In this document: piece after piece, positions 1-64,000 of the stretch
How positions within the stretch are numbered: the first letter of the stretch is position 1
How the letters are laid out: each line of letters opens with the position of its first letter
Assembly (NCBI RefSeq): GCF_947581915.1
Contig: NZ_CANPWG010000052.1
Location: 1 to 64,000 of the forward strand
Length of the DNA stretch: 64,000 bases
Direction of reading: 5' to 3'
From: Candidatus Palauibacter scopulicola
GTDB taxonomy: Bacteria; Gemmatimonadota; Gemmatimonadetes; Palauibacterales; Palauibacteraceae
Program-made: the position numbers and the translations under genes
The notes under the pieces: model-generated
Told to the model about the DNA's origin: nothing
The model's database searches: none
Seen by the model: only the letters and a program-made list of their open reading frames with translations

Positions 1-72
1 AAACGATTGCAAAATATGCAACTTACGAAACTCGCGCGGAATAGCTCTGCTATGCTCCCTCGTCGCTCCTGG
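1..72. other. left-edge intergenic stub
   Basis: This 72-base stretch lies between the window edge and the tsaB stop codon. Its first 50 bases are noticeably more A+T-rich than the surrounding coding DNA. I see no open frame with a credible start and no clear hairpin followed by a T-run. It may hold a promoter or the end of the tsaB transcript. Confidence 0.4.
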
Positions 73-810
73 TCAGGCGGGCGCTCCACCGCTCTCGGCG
101 CTTACGCGGGGTTTTGCCACGGGCTGCCGGCCGGCTCCGCCACGGCGCCCGACCTGGCGTTCGGCTCCGGAACTCCGCACGTACCGTGGCTCCCACGCGT
201 CGATATCCGCGACGCGGCCGGCCGGAAGCCTCTCCGCCAGCCACAGGAGCGCGCCCGCCCGCGGTACGCCGAGAAACGGCGGGAGCACCGTCGCGCCGCG
301 AGCCTCGATCATCGCGCGGTGCCGGATCGCACCTTCCCCGGCAAAGGACCATGACGCGCAGTCTTCCAGCCCCCCGAGCCAGCGGCCGATGTCGCACGCG
401 GCCGGTCCGCGCACCGGGGCCCCCAGGGGGCCGTCGGCGAAGGCGGCGCCGTACACCTCTCCCCGGCGGGCGTCGAACAGCGCGCACACGCGGTCACGTC
501 CCGCGGAGGCGGCGACGGCGCGGAGGCTCGAGTACGCGAAGAGCGGCACCCCCCTCGCGTGACACCAGCCCTTCGCCAGCGAAGCCGCGATCCGCACGCC
601 CGTGAAGGAGCCGGGCCCGGCCCCGACGACCACGCGTCCGATGTCTTCGGCGCCGATCCGCGCGCGAGCGAGCATGCGATCCACCTCGTCGAGCACGGTC
701 TCCGAGTGCGTCGCGCGGACGGCCAGCGCGCACTCGGAAATCAGGTTGTCGGCGCGGCCCAGCGCGACGCCGCCGAGTCCCGTACTCGTCTCCAGCGCCA
801 GACTCAGCAC
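73..810 (-). CDS. tsaB: tRNA threonylcarbamoyladenosine biosynthesis protein TsaB
   Basis: The 245-residue protein is the TsaB partner of TsaD and TsaE. That complex makes the N6-threonylcarbamoyl (t6A) modification of adenosine 37 in tRNAs that read ANN codons, in the cytoplasm. An ASKHA-type N-terminus begins LALETSTG, and the family signature GAGPGSFTGVRI lies near residue 65. The last ~30 residues are a basic, low-complexity tail beyond the usual core. The GTG start is chosen because a GGGGCGGAG ribosome site lies about 8 bases upstream and the gene then overlaps the tsaE stop by 7 bases, which indicates coupled translation. tsaD is not in the window. Confidence 0.93.
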   Translation of the reverse strand: MLSLALETSTGLGGVALGRADNLISECALAVRATHSETVLDEVDRMLARARIGAEDIGRVVVGAGPGSFTGVRIAASLAKGWCHARGVPLFAYSSLRAVAASAGRDRVCALFDARRGEVYGAAFADGPLGAPVRGPAACDIGRWLGGLEDCASWSFAGEGAIRHRAMIEARGATVLPPFLGVPRAGALLWLAERLPAGRVADIDAWEPRYVRSSGAERQVGRRGGAGRQPVAKPRVSAESGGAPA

Positions 811-1325
811 GCGGACGACTCCGCCCCTTCGGCGTACAGGCCCGGATCGGGAACCGGCGGGACGCGGCCCAGCGCGCGCGCCGTCACCCGCCGCAGCGAT
901 CCCCCGGTTCGCCCGGCGGCTTCCGCGGCGTTGTCGGCGGCGCCGCTGAACTCGAATCGAACCTCCCAGCGGTCCCTCGGAAGCTCCTCCCCGGCCCGCT
1001 CCGCCCACTCGACGAAGACCGCCCCCGCGTGGGCCTCGATTTCCTCCCACCCGAGGGCGAGGAGTTCGGATGGATCGCGAAGACGGTACAGATCCGCGTG
1101 CCCGACCGGACCCCGGACGCCGGCATACCAGTGGACGAGCGTGTAGGTCGGGCTCGTCACCGCTTCGTCCACGCCCGCTCCGGCACACGCCGCCTGCGTG
1201 AACCGCGTCTTCCCGGCGCCGAGCGGTCCGGTGAGGGCGACGAAGACCTCCTCGCGATCCGCAACCGCCCCGACCTCCCGCCCCCAGCGCACGAGTCCCG
1301 CCTCGTCCAGCACAGCGCTCCTCAT
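804..1325 (-). CDS. tsaE: tRNA threonylcarbamoyladenosine biosynthesis ATPase TsaE
   Basis: This 173-residue protein is the P-loop ATPase that drives turnover of the TsaB-TsaD complex in t6A synthesis. The Walker A motif GPLGAGKT is at residues 33-40, followed by the family segments [11 protein letters not shown] and [10 protein letters not shown]. The length is slightly above the usual ~155 because of a C-terminal extension rich in Gly, Ala and Pro. The ATG overlaps the uvrB stop (ATGA) and its own stop overlaps the start of tsaB, so uvrB, tsaE and tsaB form one coupled unit. Confidence 0.94.
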
Positions 1326-3358
1326 GCCGGATCCCCCGCCGAGATCGGCAACCCCGGCGGCCGCGTCCCCTTCCCGTCGCCGATCCGGGCGCGGATCTCG
1401 AACAGCTCGTCCCGCAGCCGGGCCGCCGTCTCGAAGTCGAGCGCGGCCGCCGCGGCACGCATGTCCTTCTCGATCGCCTCGGCCAGGGCCTCCGGCGACA
1501 GGTCGCCGTACGAGCCTTCCCGTTCGTGCACGGCGGGCTGCGCCTCCCGCGCATCGGCCACCGCGGTCGAGAATCGGATCTCCCGCACCGACTTCACGAT
1601 CGAGCGCGGCTCGATCCCGTGCTCCCGGTTGTAGTCCGCCTGCACTTCGCGCCGCCGCGCCGTCTCCTCCATCGCGCGCCGCATCGAATCCGTCACCTTG
1701 TCCGCGTACAGAATCGCCTTCCCCGCGAGGTTCCGGGCCGCACGCCCGATCGTCTGCACGAGCGAGCGGTCGGAACGTAGGAAGCCCTCCTTGTCCGCGT
1801 CGAGGATCGCGACCAGGGAGACCTCCGGCAGATCGAGGCCCTCGCGCAGCAGGTTGATCCCGACGAGGACATCGAACGTCCCCAGCCGCAGGTCGCGGAG
1901 GATCTTCACGCGGTCGATCGCCGCGATGTCCGAGTGCATGTACCGCACCCGCACCCCCCGCACCGCGAGGAACTCGGACAGGTCTTCGGCCATCCGCTTC
2001 GTGAGGGTCGTCACGAGCACGCGCTCGCGCCGTTCCGTCCGCCCGCGAATCTCGCCGAGCAGGTCGTCTACCTGCCCGCGCACCGGCCGTACCTCCACTT
2101 CCGGATCCAGCAATCCGGTCGGTCGAATCAACTGTTCGACGACCACGCCCTCGCTCTTCCGCAACTCGTACTCGCCCGGCGTCGCGCTCACGAAGATGGC
2201 GCGCGGCACGAGATCTTCCCATTCCCGGAACGACAGCGGCCGGTTGTCCAGCGCGGACGGGAGCCGGAAACCGAACTCGACCAGCGTCGTCTTTCGACTG
2301 CGGTCCCCCTCGTACATGCCGCCGATCTGCGGGATCGACACGTGGGATTCGTCTACGACCACGACATAGTCATCCGGGAAATAGTCGAGGAGACAGTAGG
2401 GACGGCTGCCGGGCGCCCGGCCGTCCAGGTGTCGGCTGTAGTTCTCGATCCCGGGACAGAACCCCACCTCGGTCAGCATCTCGAGATCGAATCGCGTGCG
2501 CTGCTCCAGGCGCTGCGCTTCGAGGAGCCGGCCATCCTGCCGGAGGTGCATCAGCCGCTCCTCCAGTTCCACGTAGATCGCGTGCCGGGCCTCCTCCAGC
2601 CGGTGGCCGAGCGTCGCGTAGTGCGTGGCAGGAAAGATCGACGTCTCGGGCAGGCGGGTGATCGTCGCGCCCGTCATCGGATCGATCTTCGAGATGCGTT
2701 CGATCGCGTCGCCCCACATCTCGACCCTGACTCCCTGTTCCTCGTATGCGGGCAGGATCTCGATCACATCGCCCCGCACCCTGAACGTGCCTCGCACGAA
2801 ATCGAGATCGTTCCGCGAATACTGGATCTGGACGAGCCCGGAGAGGATCTCGCGGCGGGAGATCTCCTGCCCCTCGCGCAGCGTGAGCATGAGTTCCCGG
2901 TAGCCGACGGGATCGCCGAGTCCGTAGATCGCGGACACGGAGGCGACGACGATCACATCCCGCCGTTCCATGAGGGCGGAGGTGGCGCGGAGCCGCAGCC
3001 GGTCTATGTCCTCATTGATCGACGCATCTTTCTCGATGAAAGTGTCCGTCGCGGGGACATAGGCCTCGGGCTGGTAATAGTCGTAGTAGGAAATGAAGTA
3101 CTCGACGGCATTCCGGGGAAAGAACTGCCGCAGCTCCCCGTACAACTGCGCGGCGAGCGTCTTGTTGTGGCTCATCACCAGCGTCGGGCGATTCACTTCC
3201 GCAATCATCGCCGCCAGCGTCACCGTCTTGCCGCTGCCGGTCACGCCGAGCAGCGTCTGCCACTTGTCGCCGCGGCGGACGCCCTCGGCCAACTCGCGGA
3301 TCGCGGTGGGCTGGTCGCCCATCGGCTCGAATGGAAGCTGGAGATCGAAGCGGGGCAT
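1322..3358 (-). CDS. uvrB: excinuclease ABC subunit UvrB
   Basis: The 678-residue protein is the DNA-damage-verifying helicase-like subunit of nucleotide excision repair. UvrA loads it, and it recruits UvrC. The sequence shows Walker A GVTGSGKT (residues 38-45), the beta-hairpin region [12 protein letters not shown] (near 95), the DESH box with [13 protein letters not shown] (near 340), helicase motifs including QTIGRAARN, and a C-terminal UVR motif. Length matches the family (E. coli 673). The ATG directly abuts a 10-base tandem repeat that replaces a normal ribosome-binding site. rel lies 47 bases upstream and tsaE overlaps downstream. Confidence 0.97.
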
Positions 3359-3360
3359 GG

Positions 3361-3400
3361 TCTCGAATCGTCTCGAATCGTCTCGAATCGTCTCGAATCG
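3361..3400 (-). repeat. four perfect 10-bp tandem repeats in the uvrB leader
   Basis: Four exact head-to-tail copies of CGATTCGAGA (read in the direction of uvrB) fill 40 of the 47 bases between the rel stop and the uvrB ATG. Each copy carries a weak purine stretch (GAGA), and no better Shine-Dalgarno is visible. The repeat therefore probably sets, or interferes with, uvrB translation initiation. Confidence 0.9.
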
Positions 3401-3405
3401 GCGCG

Positions 3406-5550
3406 TCACTCGATGGTGAGGCCGCTCTCCCCGAAGGATTCCTTCCGTTCGACGGAGATCACGCCCTTCACGCCCTGAACCTGGCGCATGACTTTCTGCA
3501 GGTGCGTCAGGTTCTCGACTTCCACGACGAACTGCCCGCGCATCCCTCCCTCGACCCCCTTGATGTCGGCCGACTGAATGTTCGTGCCCGTGTCGCTGAC
3601 CGCGCGCGCGATGTCCGCGAACAGGCCGTGTCGATCCGTCCCCTCCATGACGATGCGGACGAGGAACCGGCGCTCGCCGTGCGCCTGCCACTCGATTTCC
3701 ACCCGCCGCTCGGGAGCGTTGGACAGATTGAGGACGTTCGGACAATCCTGCCTGTGGATGGAAACGCCGCGGCCGCGGGTGATATAGCCGATGACCCTGT
3801 CGCCGGGGACCGGCTGGCAACACTGGGAGTACCGGACCATCAGGTTCTCCATCCCCTGGATCCGAATCCCCTGCCCTCCTCCGCCCCAGACCTTGTCCAC
3901 GAGCTTGTGAAGCGGACTCGGAGTCTTCTGGGGCACTTCGGGGATGACCTCCGGGAGGATGGCGCGCATCACGCGCGTGAGTCCCACATCCCCGCGGCCG
4001 GTGGCCGCATGGAGCGCCTCGGGCCCATCGTACCCTAGGGTCTCGCATGCAGATCTGAGGGCCGCCTCGTCCACCTTCCCGCGACGGCGGCGTCTCCACT
4101 CCCGCTGAATGATGTCCTTCCCCAGTTGGACGGCGGACTCCTGCTCCTCATCGCGGATCCATTGCCGGATCTCGTGGCGGGCCTTGCTGCTCCTTACGAA
4201 GCCCAGCCAATCCCGGCTCGGCGTCTGCGAATCGGAGGTGAGGATGTGCACGGTGTCCCCGTTCCGAAGCGGACGGCTGAGCGGGGCGATCCGTTCGTTC
4301 ACCTTCGCGCCCTTGCAGCGAAGCCCGACCTCGGTGTGAACGGCGAAGGCGAAATCGATGGGCGTGGCCCCCTTCGGCAACTGCTTGACGTCGCCCGCCG
4401 GGGTGAAGACGAAGATCTCATCCTGGAACAGGTCGATGCGGAGGAACTCCATGAACTCCTCCGGCTCGCGCGTCTCCTGCTGCCACTCGAGGACCTGCCG
4501 GAACCACGCGAGTTCGTCGTCAACCTCGTCTCCGGACCGGCCCTCCTTGTAGCGCCAGTGCGCGGCGATCCCGTACTCCGCGGTGCGGTGCATCTCGTGC
4601 GTGCGGATCTGGATTTCGTACAGCGCGCCACCGGGGCCGAAGATCGTCGTGTGCAGACTCTGGTACATGTTCGACTTCGGCGTGGCGATGAAGTCGTGGA
4701 AGCGCTCCGTGAGCGGGGTCCACTTGTTGTGCACGATGCCGAGCGCGTGGTAGCAGTCGCGCACGGAATCCACGATGAGCCGCACCGCCAGCGTGTCGTA
4801 GACCTCTTCGTACGGCTTGTCGCGCTTGACCATCTTGCCGTAGATCGACCAGAGGTGCTTGGGGCGCCCCGTGACTTCGCAGACGATTCCGGCGGCGTCC
4901 AGTTCGGCCCGGAGCGGCTCCTCCATCCGTCGGATCAGTTCCTCGCGTTCGTCCCGCGTGGCGTTGACCTCCTTCACGAGCTTCCGGTACCCCTCGGGCT
5001 CGAGAAACTTGAAGGCGAGATCCTCGAGTTCCCATTTCAGGCGTGCGACGCCGAGACGGTGGGCGAGCGGCGCGTAGATCTCGCGGGTTTCGAGCGCGAT
5101 CCGCTGCCGCGCGCCCGCCGGCATGTGCTCCAGCGTCCGCATGTTGTGGAGACGGTCGGCGAGCTTGACCATGATCACGCGCGCGTCGCGGGCCATGGAG
5201 AGGAGGAGCTTGCGGTAGGTCTCGACCTGACGCTCCGCCATGGAGCCGAACGCGAACAGCGAGATCTTCGTGAGGCCGTCCACGATGAGGGCGATTTCCT
5301 CGCCGAACTCCGTCCGGATCTCGTCCACGGTCGTGTCCGTGTCCTCCACCACATCGTGGAGGAGCGACGCGGCGATGCTCACGGTGTCGAGCCGGATCTC
5401 GATGAGGATCTTGGCGACCTCAACGCAGTGGCGGATGTAGTCCTCGCCCGAGCGGCGCTTCTGGCCCTCGTGTTTCTCCAGGCTGTATTGGAACGCGAGG
5501 GCGAGCAGGTCGAGGTCGAGGCGGGCCTCGTAGCCCTCGATCGCCTTCAT
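3406..5550 (-). CDS. rel: bifunctional (p)ppGpp synthetase/hydrolase (RelA/SpoT family)
   Basis: The 714-residue cytoplasmic enzyme makes and degrades (p)ppGpp for the stringent response. From N to C it has an HD hydrolase domain (H41, H65-D66, [10 protein letters not shown] near 131), a synthetase domain ([10 protein letters not shown] near 283, MYQSLHTT near 295), a TGS domain (~381-440), a helical region and a C-terminal ACT domain (~640-714). An intact HD box predicts hydrolase activity. The usual RxKD segment reads RFHD here. I start at the ATG preceded by GGGGA; an in-frame start at 5682 would add 44 residues. The gene is upstream of uvrB. Confidence 0.93.
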
Positions 5551-5663
5551 GAAGTCCCCGGGCAGCAGCGAGCGCGGGCCCGCTCCCGGCGCGGCCCGGC
5601 CGACTTCCCGCTTGAGGCTGCTCTCCACGCTTCGCGCTCCGTCCCCGAGACGTGACCGCCCTG

Positions 5664-5677
5664 GTGTGGCGCCACAC
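5664..5677. promoter_or_regulatory. 14-bp perfect palindrome upstream of rel
   Basis: The sequence GTGTGGCGCCACAC is a perfect 14-base dyad about 115 bases upstream of the preferred rel start, in the 236-base gap between rel and radC. It could be an operator for a dimeric regulator. No recognisable -10/-35 pair could be assigned near it, so the role is a guess. Confidence 0.25.
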
Positions 5678-5774
5678 TGCACCCGCAGCCGCCATCCAAC
5701 GGCGCGGGCAACCTGTAAAGGTAGCGGTAGCGCGCGCGTTCGGCGCGGGCCGGGCCGGGAACGCGGCGTGATGT

Positions 5775-5796
5775 CTCAGCAGACGCTCAGCAGACG
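5775..5796 (-). repeat. 11-bp tandem duplication across the radC stop codon
   Basis: The 11-mer ctcagcagacg (plus strand) occurs twice, back to back. The second copy contains the last codons and the TGA stop of radC; the first is just downstream and gives a second TGA in the same reading. The pair is flanked by 9-base inverted arms, acgcggcgt at 5761-5769 and acgccgcgt at 5794-5802. This makes a possible hairpin at the gene end, though no T-run follows. Confidence 0.7.
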
Positions 5797-6494
5797 CCGC
5801 GTTCGCGAAGGCTCACGTAGGCCCGGTCGCCGAGGATGATGTGGTCGCGGACGGGGATGCCGAGGAGTCGGCCGCTCTCGACGAGTTGGCAGGTCACCGC
5901 GATGTCCTCGGGAGACGGCTCGGGTTCGCCGCTCGGATGGTTGTGGGCGAGGATGACGGAGGCCGCGGCCGTGGCGATCGCCGGTGCGAACACTTCCCGG
6001 GGGTGCACGAGCGAGCTGTTCAGGAGCCCTACCGTGAGGCGCCGTTCGAGCAGCACCTGGCTCTGGGTATCCAGGTAGATGACCCAGAATTCCTCCTGTC
6101 GGCGGTCCCGCAGCAGGGGGCCGAGGCGTCCGAACACGTCGGCCGGGCTGCGAATGCGCGCGCTGGCCCGGGCGGGTTCGGCCGCCTGTCGCCGCCCGAG
6201 CGCGAGCGCCGCGGATACGGCGGCCGAGCGCGCCGGGCCGACGCCCCCGGTCCGCTCGAGTTCTGCCGGCTCCGCCCGCCCCATCTCGCGCAGCGAGCCG
6301 CCGAAGTCGGCCAGCAGACGGCCGGCGACGTCGACGGCCGAACGCCCCGTCGCGCCCGCTCCGAGCACGACGGCGAGCAGTTCCGTCGTCGAGAGCGCGT
6401 CGGGGCTGAAGCGGCGGAGCCGCTCGCGCGGACGTTCGCTCGCCGGGAGTTCGAGAATCTTCGGAGCCATGCCATCATGTATCCCCGCGGCCAT
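5787..6494 (-). CDS. radC: RadC-family JAMM/MPN+ protein
   Basis: The 235-residue protein has an N-terminal helix-hairpin-helix-like part (LASERPRERL-type opening, GGVGPARSAAV) and a C-terminal JAMM metalloprotease-like domain. The metal motif HNHPSGEPEPSPED fits H-x-H-x7-S-x2-D. The family is widespread, and its original link to DNA repair is not well supported, so no reaction is assigned. The ATG at 6494 is chosen because GAGAGG lies about 7 bases upstream; a second in-frame ATG at 6470 is possible. It is the first gene of the minus-strand set at the left end. Confidence 0.88.
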   Translation of the reverse strand: MAAGIHDGMAPKILELPASERPRERLRRFSPDALSTTELLAVVLGAGATGRSAVDVAGRLLADFGGSLREMGRAEPAELERTGGVGPARSAAVSAALALGRRQAAEPARASARIRSPADVFGRLGPLLRDRRQEEFWVIYLDTQSQVLLERRLTVGLLNSSLVHPREVFAPAIATAAASVILAHNHPSGEPEPSPEDIAVTCQLVESGRLLGIPVRDHIILGDRAYVSLRERGVC

Positions 6495-6680
6495 GAATGC
6501 CCTCTCAACTCGGGGGTAGCGGGAGATATATCGTCCCGGCACCGGTGGCAGGCCCCGATCCGATCGCGCATGTTGCGGGCACCCTGGCAGCCGTGAACGA
6601 ACATCCGAGCCGGGGCGGGAATCGCGCGTTGGACCGCGCGAACGCCCGAACCCCTGTCTCAACACTGTCAGGAGGACCAC
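6495..6680. promoter_or_regulatory. divergent intergenic region between radC and the exported-protein pair
   Basis: These 186 bases separate two divergently transcribed genes, so they must carry both promoters. On the radC side a short A+T island (gatatatc, about 6528-6535) is a possible -10 element. No convincing -35 could be placed, and nothing better is seen on the plus strand apart from the strong AGGAGG site before 6681. Confidence 0.35.
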
Positions 6681-7514
6681 ATGCATTCACGATGGCGCAG
6701 CTTCGCCGCCGCCACGACGCTCACCCTCGCCGCCGTCCTCACCTCGTGCGGCCCGTCCCCCGCCATCCGGACCATCCCGCTCGAGGCGCCGCTCCTGCTG
6801 CGGATGGCGCCGCCCGAGGGACAGGTATCGCGCTACGCCTACTCCATGGAAACGAGCGTGGAGAGTCCGATGATGCCCTCGACCGGCGGCCCGCTCGTCA
6901 CCATGGCCTGGCAACAGGTTCAGACGGTCCTGAGCGCGGACGACGACGTTGTTCGGGTCCGCGGGGCGGTCGATTCGGCCAGCACCACGATGGGGCTGCC
7001 GATGCCGGGGATGGACGACATGCTGCCCGATCTCTCCGGCGTGTCCTTCACCGTGGACATGGACCCGCGCGGCGGCGTCCTGCAGGTCGTGGAGAGCGAA
7101 GGAGTCCCGGAAGGTGCCGGGGTGAGCGTCGAGAGCATGTTGCAGGGAGCCGGCCATTCCGTGCTGCCCGAAGCGGAGGTCAGCCCGGGGGATTCCTGGA
7201 TGGTCGAGACGCCGATCGAGATGCCGATGGGGACCGGCGGAACGATGTCGCTGGACATGGAATTCACCTACACGTTCGTGAGTCTCGCCGATGGCCTCGC
7301 CACCCTCTCGTTCGAGGGGCCGATGGACATGGACATGGACATGCAGGGCATGGCGATGAGCGGCTCCGGGACCCTGTCCGGAACGCTGGTCGTCGACCTG
7401 GTCGAGGGCCGGTATGTCAGCCAGACGAGCCGTCAGAACATGGAAATGGGCGTGGCCGGGACATCGATGACCGTGAATACGACAACCACCCTCGAACTGA
7501 TGCCGGACCGCTGA
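6681..7514 (+). CDS. predicted exported lipoprotein of unknown function (paralogue A)
   Basis: The 277-residue protein starts with a lipoprotein signal whose lipobox is LTSC (Cys23). Export and lipid anchoring are therefore likely. The rest is a beta-rich, Met-, Gly- and Asp-rich domain with the phrases EGQVSRY, EAEVSPGDSW and a closing TTTTLELMP. The same phrases recur in the next gene, so the two are tandem paralogues. A run of Met-Asp repeats (DMDMDMQGM) lies near residue 215. The ATG has an ideal AGGAGG 6 bases upstream. I do not recognise a function; it resembles uncharacterised exported proteins known only as domains of unknown function. Confidence 0.8.
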   Translation: MHSRWRSFAAATTLTLAAVLTSCGPSPAIRTIPLEAPLLLRMAPPEGQVSRYAYSMETSVESPMMPSTGGPLVTMAWQQVQTVLSADDDVVRVRGAVDSASTTMGLPMPGMDDMLPDLSGVSFTVDMDPRGGVLQVVESEGVPEGAGVSVESMLQGAGHSVLPEAEVSPGDSWMVETPIEMPMGTGGTMSLDMEFTYTFVSLADGLATLSFEGPMDMDMDMQGMAMSGSGTLSGTLVVDLVEGRYVSQTSRQNMEMGVAGTSMTVNTTTTLELMPDR

Positions 7515-7567
7515 CGCGGACCCGGCCACCGGAAGTCCCGAACCCCCGAACCTCAATGGAGGACCAA

Positions 7568-8338
7568 GTGAACCAAAGGAGAATCAGCGCCTTGATGCGG
7601 ACTGCGGCCGTGGCGGCCCTCGCGGTGGCGTATGCGACCCCTCTCGACGGGCAGACGACCACGCTCCGCGTGATGCCGGCCGAAGGACAGGTTTCGCGGT
7701 ATCTCATCGGCTCCGAGACGTCGATGGCGGGGACGACCATGTCGACGTCAAAGCGCTACCAGACCGAGACGGTGGTCAGCGCGGCCGGTGACGTCGTTGA
7801 GATCCGCACGGTCGTCGACTCCACCACCATGACGGAGGCCATGCCCGGAGCGGGCGGACCCGATCTGTCGGGCATGAGCTTCACGTTCGCAATGGACCCG
7901 CGCGCGCGCCCCACCGGGTTGACCGACGCCGGGACGCTCACGCCGGACGCGGAAGCCGCCGTCTCCGCGACGCTGGCGACCAGCTTCTTCGAGCTACCCG
8001 AAGGCGAAGTGAGTCCGGGCGACTCCTGGTCGGGACAGACGTCCGCCGATATCCCGGCCGGCATGGGCGCCACGATGACGATGGAAACGGACATCGCCTA
8101 CACGCTCGTGGGTGTCGACGGGGATCTTGCGGAGATATCGCTCGAAGGGACCGTCACGATGTCGGCCAACACCGGCGGGATGTCGATTGAGGGCTCCGGC
8201 ACCGTCACCGGAACCGCCATCTTCGACACGGGCAGCAGCCGCCTCCGGGGCCACGACAGCGTGATTAACCTGAACTTGACGATGGGCGGGATGCCGGCGT
8301 CGATGACGACGAGCACGACGCTGGAACTGATTCCGTAG
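7568..8338 (+). CDS. predicted exported protein of unknown function (paralogue B)
   Basis: The 256-residue protein has a classical signal peptide (residues ~1-25, ending near PLDGQ) and no lipobox Cys, unlike its upstream paralogue. The shared signatures are EGQVSRYLIGS, EGEVSPGDSW and the C-terminal STTLELIP. The GTG start is chosen over an ATG 12 bases upstream because GGAGGACCAA precedes it exactly as AGGAGGACCAC precedes paralogue A. Genes A and B are 53 bases apart and probably co-transcribed. The stop lies only 2 bases from the stop of the convergent CocE gene. Function unknown. Confidence 0.78.
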   Translation: MNQRRISALMRTAAVAALAVAYATPLDGQTTTLRVMPAEGQVSRYLIGSETSMAGTTMSTSKRYQTETVVSAAGDVVEIRTVVDSTTMTEAMPGAGGPDLSGMSFTFAMDPRARPTGLTDAGTLTPDAEAAVSATLATSFFELPEGEVSPGDSWSGQTSADIPAGMGATMTMETDIAYTLVGVDGDLAEISLEGTVTMSANTGGMSIEGSGTVTGTAIFDTGSSRLRGHDSVINLNLTMGGMPASMTTSTTLELIP

Positions 8339-8340
8339 GA

Positions 8341-10257
8341 TCAGCCGCCTTTCGTTGGCAGGACAATGCGGGACGCGTGGACCGCGTTGCGCTGTACCGT
8401 CCACTCCGGGACGCTCCCGTCGCGGGGATAGCGGAGGAAGGTGTCCGCGTCCGCGCCGGCGAGGGCGACCCGGATGCGGTGGCCGGCCCGGAACAGCACC
8501 GACGTCGCCCACAGGTCGAAGCTCAGTTCGGCGACCTCCCCCGGCACGAGCGGGAGGGCGTCGGCGCGCGTCTCGCTCCGGTGCGGCCCGTACTTTCGGT
8601 ACAGCGGCGGGGCGTCCGTGACCGCGCGCATGACGCCGCGGAGCTGTCCCTCGGTGATGTATCGCACGGTGCCGTCCGGAGCGACGTCCTCCAGGTAGAC
8701 GATGAAGGCGCCGTCCGTCTCGGTGGACGCCAAGTGCAGCGTGACGACGGGGTGGCCGGTGACTTCGGTATCGACCACTAGCGGAGCGCTCGTGTAGATC
8801 AGCAGCTTCTCATCCTCCGCCCGGCGGTCGCCGTACACGACATCGCCGCCCCCGCCGTTCGTGTACCAGCGGTTCCGGGTCCCCGTCGTGGCGGTGAAAT
8901 CGACGATATGGGAGTCCTCCCCTGCCTCCGGGGCGGGAGCTTCCGTCGACAGCGTGCCCCCCTCGCCGAAGTACCACGTCACGTCGTCGAAGCCCGCCGG
9001 CGGCCACGTCTCGGTACGCGTCCAGCGGTCGGCGCCCAGCGTGTAGTAATGGATCTCCGTCGGCGTCGCCCCCGATCCATCCTCCTTGAGGTGGGCGTCG
9101 AAGAACGCGACGAGTTCCTCGAACCGGGCGTCGGCGTCGGGTTGTACGGGCGTGTCGTCCGCCTTGAAGGGGTCCGTGTCGTTGCGCGCCCCGTGGTCCC
9201 ATGGGCCGATAAACACCTGCTGCGGGTTCGTGATCGTGTTGTAGCGGCCCAGCGTGCCGTTCACGGTCGCCGCGTCCTGCCAGCCGACGCGGATGAACAT
9301 GGCCACGCCGGACTCCTCGATCTGCGGGAGGTGGCCGGAGGGGCTGCGGCGGTGCCCGACATTCGTCTCGCCGTACGGGCCGAACGGGTCGTCGCGGAAC
9401 TCGTACTCGAGCGCCGCCTCGAACGGCACCGTATTGGCCTGGTGCTCCGCCACCGCGGCGGCGAGCAGCGATCCGTCGCCGTCGGCGTCGACCGGTTTCA
9501 CGCCGGTGATCCGGCTCTGCACCTCGTCGCAGGCGGCCCCCATCGCATTGGAAAGCCCGCAGATGTCGTTCAGGTCCTGCATGCGCGTCCGGTTCGACCA
9601 GTCCTCGAGAAAGCCGACCGTGAGCACGCCTCCAGGGAAGATGAGGTGGCCGAAGTTGTCGAAGTCGTTGAAGAGGGGCGCGACCGCCTTCACAGCGGAT
9701 CTGCGGTTGACCGCGAGCATCTCGGCCGTGTTCCCGGCGTAGGAGACCCCGTAAGCGCCCACGCGCCCGTTCGACCAGGGTTGATCCGCGATCCAGTCCG
9801 CAACCTCCCCGTAGTCCGTCACCTCATCCTCGGCGAGCTCGAAGCGGCGGATCCCGAACGAGGCCCCACTTCCCCGCCCGTCCACGAGAACGAGCGCGTA
9901 CCCGGCCCGGTTCCAGCGCTCCGCCTCGGCGAAGTTCGACGTCTCCTCGAGGGGAATGCCGACTTCGCCCCGGGCGCGCCAGTAACGGGTCGCCCGCATC
10001 ATGGCCGGGAGCTGGTCCCCGGACTGGATGCCATCCGGCAGCCACACGTCGACGGCGATGCGGACGCCGTCGCGCATGGGGATGTGAAGCGCCTGGTTGC
10101 GCGTGACCGCACTCACGGGGACGGCGGCCCGCGCGTCATCGCCTGCCGCGGACCTGTCGGCCGTGGCGGCGTCCCCGCAGGCCGCCGCGGCGACCGCCGC
10201 CAATCCCGCGAGACGCCGCGCGGCCGCGCCGACGCCGCGCTGGCGCCGCCGGTTCAC
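8341..10257 (-). CDS. CocE/NonD-family hydrolase, predicted lipoprotein (X-Pro dipeptidyl-peptidase-like)
   Basis: The 638-residue protein is an alpha/beta-hydrolase of the CocE/X-Pro aminopeptidase (S15) type, acting on ester or peptide bonds. After a lipoprotein-like signal (Cys27) comes the hydrolase fold. The predicted triad is Ser172 (GVSYAG), Asp328 (GWQD) and His355 (GPWDHG), matching the cocaine-esterase pattern. A C-terminal jelly-roll (X-Pro C) domain follows, from about residue 380. The GTG start overlaps the stop of the upstream ggt-like gene (GTGA), so the two are translationally coupled and probably handle one substrate class in the periplasm or at the membrane. Ester versus peptide specificity cannot be told. 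Confidence 0.85.
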   Translation of the reverse strand: MNRRRQRGVGAAARRLAGLAAVAAAACGDAATADRSAAGDDARAAVPVSAVTRNQALHIPMRDGVRIAVDVWLPDGIQSGDQLPAMMRATRYWRARGEVGIPLEETSNFAEAERWNRAGYALVLVDGRGSGASFGIRRFELAEDEVTDYGEVADWIADQPWSNGRVGAYGVSYAGNTAEMLAVNRRSAVKAVAPLFNDFDNFGHLIFPGGVLTVGFLEDWSNRTRMQDLNDICGLSNAMGAACDEVQSRITGVKPVDADGDGSLLAAAVAEHQANTVPFEAALEYEFRDDPFGPYGETNVGHRRSPSGHLPQIEESGVAMFIRVGWQDAATVNGTLGRYNTITNPQQVFIGPWDHGARNDTDPFKADDTPVQPDADARFEELVAFFDAHLKEDGSGATPTEIHYYTLGADRWTRTETWPPAGFDDVTWYFGEGGTLSTEAPAPEAGEDSHIVDFTATTGTRNRWYTNGGGGDVVYGDRRAEDEKLLIYTSAPLVVDTEVTGHPVVTLHLASTETDGAFIVYLEDVAPDGTVRYITEGQLRGVMRAVTDAPPLYRKYGPHRSETRADALPLVPGEVAELSFDLWATSVLFRAGHRIRVALAGADADTFLRYPRDGSVPEWTVQRNAVHASRIVLPTKGG

Positions 10258-11993
10258 CAGGCGATCGCGTGGCCGTCGCGGCGCGGATCCGACCCGCCGG
10301 CGAGCGCACCCGTCTCCGCATCCCGGTACACGCCCTGTACACCGCCGAGGTTGCCGGGCTCGACGAGATTGTGACCGCGGTCCGCCAGTTCCCCGTACAC
10401 CTCCGGCGGGAAGCCCGCCTCCAGGTAGGTGACGGAGTCCTCGGGAATCGGCGTCAGCCCGCCACCCCGGTTGAGGCACATGCGGGGCGATGCGATCGCC
10501 AGCTGCATGTCCATCCCGCCGGCCGTCAGCTTCGTGATCACCTGCCCCACCGTCTGCGGGATTGTGTAGCCGCCGGCGGCGCCGACCGCCGCGACGAGAT
10601 TCCCGTCCTTCATGACGACGCACGGCGTCATCACGCCCTTCGCCTTCTGGCCACCCGCGATGTAGTTGACGTGCCCTTCTTCCAGGGAGAAGCCGAACAT
10701 GTGGCCGTTGTTGAGGAAGATCCCCGTGTCGCCCGCGATCACGCCGCTGCCGTAGAGGGCGACGAGAGACTGGGTGAAGGCGACGGCGTTCCCCCAGCGG
10801 TCGGCGGAGGAGAGGCTCGTCGTCCCGAAGAACGGGAGCGGGGCGCCCGCGAAGGAGGCGATGCGCGCGGGATCGATCGTCGCCCGCTGCTCGTCCGCGT
10901 ATTCCTTCGAGATGAGCATGTCGACCGGGATCTCCGCGTCCTCGTTCCCGGTGTTGTACCGCTCGTCGTCGATGAGGGCGAGCCGGTTCGCCTCGAGCCA
11001 CAGGTGGGCGAACTCGGAGCTGTAGAGATCCATGTTCGCGAGGTCGAAGCCGTCCATGATGTTGAGCGCCTGGAACATCGACATCCCGCACGACCCCGGC
11101 GGCATGGCGTACAGGTCGTGCCCCTGGAAGGTCGTCGTGATGGGCTCCCTCCACGCGACCTCGTAGCCCTCGAGGTCGGCCTTCGTCATGTGGCCGCCGT
11201 TCTCGGCGAGAAAAGCGACGATGCGATCTCCGATCTCCCCCATGTAGAAATCGTCTGCGCCTTCGCGCGCAAGTCGGCGCATGCTCGCCGCCAGTTCGGG
11301 CTGCCGGATGATCTCGCCCATCCGCGGCGGACGGCCGGTGGGGAACATGATGCGGGTGCTGGACGGGAATCTCCCGAGCTTGTCCGCGCTCCCGGTGGTG
11401 TGGAGTTCGTCGAACTTCGAGATAACGAAGCCGTCCTCGGCGAGCTGGATCGCGGGCTCGAACACGTCACCGAGGCTCATCGTCCCGTAGCGCTCGAGCA
11501 CGGCGGCCCAGCCCTTGAAGGCGCCGGGGACGATCGGCGCGCGGTAGCCCATCTCGACATCATCCGGCGTGATCGTGTTCGCCGAGGAGGCCGCGGGCGC
11601 CCGGCCGAGCGCGTCGAGTCCGACGACCCGGTTCTCCTCCGCCAGGTAGATGAGCATGAAGCCGCCGAAGCCGCCGAGCCCGGACATGTAGGGCTCGGAG
11701 ACGTTGAGCGTGGCGGAGGCGGCGACGATGGCGTCGATCGCGTTGCCGCCCTGCATCATGATCGTCGTGCCGGCGAGCGACGCGTAGTAGTCGGCGGCGG
11801 CCGTCACGCCGCGGCGGCCCCACACGGTCCCGTGCGCGGGGCCGAGCAGGCCGGGGACGTTCGAGTCGCCGGCGGGGCCCCATTGTCCGATCCCGTCCGG
11901 GGGGGCGGCGGCCGTCTCGGGGGCGCGGCAGGCGATCAGACCGGATCCGGCGGCGGCCGCGGCGGAGGTGGCGAGGAAGTCTCGGCGCTTCAT
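10254..11993 (-). CDS. Tat-exported gamma-glutamyltransferase-fold Ntn hydrolase (copy 1)
   Basis: The 579-residue protein is a GGT-family Ntn hydrolase. MKRRDFLATS is a twin-arginine signal with a possible lipobox Cys22, so it is exported folded. The autocleavage and nucleophile site is Thr391 in GTTSLS, the oxyanion glycines are GAAGG (471-475), and the C-terminus carries GGSDPRRDGHA. Residues that bind the gamma-glutamyl group in E. coli GGT are replaced: the Arg114 position is Leu129, Asn411 is Val, Gln430 is Gly, Asp433 is Phe, and Ser462-Ser463 is Gly-Val. I infer a different acyl substrate. It has its own promoter and is coupled to the CocE gene. Confidence 0.9.
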   Translation of the reverse strand: MKRRDFLATSAAAAAGSGLIACRAPETAAAPPDGIGQWGPAGDSNVPGLLGPAHGTVWGRRGVTAAADYYASLAGTTIMMQGGNAIDAIVAASATLNVSEPYMSGLGGFGGFMLIYLAEENRVVGLDALGRAPAASSANTITPDDVEMGYRAPIVPGAFKGWAAVLERYGTMSLGDVFEPAIQLAEDGFVISKFDELHTTGSADKLGRFPSSTRIMFPTGRPPRMGEIIRQPELAASMRRLAREGADDFYMGEIGDRIVAFLAENGGHMTKADLEGYEVAWREPITTTFQGHDLYAMPPGSCGMSMFQALNIMDGFDLANMDLYSSEFAHLWLEANRLALIDDERYNTGNEDAEIPVDMLISKEYADEQRATIDPARIASFAGAPLPFFGTTSLSSADRWGNAVAFTQSLVALYGSGVIAGDTGIFLNNGHMFGFSLEEGHVNYIAGGQKAKGVMTPCVVMKDGNLVAAVGAAGGYTIPQTVGQVITKLTAGGMDMQLAIASPRMCLNRGGGLTPIPEDSVTYLEAGFPPEVYGELADRGHNLVEPGNLGGVQGVYRDAETGALAGGSDPRRDGHAIAW

Positions 11994-12029
11994 GACTCGA
12001 CTCCTGGGCAGAGGGGTTCGCGGACCCTG

Positions 12030-12059
12030 ATCCTAGACCAAGAGTTGTCCCCCGCTCAA
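12030..12059 (-). promoter_or_regulatory. sigma70-like promoter of ggt-like copy 1
   Basis: TTGAGC, 18 bases, TAGGAT, followed by a 37-base interval to the ATG that contains AGGAG. The same -35, spacing and -10 recur before both other ggt-like genes although the spacer sequences differ, which supports a functional promoter. Confidence 0.75.
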
Positions 12060-12061
12060 GA

Positions 12062-12092
12062 CCCCGGCCGGGGCGTTCACCGGTGGCCGGGG
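12062..12092 (-). terminator. hairpin downstream of ggt-like copy 2
   Basis: Perfect 8-base arms (ccccggcc at 12062-12069, ggccgggg at 12085-12092) enclose a 15-base loop. They lie between the stop of copy 2 and the -35 box of copy 1. The position suits transcription termination and insulation of the next promoter. No T-run follows, so a Rho-independent mechanism is doubtful. Confidence 0.4.
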
Positions 12093-12132
12093 TGCGAGCC
12101 GGGCTCTCCGTGCCGCGCCTGAAGCGTGACCG

Positions 12133-13875
12133 TCACCAGGCGATGGCGTGACCGTCCCGGCGCGGGTCGGATCCGCCGGCCAGGGCGCCGGTCTCGGCGT
12201 CGCGGTACACACCCTGCACACCGCCGGGGTTCCCGGGCTCGGCCAGGTAGTGGCCGCGATCCTCGAGTTCGTCGTACACCTCGGGCGGAAAACCCGCCTC
12301 GAGGTACGTGACCGAGTCCTCGGGGATCGGCGTACGCCCGCCACCCCGGTTCAGGCACATGCGCGGCGACGCGATCGCGAGCTGCATGTCCATCCCGCCG
12401 ACGGTGAGCTTCGTGATCACCTGGCCGACGGTCTGCGGGATAGTGTATCCGCCGGCGGCTCCGACAGCCGCGACGAGGTTCCCATCCTTCATCACCACGC
12501 ACGGCGTCATGACGCCCTTCGCCTTCTGGCCGCCCTCGAGGTGATTCACGTGCCCTTCCTCGAGCACGAAGCCGAAGGTGTGGCCGTTGTTGAGGAAGAT
12601 GCCCGTGTCGCCCGCGATCACGCCGCTCCCGTAGCCGCTCACGAGCGACTGCGTGAAGGCGACCGCGTTCCCCCAGCGGTCCGCGGAGGAGAGGCTCGTC
12701 GTCCCGAAGAACGGGAGCGGGGCGCCCGAGAAGGAGGCGATGCGCGCGGGGTCGATCTTCGCCCGCTGCTCGTCCGCGTATTCCTTCGAGATGATCATGT
12801 CGACGGGGATCTCCACGTCCTCCTTCCCCGTGTTGTACCGGTCGTCGTCAATGAGGGCGAGGCGGTATGCCTCGAGCCACAGGTGCGCGAACTCGGAACC
12901 GTACAGGTCCATGTTCGCGAGATCGAAGCCGTCCATGATGTTGAGCGCCTGGAACATCGACATCCCGCACGACCCCGGCGGCATCGCGTACAGGTCATGC
13001 CCCTGGAAGTTCGTCGTGATCGGCTCCTTCCAAGTGACGTCGTACGACTCCAGATCGCCCATCGTCATGTGACCGCCGTTCTCGGCGAGGAAGGAGACGA
13101 CGCGCTCCCCGATCTCTCCCTTGTAGAAGTCGTCCGCCCCTTCCCGGGCGAGGCGTCGCATGCTGGCGGCGAGATCCGGCTGCCTGATGATCTCGCCCAT
13201 GCGCGGCGGACGGCCGTTCGGGAACATCACGCGGGTCGTCGAGGGGAACCGGCCCAGCTTCTCGGCCGCGGCGCCGCCCGTGTGGATCTCGTCGAAGCGC
13301 GACACGACGAAACCGTCCTCGGCGAGCCGGATGGCGGGCTCGAAGACGTCGCCCAGACTCATCGTCCCGTAGCGCTCCAGGACGGCAGCCCATCCCTTGA
13401 AGGCGCCAGGCACGATGGGCGCCTTGTAGCCCGCCTCGAAATCGTCGAGCGTCATCGTCTCGGGCGACGAGGCGGCCGGCGACTTGCCGAGCGCGTCGAG
13501 GCCGACCACGCGGTTCTCCTCGGCCAGGTAGATGAGCATGAAGCCGCCGAAACCTCCGATCCCGGACATGTAGGGTTCGGAGACGTTCAGCATGGCGGAG
13601 GCGGCCACGATCGCGTCCACCGCGTTCCCGCCCTGCATCATGATCGTGGTGCCGGCGAGCGAGGCGTAGTAGTCGGCGGCGGCCGTCACGCCGCGTGCTC
13701 CCCACACGGCCCGGTGCGCGGGTCCGAGCAGGCCCGGGACGTTCGAGTCACCGGCGGGGCCCCATTGTCCGCTCGCGGCGGTTGCGGCGCCCGCGGTATC
13801 GGGAGGCCGACAACCGATGAGGCTGGATCCGGCGGCGGCAGCGGCGGAGGTGGCCAGGAAATCTCGGCGCTTCAT
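12133..13875 (-). CDS. Tat-exported gamma-glutamyltransferase-fold Ntn hydrolase (copy 2)
   Basis: The 580-residue paralogue is very similar to copy 1 across its whole length. It has the same twin-arginine leader (MKRRDFLATS), the nucleophile motif GTTSLS, the SGYGSGVIAGDTG stretch, GAAGGYTIPQ, and the C-terminal GGSDPRRDGHA. It carries the same loss of gamma-glutamyl contacts (Val, Gly and Phe at the Asn411, Gln430 and Asp433 positions, and Gly-Val for Ser-Ser). The loop GGAAAEKLG near residue 200 is one residue longer than in copy 1. It is preceded by its own copy of the shared promoter. A tandem duplication is the simplest origin. Substrate unknown. Confidence 0.9.
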   Translation of the reverse strand: MKRRDFLATSAAAAAGSSLIGCRPPDTAGAATAASGQWGPAGDSNVPGLLGPAHRAVWGARGVTAAADYYASLAGTTIMMQGGNAVDAIVAASAMLNVSEPYMSGIGGFGGFMLIYLAEENRVVGLDALGKSPAASSPETMTLDDFEAGYKAPIVPGAFKGWAAVLERYGTMSLGDVFEPAIRLAEDGFVVSRFDEIHTGGAAAEKLGRFPSTTRVMFPNGRPPRMGEIIRQPDLAASMRRLAREGADDFYKGEIGERVVSFLAENGGHMTMGDLESYDVTWKEPITTNFQGHDLYAMPPGSCGMSMFQALNIMDGFDLANMDLYGSEFAHLWLEAYRLALIDDDRYNTGKEDVEIPVDMIISKEYADEQRAKIDPARIASFSGAPLPFFGTTSLSSADRWGNAVAFTQSLVSGYGSGVIAGDTGIFLNNGHTFGFVLEEGHVNHLEGGQKAKGVMTPCVVMKDGNLVAAVGAAGGYTIPQTVGQVITKLTVGGMDMQLAIASPRMCLNRGGGRTPIPEDSVTYLEAGFPPEVYDELEDRGHYLAEPGNPGGVQGVYRDAETGALAGGSDPRRDGHAIAW

Positions 13876-13911
13876 GGGACGGCTCCTGGGCAGGGGGGAT
13901 CGCAGACTTTG

Positions 13912-13941
13912 ATCCTAGGCTGCGGGTCGCTCGCCGCTCAA
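13912..13941 (-). promoter_or_regulatory. sigma70-like promoter of ggt-like copy 2
   Basis: TTGAGC, 18 bases, TAGGAT, 36 bases from the ATG. The stretch just after the -10 (TAGGATCAAAGTCTGCGATCC region) is nearly identical before copy 3, so the conserved block includes the transcription start area. Confidence 0.75.
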
Positions 13942-14041
13942 GACCCGGCGGGCGGCGACGGGAGCCCCGAAATACCCGCGGAACTCCCGCCTATTGGCTA
14001 TCGTAGACAGCAGCCTCCTCCTGGAGAAAGGGCCATCACGC

Positions 14042-15571
14042 GTGCCTGATTCAGTCACAGCTGCCCCCCACCGCCCCGAGAGTGCGGTCGTCTCCGCCCT
14101 CCGTGGGCTCGAGGGACGCGCCACCCTGGGCGATGTCGTCTCCGCCACCGGACTTCCGGAGCACGAGGCCGAGGTCGCCCTGAGGTCCCTCCTGGAGACG
14201 CACCGCGGCCACCTCGGGGTCTCCGATTCGGGCGACCTCCTCTATCGGTTCGATCCCCATCTCATCGAGCGGGACGCGGAACCGTTCCGGGCGCGCTTCC
14301 GCCGCGTCGCCTGGTCGGCCTTCAAGGTCGGCTTCAAGATCTGGACGGCGGTCATGCTGGTCGTCTACTTCGTCGTCTTCGTCGTGCTCCTGATCGCGCT
14401 GCTGACCGCCAACCGCGACGGCCGCGGCTCCGGCGGGCGCCGGGGCTTCGGTTTGGGGGACTTCTTCATCCTCCACTGGCTTCTCGGGGGGCGCGGGTGG
14501 GACCGGAGGGGCCTCTACTACGGCGACCGCCACGCCAGGCGGCTCCCGAAGGATGCCCGGCCACCCTTCTACAAGAAGGTCTTCGCCTTCATCTTCGGCC
14601 CCGAGGAGCCCAGGCCGACGCAGCTCCAGAAGGATCGTACGGTCGTCCAGTTGATCCGGGCGCGGAAGGGCATCCTGACGGCGTCGGAGTTGATCGAGCA
14701 CACCGGCCTGTCGATCGACGACGCCGTCGAAGAGATGGGACGCCTCACCGGCGCCTACGGAGGCGACCCACGGGTGTCGGACGCGGGGGAGGTGGTGTAC
14801 GCCTTCCCGGAACTGATGAGAAGCGCCCACGGGAAGATCCGGGCGCGCGAGCCCAAGCCGGCATGGATGCGGCTGGAGTACCCGAAGAAACTCACGGGCA
14901 ACAGTCCGGGGGCCAACGTCGGCATCGGCGCCATGAACGGCTTCAACCTGGCGATGGCGAGCGTGTTCGGGCTGCCCTCTTCGTTCGATCCGGTCATGTT
15001 CTACGGACTCGGCGTGATACCCTTCACGTTCAGCGGCCTCTTCTTTGCGATTCCCATCGTCCGCTCGCTGGCGCTGAGAGGGGAGAACCGCGCGCGCATG
15101 CGGCGCAACGTGCGGCGCCTGCTCGTGGGCCTGGTCTACTCCCTCAGCGTGGGAACCGTCCGGTGGGTCGCGGCTGCCGACGCGATCCGCCACGTGACGG
15201 GCGCGCTCAAGGGCCAGCAGGTGCCGCCGAAGATGATCCTGGCGGAGCTGCAGCGTCTGGCGGCCGAGTTCGGTGCCGAAGTGGAGGCGGCGGAGGAAGG
15301 GTTCACCTATCGTTTCCCCGCGATACGCGCGAGCTTCGTCGAGGCGGAGTTCATGCGGCGCCGGCTGAAGCTGCAGGATCAGCGTCTCGGTCCGATCGTC
15401 TACTCGACCTCCGACACCGCCGCGGAGGCCTCGCGACGAGACATGGACGCCTTCGACCGCGAACTCGAAGGCGCCCGACTCGACCTCTCCCGCTACCTCC
15501 CCTCCCCCACCCGGGTGGGCTTCGAGGAAGATTTCGAGGTGGTCATGGACCCGGACCCGCCGGGGACCTAG
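14042..15571 (+). CDS. membrane protein with three winged-helix-like repeats, function unknown
   Basis: The 509-residue protein alternates soluble modules and membrane segments. Module 1 (~13-74) ends VSDSGDLLYRF, module 2 (~198-258) ends VSDAGEVVYAF, and module 3 (~378-429) ends EEGFTYRF. Each begins with a helical stretch like a winged-helix domain, so I infer a threefold internal repeat. A strong transmembrane helix lies at ~101-124 and a helical hairpin at ~292-341. A Gly/Arg-rich loop follows the first helix. The GTG has AAGGG about 9 bases upstream; an in-frame TTG at 13994 seems less likely. The gene is on the opposite strand between ggt-like copies 2 and 3. I do not recognise a family. 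Confidence 0.8.
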   Translation: MPDSVTAAPHRPESAVVSALRGLEGRATLGDVVSATGLPEHEAEVALRSLLETHRGHLGVSDSGDLLYRFDPHLIERDAEPFRARFRRVAWSAFKVGFKIWTAVMLVVYFVVFVVLLIALLTANRDGRGSGGRRGFGLGDFFILHWLLGGRGWDRRGLYYGDRHARRLPKDARPPFYKKVFAFIFGPEEPRPTQLQKDRTVVQLIRARKGILTASELIEHTGLSIDDAVEEMGRLTGAYGGDPRVSDAGEVVYAFPELMRSAHGKIRAREPKPAWMRLEYPKKLTGNSPGANVGIGAMNGFNLAMASVFGLPSSFDPVMFYGLGVIPFTFSGLFFAIPIVRSLALRGENRARMRRNVRRLLVGLVYSLSVGTVRWVAAADAIRHVTGALKGQQVPPKMILAELQRLAAEFGAEVEAAEEGFTYRFPAIRASFVEAEFMRRRLKLQDQRLGPIVYSTSDTAAEASRRDMDAFDRELEGARLDLSRYLPSPTRVGFEEDFEVVMDPDPPGT

Positions 15572-15610
15572 CTCCCCTCACAGCGGCCCTGGACACGGGC
15601 GTCCACTACT

Positions 15611-17350
15611 CTACCAGGCGATGGCGTGACCATCGCGTCTCGGGTCCGACCCGCCGGAGAGGGCGCCCGTCCCGGCGTCGCGATGCACCGCCTGCACTCC
15701 GCCGAGGTTGCCGGGCTCCGCGAGGTAGTGGCCACGGTCCGCCAGTTGCTCATAGACCTCGGGCGGGAACCCGGCCTCCAGATACGTGACGGAGTCCTCC
15801 GGGATCGGCGTCCGACCCCCGCCCCGGTTGACGCACATGCGCGGCGACGCGATGGCGAGCTGCATGTCCATGCCCGCCACCGCGAGCTTCGTGATGACCT
15901 GGCCGACCGTCTGCGGGATCGTGTAGCCGCCCTGTGCCCCGACCGCCGCGAACAGGTCGCCGTCCCTCATCATGATGCACGGTGTCATCACGCCCTTCGC
16001 CCGTTTGCCGCCCTCGAGGTGGTTCACGTGACCCTCCTCGAGCACGAAACCGAACATGTGACCGTTGTTGAGGAAGATCCCCGTGTCGCCGGCGATCACG
16101 CCGCTCCCGTACGCGTTCACAAGCGACTGCGTGAAGGCGACCGCGTTCCCCCACCGGTCGACGGTGGAGAGACTTGTCGTCCCGTAGAACGGAAGCGGGG
16201 CCCCGGAGAAGGAGGCGACGCGCAGGGGATCGATCTTCGCGCGCTGCTCATCCGCATACTCCCGGGAGATGATCATGTCCACGGGGATGTCCGCGTCTTC
16301 CTTACCCGTGTTGTACCGGTCGTCGTCGGCGAGGGCGAGCTTCATCGCCTCGAGCCACAGGTGGACGAACTCGGAGCCGTACAGATCCATGTTCGCGAGA
16401 TCGAACCCGTCCATGATGTTCAGCGCCTGGAACATCGACATCCCGCAGGAGCCCGGCGGCATGGCGTGCAGATCGTATCCCTGGAAGGTCGTCCGGATCG
16501 GCTCCCGCCACTCGACTTCGTAGCCTTCGAGGTCGGCCTTCGTCAGGTGGCCGCCGTTCTCGGCCAGGAAGGCGACGATGCGGTCGGCGAGTTCGCCCTT
16601 GTAGAGGTCGTCCGCACCCGCGCGGGCGAGGTGGCGCATGCTCGCTGCGAGCTCGGGCTGCTTGATGACCTCGCCCATGCGGGGAGGGCGTCCGTTGGGG
16701 AAGAACACGCGCGTCGTCGAAGGGTAGCGGCTCAGTTTGTCGGCGCTCGACTGCGTGTAGCGCTCGTCGAACTTCGAGAACACGAAGCCATCCTCGGCGA
16801 GCCGGATCGCGGGCTCGAACAGGTCGCCGAGGCTCATCGTGCCGTAGCGCTCCAGCGCGGCGGCCCATCCCTTGAAGGCCCCGGGCACGATCGGCGCCTT
16901 GTAGCCCATGGCGAAGTCGTCCAGGGTCATCGTCTCCGGCGAGGAGGCGGCGGGCGAGCGGCCGAGCGCGTCGAGCCCCACGACGCGGTTCTCCTCGGCC
17001 AGGTAGATGAGCATGTAGCCGCCGAAGCCCCCGAGCCCGGACATGTAGGGGTCCGACACGTTCAGCGTGGCGCACGCGGCGACCATCGCGTCGATGGCGT
17101 TCCCCCCCTGCATCATGGTCTGCGTCCCGGCGAGCGACGCGTAGTAGTCGGAACAGGCCGTCACGCCCGTGCGGCCCCACACGGTGCCGTGCGCGGGCCC
17201 CGCCAGGCCGGGCACATGCGCGTAGTCGCCGGAGCCCCACTGCCCGGAGGTGAGGGGCGCGGCGGCGGAAGTCTCGGGGGGACGGCAGGCGACGAGGCCG
17301 GATCCGGCGGCGGCCGCGGCGGAGGTGGCGAGGAAGTCTCGGCGTTTCAT
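15611..17350 (-). CDS. Tat-exported gamma-glutamyltransferase-fold Ntn hydrolase (copy 3)
   Basis: The 579-residue third paralogue is more diverged than copies 1 and 2. Nucleophile region GTTSLSTVDRWGNAVA, oxyanion region GAQGGYTIPQ, C-terminal GGSDPRRDGHA, and the same twin-arginine leader. The gamma-glutamyl-binding positions are again Val, Gly, Phe and Gly-Val, so the altered pocket is conserved in all three copies rather than decayed. It lies convergent to the membrane-protein gene (39 bases between stops). Its promoter ends inside the short gap behind the DUF3006 gene. Confidence 0.9.
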   Translation of the reverse strand: MKRRDFLATSAAAAAGSGLVACRPPETSAAAPLTSGQWGSGDYAHVPGLAGPAHGTVWGRTGVTACSDYYASLAGTQTMMQGGNAIDAMVAACATLNVSDPYMSGLGGFGGYMLIYLAEENRVVGLDALGRSPAASSPETMTLDDFAMGYKAPIVPGAFKGWAAALERYGTMSLGDLFEPAIRLAEDGFVFSKFDERYTQSSADKLSRYPSTTRVFFPNGRPPRMGEVIKQPELAASMRHLARAGADDLYKGELADRIVAFLAENGGHLTKADLEGYEVEWREPIRTTFQGYDLHAMPPGSCGMSMFQALNIMDGFDLANMDLYGSEFVHLWLEAMKLALADDDRYNTGKEDADIPVDMIISREYADEQRAKIDPLRVASFSGAPLPFYGTTSLSTVDRWGNAVAFTQSLVNAYGSGVIAGDTGIFLNNGHMFGFVLEEGHVNHLEGGKRAKGVMTPCIMMRDGDLFAAVGAQGGYTIPQTVGQVITKLAVAGMDMQLAIASPRMCVNRGGGRTPIPEDSVTYLEAGFPPEVYEQLADRGHYLAEPGNLGGVQAVHRDAGTGALSGGSDPRRDGHAIAW

Positions 17351-17384
17351 CGGACGGCTCCTGGCAGGGGGATCGCAGACTTCG

Positions 17385-17414
17385 ATCCTAGATCCGGAGC
17401 AGCCCGCCGTTCAA
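17385..17414 (-). promoter_or_regulatory. sigma70-like promoter of ggt-like copy 3
   Basis: TTGAAC, 18 bases, TAGGAT, 34 bases from the ATG. It is the third instance of the module. Only one base of the -35 hexamer differs from copies 1 and 2, and the -10 is identical. The -35 begins 5 bases after the stop codon of the upstream DUF3006 gene. Confidence 0.72.
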
Positions 17415-17419
17415 GGCGC

Positions 17420-17701
17420 CTAGAGCTCGACGTCGCCGCCGGGATCGCGGCCCCTCAGGCGCCGGAGCACGTTTTCCGCCTCCCGCAGTCGAGCCTGGCG
17501 CGCCTCTTCGTCCAGCACGGCCGCGCCCCAGTCAGGTCGTCCCTCCGCCTCCGGTACGCGCAGCACGGCGCCTTCGCGGCTTCCGGCAGGAAGCGTCTCG
17601 ATGGGCACGTCTTCGGCGCGCTCTTCCGCGTCTCGGATGAGCACGGCGATGCACCCCTCGACGCGGTCGACGACCCAGAAGTGCTCCGATTTCCGGCTCA
17701 A
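17420..17701 (-). CDS. DUF3006 domain protein
   Basis: The 93-residue protein opens with FWVVDRVEGCIAVLIRD, typical of the DUF3006 fold, and ends with an acidic/basic helix (DEEARQARLREAENVLRRL). DUF3006 genes are commonly found beside secreted ComEC-like metallo-beta-lactamases, as here. The only in-frame start I can place is a TTG overlapping the stop of the upstream MBL gene (TTGA). This supports coupling and a shared role that remains unknown. Confidence 0.8.
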   Translation of the reverse strand: MSRKSEHFWVVDRVEGCIAVLIRDAEERAEDVPIETLPAGSREGAVLRVPEAEGRPDWGAAVLDEEARQARLREAENVLRRLRGRDPGGDVEL

Positions 17702-19005
17702 TAGTCGAACACGATGACGACCGCCCCGGTGTCGTCGTAGAGGGTCGCGGTGTCGCCGTTGTTGTTCCACACGGCCTGCCGCCGATCCATGTAATAGCGG
17801 GTGCCGTCGGCGCGCCCGGAACCGGTGTGGACCACGATCTGTCCGCCGGCCCCGAGTAGCGCGTCCGCCGGGAATCGGAAGCAGTGATTGGCCCCGTCGC
17901 ACAGCAACCAGCCGCCGATCGGCCGGTCGTCGGGCGTCAGGTTCCGAATCACGGCGTACTCGCCGTTCGGGTTCGTGTGATCGTTGCCGGGCGCATCGGC
18001 GTGTACCCAGAGTCGGATCCGCGCCTCACCCGGCGTGCCGAGGACGCCGGTCGGCCCGGGAAGCGCCACGGGCGCGTCGCGCGGCTCGTCTCCCGTTCCG
18101 CGCAACGCGACCTCTCCGCCGAACGAGACTTCGTAGTCGCCGCTCTCGCGCCCCTGCACGGAGACGTGGCCGTGCCGATCCGTGCGGAACACGGCGGCCC
18201 CCGACGCCTCGTAGGCCCGGAGGGCGGCGGGCCCCGGATGGCCGTAGGGGTTGTCGCGGCCCACCGAGATGACGACGACCCGGGGGCGGGCGGCGTTCAG
18301 AAACTCCCGTGTGAAGCCGTTGTCGGCGCCGTGGTGCGGGGCCTTGAGCAGCGCCACCTCGGGGACGGCCCCCCGGTTCATCAGATGGGTCAGTTGCCGT
18401 ATCTCCGAGTCGCCGCTCAGGAAGGCGCGGAACTCGCCGAACCGCACGAGCAGGGTGACGGAGCGGTCGTTGAGCCCCGTCGCCCCCCGCGGGAGCAGCG
18501 GCAGCACGTCGATCTCGACCTCGCCGAGCGTGAGCGTCCGCGGCGAGGCCTCCAGGTAGGTGATCTCCGGACGCGCGTCGAGGGCGGCGAGCAGCCGCCG
18601 GTAGGTCCGTGTCGTGTGCGGCTCCCCGTTGTCCATGTAGAAACGCACCGGGAACGCCGCGATGACGCCGGCCATGCCGCCGATGTGATCCGCGTGGGGG
18701 TGCGTGGCGACGAGCAGATCGATCTCGCTCACGCCGAACTGCCGCAGTAGAGGGACGATGTCGTCGCGCCCCGCGTCCACGAGCGCGGTCCTCCCACCCG
18801 GCGCCTGGATGAGCACGGCATCGGCCTGTCCCACATCGAGGAACGTGATGCGCAGAACGGAATCGGGATCGACGATCGGGGCGGACGGGACGCCCGCGAC
18901 GACAGGCGTGGCGAGGAGGGTGGCAAGGGAGGCGACCGCAAGCGCCCGGCGAAGCCGCTCCCGACCCCGCCCTGCCGACGGCTCGTGTGTGGTCCCGAAG
19001 CACAT
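17698..19005 (-). CDS. exported ComEC-like metallo-beta-lactamase-fold hydrolase with C-terminal lamin-tail domain
   Basis: The 435-residue protein has a signal peptide (~1-42), an MBL-fold domain of the ComEC/Rec2-like branch (~50-300) and a lamin-tail (LTD) domain (~330-435; NPNGEYAVIRN, AVWNNNGDTATLYDD). Metal ligands are visible in THPHADH (102-107), SGDSE (~199) and APHHGADNG (~224). LTD domains often bind DNA or cell-wall targets. A secreted nuclease or phosphodiesterase role, or one in DNA uptake, is plausible but unproven. It has no ComEC transmembrane channel, so it is not ComEC itself. It overlaps DUF3006 downstream and is divergent from the Asp-box gene. Confidence 0.85.
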   Translation of the reverse strand: MCFGTTHEPSAGRGRERLRRALAVASLATLLATPVVAGVPSAPIVDPDSVLRITFLDVGQADAVLIQAPGGRTALVDAGRDDIVPLLRQFGVSEIDLLVATHPHADHIGGMAGVIAAFPVRFYMDNGEPHTTRTYRRLLAALDARPEITYLEASPRTLTLGEVEIDVLPLLPRGATGLNDRSVTLLVRFGEFRAFLSGDSEIRQLTHLMNRGAVPEVALLKAPHHGADNGFTREFLNAARPRVVVISVGRDNPYGHPGPAALRAYEASGAAVFRTDRHGHVSVQGRESGDYEVSFGGEVALRGTGDEPRDAPVALPGPTGVLGTPGEARIRLWVHADAPGNDHTNPNGEYAVIRNLTPDDRPIGGWLLCDGANHCFRFPADALLGAGGQIVVHTGSGRADGTRYYMDRRQAVWNNNGDTATLYDDTGAVVIVFDY

Positions 19006-19149
19006 GCCGGCCAAGTAAGCCGCCCCCTCATGGCGAGACAAGTGGGGCGTGGCGGCATCGCGGCGTCGCCTTGCGCGGCGGGCTTCGCGGGAATCACTGT
19101 TCGGATGTCCCGTTTCCCTCGGTTTTTCGCCGTCACTCCGGAGGTTCCG

Positions 19150-22100
19150 ATGGCGTTCCAGTCGAAGTCCCCACGGTCCTTGAGTTCCCCCGTCGCCCAC
19201 CTCCTCACGCTTCTCCTTCCCCTGTCGCTCGCCGCGGGAGCGCTGTTCCCGGCCGACGCGGTCGCCCAGACGGCTTCGGAACGAGCGGTTGCGGCGGCGG
19301 CCGGACTGGAGTTCCGGGAACTGGGGCCGGCGATCATGGGCGGGCGGGTTTCCGACCTCGCGGTCGTGGAGAGCGACCCGCGCATCTTCTACGTCGGCCT
19401 CGGCGCGGGGGGCGTGTGGAAGACGACGAACGACGGGATGACGTGGGACCCCGTGTTCGACGATCAGCCCACCTCTTCGGTCGGCGCCATCAGCGTCGCG
19501 CCCTCGAACCCCAACCATGTGTGGGTGGGAACGGGCGAACCCGCGAACCGGCAGAGCTCGCCGTGGGGGGTCGGCGTGTTCAAGTCGACGGACGCGGGCG
19601 GGACGTGGACGCACGTGGGGCTCGAGGACACGCGCCATATCAGCCGGATCAAGATCGATCCGCGGGATCCCGATGTCGTGTACGTGGGGGCCGTCGGCCA
19701 CCTGTGGGGTCCGAACGAGCAGCGCGGGCTCTTCAAGACGACCGACGGCGGGGAGACCTGGGAGAACGTCCTCTACATCGACGAGCACACCGGGATCATC
19801 GACCTCGTCATGGATCACAACGACCCGAACACGCTCTTCGCGGCCATGTACCAGCGGCAGCGCACGGGGTTCGGCTTCGCGGCCGGCGGCGGCGGGTCGG
19901 GCCTGTGGCGCACGACGGACGGCGGAGAGAACTGGACCCGTCTCGAGGAGGGGCTGCCGGAGGGCGAACTCGGCCGCATCGGACTCGACATCTACCGGCG
20001 CGACGGCAACCTCGTGTACGCGATCGTCGAGGCGCACGAGGGGCAGGGCGTGTACCGGTCGACGGACCGCGGCGAAACGTGGGAGTTCATGAGCGACCGC
20101 AACCCGCGTCCCATGTACTTCTCCCTCATCCGGATCGACCCCAACAACCCCGAGCGGATCTACCTGGGCGGCGTCCAGTCCTCGGCCTCTGACGACGGCG
20201 GGCGCACCTGGTGGCCGGGGAACGCGACGGACCAGATCCACTCCGACCACCACGCGCTGTGGATCAATCCCGACAACTCGAACCATCTCATCAACGGAAA
20301 CGACGGCGGGCTCGCCTTCTCGCGCGACGGATCCGTCACCTGGCGCTCCATCCGCAACATGGCGATCGGCCAGTTCTACGAGATCGACGTCGACATGAGC
20401 GACCCGTACAACGTTTGCGGCGGGCTGCAGGACAACGGGAACTGGTGCGCCCCGCACCGGACGCAGTCCACGTGGGGCGTCCGCAACCGCGAATGGACGC
20501 ACATGTGGTTCGGCGACGGGTTCCACAACCACTCCGACCCCGAGGACCCGAACATCATGTTCTCGGAGTCGCAGGGCGGGAACATGGCGCGCATCGACGT
20601 GGCCACGCGCGAGGGACAGTCGATCCGGCCCGTGCCGCGCCCGACGGGAGCCGAAGCGGAGGACGAGGAGCCGCGCCGCTACCGGTTCAACTGGGACTCG
20701 CCGTTCGCGATCTCCCGGCACGACCGCGCGACGATCTACCTGGGCGGGAACCACCTCTTCCGGTCGCGGGACCGGGGGATGAACTGGGAGGAGGCGAGCC
20801 CGGACCTCACGAAGCAGATCGACCGCGATACGCTGGAGATCATGGGGCGCGTCGTGACGGACGAGACGCTGTCGGACCACGACGGGATCGCGTCCTACGG
20901 CAACATCACGGCCTTCGCCGAGTCGAAGCACTCGGCGGACGCCCTCTACGTGGGGACGGACGACGGGAACCTGCAGGTGACGCTCGATGGCGGGGCGACC
21001 TGGACGAACGTGATCGACCAGGTTCCCGGCGTACCGCCGCGCACGTACGCGAGCCGCCTCGAGACGTCGTACACGGTGGACGGCCGCGTCTACGTGACGT
21101 TCGACGGCCACCGGAACGACGACTACGCGCCGTACGCCTACGTGAGCGAGGACCACGGCGCGAGTTGGCGGCAGATCACGGCAGGCCTCCCGGACGGCTG
21201 GTCGGTGAACGTGATCCGGGAGCACCCGCGGAACCCGAACCTGCTCTTCATCGGAAACGAGATCGGCGTCTACATGTCGATCGACCGGGGCGAGTCGTGG
21301 GCGCGGATGGTGAACAACCTCCCCGTGGCCGCCGTGGACGACATCGCGATCCACCCGCGCGAGAACGACCTGGTCGTGGGGACGCACGGCCGCAGCATCT
21401 GGATCCTGGACGACATCACGCCGCTGGAGGAAATGTCCGCGGACGTGTTGGCCTCCGACTTCCGGCTGTTCGGCGCGCGGCGCGGCACGATGTGGTCGAT
21501 GGGGATGGACTGGCCCTTCCAGCCGACGACGTTCATCGCGCCCAATCCGCCCGCGGGCATTCCCGTCCGCTACTTCGTGGGGGACGGCGTGGACGCGAGC
21601 GGGGCGAGCCTCGAGATCCTCGACGGGGATGAGGTGCTGCGCACGATGGAGGTGGGCGGCGAGGCTGGGGTGAACGAAGTGCTGTGGGACTTCCGGGTGG
21701 ATCCGGCCTTCGATGCGGCGGGCGGTGGGGGAGGCTTCTCGCGCGGACCGCCGCCGGGCGCGGGACCGCGCGTGCTGCCCGGCACGTACACGGTGCGGCT
21801 CACGGTCGAGGCCGAGAGCCAGACGACGGACGTCGGCGTGCGACTCGATCCGCGGCGCGAGGCGAGTCGGGCGGCTCTCGTCGCGCGGCAGGATGCGATG
21901 CTGCGGGCCCACGCACTGGCGGGCCCGGCCCGCGACGCGCGCGAGCGGATCGGCGCCATGAACGACCGCCTGGCCGAGATTCGCGCGCTCGTGGACGACG
22001 CCGGGATGGGGGATGCCGACCGCGAGCGGATCGAGGCCATGGCGGGGGAGATCTCCGACGAACTCGATGAGATCGGCGACGATCTCGGCGACGTCGCCGG

Positions 22101-22314
22101 AGGGGCCGGGATCGGGCAGATGGAGGGGTGGTCGGGAGAGCCCACGGCGGACCAGATGTACCGGATCGACCGGGCCTGGGAGGAGCTGCCGCCGGTCGCG
22201 GAGCGCATCAACGCGCTGCTGGCCGGAAGCATGCCGGCGCTCGAGGCGCTGATCGGCGATCTCGGCGTGATGCCGGATCTGGGCGATCCGATCCGCATCC
22301 CGCCGCGCCGCTGA
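19150..22314 (+). CDS. exported Asp-box (VPS10/BNR-type) beta-propeller protein
   Basis: The 1054-residue protein has a signal peptide (~1-40, cleavage near ADAVAQ). About ten Asp-box repeats follow (for example STDAGGTWT, TTDGGETWE, STDRGETWE, SEDHGASWR, SIDRGESWA) between residues ~80 and ~720, the pattern of sortilin/sialidase-like beta-propellers. The last ~350 residues hold a beta-sandwich-like part, a Gly/Pro-rich linker and a long charged helix. Catalytic sialidase residues were not identified, so a binding or degradative role cannot be chosen. The ATG at 19150 is preferred because GGAGG lies 6 bases upstream and a signal peptide follows. A GC hairpin follows the stop. Confidence 0.82.
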   Translation: MAFQSKSPRSLSSPVAHLLTLLLPLSLAAGALFPADAVAQTASERAVAAAAGLEFRELGPAIMGGRVSDLAVVESDPRIFYVGLGAGGVWKTTNDGMTWDPVFDDQPTSSVGAISVAPSNPNHVWVGTGEPANRQSSPWGVGVFKSTDAGGTWTHVGLEDTRHISRIKIDPRDPDVVYVGAVGHLWGPNEQRGLFKTTDGGETWENVLYIDEHTGIIDLVMDHNDPNTLFAAMYQRQRTGFGFAAGGGGSGLWRTTDGGENWTRLEEGLPEGELGRIGLDIYRRDGNLVYAIVEAHEGQGVYRSTDRGETWEFMSDRNPRPMYFSLIRIDPNNPERIYLGGVQSSASDDGGRTWWPGNATDQIHSDHHALWINPDNSNHLINGNDGGLAFSRDGSVTWRSIRNMAIGQFYEIDVDMSDPYNVCGGLQDNGNWCAPHRTQSTWGVRNREWTHMWFGDGFHNHSDPEDPNIMFSESQGGNMARIDVATREGQSIRPVPRPTGAEAEDEEPRRYRFNWDSPFAISRHDRATIYLGGNHLFRSRDRGMNWEEASPDLTKQIDRDTLEIMGRVVTDETLSDHDGIASYGNITAFAESKHSADALYVGTDDGNLQVTLDGGATWTNVIDQVPGVPPRTYASRLETSYTVDGRVYVTFDGHRNDDYAPYAYVSEDHGASWRQITAGLPDGWSVNVIREHPRNPNLLFIGNEIGVYMSIDRGESWARMVNNLPVAAVDDIAIHPRENDLVVGTHGRSIWILDDITPLEEMSADVLASDFRLFGARRGTMWSMGMDWPFQPTTFIAPNPPAGIPVRYFVGDGVDASGASLEILDGDEVLRTMEVGGEAGVNEVLWDFRVDPAFDAAGGGGGFSRGPPPGAGPRVLPGTYTVRLTVEAESQTTDVGVRLDPRREASRAALVARQDAMLRAHALAGPARDARERIGAMNDRLAEIRALVDDAGMGDADRERIEAMAGEISDELDEIGDDLGDVAGGAGIGQMEGWSGEPTADQMYRIDRAWEELPPVAERINALLAGSMPALEALIGDLGVMPDLGDPIRIPPRR

Positions 22315-22329
22315 CGCCGGACACTCGGG

Positions 22330-22360
22330 GGCGGCGGGCCGTGGACGGCGGCCCGCCGCC
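22330..22360 (+). terminator. GC hairpin after the Asp-box gene
   Basis: Perfect 11-base arms (ggcggcgggcc at 22330-22340, ggcccgccgcc at 22350-22360) with a 9-base loop. The structure sits 15 bases after the stop and 41 bases before the next GTG start. No T-run follows, so it may act as a Rho-assisted terminator or transcript-end stabiliser. Confidence 0.5.
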
Positions 22361-22401
22361 ACGCCGCGCATGAAGCTTCGCAACCGCAGGCACGCCGCGC
22401 C

Positions 22402-24930
22402 GTGAGCGACCGCCCGCCACAGCCGGCCGCGGCGAGCATCGCCGTCATCGGGGCCGGCATCGTCGGCAGCTGCCTCGTCGAGCACCTGGCGCAGCGGGGC
22501 TGGGACGATCTCGTCCTCATCGACAAGGGCCCCCTGCCCGACCCCGGTGGGTCCACCGGCCACGCGTCGAACTTCATCTTCCCCACCGACCACAGCCGCG
22601 AGGTTGCGATGCTGACGCTGGAGAGCCAGCGGCAGTACGAGGCGCTCGGGGTGCAGACGACGTGCGGTGGCGTCGAAGTCGCCCGCACGGAAGCCCGGCT
22701 GGAGGAACTGCGGCGGCGCATGACCTCGGCGCGGGCGTGGGGCACCGACGCCGAGCTCCTCACGCCGGCGGAGGTGGCCGAGCGGATCCCGTACTTGAAC
22801 CCCGACGTCATCCTGGGCGGCTTCTGGATGTCGTCCGTGTCCGTCGTCGACTCCGTGCGGGCCGGCACGCTGATGCGGCAGCGGGCCCTGTCCCGGGGAG
22901 CGCTCACCATCCTGGACAACACCGAGGTGACCGGGCTGGAGGTCGAAGCCCGGCCCCGCGGGCGCCCCCGCCTGCGGGCCGTCGTCACCTCCCGGGGCCG
23001 GATCGACGTCGAGCACGCGGTCATCGCGTGCGGCGTATGGAGCCCCCTCATCGCGGAACTGGCCGGCGCCTCGATTCCGCTCACGCCGGCGGTCCACCAG
23101 ATGGCGGACCTCGGTCCGGTCGGCCTTCTCCGCGCCACCGGCGACGAGATCGGCTATCCCATTGTGCGCGACATGGACGCCTTCATGTACGAGCGCCAGA
23201 AGTACGGTGCCATGGAGGTCGGATCCTACGCGCACCGCCCCATCCTCGTGCACCCGGAGGACATCCCCGGACTCGAGGCGTCGGCACGCTCCCCCACGGA
23301 GTTGCCGTTCACGGGAGATGACTTCGCGCCCCAGCTCGCGCAGGCGCGGGAGATCATGGGAGAGCTGCTCGAGGGCGCCGGGATCGGGTACGCGATCAAC
23401 GGCCTCCTCTCGCTCACGCCGGACGCGCAGCCGGTGCTGGGGGAGACCACCGAGGTGGGGAACCTGTGGTCCGCGGCGGCGGTCTGGATCAAGGAGGGTC
23501 CCGGGGCGGCGCGGCTTCTCGCGGAGTGGATCACGCACGGCCATCCGCGTCTGTGCGACCCTCACGAATCCGACGTCACCCGCTTCCAACCACACGAGCG
23601 CACCCGCGGGCATGTGCGGGCCCGCGCCCGGGAGCACTTCAACAAGACGTACGGGATCGTCCACCCGCGGGAGCAGTGGGAATCCCGCCGCGACGCGCAC
23701 CGCTCGGCGCTCCACGCCCGCACCGAGACTCTTGGGGCCGTCTACTACGAGGCGCGCGGCTGGGAACGTCCGCAGTGGTACGAGTCGAACGCCGACCTGG
23801 TCGAACGCTACGGCGTCGCCGACCGGCCGCGCGAATGGGATCGCCGCTGGTGGTCTCCCATCATCGAGGCGGAGCACCTGCACCTGCGGGAGAAGGTCGG
23901 CGTCGTCGACCTGGGCGCGTTTCAGATCTTCGACGTGACGGGCCCCGGGGCGCTCGCCTACCTGGAGGGAATGGCGGCCAACGGGTGCGACCGGCCGCCG
24001 GGAACGTCCATCTACACCCCACTGCTGACGCCGGACGGCGGCTTCCGGGCCGACCTCACGATCCAGCGGCTGGCGGCGGACCGTTTCCGCGTCGTGACCG
24101 GCGCCTTCGACGGGGCGCGGGACGCGGCCTGGTTCCGGAAGCACCTGCCGGAAGACGGCTCCTTCCGCTTCGAGGATCGGTCGGCGGAGATCTGCACGCT
24201 CGGCGTCTGGGGTCCCCGGGCCGAGGCGCTCCTGGGGAGGGTCTCCGGGGCGGATTTCTCGCAGGCCGCGTTCCCGTACGCCTCCGTGCGCGACATCGCG
24301 CTGGACGGGCTTCCCGTCACGATGTGCCGGATCTCCTATGTCGGAGAGAGCGGATGGGAGATCTACATGGAGGCCTCGCTCGCGGCGCGGGTGTGGGACG
24401 CCGTGCGGGAGGCGGGCCGGGGCTTCGGCGTGCGGCCCGTGGGCGCCGGAGTCTACGGCACGACGGGCCGCATGGAGAAGGGCTACGCCCTCATGGGGGC
24501 CGAACTCACCTCGGAGTACTCACCGGTGGAGGCGGGCCTGGCGCGGCCGCGCGTGAAGCGGGCGGACTTCATCGGCCGTGCCGCTTACCTGAAAGCCAAA
24601 AAGGCGGGGCCCGCGGCAACGCTCCGCACGCTCACCATGGACGACCACGCCGACGCTTCCGGCCTCGCCCGCTTCCCCACCGGAGGCAACGAGCCGCTGC
24701 TTGGGCCAGGCGGGGGGCGCATCGTCGACGCCCGCGGAAGGGAGTCCCGCGTCACGTCGGCAGGGATGGGTCCGTCCGTGGGGAAGTACCTCCTCATGGC
24801 GTACCTGCCGCCGGAACTCGCCGCCCCGGGAACGCGGCTCCACGTCCTCTACATGAACGAACCCTTCCCGGTCACGGTGGCGGCCGAGAGGGCGCTCTTC
24901 GACCCCACCGGCGCCCGCATGAGATCGTGA
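22402..24930 (+). CDS. FAD-dependent oxidoreductase fused to GcvT-type folate domain (dimethylglycine/sarcosine dehydrogenase-like)
   Basis: The 842-residue protein has a Rossmann FAD motif GAGIVG (17-22) and a DAO domain to ~residue 390. His54 (GSTGHAS) sits where this family attaches FAD covalently. An FAO_M linker (~390-440) precedes GCV_T and GCV_T_C domains (~450-830). This is the layout of dimethylglycine dehydrogenase and sarcosine dehydrogenase. These oxidise an N-methyl group and pass the carbon to tetrahydrofolate as methylene-THF. The exact amine cannot be read from sequence. The GTG start has no strong ribosome site. It converges on a second GcvT-fold gene 39 bases away. Confidence 0.87.
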   Translation: MSDRPPQPAAASIAVIGAGIVGSCLVEHLAQRGWDDLVLIDKGPLPDPGGSTGHASNFIFPTDHSREVAMLTLESQRQYEALGVQTTCGGVEVARTEARLEELRRRMTSARAWGTDAELLTPAEVAERIPYLNPDVILGGFWMSSVSVVDSVRAGTLMRQRALSRGALTILDNTEVTGLEVEARPRGRPRLRAVVTSRGRIDVEHAVIACGVWSPLIAELAGASIPLTPAVHQMADLGPVGLLRATGDEIGYPIVRDMDAFMYERQKYGAMEVGSYAHRPILVHPEDIPGLEASARSPTELPFTGDDFAPQLAQAREIMGELLEGAGIGYAINGLLSLTPDAQPVLGETTEVGNLWSAAAVWIKEGPGAARLLAEWITHGHPRLCDPHESDVTRFQPHERTRGHVRARAREHFNKTYGIVHPREQWESRRDAHRSALHARTETLGAVYYEARGWERPQWYESNADLVERYGVADRPREWDRRWWSPIIEAEHLHLREKVGVVDLGAFQIFDVTGPGALAYLEGMAANGCDRPPGTSIYTPLLTPDGGFRADLTIQRLAADRFRVVTGAFDGARDAAWFRKHLPEDGSFRFEDRSAEICTLGVWGPRAEALLGRVSGADFSQAAFPYASVRDIALDGLPVTMCRISYVGESGWEIYMEASLAARVWDAVREAGRGFGVRPVGAGVYGTTGRMEKGYALMGAELTSEYSPVEAGLARPRVKRADFIGRAAYLKAKKAGPAATLRTLTMDDHADASGLARFPTGGNEPLLGPGGGRIVDARGRESRVTSAGMGPSVGKYLLMAYLPPELAAPGTRLHVLYMNEPFPVTVAAERALFDPTGARMRS

Positions 24931-24932
24931 CG

Positions 24933-24944
24933 CGGGCCGGCCCG
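24933..24944. other. 12-bp perfect palindrome between convergent GcvT-fold genes
   Basis: CGGGCCGGCCCG lies in the 39-base gap between the stops of the FAD/GcvT fusion (plus) and the DmdA-like gene (minus). It could serve as a bidirectional terminator element. The missing T-runs make this weak. Confidence 0.3.
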
Positions 24945-24969
24945 GGTGCACTCGCCTCCGGGAGTCGCG

Positions 24970-26283
24970 CTACATAGCCGCGTCGCGGCCCTGTGCGAGG
25001 GCCACCTCGCGGGTGCTCGGGTTCGCGGAGGGCCTGAACGGAACCTCGCACACGCGGGCGGCATCGGGCTTGCCCGGCTCGGTCGCGTACTCGTCCGGGA
25101 GCCACACGAAGAGTTCCGTGCCGATGGCGGAGTCGGCGGGCGGCACGTACCCGAGGGCGATGTTGCTCCCCAACTCCGGGGCGTGCCACGGAGACGTGAG
25201 GTACCCCACCGGATCGCCGCCGTCCGCGCGAGAAACCAGCCAGAAGTCGGGGGCGTAGTCGTCGATCGGCCGGCCGCCCAGCTTCATCCCCACCATCACG
25301 AGGGCGAACGGAGAACGGCCGGCCTCGATCTCGGCCCGCTGGCGCTCCAGCGCAACCCGCCCGATGTAGTCGCCCGGCTTCTCGCGCGGCACCTGGTAGG
25401 CGAGGTGGCACTGGAACGGGCTCGTCTCCTGGTCGATGTCCTGTCCCCACGAGAGGATCCCGGCCTGGATGCGGCGCTGGTGCCCGGGGGCCGTGACCAT
25501 CAGTCCGTGCGCCTCCCCCGCCTCGAGCACGGCCCGCCACAGCGTCTCCGCGTGCAGCGTCGCATCCCGAAGATAGATTTCGTACCCCTTCTCCCCCGAA
25601 AACCCGGACTGCGAGACCACGACCGGGCAGCCGGCGATCTCCGCCTCCATGAGCCCGTAGTAGGGGATGTCCCGGATCGTCTCGCCTACGAGGTCGACCA
25701 TGAGGTCGCGCGACCTCGGCCCCTGGACCTGCAGCGGGCAGACGTCGATCTCGTCGATCTCCACCCGCATCCCGAGGCCGACGTTCACTCCCTGGAGCCA
25801 GTAGAGGAGGTCGGAGTCGGCGAGCGAGAACCAGAACTCGTCCACGGCGAGCCGCAGCAGCACCGGGTCGTTGAGGATGCCGCCGCGCTCGTTGCAGAGG
25901 ATGACGTACCGCGCGCGCATTGGCTCGATCCGGGTCGCGTCGCGCGTGATCACGTAGTCGGCGAAGGCCTCCGCGTCGGGTCCGCTGACGCGGATCTGCC
26001 GCTCCACGGCGACGTTCCACAGCGTAACCCGCTGGGTGAGCGCCTCGTGCTCCACCGCCGCGCCCCCCTCCTCGGGCCGGGCGTAGCCCCGGGGGTGATA
26101 GATGCGGTTGTAGATCGTAGCCCGCCAGCAACCCGCCTCGTGCGACAGGTGCCAGTACGGCGACTTCCGGACCCGGGTCGAGATGAGCAGTTCGACCGGC
26201 GTCCGCCCGCTCTGCCGCAGGTTGATGGGAACGATCCGGTCCGACTGGTCCACGCTCGCGGGCTGTCCATACGCGATCGTCAT
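24970..26283 (-). CDS. DmdA/GcvT-family tetrahydrofolate-dependent demethylase-like protein
   Basis: The 437-residue protein matches the aminomethyltransferase fold of the DmdA branch. It has VRKSPYWHLSHEAG near the N-terminus (DmdA-type R-R-S/T-P-F), ERQIRVSGPDAEAFADYV, CNERGGILNDPV, SLADSDLLYWLQG, VQGPRSRDLM, SGFSGEKGYEIYLR and a C-terminal GCV_T_C part. DmdA moves a methyl group from dimethylsulfoniopropionate to THF. This protein is longer than typical DmdA (~370) with an extended C-terminus, so another methylated substrate is equally possible. AGGA precedes the ATG. It is downstream of the exported epimerase and aminotransferase. Confidence 0.75.
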   Translation of the reverse strand: MTIAYGQPASVDQSDRIVPINLRQSGRTPVELLISTRVRKSPYWHLSHEAGCWRATIYNRIYHPRGYARPEEGGAAVEHEALTQRVTLWNVAVERQIRVSGPDAEAFADYVITRDATRIEPMRARYVILCNERGGILNDPVLLRLAVDEFWFSLADSDLLYWLQGVNVGLGMRVEIDEIDVCPLQVQGPRSRDLMVDLVGETIRDIPYYGLMEAEIAGCPVVVSQSGFSGEKGYEIYLRDATLHAETLWRAVLEAGEAHGLMVTAPGHQRRIQAGILSWGQDIDQETSPFQCHLAYQVPREKPGDYIGRVALERQRAEIEAGRSPFALVMVGMKLGGRPIDDYAPDFWLVSRADGGDPVGYLTSPWHAPELGSNIALGYVPPADSAIGTELFVWLPDEYATEPGKPDAARVCEVPFRPSANPSTREVALAQGRDAAM

Positions 26284-26313
26284 GGAACGTCCTCGTGTCT
26301 GGGGTCGACGCTG

Positions 26314-27447
26314 TTACCGGCTCTTCCAGTCCGCGAGGATCCGCGCATCGCGCTCGAGGTTGAGCTGGAGTTGCGTCCGGCGTTCTTCGGGCTCGCCCAG
26401 GAACCAGTCCAGCGTCTCGCGCGCGGTGACCGCGAGGGGGCGGAAGCGCAGTCCGGCCTCGACGCCCCGGTGCGAGCGGACCTGCGCCAACCCCCGCGTC
26501 GGGCCGCGATGCGAGTACCAGAGGGGGAAGCGCGCGGGCGGCTCGCGGTTCCGGAGGAAATCCTCATCCACCCACGTGAACGACACGGGTGTCGTGACGG
26601 TCGCGCGGATCCCGTACAGGAACTCGTCCATGCGCGTCCTGTCGAGCGCCGGGCCCGCCACGTTGAAGGTCCCGCCGGTGCCCTCCTCCAGCAGGTGCAT
26701 GCAGAACTCGGCCAGATCCCGCACGTCGATGAACTGGACCGGGTTGTCCATGTCGCCCGGCGCGATCACTTCGCCTCCGTGATGGATCCGGACGGGCCAG
26801 TACGTGAAGCGGTCCGTGGGATCCCCGGGACCCGCGACGACGTGCAGGCGGGTGACCGTGCCGCGGTCGCCGTAGATCTCCTGCACCGCCTCCTCGCACA
26901 TCACCTTCAACTCGCCATAATACCGTCCGACATCCTCGCTCTCGGGATCCGTCACCTCGAGCAGCCGGGCGTCTTCCGGCAGTTCGTCCTGATCGAAGTC
27001 GTACACGGAACCGGTGGAGGTGAACAGGTACCGGCCCACGGAGTCGCGCAGCAGGGTCGCCGAGTCGCGCACCAGGCGCGGGACGTAGCCGCTGTTGTCG
27101 ATGACGTAGTCCCACTCCTTCCCGCGCAGCGCGTCGAGCGCCCCGTCGCGGTCTCCGATGAGGGTCTCGACGCCGGGAAAGAGCCCGGGGTTCGAGCGTC
27201 CGCGGTTGAAGAGCGTAACCTCGTGTCCCCGCGCGAGGGCCTCGCGCACCATGTGCGGACCGATGAAGCCGGTGCCGCCCAGGATGAGCAGCCGCCCGGC
27301 CCGCGGCGCGCGCGCGGTGGCTGGGCTCCCGGAATCGGTCGAGGGTCGGGTCTCACGGGTGCTCGCCGCAGCCCCCGCAGCGGGCAGTGCCGCAGCCCCC
27401 GCCGCCGCGAGCGAGGTCCCCGCGAATTCACGTCGCGTCATCGTCAT
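26314..27447 (-). CDS. Tat-exported NAD-dependent epimerase/dehydratase-like protein (SDR family)
   Basis: The 377-residue protein starts with a twin-arginine signal (MTMTRREFAGTSLAAAG) and a low-complexity linker to ~50. An extended SDR domain follows, with LILGGTGFIG (~53-62), STGSVYDFD (~144), YYGELK (~176, fitting Y-x3-K) and a C-terminal substrate part. An exported enzyme with an intact NAD-binding loop is unusual, since NAD(P) must be loaded before Tat export. AGGAGG precedes the first of two close ATGs. It lies 30 bases upstream of the DmdA-like gene and downstream of the aminotransferase. Substrate unknown. Confidence 0.82.
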   Translation of the reverse strand: MTMTRREFAGTSLAAAGAAALPAAGAAASTRETRPSTDSGSPATARAPRAGRLLILGGTGFIGPHMVREALARGHEVTLFNRGRSNPGLFPGVETLIGDRDGALDALRGKEWDYVIDNSGYVPRLVRDSATLLRDSVGRYLFTSTGSVYDFDQDELPEDARLLEVTDPESEDVGRYYGELKVMCEEAVQEIYGDRGTVTRLHVVAGPGDPTDRFTYWPVRIHHGGEVIAPGDMDNPVQFIDVRDLAEFCMHLLEEGTGGTFNVAGPALDRTRMDEFLYGIRATVTTPVSFTWVDEDFLRNREPPARFPLWYSHRGPTRGLAQVRSHRGVEAGLRFRPLAVTARETLDWFLGEPEERRTQLQLNLERDARILADWKSR

Positions 27448-27532
27448 CGAACGTCCTCCTGTTTCCGGTCGCAGGACCTGGCGGGCACCGCGAGACCCCG
27501 CCTGGAATCAACCTGTTGCCGCCGCCATGCTC

Positions 27533-28717
27533 TCAGGATCGCATCTCGCTCAGCGCTTCGCCAAGGAGCGCGATGTCGGCGTCGAACGACTCCGGGGCGA
27601 GGGGGCCGAAGGAGAAGCGGAAGAAGCTCGCCAGCGGCGAGTCGTCCTCGAGGCGCTCCATGTCGCAGTCGGTGCCCTTGAGGATCGCGGCCCCGCGGGT
27701 GAAGAGGCATTCGTTCAGCCGCTGGGCGGTCCAGCCATTCGGGAGCCGGCACCAGTGGTAGAAGCCGCCGTCGCCCGAGAAGAGTTCGAGGCCGAGATCC
27801 TCGAAGGCCCGGCCGTAGCGTTCGCGCTGCATGGCGTAGAAGGCGGGGACGGCTTCCCGGACGTGGCGCATGCGCTCGGGGTCCAGGAGTTCGAACGCGT
27901 AACACTGAGACGGGTGGGACACGCCGCCCATCCCGAACGAGGAGAAGTTCCCGAGGATCTCGATGTGCCGCTTCGCCGCCACGGCCCATCCGATGCGGAT
28001 GCCGGGCGCCTGCAGGCCCTTCGTGGCGGCGCCAACGACGAACAGGTTGCCGCGCTCGATGTCGTCCACGTGCGCGAGGGCGCTCACCGGCTCGTCGTGG
28101 AGCAGCTCGTATGCCTCGTCGACGAGGAGCCCCAGGCCGTCCTGCGCGCTGGCGGCCACGAGCGCCGCGAGTTCGTCCCCGGTTCGCGTCACGCCCGTCG
28201 GATTGCACGGATTGCTCAGCAGCATCAGGGTGCGCCCCTCTCGCGGAGCCGTATAGGCGGAGACGGGGGGCCGGAACCCGTTGTCCACGCCGCTGTGCAC
28301 GAGGTGGTAGGGGCGTCGCAGCCCCTCGAGGACATCGTAGTATGGGGTGTATTCCGTGGACGCGAGCCGGACCTCGATATCGGGTTCGAGGAAGAGGAGG
28401 AGCGCCATGATCGCCGGACGCCCGCCCGCGAACACCATCACGTTCTCCGCCGTGATGTCGACGCCGTACGACTTCCGGTAGTATACGGCGATCGCCTCCC
28501 TCAGCGCCGGGAGCCCCCACGCCTTGGGGTACTTGCGGTGCTCGGAGGTCACCGTCACGGTCGACGGAAGCGACGGGCCGTCCGGCAGGGCGACCGTCCG
28601 CGGGAACCCCTGGCTCCACGGGTTCGTGCCGGGCTCGCCCATGTAGGTACCGAACGCCCCGAGAAACGCGTAGAGGGTCTCGTAGATCCCCATCGGGGGC
28701 ACATATCTCAGGTACAA
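27533..28717 (-). CDS. PLP-dependent aminotransferase, class I/II fold
   Basis: The 394-residue cytoplasmic protein is a fold-type I aminotransferase. NPCNPTG is at 169-175, the PLP-binding Asp at 200 (DEAY), the Schiff-base Lys at 233 (AATKGLQAPG), and the phosphate/carboxylate Arg in RIGW at ~241. The amino donor cannot be deduced. The frame can start at TTG 28717 (GGAGGGAG ~10 bases upstream) or at ATG 28693, which lacks a ribosome site; I use the TTG. It is first in a short run with the exported SDR protein and the DmdA-like enzyme, after the cupredoxin gene. Confidence 0.85.
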   Translation of the reverse strand: MYLRYVPPMGIYETLYAFLGAFGTYMGEPGTNPWSQGFPRTVALPDGPSLPSTVTVTSEHRKYPKAWGLPALREAIAVYYRKSYGVDITAENVMVFAGGRPAIMALLLFLEPDIEVRLASTEYTPYYDVLEGLRRPYHLVHSGVDNGFRPPVSAYTAPREGRTLMLLSNPCNPTGVTRTGDELAALVAASAQDGLGLLVDEAYELLHDEPVSALAHVDDIERGNLFVVGAATKGLQAPGIRIGWAVAAKRHIEILGNFSSFGMGGVSHPSQCYAFELLDPERMRHVREAVPAFYAMQRERYGRAFEDLGLELFSGDGGFYHWCRLPNGWTAQRLNECLFTRGAAILKGTDCDMERLEDDSPLASFFRFSFGPLAPESFDADIALLGEALSEMRS

Positions 28718-28784
28718 GCCGGTCGCTCCCTCCGGTTGGGCAGGCCGTGGCGGGCCCAGGGTTGGTCGGGCGGTCAGGGGTCGG

Positions 28785-29278
28785 TCAGGGGGCCGGTGAT
28801 GCCTCCACCGTGAGCGTCATGAGCATCCCGCGGCTGTCGTGGCCGGCCACGTCGCACACGACGGTGTAGCTCCCCGGAGCGAGGTCGAGTTCGACGAGCC
28901 GAACCTCGCCGGTGTTCACATCCGTCTCGGTCTCCCAGAGGACCTCCCCGCTCGCGGGATCCACGAGCTTGAGGTTGTGCATCTCGAAGCCCTGGTTGCT
29001 GAGGCGGAGCACCGTGGGGCCCGCCGGCAACCGCGACGGCATGCCGATCGCGTACTCGAGCAGGGCCACGTCGACCGCGTCGGCCGCGTATACGGCCGAC
29101 AGATCCGGCTCCCGGGCGGAAGCGCCCGCTTCCAGTGTGGCGGCCGCACCGGCCGGGTCGGCCGCCGCGTTCGCGGCTCCGCCTTCTCCGCCACAGCCCA
29201 ACGCAAGCACCGCGGCGGCGATGGGTATGCCGCGACGACACGCGGGCCGCGGCCCGACGCCCCGCGCGGCCGGCGGGC

Positions 29279-29300
<22 letters not shown>
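28785..29300 (-). CDS. cupredoxin-domain lipoprotein (plastocyanin/sulfocyanin-like)
   Basis: The ~171-residue protein has a lipobox LALGC (Cys36), a low-complexity Ala/Gly linker, and a cupredoxin domain. It carries a full type-1 copper set: His108 (FEMHN), Cys149, His154 and Met159 in C-x4-H-x4-M (VVCDVAGHDSRGM). It should be a membrane-anchored electron carrier facing the periplasm. The start is uncertain. A GTG at 29300 lies inside the end of secA (22-base overlap); a CTG at 29282 overlapping the secA stop is the other option. No good start exists after the secA stop. Confidence 0.75.
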
Positions 29301-32650
<3,350 letters not shown>

Positions 32651-32657
32651 CCGGGGC

Positions 32658-33287
32658 TCACTGGGTTACATGGCGCGCCCGGCGTACGGCCCAGGCGCGC
32701 TCGACATCGTGTCGGATCGTTTCCGGAACGAGGAGGTGGACCGAATGCCCCTCCTCGAGGCGCTGCCGGATCCGGCTCGCCGAGATATCCACTCGCGTGA
32801 CGCTGGCCACAACATACTCGATCGGCTGCGATTCCGGGGAGGGTGCGGGCTCGCGACCGCCCCGCGGCATCACCGCGATCCGCGCCAGTTCCGGGAGCCG
32901 GCGCCAGCGCCTCCAGCGGTGGATCGCCTCGAACTGGTCCGCACCCATTCCGAGCACGAGCCGGTCGGAAGGAAAGCGACGCGCGAGGGCCTCCAGCGTG
33001 TCCACCGTGTAGGAGGGACCGGCCCGCTCGATCTCCATCGGGCTCACCTCGACGCCGGGGACGTCCGCGAAGGCCCGGCGCGTGAGATCGAGGCGAACCT
33101 GCGCGGGGAGCGTGACCTCCCGGTGCGGCGGATCGCCGGCCGGAATCACGAGCAGCCGGTCAAGGTGCAGCGCTTCGATGAGCTCGCGCGCCACCGACAC
33201 GTGGCCCAGGTGCGGAGGGTCGAAGCTCCCCCCGAGTATGCCCGTCCGGCGGCCTCCCGCCGGGACTTCAGCGGAGGGATCCGACAT
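32658..33287 (-). CDS. nadD: nicotinate-nucleotide adenylyltransferase
   Basis: The 209-residue enzyme joins nicotinate mononucleotide and ATP to make deamido-NAD in cytoplasmic NAD synthesis. The nucleotidyltransferase motif GSFDPPHLGH is at 20-29. GADQFEAIHRWRRW, a typical NadD adenine-site segment, is near 115, and the second signature VDISASRIRQRL near 168 is of the ISSTxIR type. Its start overlaps the end of bamD by 20 bases, so it is likely translated from the bamD mRNA. secA follows after 7 bases. Confidence 0.95.
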   Translation of the reverse strand: MSDPSAEVPAGGRRTGILGGSFDPPHLGHVSVARELIEALHLDRLLVIPAGDPPHREVTLPAQVRLDLTRRAFADVPGVEVSPMEIERAGPSYTVDTLEALARRFPSDRLVLGMGADQFEAIHRWRRWRRLPELARIAVMPRGGREPAPSPESQPIEYVVASVTRVDISASRIRQRLEEGHSVHLLVPETIRHDVERAWAVRRARHVTQ

Positions 33288-34074
33288 CCTTCGCCGAATC
33301 CTCCGCCGCCGCCGGGTCTTCCTCCGCCAGAAGCAACCGGGTTTCCTCTGAGTCGGGAAACTCCGACAGCAGCCGCTCCCGCACCGCTCCGGCCTCGGTT
33401 TCGTATCCCAGGAAATTGTAGCTGCGATACAACCGCAACAGCAGATCCGGCAGAAATCCCTCGGTCGGCTCCTCGGCCAGCGATTTTTCGAAGTAGACGA
33501 TCGCGGATTCCGGCAGTCTCATGCGATCCTGGTAGTACTTCCCGATCTCGTAGCTCTGCTCGGCCAGCTTCGCCCGCGCCTCGGCCATCAGGTTCTCCAC
33601 CCGCTCGCGGTGGGGGGTCGTCGGGAAGAACTGGAGCAGGCGCTCGCACTCCTCGAGGGCTCGCCGGGTGAACTCCTGCGAAAGGGTGACCCGGGGCGAG
33701 GCTGCGAGGTAGGCGCGGCACAGCCCAAGTTGCGCGTCGTCCGCGAGGGGACTGTTGGGCCGGTTCGTCGCCATGCGCCGGAACTCCTCCACGGCGTCGA
33801 GTTCGTTGCCCGCCCGGAGCTGGCCCTCGGCCGCGAGGTATTGCGCGCTGTCGACGAGCGGATTCAGAGGATCGCGGACCATGAAGGCGAGGAAACCCTC
33901 GGCCGCGCTGCGATACTCTTCGGCGTCGAACCGGTCGTGCGCCCACTGGAAGAGGTCCGGCGGCTCGAGGTCGCCGGGCGGCCCGGAACTCGAACAGCCC
34001 GCGAGCACGAGGACCGTGGCCGCCAGCACCCCGCGGAGCCCGCAGCCGGGCACCGTCCCGGCCGGGAACCTCAT
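33268..34074 (-). CDS. bamD: outer-membrane assembly lipoprotein BamD
   Basis: The 268-residue lipoprotein (lipobox LAGC, Cys27) carries the TPR array of BamD, the essential BAM-complex subunit that helps BamA fold outer-membrane proteins. Family features include FQWAHDRFDAEEYRSAAEGF, QLRAGNELDAVEEFRRM and LLQFFPTTPHRERV. The acidic C-terminal tail (EEDPAAAEDSAKD) is unusual. Its ATG overlaps the TPR-lipoprotein stop (ATGA). Its presence supports a diderm envelope. Confidence 0.92.
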   Translation of the reverse strand: MRFPAGTVPGCGLRGVLAATVLVLAGCSSSGPPGDLEPPDLFQWAHDRFDAEEYRSAAEGFLAFMVRDPLNPLVDSAQYLAAEGQLRAGNELDAVEEFRRMATNRPNSPLADDAQLGLCRAYLAASPRVTLSQEFTRRALEECERLLQFFPTTPHRERVENLMAEARAKLAEQSYEIGKYYQDRMRLPESAIVYFEKSLAEEPTEGFLPDLLLRLYRSYNFLGYETEAGAVRERLLSEFPDSEETRLLLAEEDPAAAEDSAKDVGSLR

Positions 34075-35024
34075 TCGAAGCCGAAGCGGATCTGGCGCAT
34101 CCGCTCCTCCGCACGCCGGACCAGCGCGTGAGTGCGTGTCGGGTTCAGTTCCAGTACGCGGGCGTAGCTGACGAGCGCTTCATCCGTCTGGCCGAGCGCC
34201 AGGTGAAGTTCGCCGATGAGGAAGTGGGCCTCGACCATGTGCGTCCGCGGTTCGCCGAGTTCGACCATTTCGGCCAGCTTCTCGAGCGCGGCGGCGGGGC
34301 GGCCCTCCGCCCGGTCCTCATCGGCGGACACATGGAGACAGTTCCCGTATCGGTAGCGGGCATCCCCCGGATTCGAGCGGCTTTCCTCCATCGCCTCGAG
34401 ATAATCCCGATAGAAGGGCAACGCGCGCGTGCACGCGCCGAGCTGTTCATATGCGAGACCGACGTCGTACAGCACCGCCGGCTGCGGATCCCCGTCCGCG
34501 GCGAGCAGCGCGAGGCGCAGCGAAAGGGCGCGCGCGTAGTCACCCTCCGCCGCATGAAACGCGGCCAGCGAGCGCTGGAGGTCGGCCGGGAGGTAACCCA
34601 ACCCCCAATCGACGAGGGGCTGCAGCGCACGTGACATGTTCTCGGCCGCGCCCCGCTCCCGCGCGGACCACGCGAGCCCAGCCAGAGAGGCCGCGGCCTG
34701 GTGCCGCAGCCGGGGGTCGCGCTCCGCGAGCGTCTCGTAGACGGTGAGCGCCTCGTCAACATCGCCGCGCACGGCATAGGCCTGCCCGAGCCGAAGGAGG
34801 AGGCCGTCCGTGTCCCCGCTGACGCGCCGGGCGAGGAGGTACTCGGCGATCGCCTTGTCCGCGTCCCCAACCGCCAGGTAGCGGTCCCCGCGCACGACGG
34901 ACCGGTCCACCGGATCCTCGCACGCCGCAAGCGCAAACGCCGCGAGAACCCCGGCGATCCCCTGCACGATCCACTGTCGGATGGTCATCATCGGCGCCTC
35001 TGCCGGCCTTCGCCCCCCTGACAT
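34071..35024 (-). CDS. TPR-repeat lipoprotein upstream of bamD
   Basis: The 317-residue protein has a lipoprotein signal (Cys35, ALAAC) and about six TPR-like helical pairs, such as GDADKAIAEYLLARR, GDVDEALTVYETLAERDP and GQTDEALVSYARVLELNP. TPR lipoproteins beside bamD may help in envelope assembly, but no specific role is assigned. I use the ATG at 35024, which has GGGGAGAG just upstream; the paired ATGs at 34991/34988 would remove 11-12 residues and still keep the signal. Translationally coupled to bamD. Confidence 0.82.
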   Translation of the reverse strand: MSGGRRPAEAPMMTIRQWIVQGIAGVLAAFALAACEDPVDRSVVRGDRYLAVGDADKAIAEYLLARRVSGDTDGLLLRLGQAYAVRGDVDEALTVYETLAERDPRLRHQAAASLAGLAWSARERGAAENMSRALQPLVDWGLGYLPADLQRSLAAFHAAEGDYARALSLRLALLAADGDPQPAVLYDVGLAYEQLGACTRALPFYRDYLEAMEESRSNPGDARYRYGNCLHVSADEDRAEGRPAAALEKLAEMVELGEPRTHMVEAHFLIGELHLALGQTDEALVSYARVLELNPTRTHALVRRAEERMRQIRFGFE

Positions 35025-35025
35025 C

Positions 35026-35835
35026 TCAACTCTCCCCGCTTTCGACGCCGCTACGGATGCCGCGCGTTGCCTCGCGCGCGGCTCGCGGCCCGCCCCTGCG
35101 CGTCCAGCGCCGCACGAGGCCATACAGAAAGATACAGCGCAGCGCGGAAACGCCATCGCGCCACCCGATCTTCTTCCCCTCCGCGTACGTCCGTCCCGCG
35201 TACGAGATCCCCACCTCATACACGCGCCAGCCGCCCATGGCGATCTTCGCCGTGATTTCCGGCTCGACGCCGAAGGCCCGCTCCTCGATCGTGAGCTGCT
35301 CGATCACTTCCCGTCGGAAGCACTTGTAGCACGTTTCCATGTCGGTCAGGTTGAGGTTCGTCACCATGTTCGACAGCCGAGTCAGCCACCGGTTCCCCAC
35401 GTAGTGCCAGTAGTAGAGAACCCGGTGCGGCTGGCCGCCCATGAATCGCGACCCGTAGACGACGTCCGCCCGGCCCGCCAGGATCGGCTCAAGGAGACGC
35501 GGATATTCGGCGGGGTCGTATTCGAGATCGGCGTCCTGGACAATGATGATATCGCCGCTGACACCCCGGAAACCGGTTGAGAGCGCGGCGCCCTTTCCGC
35601 GGTTCCGCTCGTGAACGAAGATCCGGTCGACGAGCCCTTCCGCTTCCAGCCGGCTCAGGATCGAGGCGGACGCGTCGGCCGATCCATCGTCGACGGCGAC
35701 GAGTTCCACATCCGGGGCCATCTCCTTCACGCGCCGTACGATGGCGTCGAGCGTCGCTTCCTCGTTGTACACGGGCATGACCACCGAGACCCGGGCACGC
35801 CTCATCTCCTCCGCGTCTCCCCTCCCCGCAATCAT
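35026..35835 (-). CDS. family 2 glycosyltransferase
   Basis: The 269-residue cytoplasmic enzyme has the GT-A fold of the dolichyl-phosphate-mannose synthase-like GT2 branch. The opening is [18 protein letters not shown], the nucleotide Asp is in [11 protein letters not shown] (~50), and the D-x-D lies in QDADLEYDP (~100). The acceptor side holds [12 protein letters not shown] and [12 protein letters not shown]. No transmembrane helices are seen. It probably transfers a sugar from a nucleotide sugar to a lipid or glycan; the three upstream nucleotide-sugar genes suggest xylose, glucuronate or a deoxyhexose. Its ATG overlaps the uxs stop (ATGA). Confidence 0.88.
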
Positions 35836-36791
35836 GTGCGCGCTGCCTCGGGCCGGGCGGGCGGCTGCGTTTCCCTGAAATACTCTACGGTGCGTTCCAG
35901 CCCCACCTCGAGCGGGATCCGCGGCGTCCAGTCCAGCCGTGCGGAGGCGAGGGAAATGTCCGGTGAGCGCATTCTCGGGTCGTCCGTGGGCAGTGGACGC
36001 ACCTCGACGGCGGACGCGGATCCCGTGGTGGCGAGAACGAGATCGGACAACGCGCGGATCGTATACTCGCCGGGGTTGCCCAGGTTGACCGGTTCGTGGA
36101 TGTCCGCGTTGAAGAGACGCCAGATCCCCTCCACGAGGTCGGACACGTAACAGAAACTCCTTGACTGGGAGCCGTCTCCGTAGACCGTGAGCGGTTCCCC
36201 CCGGAGCGCCTGGACGACGAAATTCGAGACCACGCGGCCATCGTCCGGACGCATGCGCGGGCCGTAGGTGTTGAAGATTCGCACGATGCGCGTGTCTACG
36301 CCGTGTTCGCGGTGGTAGGCCATCGTGAGGGCCTCGGCGAAACGCTTCGCCTCGTCGTACACGGAGCGCGGGCCGACCGGGTTCACGTTGCCCCAGTATG
36401 TTTCGGGTTGGGGATGGACGAGCGGATCTCCATAAACCTCCGAGGTGGACGCAAGCAGCAGCCGGGAGCCGCGCGCTCTCGCCAGACCCAGGGCGTTGCG
36501 CGTGCCGAGGGCGCCCGCCTTCAGCGTCTGGATCGGGAAGCGAAGGTAGTCGACCGGGCTGGCCGGTGAGGCGAAGTGGAAAATCCCCTCGATCTCCCCT
36601 TCGACTTCGATGGGCTCGGACACGTCACGTTCGAGAAACGCAAACCTCGGCTCGTCCCGCAGATGGGCGAGATTCCGCCGCGATCCCGTGATGAGGCTGT
36701 CGATCCCCACGACCGAGTGTCCCTCGGCGAGAAGGCGGTCGGTGAGGTGCGAACCGAGGAAGCCGGCGGCGCCGGTGACGACGAGCCTCAC
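35832..36791 (-). CDS. uxs: UDP-glucuronate decarboxylase (UDP-xylose synthase)
   Basis: The 319-residue extended-SDR enzyme converts UDP-glucuronate to UDP-xylose with bound NAD. Its signatures are [10 protein letters not shown] (~8-17), [12 protein letters not shown] (~71, diagnostic for this family), TSEVYGDP (~117), Y-x3-K in YDEAK (Y145, K149), and [18 protein letters not shown]. The GTG start overlaps the ugd stop (GTGA). Directly downstream of ugd it completes the two-step path UDP-glucose to UDP-glucuronate to UDP-xylose, and it feeds the following glycosyltransferase. Confidence 0.9.
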
Positions 36792-38116
36792 GCCGTCTCC
36801 GCCGCACCGGTCTGCCTGCGCCCCACCGGATAGTGCTCGAACCCCCGCGACGCCATGCGGTCCGGTTCGAACACGTTGCGCCCGTCGAACACGATGGGGC
36901 GGGCGAGGCGCCGCGCGAGCTGCGACCAGTCGGGACGCCGGTACTGGAGCCACTCCGTCACCACGACGAGCGCGTCCGCCCCGTCGAGCGCCTCGTACTC
37001 GTTCACCGCGTAGTCCACTCCATCCCCGAGATAGAACTCGCGCGACTGTTCCATGGCGGCGGGGTCGTGCGCCACCACCGACGCCCCCCGTTCACGCAGG
37101 GCCTCGGCGATCGCCCGGGAGGGCGCCTCGCGCATGTCGTCCGTGCGCGGCTTGAACGCAAGCCCCCACAGCGCGAAGCGCAGGCCGGCGAGATCGTCGC
37201 CGAACCGCTTCCGGATCTTCCGGACGAGGACCGTGGTCTGGCGATCGTTCGCCTCGGCCACGGAGCGCAGGATGCCGAGGTCGACGCCCTGCGCTTCCGC
37301 GGAGCGGATGATCGCCCGCACATCCTTGGGGAGACAGCTGCCGCCATACCCCGTGCCCGCGTAGAGAAAGGCCGATCCGATGCGAGGGTCCGAACCCACA
37401 CCGCGGCGGACGCGCTCGATATCGGCTCCGGTCTGCTCGCAGAGTTCGGCGAACTGGTTCATCATGCTGATTCGGGCGGCGAGCATCGCGTTTGCGGCGT
37501 ACTTGGTCAGTTCGGCCGAGGCGATGTCCATGAAGATCAGCGGATTCCCCGAGCGGATGAAGGGCTCGTACAGCTCCTCCATGCACCGCCTGGCGCGGTC
37601 CGAGTCCACGCCGCAGACGACGCGGTCCGGGTAGAGAAAGTCCGCGACCGCGTCGCCTTCCTTCAGGAACTCGGGGTTGGAGCACATGTGGAAGGGCAGG
37701 TCGGTCCGTCGAGCGATCTCGGCCCGCACGATGTCGTTCGTCCCGACGGGTACCGTGCTCTTCATGACGACGACCGCGTCGGGGCGGAGATGGTCTCCGA
37801 TCGTGCGGGCCGCGTCCAGCACGAAGTCGAGGTCCGCCTCACCGTCCTGACCGGGCGGCGTTCCCACCGCGACGAAGATGATGTCGGCCGTCCGCACACC
37901 CTCGGCCGCGTCCGTCGTGAATCGAAGCCGTCCGGCGGCGAGGCCCTCCGAAATGAGGCGCTCGATGCCGGGCTCGTAGATCGGGACATCGCCGGAGTTC
38001 AGACGCCGGACCTTCTCTTCATCCACGTCGGCGCAGGTGACGCGGTTCCCGGATCCGGCCAGGCAGGATCCCGCCACGAGCCCAACGTATCCGGCGCCGA
38101 TCACGGTGATTTCCAT
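36788..38116 (-). CDS. ugd: UDP-glucose 6-dehydrogenase
   Basis: The 442-residue cytoplasmic enzyme oxidises UDP-glucose to UDP-glucuronate with two NAD+. N-terminal Rossmann motif GAGYVGL (7-13), KSTVPVGT (~119), [10 protein letters not shown] (~147), and the catalytic Cys261 in [12 protein letters not shown]. The C-terminal domain has [16 protein letters not shown] and FDGRNVF. The ATG is preceded by GGAG about 8 bases upstream. Part of the nucleotide-sugar run. Confidence 0.95.
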
Positions 38117-38166
38117 CGAGGTCTCCGTCGCTCCCGGTTCAGCGGTCTGGTGTCGCGGCTCGCCCA

Positions 38167-39129
38167 TCAGGCGCCGCCGGAACCCGCGACCCAGTCCAGG
38201 GTGGCGTGCGCGCAGGCCCGCAGGTCGCGCTTCGCGCGCCACCCGGTTGCGGCTCGCAGTCGCTTGGGGTCACCGACCACGGCTTCGGGTTCTCCGCGCC
38301 GCACAAGGGCCGGATCGCGCACGATCTCGGGTTCGATCTCCGCCCTCTCGAGGACCCACTCGAGCAGGCGGCGGATCTTCGTGGCGACCCCGGAGCACAC
38401 GTTGTACGCCATGTCGGGTGTCCCATCGAGGTCGGCGATGTCCGCGAGCGCCCGGACGCCGTCGCGTACATCCGTGAAGTCGCGCGCCACGTCGAGATTG
38501 CCCACGGCGAGCCGCGGTTCCGTCGTCCCCCGCCGAATCGCGAGGGCGCGGCGGCAGAAGCTCGGGAGCGCGAACGCGGGGCGCTGCCCGGGTCCGAGGA
38601 GCGGAAAAAGCCGCGCGACGACCACGGGCACGCCGAGAGCCGCGCCGACTCCGCGGGCGAGAACGTCCTGGGCGGCCTTGGTGGCGCCGTACACGCTCAG
38701 CGGCCGAAGTGGCGTGCGCTCCCCGACCGGTCCGCGACCGCCTCGGCCGTACGAGTCGGCGGAACCGGCCACGACCACGGTCTGCACATCCCCCGAGGCA
38801 CGCGCGGCCGCTTCGACGAGGCTCAGCGTGCCCGCTCCGTTCACCGCGAGGGCATCGCGGGACCGCAGGCTGGCCTCGGCTCCCGACGAGAATCCGGCGA
38901 GGTGGAAGATTCGGCGCGGACGGGCGGCGGTCACGACCGAGGCGACCGCGTCGGCATCCCGCACATCGAGCCGTGTCCACTCGGCCGCCGCGCGAGCCGC
39001 CCGGGACAGCGTGCCGTCCGTGGGAGCCTCCCCGAGCATCGTCGCCGTCACCTCGTACCCGCGGCCCAGGAGAAGCTCGACCAGGTGCTGTCCGATGAAC
39101 CCGTCGCCGCCCGTCACCAGGACCCTCAC
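38167..39129 (-). CDS. NAD-dependent epimerase/reductase, GDP-6-deoxy-4-keto-mannose reductase (Rmd)-like
   Basis: The 320-residue extended-SDR protein shows TGGDGFIGQHL (~6-16), AGSADSYG (~121), Y-x3-K in YGATK (Y147, K151), and the segment NLDVARDFTDVRD followed by YNVCSGVATKIRRLL. That last pattern is typical of Rmd, which makes GDP-D-rhamnose. The family call is inference; another 4-keto-sugar reductase or epimerase is possible, and no GDP-mannose dehydratase partner is in the window. The GTG start has a weak ribosome site and follows hemB by 43 bases. Confidence 0.72.
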   Translation of the reverse strand: MRVLVTGGDGFIGQHLVELLLGRGYEVTATMLGEAPTDGTLSRAARAAAEWTRLDVRDADAVASVVTAARPRRIFHLAGFSSGAEASLRSRDALAVNGAGTLSLVEAAARASGDVQTVVVAGSADSYGRGGRGPVGERTPLRPLSVYGATKAAQDVLARGVGAALGVPVVVARLFPLLGPGQRPAFALPSFCRRALAIRRGTTEPRLAVGNLDVARDFTDVRDGVRALADIADLDGTPDMAYNVCSGVATKIRRLLEWVLERAEIEPEIVRDPALVRRGEPEAVVGDPKRLRAATGWRAKRDLRACAHATLDWVAGSGGA

Positions 39130-39172
39130 CGGAGCCGCGCTCGAATCGCCGTGGCATTTGCGGGACGCGACA

Positions 39173-40150
39173 CTAGAGTCCACGCGCGAGGCGCCGTGCG
39201 GCATAGGTGACGACGAGGTCCGCTCCCGCCCGCCGGATGGCACGGACCGCTTCCAGGCTGGCCGCCTGGGCGTCGAGCCAACCGTTGGCGCCTGCAGCCT
39301 CGATCATCGCGTATTCCCCGCTCACCTGATACGCGGCGGTCGGCATCCTGAACTCATCCTTCACTCTTCGGAGGATGTCGAGGTTCGGCAGCGCCGGTTT
39401 CACCATGACGAGATCCGCCCCTTCGGCGATGTCGAACCGGACCTCGCGGATCGCCTCGTCCGCGTTCCGCACGTCCATCTGATACCCGCGCCGATCCCCG
39501 AAGGCGGGGGCGGAATCCGCCGCCTCCCGGAAGGGGCCGTAGAAGGCACTCGCATACTTCGCGGCGTAGGACAGGATGGCCACGTCCTCGAGGTCCGCTT
39601 CGTCCAGCGAGGCGCGAATCGCTCCGACCCGGCCGTCCATCATGTCCGATGGCGCGACGATGTCCGCCCCGGCGGCCCCGTGACTCACGGCCTGGGCGGC
39701 GAGCCGCTCGAGCGTCGGGTCGTTCGCGACGCGGTCGCCGTCAAGGATCCCGCAGTGGCCGTGGTCCGTGTATTCGCACAGGCAGACGTCCGTGATCAGG
39801 ACCAGGTCGGGCAGCGCGCCGCGAAGGGCCCGCAACGAGCGCTGGATCACGCCGTCCGGCCGATCCGCGCGCGAGCCCCGCGCATCCTTGCTTGCGGGCA
39901 GGCCGAAGAGGAGGACGGCCCGGATTCCCTCCTCCAACGCGGCGCCCGCTTCGTCAACGGCCGCCTCGATGCTCAGGCGGTCGATGCCGGGCATCGAAGG
40001 GATCGGCTGCCGGGCCGGTCCCCGGTCGTCGATGAACATGGGGTAGACGAGATCGGAAGCCTCGACGCGAGTCTCCCGCACCAGCTCGCGCAGGGCAGCC
40101 GTGCGACGCAGGCGGCGTGGCCGGGAGGTGGGGAACGACGGTTCAGGCAT
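39173..40150 (-). CDS. hemB: delta-aminolevulinic acid dehydratase (porphobilinogen synthase)
   Basis: The 325-residue enzyme condenses two aminolevulinate molecules to porphobilinogen in tetrapyrrole synthesis. It is the zinc type, shown by the cysteine triad in DVCLCEYTDHGHC (C123, C125, C133). Schiff-base lysines are K198 (SYAAKYASAFYGPFRE) and K251 (MVKPALPNLD). Length is normal. The ATG at 40150 overlaps the hemD stop by 8 bases, so the two heme genes are coupled. hemA, hemC and hemL are not in the window. Confidence 0.95.
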   Translation of the reverse strand: MPEPSFPTSRPRRLRRTAALRELVRETRVEASDLVYPMFIDDRGPARQPIPSMPGIDRLSIEAAVDEAGAALEEGIRAVLLFGLPASKDARGSRADRPDGVIQRSLRALRGALPDLVLITDVCLCEYTDHGHCGILDGDRVANDPTLERLAAQAVSHGAAGADIVAPSDMMDGRVGAIRASLDEADLEDVAILSYAAKYASAFYGPFREAADSAPAFGDRRGYQMDVRNADEAIREVRFDIAEGADLVMVKPALPNLDILRRVKDEFRMPTAAYQVSGEYAMIEAAGANGWLDAQAASLEAVRAIRRAGADLVVTYAARRLARGL

Positions 40151-40952
40151 GGCCGTGGGTCGCGGCCAAGCGGCCGGGGCGGGCGGCGGACGCGACCAGT
40201 GCGTCGACAAGCCCGGGCATCGAGTGCGTCGCCGCCACGACATGCACCGGCAGACCGAGCCCGGAGAGCGTCGCGGCGGTCACGGGACTGATGGCGGCCA
40301 CGAGAGCGCCGCCGGTCTGGGCACCGACGAGGTGCACGAAGGCACGGGCGGCGGATGACGCAGTGAAGGTCAGCCAGTCCCCGCGGCCGAGTTCGATGAA
40401 CTCCCGGAGCGCCTCCCGCACGTCGCGGTTGACCTCCACCGCATAGGCCGGAGCGACGTCGACCCGCGCTCCGGCGGCGACCAGTCGTTCCCGCAGCACC
40501 GGACGCGCCCGCTCGGCCTGCACGATGAGGATCCGCGAGTCCGAAAGGCTCTCCGGACCGGTCGCCGCCACGATCTCGTCCGCGAGCGCTTCGCCGCGAT
40601 AGGCCGGCGGCACGAGGCACTCCGCCACTCCGAGGCCGCACAGCGCGTCTGCGGTCGCCGGACCCACGGCCGCGAGCCGGCCCGTCACCAGCGCACCCAG
40701 CGAGTCCGCCTCCGATACGGCCGCCGCCAGGCGGCGGACGGCGTTCACGCTGGTCGGCACGATCCAGTCGTATTCGGCCAGCCGTGCCGCCGCCCGTCCC
40801 AGCGCCCCCGGATCGGATGGTGGGACCAGACGGATGGTGGGCGCCGTCGTCACGGTTGCCCCCACGGCCTCCAGGAGGGCGCGGAAGCCTTCGGCCTGCC
40901 CGGCCGGCCGCGTGACCAGTACATGCTGGCCCGCGAGCGGGGAGGAGGTCAC
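40143..40952 (-). CDS. hemD: uroporphyrinogen-III synthase
   Basis: The 269-residue protein has the two-lobed, weakly conserved HemD pattern: VLVTRPAGQAEGFRALLEAVGA at the start (cited here as positions 11-32), IVPTSVNAVRRL (~64), VGPATADAL (~96), and the second-lobe TFTASSAARAFVHL (~200). It closes hydroxymethylbilane to uroporphyrinogen III with D-ring inversion. The adjacent coupled hemB supports the call. The GTG start has only a weak GGCGG upstream. Confidence 0.88.
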   Translation of the reverse strand: MTSSPLAGQHVLVTRPAGQAEGFRALLEAVGATVTTAPTIRLVPPSDPGALGRAAARLAEYDWIVPTSVNAVRRLAAAVSEADSLGALVTGRLAAVGPATADALCGLGVAECLVPPAYRGEALADEIVAATGPESLSDSRILIVQAERARPVLRERLVAAGARVDVAPAYAVEVNRDVREALREFIELGRGDWLTFTASSAARAFVHLVGAQTGGALVAAISPVTAATLSGLGLPVHVVAATHSMPGLVDALVASAARPGRLAATHGHA

Positions 40953-40969
40953 CGAACCGCCGATGCGAG

Positions 40970-41003
40970 GCGACCGGCCCCGGGAACCCCCGCGGCCGGT
41001 CGC
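40970..41003 (-). terminator. 34-nt inverted repeat between rpmB and hemD
   Basis: Perfect 9-base arms (gcgaccggc at 40970-40978, gccggtcgc at 40995-41003) with an inner GC-rich segment that can extend the stem. Located 18 bases before the hemD GTG in the 109-base gap after rpmB. It could end the ribosomal-protein transcript or form part of the hemD leader. There is no T-run. Confidence 0.4.
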
Positions 41004-41061
41004 ACGTCAGCGGCCCGTGGCGAAGACGCCGCTACGTTCGAAACGTCGCCGAGACGCGTCG

Positions 41062-41253
41062 TCAGGACGCCTTGACGACTTTTCCCGCCTTGATGCACCG
41101 CGTGCAGACGCGCACACGGCGACGAACCGAGCCCTCCACGATCCTCACCCGCTGGAGGTTCGGCATGAAGCGCCGCTTGCGCTTGTTGTTCGCGTTGCTG
41201 ACGTGGTTCCCGACGCCGGGTCCCTTGCCGCAGACGTAACAGAAATTCGCCAT
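41062..41253 (-). CDS. rpmB: 50S ribosomal protein L28
   Basis: The 63-residue protein keeps the zinc-binding (C+) form: Cys5/Cys8 (CYVC) and Cys50/Cys53 (CTRC). The core [19 protein letters not shown] is typical of L28. It sits alone after the alpha operon, behind a small membrane-protein gene, rather than beside rpmG. Its leader is made of near-identical ACTGAGCG repeats, so the ribosome site is weak. Confidence 0.95.
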
Positions 41254-41257
41254 GACC

Positions 41258-41288
41258 CGCTCAGTTATCCGCTCAGTATTCGCTCAGT
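41258..41288 (-). repeat. three near-tandem ACTGAGCG repeats before rpmB
   Basis: The octamer cgctcagt (plus strand) occurs at 41258-41265, 41270-41277 and 41281-41288, spaced 12 and 11 bases apart. The copy at 41281-41288 holds the TGA stop of the upstream gene, and the other two fill the 30-base gap up to the rpmB start. It looks like slippage-type duplication of a stop-codon region. Confidence 0.75.
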
Positions 41289-41787
41289 GCACGTGCACGG
41301 AGTCGGCGAGCAGGAAGGTCGGGGACGATGGAATCAACTCGCCCATGCCTTCCTGAACCGCTCCGGATTCGACCCAGACGCCGGCGATCGAATCGTTGAA
41401 TGTGTAGACCTGTCCCCGGACGGCGACGCTGTCGCCGCCGTAGATCGTCACTTCGGCCATCCTGAGGATCTGGATCGGGTCGGGCTGCAGCAGTACGGGA
41501 TAGGCGACGCCAGGCGCAAGCTCGAGAGCAAACGCGCCCTCCCCGAGGCCGGTCGCCACCCGGATCCCTTCAATCAGCACGCGGCGGTTGACGGCTCCCT
41601 GCGGATCGGCCAGGAGGTCGGACGCATCCAGATCGCGGGCCGCCTCGACCGCGGCCGCTTCGGCTTCGGCGCGTGCTTCCTCGATGTCGCGCGACTGGAG
41701 GTTCAGCCAGTACATGAACCCTCCAATGGCCGCCAGCGCGACGATGCTGAGAATGACGCCGAGCCCACCTTCACCCTTGTTGGACAT
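41284..41787 (-). CDS. small membrane-anchored protein of unknown function in the alpha operon
   Basis: The 167-residue protein has one N-terminal transmembrane helix (~9-29, VILSIVALAAIGGFMYWLNL). A short charged coiled coil follows (~33-50, EEARAEAEAAAVEAARD). The periplasm- or cytoplasm-facing domain has beta-strand character (NRRVLIEGIRVATGLG, EVTIYGGDSVAVRGQVYTF), suggestive of an OB-like barrel. It lies 18 bases after rplQ and 30 before rpmB, so it is probably co-transcribed with ribosomal genes. I do not recognise it. Confidence 0.75.
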   Translation of the reverse strand: MSNKGEGGLGVILSIVALAAIGGFMYWLNLQSRDIEEARAEAEAAAVEAARDLDASDLLADPQGAVNRRVLIEGIRVATGLGEGAFALELAPGVAYPVLLQPDPIQILRMAEVTIYGGDSVAVRGQVYTFNDSIAGVWVESGAVQEGMGELIPSSPTFLLADSVHVH

Positions 41788-41805
41788 GTCTCTCCTCCCG
41801 GTTCC

Positions 41806-42168
41806 TCACGCCTCGCGATCGGTGAATTCAATGAGCGCCAACTCCGCTCCGTCACCCTTCCGCGCGCCCAACTTCAGAATCCTCGTGTATCCGCCCGGTC
41901 GCTGTTCGAAACGCGGACCGATCTTCTCGAAGAGCTTCCGCAGCGCGGCACGGTCCGCGATCTGCCGGCCAGCCAGTTGCCTGCTATGCAGATCGCCCCT
42001 CTTCGCCAAAGTGATGAGCTTTTCGGCGAACGGCCGCAACTCCTTCGCCTTCGCCTCGGTCGTCCGGATCCGCTCGTGCAGGATGAGACTCGTCGCCATG
42101 TTTCGCAGCATCGCTTTCCGATGGCTGCGCGTCCGACTGAGTTCCCGCCCCTTCTTTCTATGCCTCAT
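41806..42168 (-). CDS. rplQ: 50S ribosomal protein L17
   Basis: The 120-residue L17 ([20 protein letters not shown], then [17 protein letters not shown]) closes the alpha operon as in most bacteria. Its C-terminal ~25 residues ([20 protein letters not shown]) match the family end. The start overlaps the rpoA stop by 11 bases, implying coupled expression with the RNA polymerase alpha subunit. Confidence 0.97.
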
Positions 42169-43261
42169 CGTCGCCCCGAGCTCCGTTTCCCGCCAGATCG
42201 TCCTTCAGGTAGAGGTTCCCGTCTTCATCCCGCAGGAACGACATGCCGAACCGGAGTCCGTGCGCGCCGAGGACCTCCGCGAGCTCCTCGAGAGACTTCT
42301 CGCCGAAATTATCCAGCCCCAGGATCTCGTCGCGCGACCTCGTGACGACATCGCCCAGCGTCGTGATGTTCTGCTTCTCGAGCGTATTCCTTGAGCGGGC
42401 CGAGACCTCGCTGAACTCCTCGAGCGAGCGTTCGAGCAACTCGACAAGCCCCGAATCGACAGGCTCCCGCGCGCTCTTCTCCTCGATCGGCTCGAGCGCC
42501 TCCGGCAGGGTGGGCACGGTCCCCATCTGACTGAAATAAGACAGGTGCAGCCGGACGATCTCCGCCGCCTGCGAAACCGCTTCCGCCGGATTCAGGGCTC
42601 CGTTCGTTTCGACGTCCACCTCGAGCCTGTCGAAGTCCGTGCGCTGGCCGACGCGGGTTTCCCGGACGTTGAAATTCGCGCGGGTCACGGGGTTGTAAAC
42701 CGCGTCGATCCGGATCGTACCGACCGGAAAGTCACGCTTGGTTTCGGTCTCCTCGGGAGGCGCATGGTGCTCCGCCATGACGAAGCCGCGCCCGCGATTC
42801 ACCCACAGGTCGAAGGCGAGAGGACGGTTCTCGGGCAGGTCCTCCTGCAGCGTGAAGAGCACGAGATCCGGGTTCACCACCCGGACCGAGGCATGCTCCC
42901 CGATCTGCGCCGCCGTCACCGGACCGGCCTTGTGCGCCGTCAGCGAGAGCTTCGCGTCGTCCTTGTCCTCGTCCATTACGAGAACCAGACGCTTCAGATT
43001 CTGGATGATCTGATGCACGTCCTCGGCGACTCCGTCCACCGTCTGGTGTTCATGCTGAACGCCGTCCGCCCGAAAGGCCCAGACCGCCGCCCCGGGAAGC
43101 GAGGACAACATGATCCGCCGGATCGAGTTTCCGATCGTGTGCCCGAACCCGCGCTCCAGCGGCTGGAGAAGGAACGATGCGCGCGCCCCGTTCGGGGAGC
43201 GCCTCTGTTCCTCCATCGCTTCCGGAAGCACGAGACCGGCGAGATCTACCGACACCGTCAT
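42158..43261 (-). CDS. rpoA: DNA-directed RNA polymerase subunit alpha
   Basis: The 367-residue subunit nucleates RNA polymerase assembly. The N-terminal domain shows [19 protein letters not shown] (~32-50) and [13 protein letters not shown]. The C-terminal domain carries the DNA- and activator-binding helix-hairpin-helix segment ([33 protein letters not shown]). It is ~38 residues longer than E. coli alpha, mostly through loops and an extended linker. The start may instead be a GTG two codons upstream (43267); the GGAG spacing fits either. Confidence 0.97.
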
Positions 43262-43332
43262 ATGCACTTCACTCCGTGTTATTGCTCAGCGACTTCCGCG
43301 GGCCGGATGAGGGCTCTCGCGGCCTCGCAGGC

Positions 43333-43965
43333 TTACTTGCTGTAGAGTTCGACGATCAGCTGTTCTTCGACGGCGAGCGGAATATCGGACCGGGACGGAC
43401 GCTCGATCATTCGCCCGCTCGCCGCGTCGTAGTCGACGCCCAGCCACGACAGCTGATCGCGTGACCGGCGATCCTCGATCGCCTCGATCACGACCGGCAG
43501 CTTCCGCGCTTTCGGCGCCATGGACACTTCCGCACCGGGTCCCACGGAATAGCTCGGCACGTCGACCGTCGCCCCTTCGACCCTCACGTGGCGGTGCCTA
43601 ATGAGCTGACGCGCCGCCTTGCGAGAGGGCGCGAAGCCGAGACGATAGACGATATTGTCGAGTCGGCTCTCGAGCGCGACGAGCAGGTTCTCACCCGTGA
43701 CGCCCGGGACGCGCGAAGCCTTCTTGAAGAGAGAGCGGAACTGCTTCTCCGCGAGTCCGTAGATCCGCTTCACCTTCTGCTTTTCCCGCAACTGCACAGC
43801 GTACTCCGACTGGCGCCGGCGACGGCGGCCGCCCCCATGCTGACCGGGAGGGAACGCGCGGCGCTCGATCGCGCATTTCTCCGTGAAGCAACGCTTCCCC
43901 TTGAGGAAGAGTTTCTCTCCCTCGCGTCGGCACAGCCGGCAAACGGGTCCCGTGTAACGAGCCAT
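43333..43965 (-). CDS. rpsD: 30S ribosomal protein S4
   Basis: The 210-residue S4 binds 16S rRNA early in assembly and can regulate the alpha operon in E. coli. It has the zinc-finger (C+) N-terminus with Cys9, Cys12, Cys26 and Cys31. The S4 RNA-binding domain is at ~97-160 (SRLDNIVYRLGFAPSRKAAR, LIRHRHVRVEG). An Arg-rich stretch (GGGRRRRRQ) is at ~45. rpsK ends directly adjacent with no gap. Confidence 0.97.
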   Translation of the reverse strand: MARYTGPVCRLCRREGEKLFLKGKRCFTEKCAIERRAFPPGQHGGGRRRRRQSEYAVQLREKQKVKRIYGLAEKQFRSLFKKASRVPGVTGENLLVALESRLDNIVYRLGFAPSRKAARQLIRHRHVRVEGATVDVPSYSVGPGAEVSMAPKARKLPVVIEAIEDRRSRDQLSWLGVDYDAASGRMIERPSRSDIPLAVEEQLIVELYSK

Positions 43966-44346
43966 CTAGACCCTCCGCTTCTTCGGCGGACGGCAACCGT
44001 TGTGCGGAATCGGCGTCACGTCCTTGATCGAACGGATCGCGAGACCGGCCGCCTGCAGCGCTTGAATCGCCGACTCACGCCCCGACCCGGGACCCTGCAC
44101 TTCCACGTGGACTCGCCGCATCCCCATGCCGGCGGCCTCTCGTCCCACCGTCTCGGCCGCGATGGTGGCGGCGAAGGGCGTGGACTTCTTCGAGCCCTTG
44201 AACCCCGCCTTTCCGGCGCTTGCCCAGGCGACGGTGTCCCCGGTCAGAGTCGTGATCGTGATGATCGTATTGTTGAAGGTCGCCTTGATGTGGGCGACGC
44301 CCTCGGCATCGACCTGGCGCTTCTTCTTTCTTACCCGCTTTACCAT
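43966..44346 (-). CDS. rpsK: 30S ribosomal protein S11
   Basis: The 126-residue platform protein S11 shows [37 protein letters not shown], and the C-terminal [13 protein letters not shown]. Immediately followed by rpsD. Standard alpha-operon position. Confidence 0.97.
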
Positions 44347-44388
44347 TCCCTGCGCGTCCTCCGTTCGGACCGACCTGGTTCCCCGCGC

Positions 44389-44769
44389 CTACTTCCGGGG
44401 CGCCTTCTTCTTACCGGCCACGGCGCGCCGCGGCCCCTTGCGGGTCCGGGCGTTGGTGTGCGTGCGCTGGCCGCGCACGGGCAGATTCCGCCGGTGCCGC
44501 ATCCCGCGATAGCATCCGATGTCCATCAGACGCTTCACGTTCATCGAGGTTTCGGTACGTAGCGAACCCTCGACCTTGTAGTGGTTCTCGATGACTCGAC
44601 GCAGCTTGTTGACGTCGTTGTCGGACAGCTGATAGACGCGAACGTCCCCATCCACACCCGTTTCGGCCAGGATGTTGCGCGCCGTCGAGTGGCCGATTCC
44701 GTAGATGTACGTGAGGCCCACCTCGATCCGCTTGTTCCGCGGGAGATCGACTCCGGCTATGCGTGCCAT
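44389..44769 (-). CDS. rpsM: 30S ribosomal protein S13
   Basis: The 126-residue head protein S13 ([53 protein letters not shown]). It has a basic tail and contacts 23S rRNA across the subunit bridge. AGGGAACC precedes the ATG, 10 bases after rpmJ. Confidence 0.97.
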
Positions 44770-44779
44770 GGTTCCCTGC

Positions 44780-44896
44780 CTATCCCTGCCGCTGCTTGTG
44801 CTTCGGGTCTCGACTGCAGATCACCCGCACGACACCACGCCTGCGGATCACCTTGCAGTGCTCGCAAATTCGCCTGACACTCGAACGAACCTTCAT
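44780..44896 (-). CDS. rpmJ: 50S ribosomal protein L36
   Basis: A 38-codon gene read directly from the [23 protein letters not shown], ending [10 protein letters not shown]. It is the zinc-binding (C+) form with Cys11, Cys14, Cys27 and His33. GGAGG lies 8 bases before the ATG. It occupies the usual place between infA and rpsM. Confidence 0.96.
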
Positions 44897-44969
44897 GCTT
44901 CCGTCCTCCGGTGGCGGTTCGATGGCAACCCTTCAGAATACCAGCCCGAACCGATCCGAACAAACTCGA

Positions 44970-45188
44970 TCACTTGTAGCGGTACGTGATCCGCCCTCTC
45001 GTCAGATCGTAGGGCGACAACTCGACCGCAACCCGGTCTCCCGGCAGGATCCGTATGTAGTTCATTCGAATCTTGCCGGAGACGTGGCAGACGATCTGAT
45101 GCCCGTTCTCCAACTCCACGCGGAACATCGCGTTGGGAAGCGCCTCGGCGACCTCCCCCGTCATCTGGATCGGTTCTTCCTTCGCCAA
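44970..45188 (-). CDS. infA: translation initiation factor IF-1
   Basis: The 72-residue OB-fold factor binds the ribosomal A site during initiation. Recognised from [47 protein letters not shown] and [15 protein letters not shown]. It lies one base after the map stop codon. The following 73-base gap before rpmJ shows no structure beyond the rpmJ ribosome site. Confidence 0.97.
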
Positions 45189-45189
45189 C

Positions 45190-45972
45190 TCAGGCCTCCC
45201 CTGCTGCTCGCGCCGGAGTCGCGACGCGCGTCAACACACGCGGGCCCTCCGACGTCACCGCCACGGTGTGCTCGAAATGTGCCGAGAGGCGGCCGTCCCC
45301 CGTCACCACCGTCCATTCATCGTCGAGCGTCCGGATTTCCGGCCCGCCCGCGTTCACCATGGGCTCGATGGCGATGACGAGCCCCGCCTGCATCCGGAAC
45401 CCCCGGTTGCGGGCTCCATGGTTCGGAACCTGCGGCTCCTCGTGGGGCGCCTCCCCGACACCATGTCCCACAAGCTCCCGGATCACGCTGAAGCCCTCGG
45501 CTTCGACGTGCGTCTGTATCGCCCAGCCCAGGTCGCCCAGTTGGGCCCCGGGACGCGCCGCCTCGATGCCCACGTCCAGCGCCGTTCGGGTCACCCCCAG
45601 GAGACGCGCCGTCGCCGGCGCCACCTCGCCCACGGGGATCGTAACCGCCGCGTCCGCGAACAGGCCGTCGAGCTTGACGCCGACGTCGACGCTCACGATG
45701 TCGCCCGACTTCAACTCACGACGGAACGACGGAATGCCATGAACGACCTCTTCGTTGATGCTTGTGCACAGCGTGGCCGGAAACCCGTACAGCCCCTTGA
45801 AGGCGGGCGTCGCGCCCGGGTTGTCCCGGATCATCGCCTCCGCCATGTCGTCCAGCTCCCCGGTGCTCCGCCCGGGGATGGCGTGCTCCGCCGCCATCTC
45901 GAGGACCTCCGCCACGATGGCCCCCGCCGCGGCAATCGCCTCGACCTGGGCGGACGACTTCAGCCGGATCAA
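45190..45972 (-). CDS. map: methionine aminopeptidase, type I
   Basis: The 260-residue enzyme removes the initiator Met from new proteins. All metal ligands are present: Asp96 (VDVG), Asp107, His170 (GHGVG), Glu203 (IEPM) and Glu234 (HFEHT). His78 is the usual catalytic His. [16 protein letters not shown] is the class signature. The only sensible start is a TTG that overlaps the adk stop (TTGA) with GGAG 8 bases upstream, so it is coupled to adk. Standard spc-operon position. Confidence 0.95.
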
Positions 45973-46631
45973 CCGGCCATCTCCGCCGTGCGCAGCGTCT
46001 CGAAGAGACGGTCCCGCACCGCCTCCAGCGTTCCCGTGCCATCCACCGCCGTCAGTCCGGTCTCCGACCGGGCGTAGTAGGCAAGCAGTGGCTCGGTCTG
46101 CGCGCCGTAGACCGCGAGCCGATTGCGAACGGTCTCGGCGCGGTCGTCCGAGCGCTGCACGAGGACATCCTCGCAGTCCGGGCAGTCGGCAGTCTCGCCC
46201 ACGGCACGCACGTGGGTCACGAGGCCGCACGTCCCGCACATCCGCCGGCCGGAGATGCGGTCGACGAGTTCCGTTTCCGGCGCCTCGAGCGAAAGCACCG
46301 CGTCCAGTCCGATGCCCCGGGCGGCCAGCAGTTCGCCGAGCCCGTCGGCCTGGGGCACCGTGCGCGGGAACCCGTCGAGCACGAATCCGCCGCTCGCCGC
46401 CGAACCGTCGAACGCCTCGGCGACGAGTCCCAGGACGACCTCATCCGGCACGAGTTCGCCCGCTTCGTAGTAGGCGCGAACCCTCTCGCCGAGCGGGGTT
46501 CCGGCCTCGAGCGCAGCGCGGATCATGTCGCCGGTCGAGAGGCGCGGAACGCCGAAGCGCTCGGCCAGGAACTCGCCCTGAGTGCCCTTCCCGACCCCGG
46601 GAGGACCCATGATGATCAGCCGCACGCCCAT
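45969..46631 (-). CDS. adk: adenylate kinase
   Basis: The 220-residue enzyme interconverts ATP+AMP and 2 ADP. P-loop GPPGVGKGT is at 9-17, STGDMIRAAL near 32, GFVLDGFPRTVPQA near 82. It is the long form with a zinc-binding LID: Cys132, Cys135, Cys150 and Cys153. The ATG shares one base with the secY stop (TGATG). Its own stop overlaps the map start. Confidence 0.96.
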   Translation of the reverse strand: MGVRLIIMGPPGVGKGTQGEFLAERFGVPRLSTGDMIRAALEAGTPLGERVRAYYEAGELVPDEVVLGLVAEAFDGSAASGGFVLDGFPRTVPQADGLGELLAARGIGLDAVLSLEAPETELVDRISGRRMCGTCGLVTHVRAVGETADCPDCEDVLVQRSDDRAETVRNRLAVYGAQTEPLLAYYARSETGLTAVDGTGTLEAVRDRLFETLRTAEMAG

Positions 46632-47989
46632 CACATGTAGCGCTGTCTGCCTCGATACTTGACGCGACCCTTCTTCATGAATCCCTCGTACTGACGCAGC
46701 AGGAGGTGCTGCTGCAGTTGCTGCATCGTATCGAGTGCGACGCCCACCACGATGAGCAGGGAGGTGCCGCCGAAGAAGAAGGTCTGAAGGTCGAAGATCG
46801 AGAAGATCAGGTAGGGCAGAACGGCGATCAGCGCCAGGTAGACCGAGCCGGGCAGCGTGATCCGCGTGAGCACGTGGTCGATGTAGTCCGCCGTCTTCGC
46901 GCCGGGTTTGACGCCCGGAATGAACCCGCCCTGGCGCTTCAGGTTCTCCGCCAGATCCGTCGGGTTGAAGATGATGGATGTGTAGAAGTACGTGAAGTAG
47001 ATGATGAGAACGACGTACAGCACGTAGTACCACGTCGTCCCGACCTGCAGCGCCTGGCTCATCTCGTAGATGAAACGCCGGGCGCCCGAGCTGCCCGGTC
47101 CGGGATTGCCCATGAACGCGGCCAGAGTGCCCGGGATGATGATGATCGACTGGGCGAAGATGATCGGCATCACGCCGGCGGAGTTGATCCGCAGGGGGAT
47201 GAACGACCGCTGCCCTTCCCGGATTCGGCCCCTGCCCACGACCTTCCGCGGGATCTGCACCGGAATCTTGCGCTGCGCCATGGTCAGGGCGACGACCGCC
47301 GCCATGATGGCCACGAGCGTCGCCGCGAGGGCGGCGAGCTTGATGAGCGAAATGCCGCCGGCCTGGTAGAGTTCGAAGGTATTGAGCACCGCTCCGGGGA
47401 AGCCCTGCAGAATCGAGAAGAAGATAAGCAGGGACATGCCGTTGCCGACGCCGCGCTCGGTGATCTGCTCGCCGAGCCACATGACGAACACGCCCCCGGT
47501 CGTGAGCATGAGCACGGTCAGCAGGCGAAAATCGAGACCGGGATCGAGCACCGCGCCCGGCTGAGCTTCGAGGAAGAGCGCGTAGGTGTAGGATTGCCCG
47601 ATGCACAGCACGACGGTGGTATACCGGGTCCACTGCGTGAGCTTGCGGCGGCCTTCCTCCCCTTCCTTCTGCAGCTTCTCGATCGCCGGCATGACGGCGG
47701 CGAGGAGCTGGAAGAGGATGCTCGCCGAGATGTAGGGCATGATGCCGAGGGCGAAGACGGTCGCCCGCTGCAGGCCGCCCCCCACGAAGAGGTCGTAGAT
47801 GCCGAAGATCGTACCCTGGAACTGGCCGGCGAGGGCCTGCAGGGCCACGACGTTCACACCGGGCGTCGTGATGTGGGAGCCGAGACGGTACAGGGCGAGA
47901 CAGAGCAGGGTGAAGAGGATCTTCGCCTTGAGCTCCGGCACCTTGAAGATGTTCGCCGCGGCAGCCGCCGCGTTCTGACCGTTCGCCAT
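46631..47989 (-). CDS. secY: protein translocase channel subunit SecY
   Basis: The 452-residue, ten-helix membrane protein is the pore of the Sec export channel. Recognised from the N-terminal KILFTLLCLALYRLGSHI, the MPYISASILFQLL segment, FSILQGFPGAVLNTF, the loop GLQRATVFALGIMPYI, QIPRKVVGRGR and the plug and gate features of the family. It works with the SecA encoded 14 kb away in this window. rplO ends 3 bases upstream. Confidence 0.97.
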   Translation of the reverse strand: MANGQNAAAAAANIFKVPELKAKILFTLLCLALYRLGSHITTPGVNVVALQALAGQFQGTIFGIYDLFVGGGLQRATVFALGIMPYISASILFQLLAAVMPAIEKLQKEGEEGRRKLTQWTRYTTVVLCIGQSYTYALFLEAQPGAVLDPGLDFRLLTVLMLTTGGVFVMWLGEQITERGVGNGMSLLIFFSILQGFPGAVLNTFELYQAGGISLIKLAALAATLVAIMAAVVALTMAQRKIPVQIPRKVVGRGRIREGQRSFIPLRINSAGVMPIIFAQSIIIIPGTLAAFMGNPGPGSSGARRFIYEMSQALQVGTTWYYVLYVVLIIYFTYFYTSIIFNPTDLAENLKRQGGFIPGVKPGAKTADYIDHVLTRITLPGSVYLALIAVLPYLIFSIFDLQTFFFGGTSLLIVVGVALDTMQQLQQHLLLRQYEGFMKKGRVKYRGRQRYM

Positions 47990-47992
47990 CCC

Positions 47993-48451
47993 TTACTCGA
48001 TCACCTGGGCGGTGCCGCCGGCCGCCTCGATCTTCTCGCGGGCGGAGGCACTGAAGGCATGCGCGCGCACGTCGACCGCCCGCCCGACGTCACCGCGCCC
48101 GAGGATCTTCACGGGACGATCCGTTCCGCGGATGATGCCGCTCGCCCGCAACGCCTGGGGATCGATCCCGCTGCCCTCCACGCGGTCCAGTTCCGAGAGA
48201 TTGACGATGTGCCACTCGGTCCGCCGGTGCGGCTTGAACCCCCGCTTGGGCGTACGCCGGTAGAGGGGCATCTGGCCGCCCTCGAACCACGCGGGAATCG
48301 ACGCGCCGCTCCGCGACTTCTGGCCCTTGTGGCCGCGCCCCGACGTCTTGCCCAGACCGGATCCGTGGCCGCGGCCCCGCCGTTTTGCCGAGGACTTCGA
48401 ACCGCGGGGCGGAGAGAGATTGTCGAGCCCGATCCGCTCGCGTTCAGCCAT
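47993..48451 (-). CDS. rplO: 50S ribosomal protein L15
   Basis: The 152-residue L15 has the Gly/Arg/Lys-rich N-terminus (RRGRGHGSGLGKTSGRGHKG), then FEGGQMPLYRRTPKRGFKP and the globular C-terminal half. The ATG at 48451 lies inside the rpmD 3' end (8-base overlap) with GGAGG about 9 bases upstream. Confidence 0.96.
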   Translation of the reverse strand: MAERERIGLDNLSPPRGSKSSAKRRGRGHGSGLGKTSGRGHKGQKSRSGASIPAWFEGGQMPLYRRTPKRGFKPHRRTEWHIVNLSELDRVEGSGIDPQALRASGIIRGTDRPVKILGRGDVGRAVDVRAHAFSASAREKIEAAGGTAQVIE

Positions 48452-48638
48452 CTTGTCCGACCTCCTCCACTTCGACGAGATGCGCCACCGCATGGATCAT
48501 CCCGCGTATCGCGCGGTTGTCCGGCTGCACCACCTGGTCCTGGTGGTGCCTGAGGCCGAGGGCACGCAGCGTGTCGCGCTGCTTGCGCTGCGCTCCGAGA
48601 CCGCTCTTCACCTGCCGAATCCTGAGCCGCTCACCCAC
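48444..48638 (-). CDS. rpmD: 50S ribosomal protein L30
   Basis: The 64-residue L30 reads [20 protein letters not shown], then [22 protein letters not shown]. Its GTG start overlaps the rpsE stop by 8 bases and its stop overlaps rplO by 8, a compact coupled trio in the spc operon. L30 is absent from some phyla, so its presence is a mild taxonomic marker. Confidence 0.95.
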
Positions 48639-49152
48639 GCATGGCCTCCCGGATCGTGGCGATGTCCACTCCGCGCTCGGCCGCGACCTGCTCCGGCGTG
48701 ACCAGATCCTGCAACCCGCTCATCGTCGCACGGACGATGTTGAGAGGATTGTTCGTGCCGAGACTCTTCGTGAGGATGTCCTGCACGCCCGCGCACTCGA
48801 GTACCGCCCGGACCGGGCCGCCGGCGATGACGCCCGTGCCCGGACCGGCGGGCTTGAGCAGCACCTTGCCCGCGCCATGGCGCCCGAGGATCTCGTGGGG
48901 GATGGTCCCGTTCACGATCGGCACGACGACCATGGCTTGACGCGCCTGCTCGAATCCCTTTCGGATCGCCTCCGCGACTTCGTTCGCCTTTCCGAGGGCC
49001 ATGCCGACGCGGCCCTGCCCGTCACCGACCGCCACGAGCGCGGTGAACGAAAAGCGACGGCCGCCCTTTACGACCTTCGAGACGCGATTGATGAAGATGA
49101 CGTTTTCCTTGAAGTTGTCACCGTCGTCGCGCCGTTTTCCTCCTCTTGCCAT
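48631..49152 (-). CDS. rpsE: 30S ribosomal protein S5
   Basis: The 173-residue S5 affects decoding accuracy and mRNA unwinding. Features: [40 protein letters not shown], the Gly-rich [15 protein letters not shown], and [16 protein letters not shown]. Normal length and position. Confidence 0.97.
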
Positions 49153-49164
49153 GAAGCCCTCTCG

Positions 49165-49542
49165 TTAAAAGCGGAGACCGCCGTCGCGGGCGCCTTCGGC
49201 AAACGCCCGAACGCGGCCGTGATAAGGATAACCCCCGCGGTCGAACACGATCTCGCCCACATCGGCCGCGACCGCCTTCTCGGCAAGCAACCTGCCCGCA
49301 AGATACGCATCGGCGACCTTGCCCGAGCGCTCCCCCGCGTCGCCGTCCGTGCCGGCAAGCGTCGAGAGGCCGAGCAGAGTCACACCACGATCGTCGTCCA
49401 CCAGTTGGCCCTCCAGATGCCGCAGGCTCCGGAACACGACGAGGCGCGGGCGGGCGGCCGTTCCCCGGATCTTCTTCTTGATCCGGGCGTGCCGACGCGT
49501 GCGCAGCCGCTGCCTCTGTTTCGTCCGACCCCTGATGTCCAT
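49165..49542 (-). CDS. rplR: 50S ribosomal protein L18
   Basis: The 125-residue 5S-rRNA-binding L18: [37 protein letters not shown], and the C-terminal [20 protein letters not shown]. The ATG at 49542 has GAGGGAAG upstream and gives the family-normal N-terminus. Confidence 0.96.
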
Positions 49543-49567
49543 CGTCTTCCCTCTGTCTGTTCGCCGA

Positions 49568-50110
49568 TCAGGCTGTGGCCGTCGCCTTGCCGGCCTTGCG
49601 GCGCACATACTCGCCCACGTAACGGATGCCCTTCCCCTTGTAGGGTTCGGGCGGGCGGATCGCGCGGATCTCCGCCGCCATCTGCCCGACCTTCTCTTTG
49701 TCGTTCCCCGCCACCTTGACCAGCGTCGGCGACTCGACGCTCAACGCAATGCCTTCGGGCGGTTCGACGGTGACCGTATGGCTGTATCCGACGCTGAACA
49801 CCACACCGCCGCCCTTCTGTTCCGCCCGGTATCCGACGCCGTGGATCTCCAGCCGCTTCTCATACCCCTGTGACACGCCCGTGACCATGTTGGCGATCAG
49901 CGATCGCGTGAGCCCGTGCAGAGCCCGGTGCCGCGCCTCATCGGAGGCCCGCTTCACGGACACCGCACCGTCGGACTGCGTGATCTCCATGTCAGGGTCG
50001 AAGGATCGCTCGAGCGCACCTCGAGGGCCCTTCACCATCACGTGCGCGCCATCGATCGTCACCTCGACGCCGTCCGGCACGGGAATGGGCAGTTTTCCGA
50101 TTCTCGACAC
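49568..50110 (-). CDS. rplF: 50S ribosomal protein L6
   Basis: The 180-residue two-domain L6 ([37 protein letters not shown], and C-terminal [20 protein letters not shown]) lies near the factor-binding site of the 50S subunit. GTG start. Spc-operon position between rpsH and rplR. Confidence 0.97.
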
Positions 50111-50163
50111 GCTATCTGCTCCCTCGCGGGGGCAACCACCGACACCTGCTCGCGGCAGCTCCG

Positions 50164-50562
50164 CTAGTAGATTCTCGCGATGATCTCACCGCCGACGTGC
50201 TGCCGGCGGGCGTCGCGATCCGTCATCAATCCGTTCGACGTCGACATGATCGCGATCCCCATCCCGGCCCGGACCTTCGGGATCGAGTTCGCGTCGACGT
50301 ACTTCCTGAGGCCTGGCTTCGACACGCGTTCGAGCAGCCGAATCACGGGTCGGTCGTCCGACGTGTACTTGAGGTATACGCGCAGGCGGCCGTGCCGATC
50401 GTCGTCCAGCACCTTGTAGCCGCGAACGAAGTGGTTCTCCGCCAGGATCCTGGCGATCTCGATCTTGATTTTCGAGAGCGGGATGTCGACGCGCCGGTGT
50501 CCGGCCCGGCCGGCGTTCCGGATTCGCGTCAGCATGTCCGCGATCGGGTCGGTCATGCTCAT
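50164..50562 (-). CDS. rpsH: 30S ribosomal protein S8
   Basis: The 132-residue S8 begins MSMTDPIADMLTRIRNA, the classic opening that favours the first of two close ATGs. It ends with GLMTDRDARRQHVGGEIIARIY. In E. coli S8 represses the spc operon by binding near rplE. No matching RNA fold was sought in detail here. Confidence 0.97.
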   Translation of the reverse strand: MSMTDPIADMLTRIRNAGRAGHRRVDIPLSKIKIEIARILAENHFVRGYKVLDDDRHGRLRVYLKYTSDDRPVIRLLERVSKPGLRKYVDANSIPKVRAGMGIAIMSTSNGLMTDRDARRQHVGGEIIARIY

Positions 50563-50563
50563 C

Positions 50564-50749
50564 TCACCAACTCGCTTTCCGGACGCCCGGGATCTCTCCT
50601 CGGAGCGCCTGCTCCCGGAAGCAGATCCGGCACAGACCGAACTTCCTCATGTAGGCGCGGGGCCGACCGCAGCGATTGCAGCGTCTCACCTTGCGCGAAC
50701 TGAACTTCGGCTTCCGGTTCGCCTTCTCGATTAGTGCCGTCTTTGCCAT
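50564..50749 (-). CDS. rpsN: 30S ribosomal protein S14, zinc type
   Basis: The 61-residue short S14 has the zinc ribbon Cys24, Cys27, Cys40 and Cys43 ([20 protein letters not shown]) and the terminal KASW. This is the C+ form; no long zinc-free copy is in the window. It overlaps nothing but abuts rpsH by one base. Confidence 0.97.
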
Positions 50750-50763
50750 TCAGCCCTTTCCCG

Positions 50764-51339
50764 CTAGATGACGACCGGAACTTCATCGCGAAACGGCATC
50801 CCCATCTCGCGAAGCAGAACGAGCGCCTCATCGTCCCGGTTGGTCGTCGTGACGAACGTGATGTTGAGACCGTGGATCTTGACGATCTCGTCGTAATCGA
50901 CTTCGGCGAAGACCATCTGTTCCCGGATCCCCACCGTGTAGTTGCCGCGCCCATCGAACGCCCGGCTCCGGAACCCCCTGAAGTCCCGGATCCGCGGCAC
51001 GGCCGTACTGATGAACCGATCGAGGAACTCGTACATGCGGGCATTGCGAAGCGTCACCATCGTCCCGATCGGCATGCCCTCGCGGAGACCGAAATTCGAG
51101 ATCGAGTTCCGCGCCCGCGTGACGACGGGTCGCTGGCCGCTGATCACGGCGATCTCGTTCGAGGCGGACTCGATCAGCCGGGGATTGTCCTTCCCGTCGC
51201 CGAGCCCTGCGTTGATCACGATCTTCTCGAGCTTCGGGATCTGGTGCGGGTTCTCGAAGCCGAAGGTATCGGCAAGCTTCGCCCGGACCGTGTCCTCGTA
51301 GTGTTTCCGCAGCCGCGGCTTTCCGTTCTCGGAACTCAT
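50764..51339 (-). CDS. rplE: 50S ribosomal protein L5
   Basis: The 191-residue L5 binds 5S rRNA: LRKHYEDTVRAKL, NPHQIPKLEKIVINAGLG, RARNSISNFGLREGMPIG and VTTTNRDDEALVLLREMGMPF. I choose the ATG at 51339, just after the rplX stop. An in-frame GTG at 51372 would overlap rplX by 29 bases and add 11 unconserved residues. Confidence 0.95.
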   Translation of the reverse strand: MSSENGKPRLRKHYEDTVRAKLADTFGFENPHQIPKLEKIVINAGLGDGKDNPRLIESASNEIAVISGQRPVVTRARNSISNFGLREGMPIGTMVTLRNARMYEFLDRFISTAVPRIRDFRGFRSRAFDGRGNYTVGIREQMVFAEVDYDEIVKIHGLNITFVTTTNRDDEALVLLREMGMPFRDEVPVVI

Positions 51340-51343
51340 CTTG

Positions 51344-51691
51344 CTAGCCCGCCGTCGGGATGGGGTGGTCACAGCGCTTGCAGATCCGCTCGATCGTGCC
51401 GTCCGCGTCGCGCTGGCGGTGCACCCGCGACGGCTCGTCGCACTGGGGGCACAAGAGCATCACGTTCGAGGCGTTGATCGGCTCTTCGTAGGTGACGATG
51501 CCGCCTTCGGTGATCCCGCCCCTCGCGTTGGCCACGGGACGCTTGTGATGCTTGCGCATGTTCACGTCCTGCACCACGACGAGTCCCCGCGAAGGGATCG
51601 TGCGCAGCACCTGGCCCTGGGCGCCGGCGTAGTTGCCCGCGATCACCCGAACCGTGTCTCCGGCTCTCACGTTCAGTTTCTTCCGTGTCAT
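51344..51691 (-). CDS. rplX: 50S ribosomal protein L24
   Basis: The 115-residue assembly-initiator L24 has the KOW motif (VRAGDTVRVIAGNYAGAQG), VQDVNMRKHHKR, and a C-terminal zinc-ribbon-like part with Cys81, Cys84, Cys104 and Cys107. Standard position between rplN and rplE. Confidence 0.96.
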   Translation of the reverse strand: MTRKKLNVRAGDTVRVIAGNYAGAQGQVLRTIPSRGLVVVQDVNMRKHHKRPVANARGGITEGGIVTYEEPINASNVMLLCPQCDEPSRVHRQRDADGTIERICKRCDHPIPTAG

Positions 51692-51717
51692 CTTCGGTTC
51701 AGATCCTCGTGCGGTGC

Positions 51718-52086
51718 TCAGATTACTTCGGGTGCGAGCGACACGATCTTCATGAACTTCTTCTCGCGGAGTTCACGCGCCACCGGCCCGAAGATACGCG
51801 TCGCGGTCGGCTCGCCCGCGTCGTTGATGATCACCGCCGCATTCTCATCGAAGCGGATGTAACTGCCGTCGCGCCGTCGGCTCTCCTTCGCCGTCCGTAC
51901 GACGACCGCCCGAACCACCTGTCCCTTCTTCACGTTCCCGTGCGGGGTCGCGTCCTTGATCGTCGCAACGATTACGTCGCCCACGCGGGCGTACCGGCGG
52001 CGCGACCCGCCGAGGACGCGTATGCAGAGAGCCCGGCGGGCACCGGAATTGTCCGCGATGCGGACCATCGATTCCTGCTGAATCAT
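51718..52086 (-). CDS. rplN: 50S ribosomal protein L14
   Basis: The 122-residue L14: [43 protein letters not shown] and the C-terminal [20 protein letters not shown]. Highly conserved, with normal length and place in the spc operon. Confidence 0.97.
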
Positions 52087-52101
52087 CTCGTCGTGTCCCC
52101 G

Positions 52102-52371
52102 TTACTCCGGACGCTGCACCAGCTCGAGCACGCGCCAGCGCTTGAGCCTGGAGAGCGGACGGGTCTCCTCGATCCGGACCACGTCACCCACCCGGTATTC
52201 GTTCTCTTCGTCGTGTGCCTGGTACCTCTTGCCGCGGCTCACCTGCTTGCCGTACAGCGGGTGCGCGAGCCGCCGCTCGACGGACACCACGACGGTTTTT
52301 TCCATGCGGTCGCTCACGACCGTTCCGAGCCGCACCTTGCGCCGGCCCTTCGTCGCCGATTGATCAGCCAA
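52102..52371 (-). CDS. rpsQ: 30S ribosomal protein S17
   Basis: The 89-residue OB-fold S17: [39 protein letters not shown] and [19 protein letters not shown]. The start is a TTG lying within the rpmC 3' end (8-base overlap). No ATG or GTG alternative is available at the right place. Confidence 0.95.
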
Positions 52372-52579
52372 CCTGGTTCTCCTCGCTACGCGTCCGCTCG
52401 ACCTGCACGGTCTTCAGCCGCGCGATCTCGCGACGCAACGTCTTCAGGAGCGATGGGTTTTCGAGTTCCTCGAACGCGGCCCGGTAGCGCAGACGAGCGA
52501 TTTCGTCCTTCGCGCGGGTGAGTTCCTCGGCAAGCTCGTCGTCCGTGAGTTCGCGCATCTCCATCGCTTCAAGCGGCAT
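52364..52579 (-). CDS. rpmC: 50S ribosomal protein L29
   Basis: The 71-residue helical L29 ([31 protein letters not shown]) sits near the tunnel exit. GGAGG lies 6 bases before the first ATG, which is immediately adjacent to the rplP stop, giving a short extra N-terminal stretch (MPLEAME). Confidence 0.95.
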
Positions 52580-52990
52580 CTAGTCCTCCCGCTCCAGGAA
52601 GCGTGTCTTGACCGGAAGCTTCGCCGAGGCCAACTGCATCGCCCGCCGCGCGAGTTCGATGTCGACGCCTTCGAGCTCGAACATCACCCGGCCCGGCTTC
52701 ACCGGCGCGACCCAGTACTCGGGGTTCCCCTTGCCCTTCCCCATCCGGGTTTCCGCAGGCTTCTGCGTGAGCGGCTTATCCGGAAAGATGCGGATCCAGA
52801 CCTTGCCGCCACGCTTGATGTGGCGCGTCATGGCGACCCGGGCGGCCTCGATCTGACGATTCGTGATCCAGCCCGGTTCCACGGCCTGAAGCGCGTAGTC
52901 GCCGAACGAGACCTTGTTCCCGCGACGCGCGGCGCCCCGCATGCGTCCCTTCTGCTGTTTCCGGTACTTGATCCGCTTCGGTTGCAGCAT
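52580..52990 (-). CDS. rplP: 50S ribosomal protein L16
   Basis: The 136-residue L16: [59 protein letters not shown] and [15 protein letters not shown]. Organises the A-site region of 23S rRNA. Normal in length and S10-operon position. Confidence 0.97.
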
Positions 52991-52996
52991 GTGTCT

Positions 52997-53686
52997 CTAT
53001 CCTCGTCCGCGGCCCGCGCGGCGGCGCCCGCCCGCAGTGTATGTCTGACCACGGCGGTCTTCCACGATCTCGCCGTGGAAGATCCACACCTTCACGCCGA
53101 TCGTGCCGAACGTCGTCCGCGCCTGTCGCTCCGCGTAGTCGATGTCCGCACGCAATGTGTGCAAAGGCACGCGTCCCTCGTGATAGCCCTCCGAACGCGC
53201 GATCTCGGCCCCGCCGAGCCGCCCGCCGCACTGAATGCGGATGCCGCCGGCGCCCGCCCGCATCGCCGCCTGCACGGCCCGCTTCATCGCGCGCCGGAAG
53301 CTGATCCGCTGCGTCAGCTGATGGGCCACGTTGTCCGCCACGAGCTGGGCCTGGGTCTCCGGACGGCGAATCTCCTCTACGTTGACGGAAACCTCCGCCT
53401 CCGTCAGCATGGCGAGTTCATCACGCAGCTTGTCGACCTCGGCCCCACGCTTGCCGATGACGACGCCGGGGCGACCCGTGTGGATCGTGACGACGATCTT
53501 GGACGGCTTGCGCTCGATCTCCACCTGGGCGATCGCCGCGTGCCCGAGTCGCGCGTGCAGGTACTTCCGCAGCTTCTCGTCTTCGGCGAGGAGCTTCGGG
53601 AACTCCTTGCCCTGCGCGTACCAGCGCGACCGCCACGGCTTGACCGCGCCGAGTCTGAATCCGTACGGGTGTGTCTTCTGGCCCAT
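52997..53686 (-). CDS. rpsC: 30S ribosomal protein S3
   Basis: The 229-residue S3 lines the mRNA entry tunnel. N-terminal [14 protein letters not shown] domain with [21 protein letters not shown], and C-terminal YGDIDYA-like region ([29 protein letters not shown]). Its ATG overlaps the rplV stop by one base (TAATG). Confidence 0.97.
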
Positions 53687-54036
53687 TAGTCTCTCGTGTC
53701 CACGACGACCGTCACATGACTGCTCCGCTTGAGCCGCGGGGTCGCTCTTCCGTAGGCGCGTGCCCTCCAGCGCCGAAGCGTCCTGCCCTCGTCCACATAC
53801 GCCTCGCGCACATAGAGCTCGTCCACGTCCAGCGTTTCGCCCCCCTCGTCCGCCCGGTAGACCGCATTGGCGACGGCCGAACGGAGAACCTTTCCGATCG
53901 AGCGCGCCGCCTTCTTCTTCGAGAATTGCAGGATGGCGTAGGCCTCGTTGACGTCTCGCCCGCGAATCTGGTCGATGACCAGACGCATCTTCCGGGCGGA
54001 CATGCCGAGATTCTTCGCCCTGGCTGTCGCCTGCAT
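53686..54036 (-). CDS. rplV: 50S ribosomal protein L22
   Basis: The 116-residue L22 contributes to the peptide exit tunnel and the macrolide site. [20 protein letters not shown], then [15 protein letters not shown] and [20 protein letters not shown] with the tunnel loop. The ATG shares a base with the rpsS stop (TGATG). Confidence 0.96.
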
Positions 54037-54320
54037 CAGACTCTGCCCCTCCGGTCTCGCGCGGAACCGGCGTGCCCGCGGAAGGTTCGCGTCGTCGCGA
54101 ACTCTCCGAGCTTGTGCCCCACCATGTTCTCCGTCACGTAGACCGGGATGAACTTGTTGCCGTTGTGCACCGCGAGCGTGTGTCCGACGAAATCCGGGCT
54201 GATGGTCGAAGCCCTGGCCCACGTCTTGATGACCGACTTGTCTCCGGAATCGTTCATCCGCTGCACCTTCATCAGCAGCTTCTCGTCGATGTACGGTCCC
54301 TTCCGCACGCTTCTCGGCAT
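54036..54320 (-). CDS. rpsS: 30S ribosomal protein S19
   Basis: The 94-residue head protein S19: [60 protein letters not shown] and [15 protein letters not shown]. The ATG at 54320 gives the family N-terminus. Confidence 0.97.
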
Positions 54321-54334
54321 CGGATCTCCCGTTC

Positions 54335-55174
54335 CTACTTCGTGGCCTTGCCGCGCTTGCGGCCGCGCACGATCAGCTTGTCGCTCGGCTTGTGCTTCTT
54401 CCTCGTCTTGCGACCCTCCGGCTTGCCCCACGGCGATACGGGCGGACGGCCGCCGGAACTGCGTCCCTCCCCACCCCCGAGGGGATGATCGACGGGATTC
54501 ATCGCCACGCCGCGCACCTTGGGCCGCCGGCCCTTCCACCTCGACCGGCCCGCTTTGCCGGCCCGGATGAGTTCGTGGTCGACGTTGCCGACCTGCCCGA
54601 CCGTGGCGCGGCACGATTCCGGCACCATGCGCATCTCGGTGCTCGGGAGCCGCAACGTGACCGCGCCCCGCTCCTTCGCGACGACCTGGACCGACGCGCC
54701 GGCCGAGCGGGCGAGCTGCGCGCCCTTGCCGGGCACAAGCTCCACGCCGTGCACGACCGTCCCGAGCGGGACCTCGCGTAGCGGCAGGCAGTTCCCCACG
54801 TTCGGGTCGATCCCCGACCCGGAGAGGATGGTGTCACCGACACCCAGACCTCGCGGGTGGAGGATGTAGCGCTTTTCTCCATCCGCGTAATGGATGAGCG
54901 CGATGCGGGCCGAGCGATTCGGGTCGTATTCGATCTCCGCGATGACGCCCGGCACGCCGTCCTTCCTGCGCTTGAAGTCGATGCGCCGGTAGCGCCGCTT
55001 GTGGCCGCCCCCTCGCCTCCGGCTCGTGATATGTCCGTGGTGGTTGCGGCCGGACTTCTTCGGCAGACCCTCCGTCAGCGACTTCTCCGGCTCGCTGCGG
55101 GTGATTTCCTCGAACGTCGATACGCTGCGGTATCGAGAGGCCGCCGTCACCGGCTTGAATTTGCGAATCGGCAT
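54335..55174 (-). CDS. rplB: 50S ribosomal protein L2
   Basis: The 279-residue L2 is needed for subunit joining and peptidyl transfer. Features: [33 protein letters not shown], and the conserved C-terminal [20 protein letters not shown] containing the functionally critical His. Normal length. Confidence 0.98.
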
Positions 55175-55177
55175 CGA

Positions 55178-55534
55178 TCAGGCTCCCTCCAGCACGTCGA
55201 CGGGGCCATCGGCCACCTCGATGATCGCCTTCTTCCAGTGCGGCCTGCGGCCCATCATGCGCCCCATGCGCTTCTTCTTCCCCCGCACGTTCATCGTGCG
55301 CACGGAGGTGACTCGCCGTCCCTCGAAGATCGCCTCGAACGCGCGGCGGATCTCGATCTTGTTCGCGTCCGGCGCCACCTCGAAGGTGTACTTGGGCCGC
55401 GGCTCCACCTCGCCGCGGTCGATACGCGCCTGGAGACGCCGTCCCACGCCATCGGTCCCTTCGGACTGAAGGCTCGTGGAGGTCTTCTCCGTAAACAGCG
55501 GACGCAGGATGATCTCGTTCGGCGCGCGCGTCAT
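55178..55534 (-). CDS. rplW: 50S ribosomal protein L23
   Basis: The 118-residue L23 sits at the tunnel exit and docks trigger factor and SRP. IILRPLFTEKTS at the start, FEVAPDANKIEIRRAFEAIF and VRTMNVRGKKKRMGRMMGRR. It carries a ~20-residue insert after the first strand (GTDGVGRRLQARIDRGEVEP), longer than usual. ATGA overlap with rplD. Confidence 0.95.
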   Translation of the reverse strand: MTRAPNEIILRPLFTEKTSTSLQSEGTDGVGRRLQARIDRGEVEPRPKYTFEVAPDANKIEIRRAFEAIFEGRRVTSVRTMNVRGKKKRMGRMMGRRPHWKKAIIEVADGPVDVLEGA

Positions 55535-56166
55535 GCGTCACCGTCCCCGGCGGCGTCTCCCGCCGTATCGAAGGCCGACGACTCGACGAGTACCAGGTCG
55601 GACCAGAGGACGTCGTACGCCGACGCCTCTCCCCATGGGAGCACCCGCACGCCGGGCAGGTTTCTCGCCGACAGGTGGACATCGGGTTTGTGGCCCGCCG
55701 TCAGGAGAAGGACGTTTTCCGAACCGCGGCCGATGCCGGCCAGCAGAGCGGCGACGCGCCGGGTCTTCGGCGAATCGAAGTCCAGAGGCTCGAGGAGCGC
55801 GAGATCGCCGTTCATGGCTCTCGTGTTGAGTGCGGAACGGATGGCCAGCTGACGGATTCGCCTCGGCACGCGTACCCGATAGGAGCGCGGCTGCGGGCCG
55901 AAGACGACCGAGCCGCCGCGCCACAGCGCCGAACGGATCGAGCCGGCGCGGGCGCGTCCCGTCCCTTTCTGGCGCCAGGGCTTCCGCGATCCTCCGCGAA
56001 CGGTCGAGCGGGTCTTCGTCGACGCCGTCCCCTGTCGGCGGTTCGCCAGCACAGCGGTGACGACCTGATGGAGCACGTCTTCGTTGACCGTGCCATCGAA
56101 CGGCGTCTCGGGCAGGGCCCGCTCGGCCCCGGCGGCGCCGTCGGAGCTGTACGTCGCGACTTTCAT
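55531..56166 (-). CDS. rplD: 50S ribosomal protein L4
   Basis: The 211-residue L4 reaches into the exit tunnel; in E. coli it represses the S10 operon. GTASTKTRSTVRGGSRKPWR, QKGTGRARAGSIRSALWRGG and VFGPQPRSYRVRVPRRIRQL form the conserved loop. The C-terminal tail (FDTAGDAAGDGDA) is acidic. ATGA overlaps on both sides, with rplC and rplW. Confidence 0.96.
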   Translation of the reverse strand: MKVATYSSDGAAGAERALPETPFDGTVNEDVLHQVVTAVLANRRQGTASTKTRSTVRGGSRKPWRQKGTGRARAGSIRSALWRGGSVVFGPQPRSYRVRVPRRIRQLAIRSALNTRAMNGDLALLEPLDFDSPKTRRVAALLAGIGRGSENVLLLTAGHKPDVHLSARNLPGVRVLPWGEASAYDVLWSDLVLVESSAFDTAGDAAGDGDA

Positions 56167-56786
56167 CGGCCCGGCCTCACCATAACGAGGTTGTTTCGCC
56201 CGCCCGGGACGGAGCCCTGCACGATCAGGAGGTTCTTTTCCGCGTCGACCCGGATGATCTTCCGGCTCATCGCCATGCGCTGCGTCCCCCCCATGCGGCC
56301 GGCCATCTTCCGCCCCTTGATCACGCGGGACGGGTCCGTACCGGCCCCGATCGAGCCCGGAGCCCTGAGAATGGACGTTCCGCCGTGGGAGCCTCGACCG
56401 CCGCCGAAGCCGTGCCGCTTCACGACGCCCTGGAACCCGCGACCCTTGGTCGTTCCCGTTACGTTCACCCGCGATCCGACATCGAACATGCCGACCGTGA
56501 GTTCCTGACCCAGCTCGAGCTCCTCGCCCTCGAAGTCGAACTCCGCGAGGACGCGCGGGACGTAGTCGAGGCCGGCGCGCGCGGCGTGGCCCGCGGCCGG
56601 CTTCCGTTCGCGCCCCTCCTTCACGCGGCCGAAGCCCAGCTGCACGGCCTCGTAGCCGTCGCGCTCGGTGGTCTTGATCTGGACGACCGGACAGGGTCCG
56701 ACCTCCAGCACGGTGACACCGACGGCCTTCCCGTCGTCGTCGAAGATCTGCGTCATGCCGATTTTCCGGCCGATCAACCCGGGCAT
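56163..56786 (-). CDS. rplC: 50S ribosomal protein L3
   Basis: The 207-residue L3 nucleates 50S assembly: [60 protein letters not shown] and [12 protein letters not shown]. The ATG at 56786 gives the canonical N-terminus, 4 bases after rpsJ. Confidence 0.97.
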
Positions 56787-56790
56787 CTCG

Positions 56791-57099
56791 CTACTCGACT
56801 TTGATTTCCACATCGACGCCGGCCGCAAGATCCAGCTTCGTCAGCGCGTCGATCGTCTGCGGACGGGAGTCGTGGATGTCGATGAGCCGCTTGTGCGTCT
56901 TCAGTTCGAACTGCTCCCGCGACTTCTTGTCCACGTGAGGACTCCGCAGCACCGTGAACAGCTGGCGGCGCGTCGGGAGCGGGATCGGCCCGCTGACGGA
57001 CGCACCGGTCTTCTGCGCGGTCCGGACGATGTCCGCCGCCGTCTGGTCGATCACGGCTGGATCGAAAGCCTTCAGCCGAATTCGAATCTTCTGCGCCAT
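56791..57099 (-). CDS. rpsJ: 30S ribosomal protein S10
   Basis: The 102-residue S10 (also NusE, the antitermination partner of NusB): [40 protein letters not shown] and [16 protein letters not shown]. Head of the S10 genes, 34 bases after tuf, with no separate promoter recognised. Confidence 0.97.
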
Positions 57100-57133
57100 A
57101 TCCGTGCGCCGTCTCGTTTTCCGGGGCTGTCCG

Positions 57134-58327
<1,194 letters not shown>

Positions 58328-58386
58328 CGCCCCTCGTTCTCCTGTATCTCGTCTGCGGCCTGCTCGCGGACGCGCCCTTCCGGCGT

Positions 58387-60483
58387 CTACGAGCCGTTGG
58401 CGGAGACGATCTCCGCCGTCTTGGAGCCGGGAACTTCCTCGTAGTGCGAAAACTGCATGGTGTAGACCGCGCGACCCTGGCTGATCGAGCGCAGCGAGGT
58501 CGCGTAGCCGAACATCTCCGAAAGCGGCACGGACGCCCCGACGACCTGGGCCGACGAACGCTGCGTCATGCCGCCGATTTTGCCCCGCCGACTGGAGAGG
58601 TCTCCCATCACGTCCCCGAGATAGTCGTCGGGTGTGACGACCTCCACGTTCATGACGGGCTCGAGCAGCACCGGCTGCGCCTTTCGCGCACCTTCCTTGA
58701 GCGCGATCGAGCCCGCGATCCTGAAGGCCATCTCGCTGGAATCGACCTCGTGGTACGAGCCGTCGATCAGCGTGGCCTTGATGTCGATGATCGGGTAACC
58801 GGCGACGATCCCGGAATCCAGCGCCTCGCGAATCCCCTGTTCGACCGAGAGCACGTACTCGCGAGGCACGTTTCCGCCCCGGATCTCGGAGTCGAAGATG
58901 AAGCCGCCGCCGGGATCCGTGGGCTCGAGGTTGATGATCACGTGCCCGAACTGCCCGCGGCCGCCGGACTGCCGCACGAAGCGGCCTTCCACCTTGCGGA
59001 CGGCCTTGCGGATCGTCTCGCGGTAGGCCACCTGCGGACGGCCGACGTTCGCGTTGACCCTGAACTCGCGCTGGAGCCGGTCGACGATGATCTCGAGATG
59101 GAGTTCTCCCATCCCGCTGATGATTGTCTGCCCCGTCTCCTCATCGGTGTAGACGCGGAATGTCGGGTCTTCCTCGGCCAGCTTCGCGAGCGCCCCCGAC
59201 AGCTTCTCCTGATCCGCCTTCGTCCGCGGCTCGATCGCCACCCGGATCACGGGTTCGGGGAAGCTCATCGACTCGAGCACGATCGGATCGGTCGCCGACG
59301 AGAGCGTATCTCCCGTCCGCGTATGCTTGAGCCCGATCGCGGCCGCGATGTCGCCGGCGAACACCTCGTCGCGCTCCTCCCGCTTGTTCGCGTGCATCTG
59401 GAGCAGCCGCCCGAAGCGCTCCTTCCGTCCCCGGGACGAATTCACCGCCTTCGAGCCGGCCTTCGCCGTTCCGGAATAAACTCTGAAGTAGGTCAGACGC
59501 CCCACGTACGGGTCGGTCGCGATCTTGAACGCGAGGGCCGCGAACGGCGCCTCTTCGTCGGCCGCGCGCTCGACGGCCGTCTCATCCTGCTGCGGGAGGT
59601 GGCCGGTGACGGGAGGGACATCGAGGGGGGAGGGGAGGAAGTCGATCACGGCGTCAAGCAGGCGCTGAACGCCCTTGTTCTTGAAGGCGGAGCCACACAG
59701 GATCGGCGTGATCCCGTTGGCCAGCGTCGCCTTCCGCACCGCACCGCGGATTTCGTCCTCGGTGAGCTCTTCCCCTTCGAGGTACTTCTCGAGCATGGGC
59801 TCGTCGTACTCGACCGCGGCTTCGATGAGGGAGTTCCGCAGCTCCGCCACCTGGTCCACCAGCGCGTCCGGCACGGGGCCTTCGGTCCAGCGTGCGCCCA
59901 GAGATTCATCGTCGTACACGACCTTGACCTCGCGAATGAGGTCGACCATGCCCGTATAGAGTTCACCCTCGCCGAGAGGGATCTGGAGTGGCTGCGCGTT
60001 CGCACCCAGGCGGTCGCGCATCATTCGGACGACGTTCATGAAGTCGGCGCCGACGCGGTCCATCTTGTTGACGAACGCGATGCGCGGGACACCGTACTTG
60101 TCGGCCTGCCGCCATACCGTCTCGGACTGCGGCTCCACGCCACCGACGGCGCAGAAGAGGGCCACGGCGCCATCGAGCACGCGGAGGCTGCGCTCCACTT
60201 CCACCGTGAAGTCGACGTGCCCCGGCGTGTCGATGATGTTGATGCGGTAGGGTTCGCCCTCGTGCGTCCAGTTACAGGTGGTGGCGGCCGATGTGATCGT
60301 GATGCCGCGTTCCTGCTCCTGTTCCATCCAGTCCATCGTCGCGTCGCCATGATGCACTTCGCCCAGGCGATGCGTCCGGCCGGTATAGAACAGCACCCGT
60401 TCGGTCGTCGTCGTCTTTCCGGCATCGATGTGCGCCATGATGCCGATATTCCGAAGCCGCTGGAGCGGCGTCCTTCTCTCCAT
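58387..60483 (-). CDS. fusA: translation elongation factor G
   Basis: The 698-residue translocation GTPase: G1 HIDAGKTT (18-25), [40 protein letters not shown]. Domain IV carries the conserved [20 protein letters not shown] and the family C-terminus [13 protein letters not shown]. In the str operon between rpsG and tuf. Confidence 0.98.
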
Positions 60484-60535
60484 GAGTCGATCTATTGGTC
60501 TCTATCTGTCGAGCCTCGGGTGCCGGACGGATTCA

Positions 60536-61006
60536 TTACCAGCGGTAGTGCGCGAACGCCTTGTTCGCGTCCGCCATCCGGTGCACGTCCTCCTTCTTCC
60601 TCACCGCGCCTCCGTCGCCGCGAGCGGCGTCAAGCAGTTCACCGGCGAGCCGCTGCGCCATCGTCTTGCCGGAGCGGGCGCGCGAGTACTGCACGAGCCA
60701 TCGGCGTGCGAGCGAGTCGCGGCGCCGGTACGACACTTCCATCGGAACCTGGTACGTCGCGCCACCCACGCGCCGACTGCGGACCTCGAGGATGGGCTTC
60801 GCGTTCTGAAGCGCCTGCCGGAACACGTTCATCGCCGGTTGCCCCGTCTTCATCTCGATGCTCTGCATCGCATCGTAGAAGATCCGCTCGGCGAGGGACT
60901 TCTTTCCGTCGAGCATCAGCATGTTGATGAACTTCGTGACCTCCGTGCTCCCGTATCGGGAGTCCGGAATCACCTCACGCTGTTCGGCACGGTTTCGTCG
61001 CGGCAT
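60536..61006 (-). CDS. rpsG: 30S ribosomal protein S7
   Basis: The 156-residue S7 nucleates the 30S head. MPRRNRAEQREVIPDSRYGS, KFINMLMLDGKKSLAERIFY, VRSRRVGGATYQVPMEVSYR and ARGDGGAVRKKEDVHRMADA. In E. coli S7 represses this operon by binding RNA in the rpsL-rpsG gap. Two hairpins sit in the equivalent gap here. Confidence 0.97.
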   Translation of the reverse strand: MPRRNRAEQREVIPDSRYGSTEVTKFINMLMLDGKKSLAERIFYDAMQSIEMKTGQPAMNVFRQALQNAKPILEVRSRRVGGATYQVPMEVSYRRRDSLARRWLVQYSRARSGKTMAQRLAGELLDAARGDGGAVRKKEDVHRMADANKAFAHYRW

Positions 61007-61056
61007 CTCGCTTCGCCATATCCGGCTCCGGGTTCATCCGGAGACTTCGCAATAAA

Positions 61057-61083
61057 GCCCGGCCACGGACTCCGAGGCCGGGC
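61057..61083 (-). terminator. hairpin with short T-run in the rpsL-rpsG gap
   Basis: Perfect 8-base arms (gcccggcc at 61057-61064, ggccgggc at 61076-61083) with an 11-base loop, followed in the transcribed direction by TTTATT. It resembles a weak intrinsic terminator or attenuator placed inside the str operon, 50 bases before rpsG. Confidence 0.5.
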
Positions 61084-61084
61084 C

Positions 61085-61105
61085 CAACGGGGTTCGGCCC
61101 CGTTG
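61085..61105 (-). promoter_or_regulatory. second hairpin in the rpsL-rpsG gap
   Basis: Perfect 8-base arms (caacgggg, ccccgttg) close a 5-base loop (ccgaa on the transcript). It begins 4 bases after the rpsL stop and lies directly upstream of the terminator-like hairpin. Together the two could be the S7 autoregulatory site; this is inference from position. Confidence 0.45.
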
Positions 61106-61109
61106 CCGG

Positions 61110-61481
61110 TTATTTTCGCTTCTTCGAACCGTACTTCGACCGGCCCTGGTTCCTGTCGTCCACGCCCGACGCGTCGAGGGTCCCGCGGATGATGTGATAC
61201 CGCACACCCGGCAGGTCCTTCACCCGTCCGCCCCGGATCAGCACAATGCTGTGTTCCTGGAGGTTGTGGCCCTCGCCTCCGATATACGCGGTGACTTCGT
61301 ATCCGTTCGTGAGTCGCACGCGGGCGACCTTCCGCAGGGCCGAGTTCGGCTTCTTCGGCGTCGTGGTGTACACGCGCGTGCACACCCCGCGCTTCTGGGG
61401 GTTCCCCTCCAGCGCCGGCGCCTTGCTCTTCTTCCGGACCTTCCTGCGGCCCTTGCGGACCAACTGATTGATGGTCGGCAT
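61110..61481 (-). CDS. rpsL: 30S ribosomal protein S12
   Basis: The 123-residue decoding-centre protein: [39 protein letters not shown] and [20 protein letters not shown]. Lys43/Lys44 and Lys88 are the wild-type residues at streptomycin-linked positions. Asp89, which is methylthiolated in some bacteria, is present. First gene of the str operon, with a ~130-base leader bearing a terminator-like hairpin. Confidence 0.98.
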
Positions 61482-61552
61482 TCCCGCTCCATCGCTCCCT
61501 TCGGCCGCACCGGTGCGCCGATCACCGAACTCGGGGCCCGGCCGTTGGGGGT

Positions 61553-61585
61553 AAAAAAATCGGGGACGGATCCGAACCGCCCCCG
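61553..61585 (-). terminator. intrinsic-terminator-like attenuator in the rpsL leader
   Basis: A 9-pair stem with one G-T pair (cggggacgg at 61561-61569 and ccgcccccg at 61577-61585 on the plus strand) and a 7-base loop is followed on the transcript by A and seven T (61559-61553). It lies downstream of the predicted promoter and 71 bases before rpsL. It would therefore cut both promoter-derived and rpoC read-through transcripts unless relieved. Confidence 0.75.
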
Positions 61586-61594
61586 CGGCGACTG

Positions 61595-61606
61595 CCGACC
61601 GGTCGG
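61595..61606 (-). promoter_or_regulatory. 12-bp palindrome at the 5' end of the rpsL leader
   Basis: CCGACCGGTCGG is a perfect dyad a few bases after the predicted transcription start and 9 bases before the terminator stem. It could be an operator or a small 5' hairpin competing with the terminator. Confidence 0.35.
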
Positions 61607-61620
61607 TCGACAGACAAGAG

Positions 61621-61649
61621 AGAGTAGTCCTGAGGCCTCGCCGTGTCAA
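61621..61649 (-). promoter_or_regulatory. str-operon promoter
   Basis: A perfect -35 TTGACA, a 17-base spacer, and TACTCT as -10, placed in the 239-base gap between rpoC and rpsL. The start is predicted near 61614. This is the best sigma70-type match noted in the window. Confidence 0.75.
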
Positions 61650-61720
61650 GCAACTTCCGTTGCCGGGAGGGGGCGCGGAGATCCCGTAAACGCATCCCCT
61701 GCTTCGGCGTCTGACGGACG

Positions 61721-64000
61721 TCAGGTCGTCATGACCGCGCCCTCCTCCGCCACCGCCGCCTCGTCTTCCTCAGCCTGGTCCCGGAGGTCCGAGAAGAGAC
61801 TCCGGGGCATCTCCTCGGGCACGACCCGGCGCCGCATGGAATCGATCTGCGCCTTCAGCGCGTCGTCCACGAGGAATTCGATATCGGAGAACCGGTGCGT
61901 CCCCGTCCCCGCCGGGACCAGGTGCCCGATGATGATGTTCTCCTTGAGCCCCCGGAGGCGGTCCTTCGCCCCACGCACGGCGGCGTCCGTAAGCACGCGC
62001 GTCGTCTCCTGGAAGGAGGCCGCGCTGATGAAGGACTCCGTCGTCAGGCTCGACTTCGTGATCCCGAGCAGGATCGGCTCCGCCCGCGGGGGCTTGCCTC
62101 CACCCTCGAGGACCTCGCGCGTCGCATCGCGGAACTCCATCCGGTCCACATGCTCGCCCTCGAGGAATTCCGTGCCGCCCGGATCCGTGATGCGCACCTT
62201 CTGCAGCATCTGGCGCACGATCACGGCGATGTGCTTGTCGTTGATCCGCACGCCCTGCAGGCGGTAGACCTCCTGGATCTCGTTGAGCAGGTACTCCTGT
62301 ACCGCTCGTGGTCCCCGGACACGCAGGATGTCATGCGGGTTCACCGGACCCTCGGACAGCCGGTCGCCCGCACGCACGAGGTCTCCCTCGTGCACCCGAA
62401 GGTGCTTGCCGACCGGGATCTGATACACCATCTCCTCGCCGTCATCCATGGTCACGACGATCTCGCGCTTCCCGCGCTTGATCCCGCCGAACGAGACGCG
62501 CCCGTCGACCTCGGTGATCGTCGCCGGATCCTTCGGCCGACGCGCCTCGAACAGCTCTGCGACGCGCGGCAACCCACCCGTGATGTCGCGGGTCTTGTAG
62601 GCTTCGCGGCTGATCTTGGCGAGCGTCTCCCCCGCGTTGACGGCCTGTCCATCCTGCACGAGCAGCTGCGTGCCGACCGGCACGATGAACTCGCGCAGCT
62701 TGGCGCCCTTCCCGGTCACGATGTTGATGACCGGGTGGAGCTTCTTCTCCCGGTCGTCGATGATGACCTGCTGGCGCCGTCCCGTCGCCTCGTCGAGTTC
62801 CTCGCGGACCGTCTCCTCGGGCACGATGTCCGTGAACCGGATCTTCCCCTTCTTGTCCGCAACGATGGGTTCGGAGTACGGGTCCCAACCGAAGAGCAGG
62901 TCCCCGTGCCCCACATCGGTGTCGTCCTTCACGAAGAGCGTCGCCCCGTAGGGGATGGCGAGCCGTGAGAGAATGCGGTCGTCCGGCGTCTTCATGAGGA
63001 GCTCGCCCTCGCGGCTGGTGACGATCGTATCGCCCGACGGACTCGTGACGGTCGTCACGCGCTCGAACGCGATCCGGCCTTCGAGCTTCGAGCGCCGCTG
63101 GGTTTGCGCGGCGATACGTGCCGCCGTCCCGCCGATATGGAACGTTCTGAGCGTGAGCTGCGTCCCCGGCTCGCCGATCGACTGCGCGGCGAGAATGCCC
63201 GCCGCCTCTCCCAGATCGACGAGTTCCATCGTCGCGAGATTGCGGCCGTAACACTGCTGGCAGATGCCCCGCCGGGACTCGCACGTGAGGACGGACTTGA
63301 TGCGCACCTGCTGCACGCCGCTCTCATCGATGGCCCGCGCCCGCGCCTCGGTGATCATGTCTCCGGCCTCGACGATGACTTCGTCGTCGATGGGGTCGAT
63401 CACGGCTTCCGCCGCGATGTTGCCGGCGACGCGATCCGACAGCGGCTCGATGATGTCCTCACCCTCCTTGAGCGCCGTGACGTCAAGCCCGAGCACCGTG
63501 TTGCAGTCCTCCTCGATGATCGTGACATCCTGCGCCACGTCGACGAGCCGGCGCGTGAGGTAGCCGGCATCCGCCGTCTTGAGGGCCGTGTCGGCGAGCC
63601 CCTTCCGCGCGCCGTGCGTCGAGATGAAGTACTCGAGCACGCTGAGGCCCTCCCTGAAGTTGGAGCGGATCGGGCTCTCGATGATCTCGCCGATGCCGCC
63701 GGTCAACTTCTTCTGGGGCTTGGCCATCAGACCCCGCATCCCCGCGAGCTGACGGATCTGGTCGCGGGACCCCCGGGCGCCCGAATCGAACATCATGAAG
63801 ATCGGATTGAAGCCGTGTCTCGACTGCTGGAGCCCGCGGACCATGGCGTCGGCGACATCGTTGTTCGCGTGGGTCCAGGCATCGATCACCTTGTTGTACC
63901 GTTCCCCGAAGGAGATCACGCCGCGGTGGTACGCCTTCGTGAACCGGTTCACGTCCTGCTGGGCCTCGCCGAGGATCTCCTGCTTCTCGGCCGGGATCTC
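61721..64000 (-). CDS. rpoC: DNA-directed RNA polymerase subunit beta' (C-terminal part)
   Basis: The last 760 codons are present; the gene continues past the right edge in the same frame (first visible residues [20 protein letters not shown]). Visible features are MRGLMAKPQ near the bridge helix and the zinc-site cysteines ([21 protein letters not shown]). The trigger-loop segment [16 protein letters not shown] is followed by a long beta-rich insert resembling the SI3-type sandwich-barrel insertions. The C-terminal clamp region has [20 protein letters not shown] and [13 protein letters not shown]. It catalyses RNA synthesis with RpoB. The last residues are Glu-rich. Confidence 0.97.

Follow-up and report, generated by a model that had tools for sequence, protein, structure and literature searches.

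The window, a 64,000-nucleotide stretch of the genome of Candidatus Palauibacter scopulicola, carries three genes encoding GGT-fold Ntn hydrolases in which the residues that hold the gamma-glutamyl group in E. coli GGT are replaced. Our favoured reading, held with moderate confidence, is that they form a sub-family, specific to their lineage, of GGT-fold Ntn amidohydrolases that act outside the cytoplasm and have a re-made donor pocket. PF01019 proteins commonly lack the canonical pocket, as is already known, and the general inference of the preliminary description is plausible and less novel than presented. What is new is a deep branch with its own pocket, a Tat-type export signal and an overlapping gene for a lipoprotein of the S15/CocE type. 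The features are as follows.

8341..10257, minus strand: S15/CocE-type serine hydrolase with a lipoprotein-like N-terminus (PF02129 and PF08530; TIGR00976 CocE/NonD)
10254..11993, minus strand: copy 1, GGT-fold Ntn hydrolase of 579 amino acids with Tat signal and lipobox (LIAC); pocket L129/S409/V411/H431/G434/G453-V454
12133..13875, minus strand: copy 2, GGT-fold Ntn hydrolase as copy 1, 580 amino acids, lipobox LIGC; clusters with the single copy of L049
13994..15571, plus strand: membrane protein between copies 2 and 3; genus-wide, and not found next to the module of the second lineage
15611..17350, minus strand: copy 3, GGT-fold Ntn hydrolase as copy 1, 579 amino acids, lipobox LVAC; first of the three to branch off, and query for the structure model
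16178..16180, minus strand: nucleophile codon (Thr391) of copy 3, predicted start of the small subunit (17350 - 3*390)

Three intact copies with an altered pocket

The open reading frames of the three copies are intact and all lie on the minus strand, and the proteins are 82.2-88.1% identical in pairwise comparison. Each contains one full-length PF01019 domain, matched by the family profile with E < 1e-120, so chance is no concern. The N-terminus of each copy reads MKRRDFLATSAAAAAGS, followed by the lipobox LIAC, LIGC or LVAC, and from these twin-arginine signal and lipobox motifs we infer that the copies are Tat-exported lipoproteins. A Tat-like RR motif was seen in the clade to which the copies belong, and a lipobox in its Gemmatimonadota members.

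Copy 3 (residues 50-579, with the signal trimmed) was modelled using AlphaFold2, with distant homologues from IMG/VR contigs added to the input. The model had a pLDDT of 86.6 and a pTM of 0.90, compared to a pLDDT of 42.8 when 21 close homologues were used alone. A strand at model residues 342-349, equivalent to residues 391-398 of the protein, starts at the nucleophile Thr391. The best matches found by Foldseek, with TM-scores (query) of 0.83-0.90, were 2e0w (E. coli GGT precursor), 2NLZ, 4y23 (B. licheniformis), 2i3o (T. acidophilum) and 6j3a (LmbA2991).

The pocket was compared with that of E. coli GGT in alignments of up to 69 sequences. Thr391 aligned with the residue that opens the small chain in solved GGTs, and is retained in all copies along with Thr392, the oxyanion glycines and the C-terminal GSDPR motif, as had been noted for the nucleophile, the glycines and GSDPR in the preliminary description. 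R114, N411, Q430, D433 and S462-S463 of E. coli GGT are all absent from the three copies. The alignment agreed with the earlier assignment of R114 to Leu129 (Met in some clade members), N411 to Val411, and the two serines to Gly453-Val454, where the PLSSM motif is replaced by AKGVM. In addition, T409 and H393 are each replaced by Ser, and the lid loop is missing. The gap-free alignment from Thr391 that was used earlier fails after residue 429, where we detected a clade-specific one-residue insertion, Gly430 (NN-G-H). The equivalents of Q430 and D433 in an insertion-aware alignment are therefore His431 and Gly434, and not Gly430 and Phe433 as was proposed; that the Gln and Asp are absent holds good. 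Phe109 is a second clade-specific insertion of one residue. Cys302, Ser393, Trp400 and Lys452 are invariant in the clade and differ in both other large groups, and residue 131 (Arg in copy 3) varies within the clade. In canonical GGTs, Arg114 binds the alpha-carboxylate and Asp433 the alpha-amino group of the substrate. Judging from the alignments, Lys452 and His431 are candidate polar residues that may be able to rebuild glutamyl contacts.

The earlier argument that changes identical in the three copies must have been selected does not stand as reasoning, because paralogues share residues by descent and their identity is weak evidence for selection. Constraint itself was borne out by other means. 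The dN/dS ratio was 0.03-0.06 for orthologues and 0.13-0.19 for the paralogous copies, and S409, V411, G430, H431, G434, K452, G453 and V454 were invariant in 40/40 clade sequences. The nucleophile, the oxyanion glycines and their flanking residues were invariant in every clade member covering them, and the pocket signature was retained in Acidobacteria homologues that are 54-64% identical. Purifying selection on the intact catalytic machinery is strong. In a comparison with a 57%-identical Acidobacteria homologue (L060), seven of nine donor-pocket positions were conserved, which is not significantly above background (hypergeometric P = 0.18), and the idea that the pocket is more conserved than the rest of the protein was not supported.

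Pocket loss and naming within PF01019

From outside the clade, 59 PF01019 sequences were sampled, mostly from Gemmatimonadota, so that the proportions are those of this sample and not of the whole family. The canonical pattern was present in 24 sequences and R114 was missing from the remaining 35, 26 of which fall in the group of the B. halodurans protein 2NLZ. All 24 canonical GGTs had both R114 and S462, and D433 was present in 23 (Asn in the other one); R114, D433 and S462 were all lost in every member of the clade. A test of residues Arg114/Asp433/Ser462 separates the groups. Replacement of R114 by Ser, of N411 by Tyr, and of S462-S463 has been described in B. halodurans/extremophile and archaeal clades (PMC4568574, PMC8062742).

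The window sits in a genome of 3.6 Mb with eleven PF01019 genes: two canonical (L001 and L002, with R114, D433 and S462 as in canonical GGT), one 2NLZ-type (L003), the three copies and five with other pockets. The copies scored 374.8, 370.5 and 384.5 bits against the TIGR00066 'gamma-glutamyltransferase' model, above its cut-off of 357.85, as did the 2NLZ-type L067 and L003 and the Acidobacteria L060. An automatic pipeline would therefore name the copies gamma-glutamyltransferases, as had been predicted; the name would be a misnomer only if their function differs. With two canonical genes out of eleven in this genome, counts of 'GGT' genes probably exaggerate how much glutathione is broken down by sponge-associated and other uncultured bacteria. 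Palauibacter is a Gemmatimonadota group known from marine sediments, sponges and corals (PMC10469786).

A deep branch with an S15 partner gene

On a tree built from 69 sequences, the clade of the copies formed a deep, separate branch (support 100/100) and fell outside the 2NLZ-type group of 26 rows (support 100/98). The canonical, 2NLZ-type and copies' groups each require one change on this tree. A distinct sub-family, as had been suggested, is thus upheld. Homologues with >70% identity were found only in the window's genus (among 60 relatives), and the next best were 34-41% identical. A GTDB-wide scan and further searches identified clade members in 7/23 genomes of g17, a Gemmatimonadota genus from a different family, and in 6/250 genomes sampled from one Acidobacteria order. 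Scans of viral contigs yielded no relatives, and a structure search among viral proteins gave no useful match. In Palauibacter genomes, the sequences of copies 1, 2 and 3 group into three separate clades, and the duplications therefore predate those species splits.

The TGA stop that closes copy 1 (TGGTGA) and the GTG start of the S15 gene share 4 nt (GTGA). This pair of a GGT-like and an S15 gene was seen in every examined Gemmatimonadota locus with enough downstream DNA, except that of the second copy L056, and in g17 the GGT-like stop overlaps the S15 ATG by one base. A scan of neighbours detected no S15 gene beside the Acidobacteria members or L056, indicating that S15 is not essential to the enzyme. 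The g17 sequences nest inside Palauibacter diversity (support 99/95), which fits horizontal transfer, apparently of both genes of the pair together. In the S15 tree, g17 adjoins the Palauibacter outliers L055 and L057, a topology compatible with joint transfer in either direction. Together, this suggests that the pair moved between two Gemmatimonadota lineages.

Other neighbours differ between lineages. In two Acidobacteria genomes the gene just upstream, in the same direction, encodes an esterase/gluconolactonase-like protein whose N-terminus is signal-like, and 7/7 g17 loci, unlike Palauibacter, have a PF00144 beta-lactamase-like gene upstream. These hydrolase families and that of S15, often extracytoplasmic, fit a scavenging or detoxifying role. 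The membrane protein at 13994..15571 is probably outside the system. Four g17 loci and Acidobacteria L366/L367 have a TauE/SafE gene close to their clade members, and the window has none; a link to sulfonates was dropped as too thin. A literature search retrieved no GGT-S15 gene pair, no GGT in Palauibacter, and no description of this version of the pocket and its partner enzyme. The coupled S15 gene presents a concrete two-enzyme unit.

Possible function and relation to known systems

With the glutamyl-holding residues lost, the enzymes probably cut another amide, and from the sequences we would put a substrate other than a gamma-glutamyl amide somewhat ahead of even chances. Following export by the Tat-type signal, the Gemmatimonadota copies would be lipid-anchored at the lipobox Cys. 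As in GGT, self-cleavage before Thr391 is expected to give large and small chains, in view of the retained nucleophile and fold; the Gly390-Thr391 sequence appears compatible with autoproteolysis. Thr391 would then attack the carbonyl of an amide whose acyl part lacks an alpha-amino-acid head group for Arg and Asp to hold. The acyl part is probably small and uncharged or weakly polar, in a pocket predicted to be lined by Leu/Met129, Val411, His431, Gly434 and Gly453-Val454, and the acyl-enzyme would subsequently be hydrolysed. In Gemmatimonadota, the conserved overlapping pair points to a translationally coupled lipoprotein hydrolase of the S15/CocE type that may handle the product or a related substrate. 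A likely role is the scavenging or detoxifying of acylated or peptide-like amides outside the cytoplasm. A further-reaching proposal is a long shot: the re-pocketed amidohydrolase and S15 would form a two-enzyme surface system degrading a particular amide found in the environment of a marine (often sponge) host, and this system would have been triplicated in Palauibacter and have reached another lineage of Gemmatimonadota in one piece.

Alternatively, the copies could be slow gamma-glutamyl hydrolases without transpeptidation, similar to the extremophile and archaeal GGTs that lack R114 and Ser-Ser. Homologues from Geobacillus (Ser85 at the R114 position, His414-Thr415 in place of Ser-Ser), Thermus, Deinococcus and Picrophilus hydrolyse and do not transpeptidate, and low specific activity on gamma-glutamyl substrates is reported for the first three (PMC8062742). 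The lid loop is absent from these GGTs and the copies alike, and the R109S mutant of B. licheniformis GGT retains 85% of its activity. However, the clade has Leu or Met at R114, and in the E. coli and B. licheniformis enzymes this change removes all or nearly all activity: with R114L none is detectable in E. coli GGT, and with R109L 5% is left in B. licheniformis GGT (PMC8062742). Moreover, the clade lies outside the 2NLZ-type branch, D433, N411 and both serines are lost too, and the two canonical genes in the genome allow gamma-glutamyl use without need for copies 1-3. We therefore regard slow gamma-glutamyl hydrolysis as rather unlikely. The earlier proposal of another acyl or amide substrate is plausible, and is weakened by those pocket-altered homologues that have kept gamma-glutamyl hydrolysis, in most cases weak and with no transpeptidation (PMC8062742). 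As pocket-altered homologues are split, some hydrolysing gamma-glutamyl substrates and LmbA/Ant6 not, it is no more than likely that the copies are something other than glutathione-degrading GGTs.

Attack on an oxalyl-type carbonyl, with C-C cleavage as in LmbA/Ant6 or oxamate hydrolysis as in HpxW, would be a second possibility. GGT homologues with such chemistry and lost gamma-glutamyl activity are known (PMC5519988), and both LmbA2991 (6j3a) and HpxW (5hft) were among the structural matches; nevertheless, no biosynthetic cluster surrounds the copies and their pocket residues are unlike those of LmbA2991, which makes this chemistry very unlikely. That the copies are catalytically dead or moonlighting surface lipoproteins might be read from the pocket change and the triplication of an apparently surface-anchored protein, but catalytic residues that are invariant across the clade and a very low dN/dS make it very unlikely.

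The copies resemble several known systems in part. E. coli GGT (EC 2.3.2.2, MEROPS T03) shares the fold (TM about 0.84 to 2e0w), Thr391, the oxyanion Gly-Gly and GSDPR, whereas the copies lack R114, N411, Q430, D433, S462-S463, H393 and the lid, have two one-residue insertions and are about 31-33% identical to it. Their best sequence match in the PDB is 2NLZ, the B. halodurans 'cephalosporin acylase', whose clade is also lidless, without R114, D433 and Ser-Ser, and with Ser at 409; its pocket is S/T-Y/F-R-H-T compared to L/M-V-H-G-G-V in the copies' clade, and Gln replaces Cys302. HpxW (5HFT), an oxamate amidohydrolase, has the GGT fold and a non-glutamyl amide substrate, but is a weaker structural and sequence match, and no purine-degradation families were found among the scanned neighbours of the copies. 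In class IV cephalosporin acylase, which is GGT-like and defined by D433 to Asn (PMC8062742), D433 is altered as in the copies, to Asn rather than their Gly434. Finally, LmbA, Ant6 and LmbA2991 (6j3a, TM 0.88) are GGT homologues with a Thr nucleophile like the copies, but cleave a C-C bond in the lincomycin/anthramycin pathways and differ in pocket motifs (ATPSGGW); LmbA and Ant6 are reported to lack gamma-glutamyl activity (PMC5519988), and L334, a paralogue in the copies' own genome, is nearer to LmbA2991 than the copies are.

Genes flanking the copies

Synteny across Palauibacter extended to the gene upstream of copy 3 of the GGT-fold (PF01019) genes, and a tandem pair of related lipoprotein-like genes, the first assigned to DUF6263, was likewise retained next to the S15/CocE-type serine hydrolase gene.

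17701-18957 of the window, minus: metallo-beta-lactamase fold, then lamin-tail domain
6681-7514 and about 7547-8338 of the window, plus: lipoprotein-like pair

Proximity of TauE/SafE permease genes to homologues sharing the altered pocket was seen both in g17, a Gemmatimonadota genus of another family, and in Acidobacteria.

L050:6961-7896: permease gene, g17
L366:7455-8255: permease gene, Acidobacteria

Interrupted copies and IMG/VR contigs

Two genes were interrupted by apparent frameshifts, which would appear to reflect either assembly error or recent loss.

L048:4470-6207: copy 3 of one Palauibacter genome
L058:5725-7451: single copy of one g17 genome

GGT-family genes were also present on contigs classified as viral by IMG/VR (L087, L089 and L090, the last 51% identical to E. 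coli GGT), and these may be either host sequence or auxiliary genes.

Further PF01019 paralogues of the genome

G000:C67:119224-120552: L336
G000:C58:35346-37031: L334

L336 lies on a very long branch and apparently lacks the Thr nucleophile (aligned residues GHSDDVV); its GGT fold may be dead or have been put to another use. The ITPSGGW and RATLTP motifs of L334 resemble those of LmbA2991, a GGT homologue tied to C-C bond cleavage.
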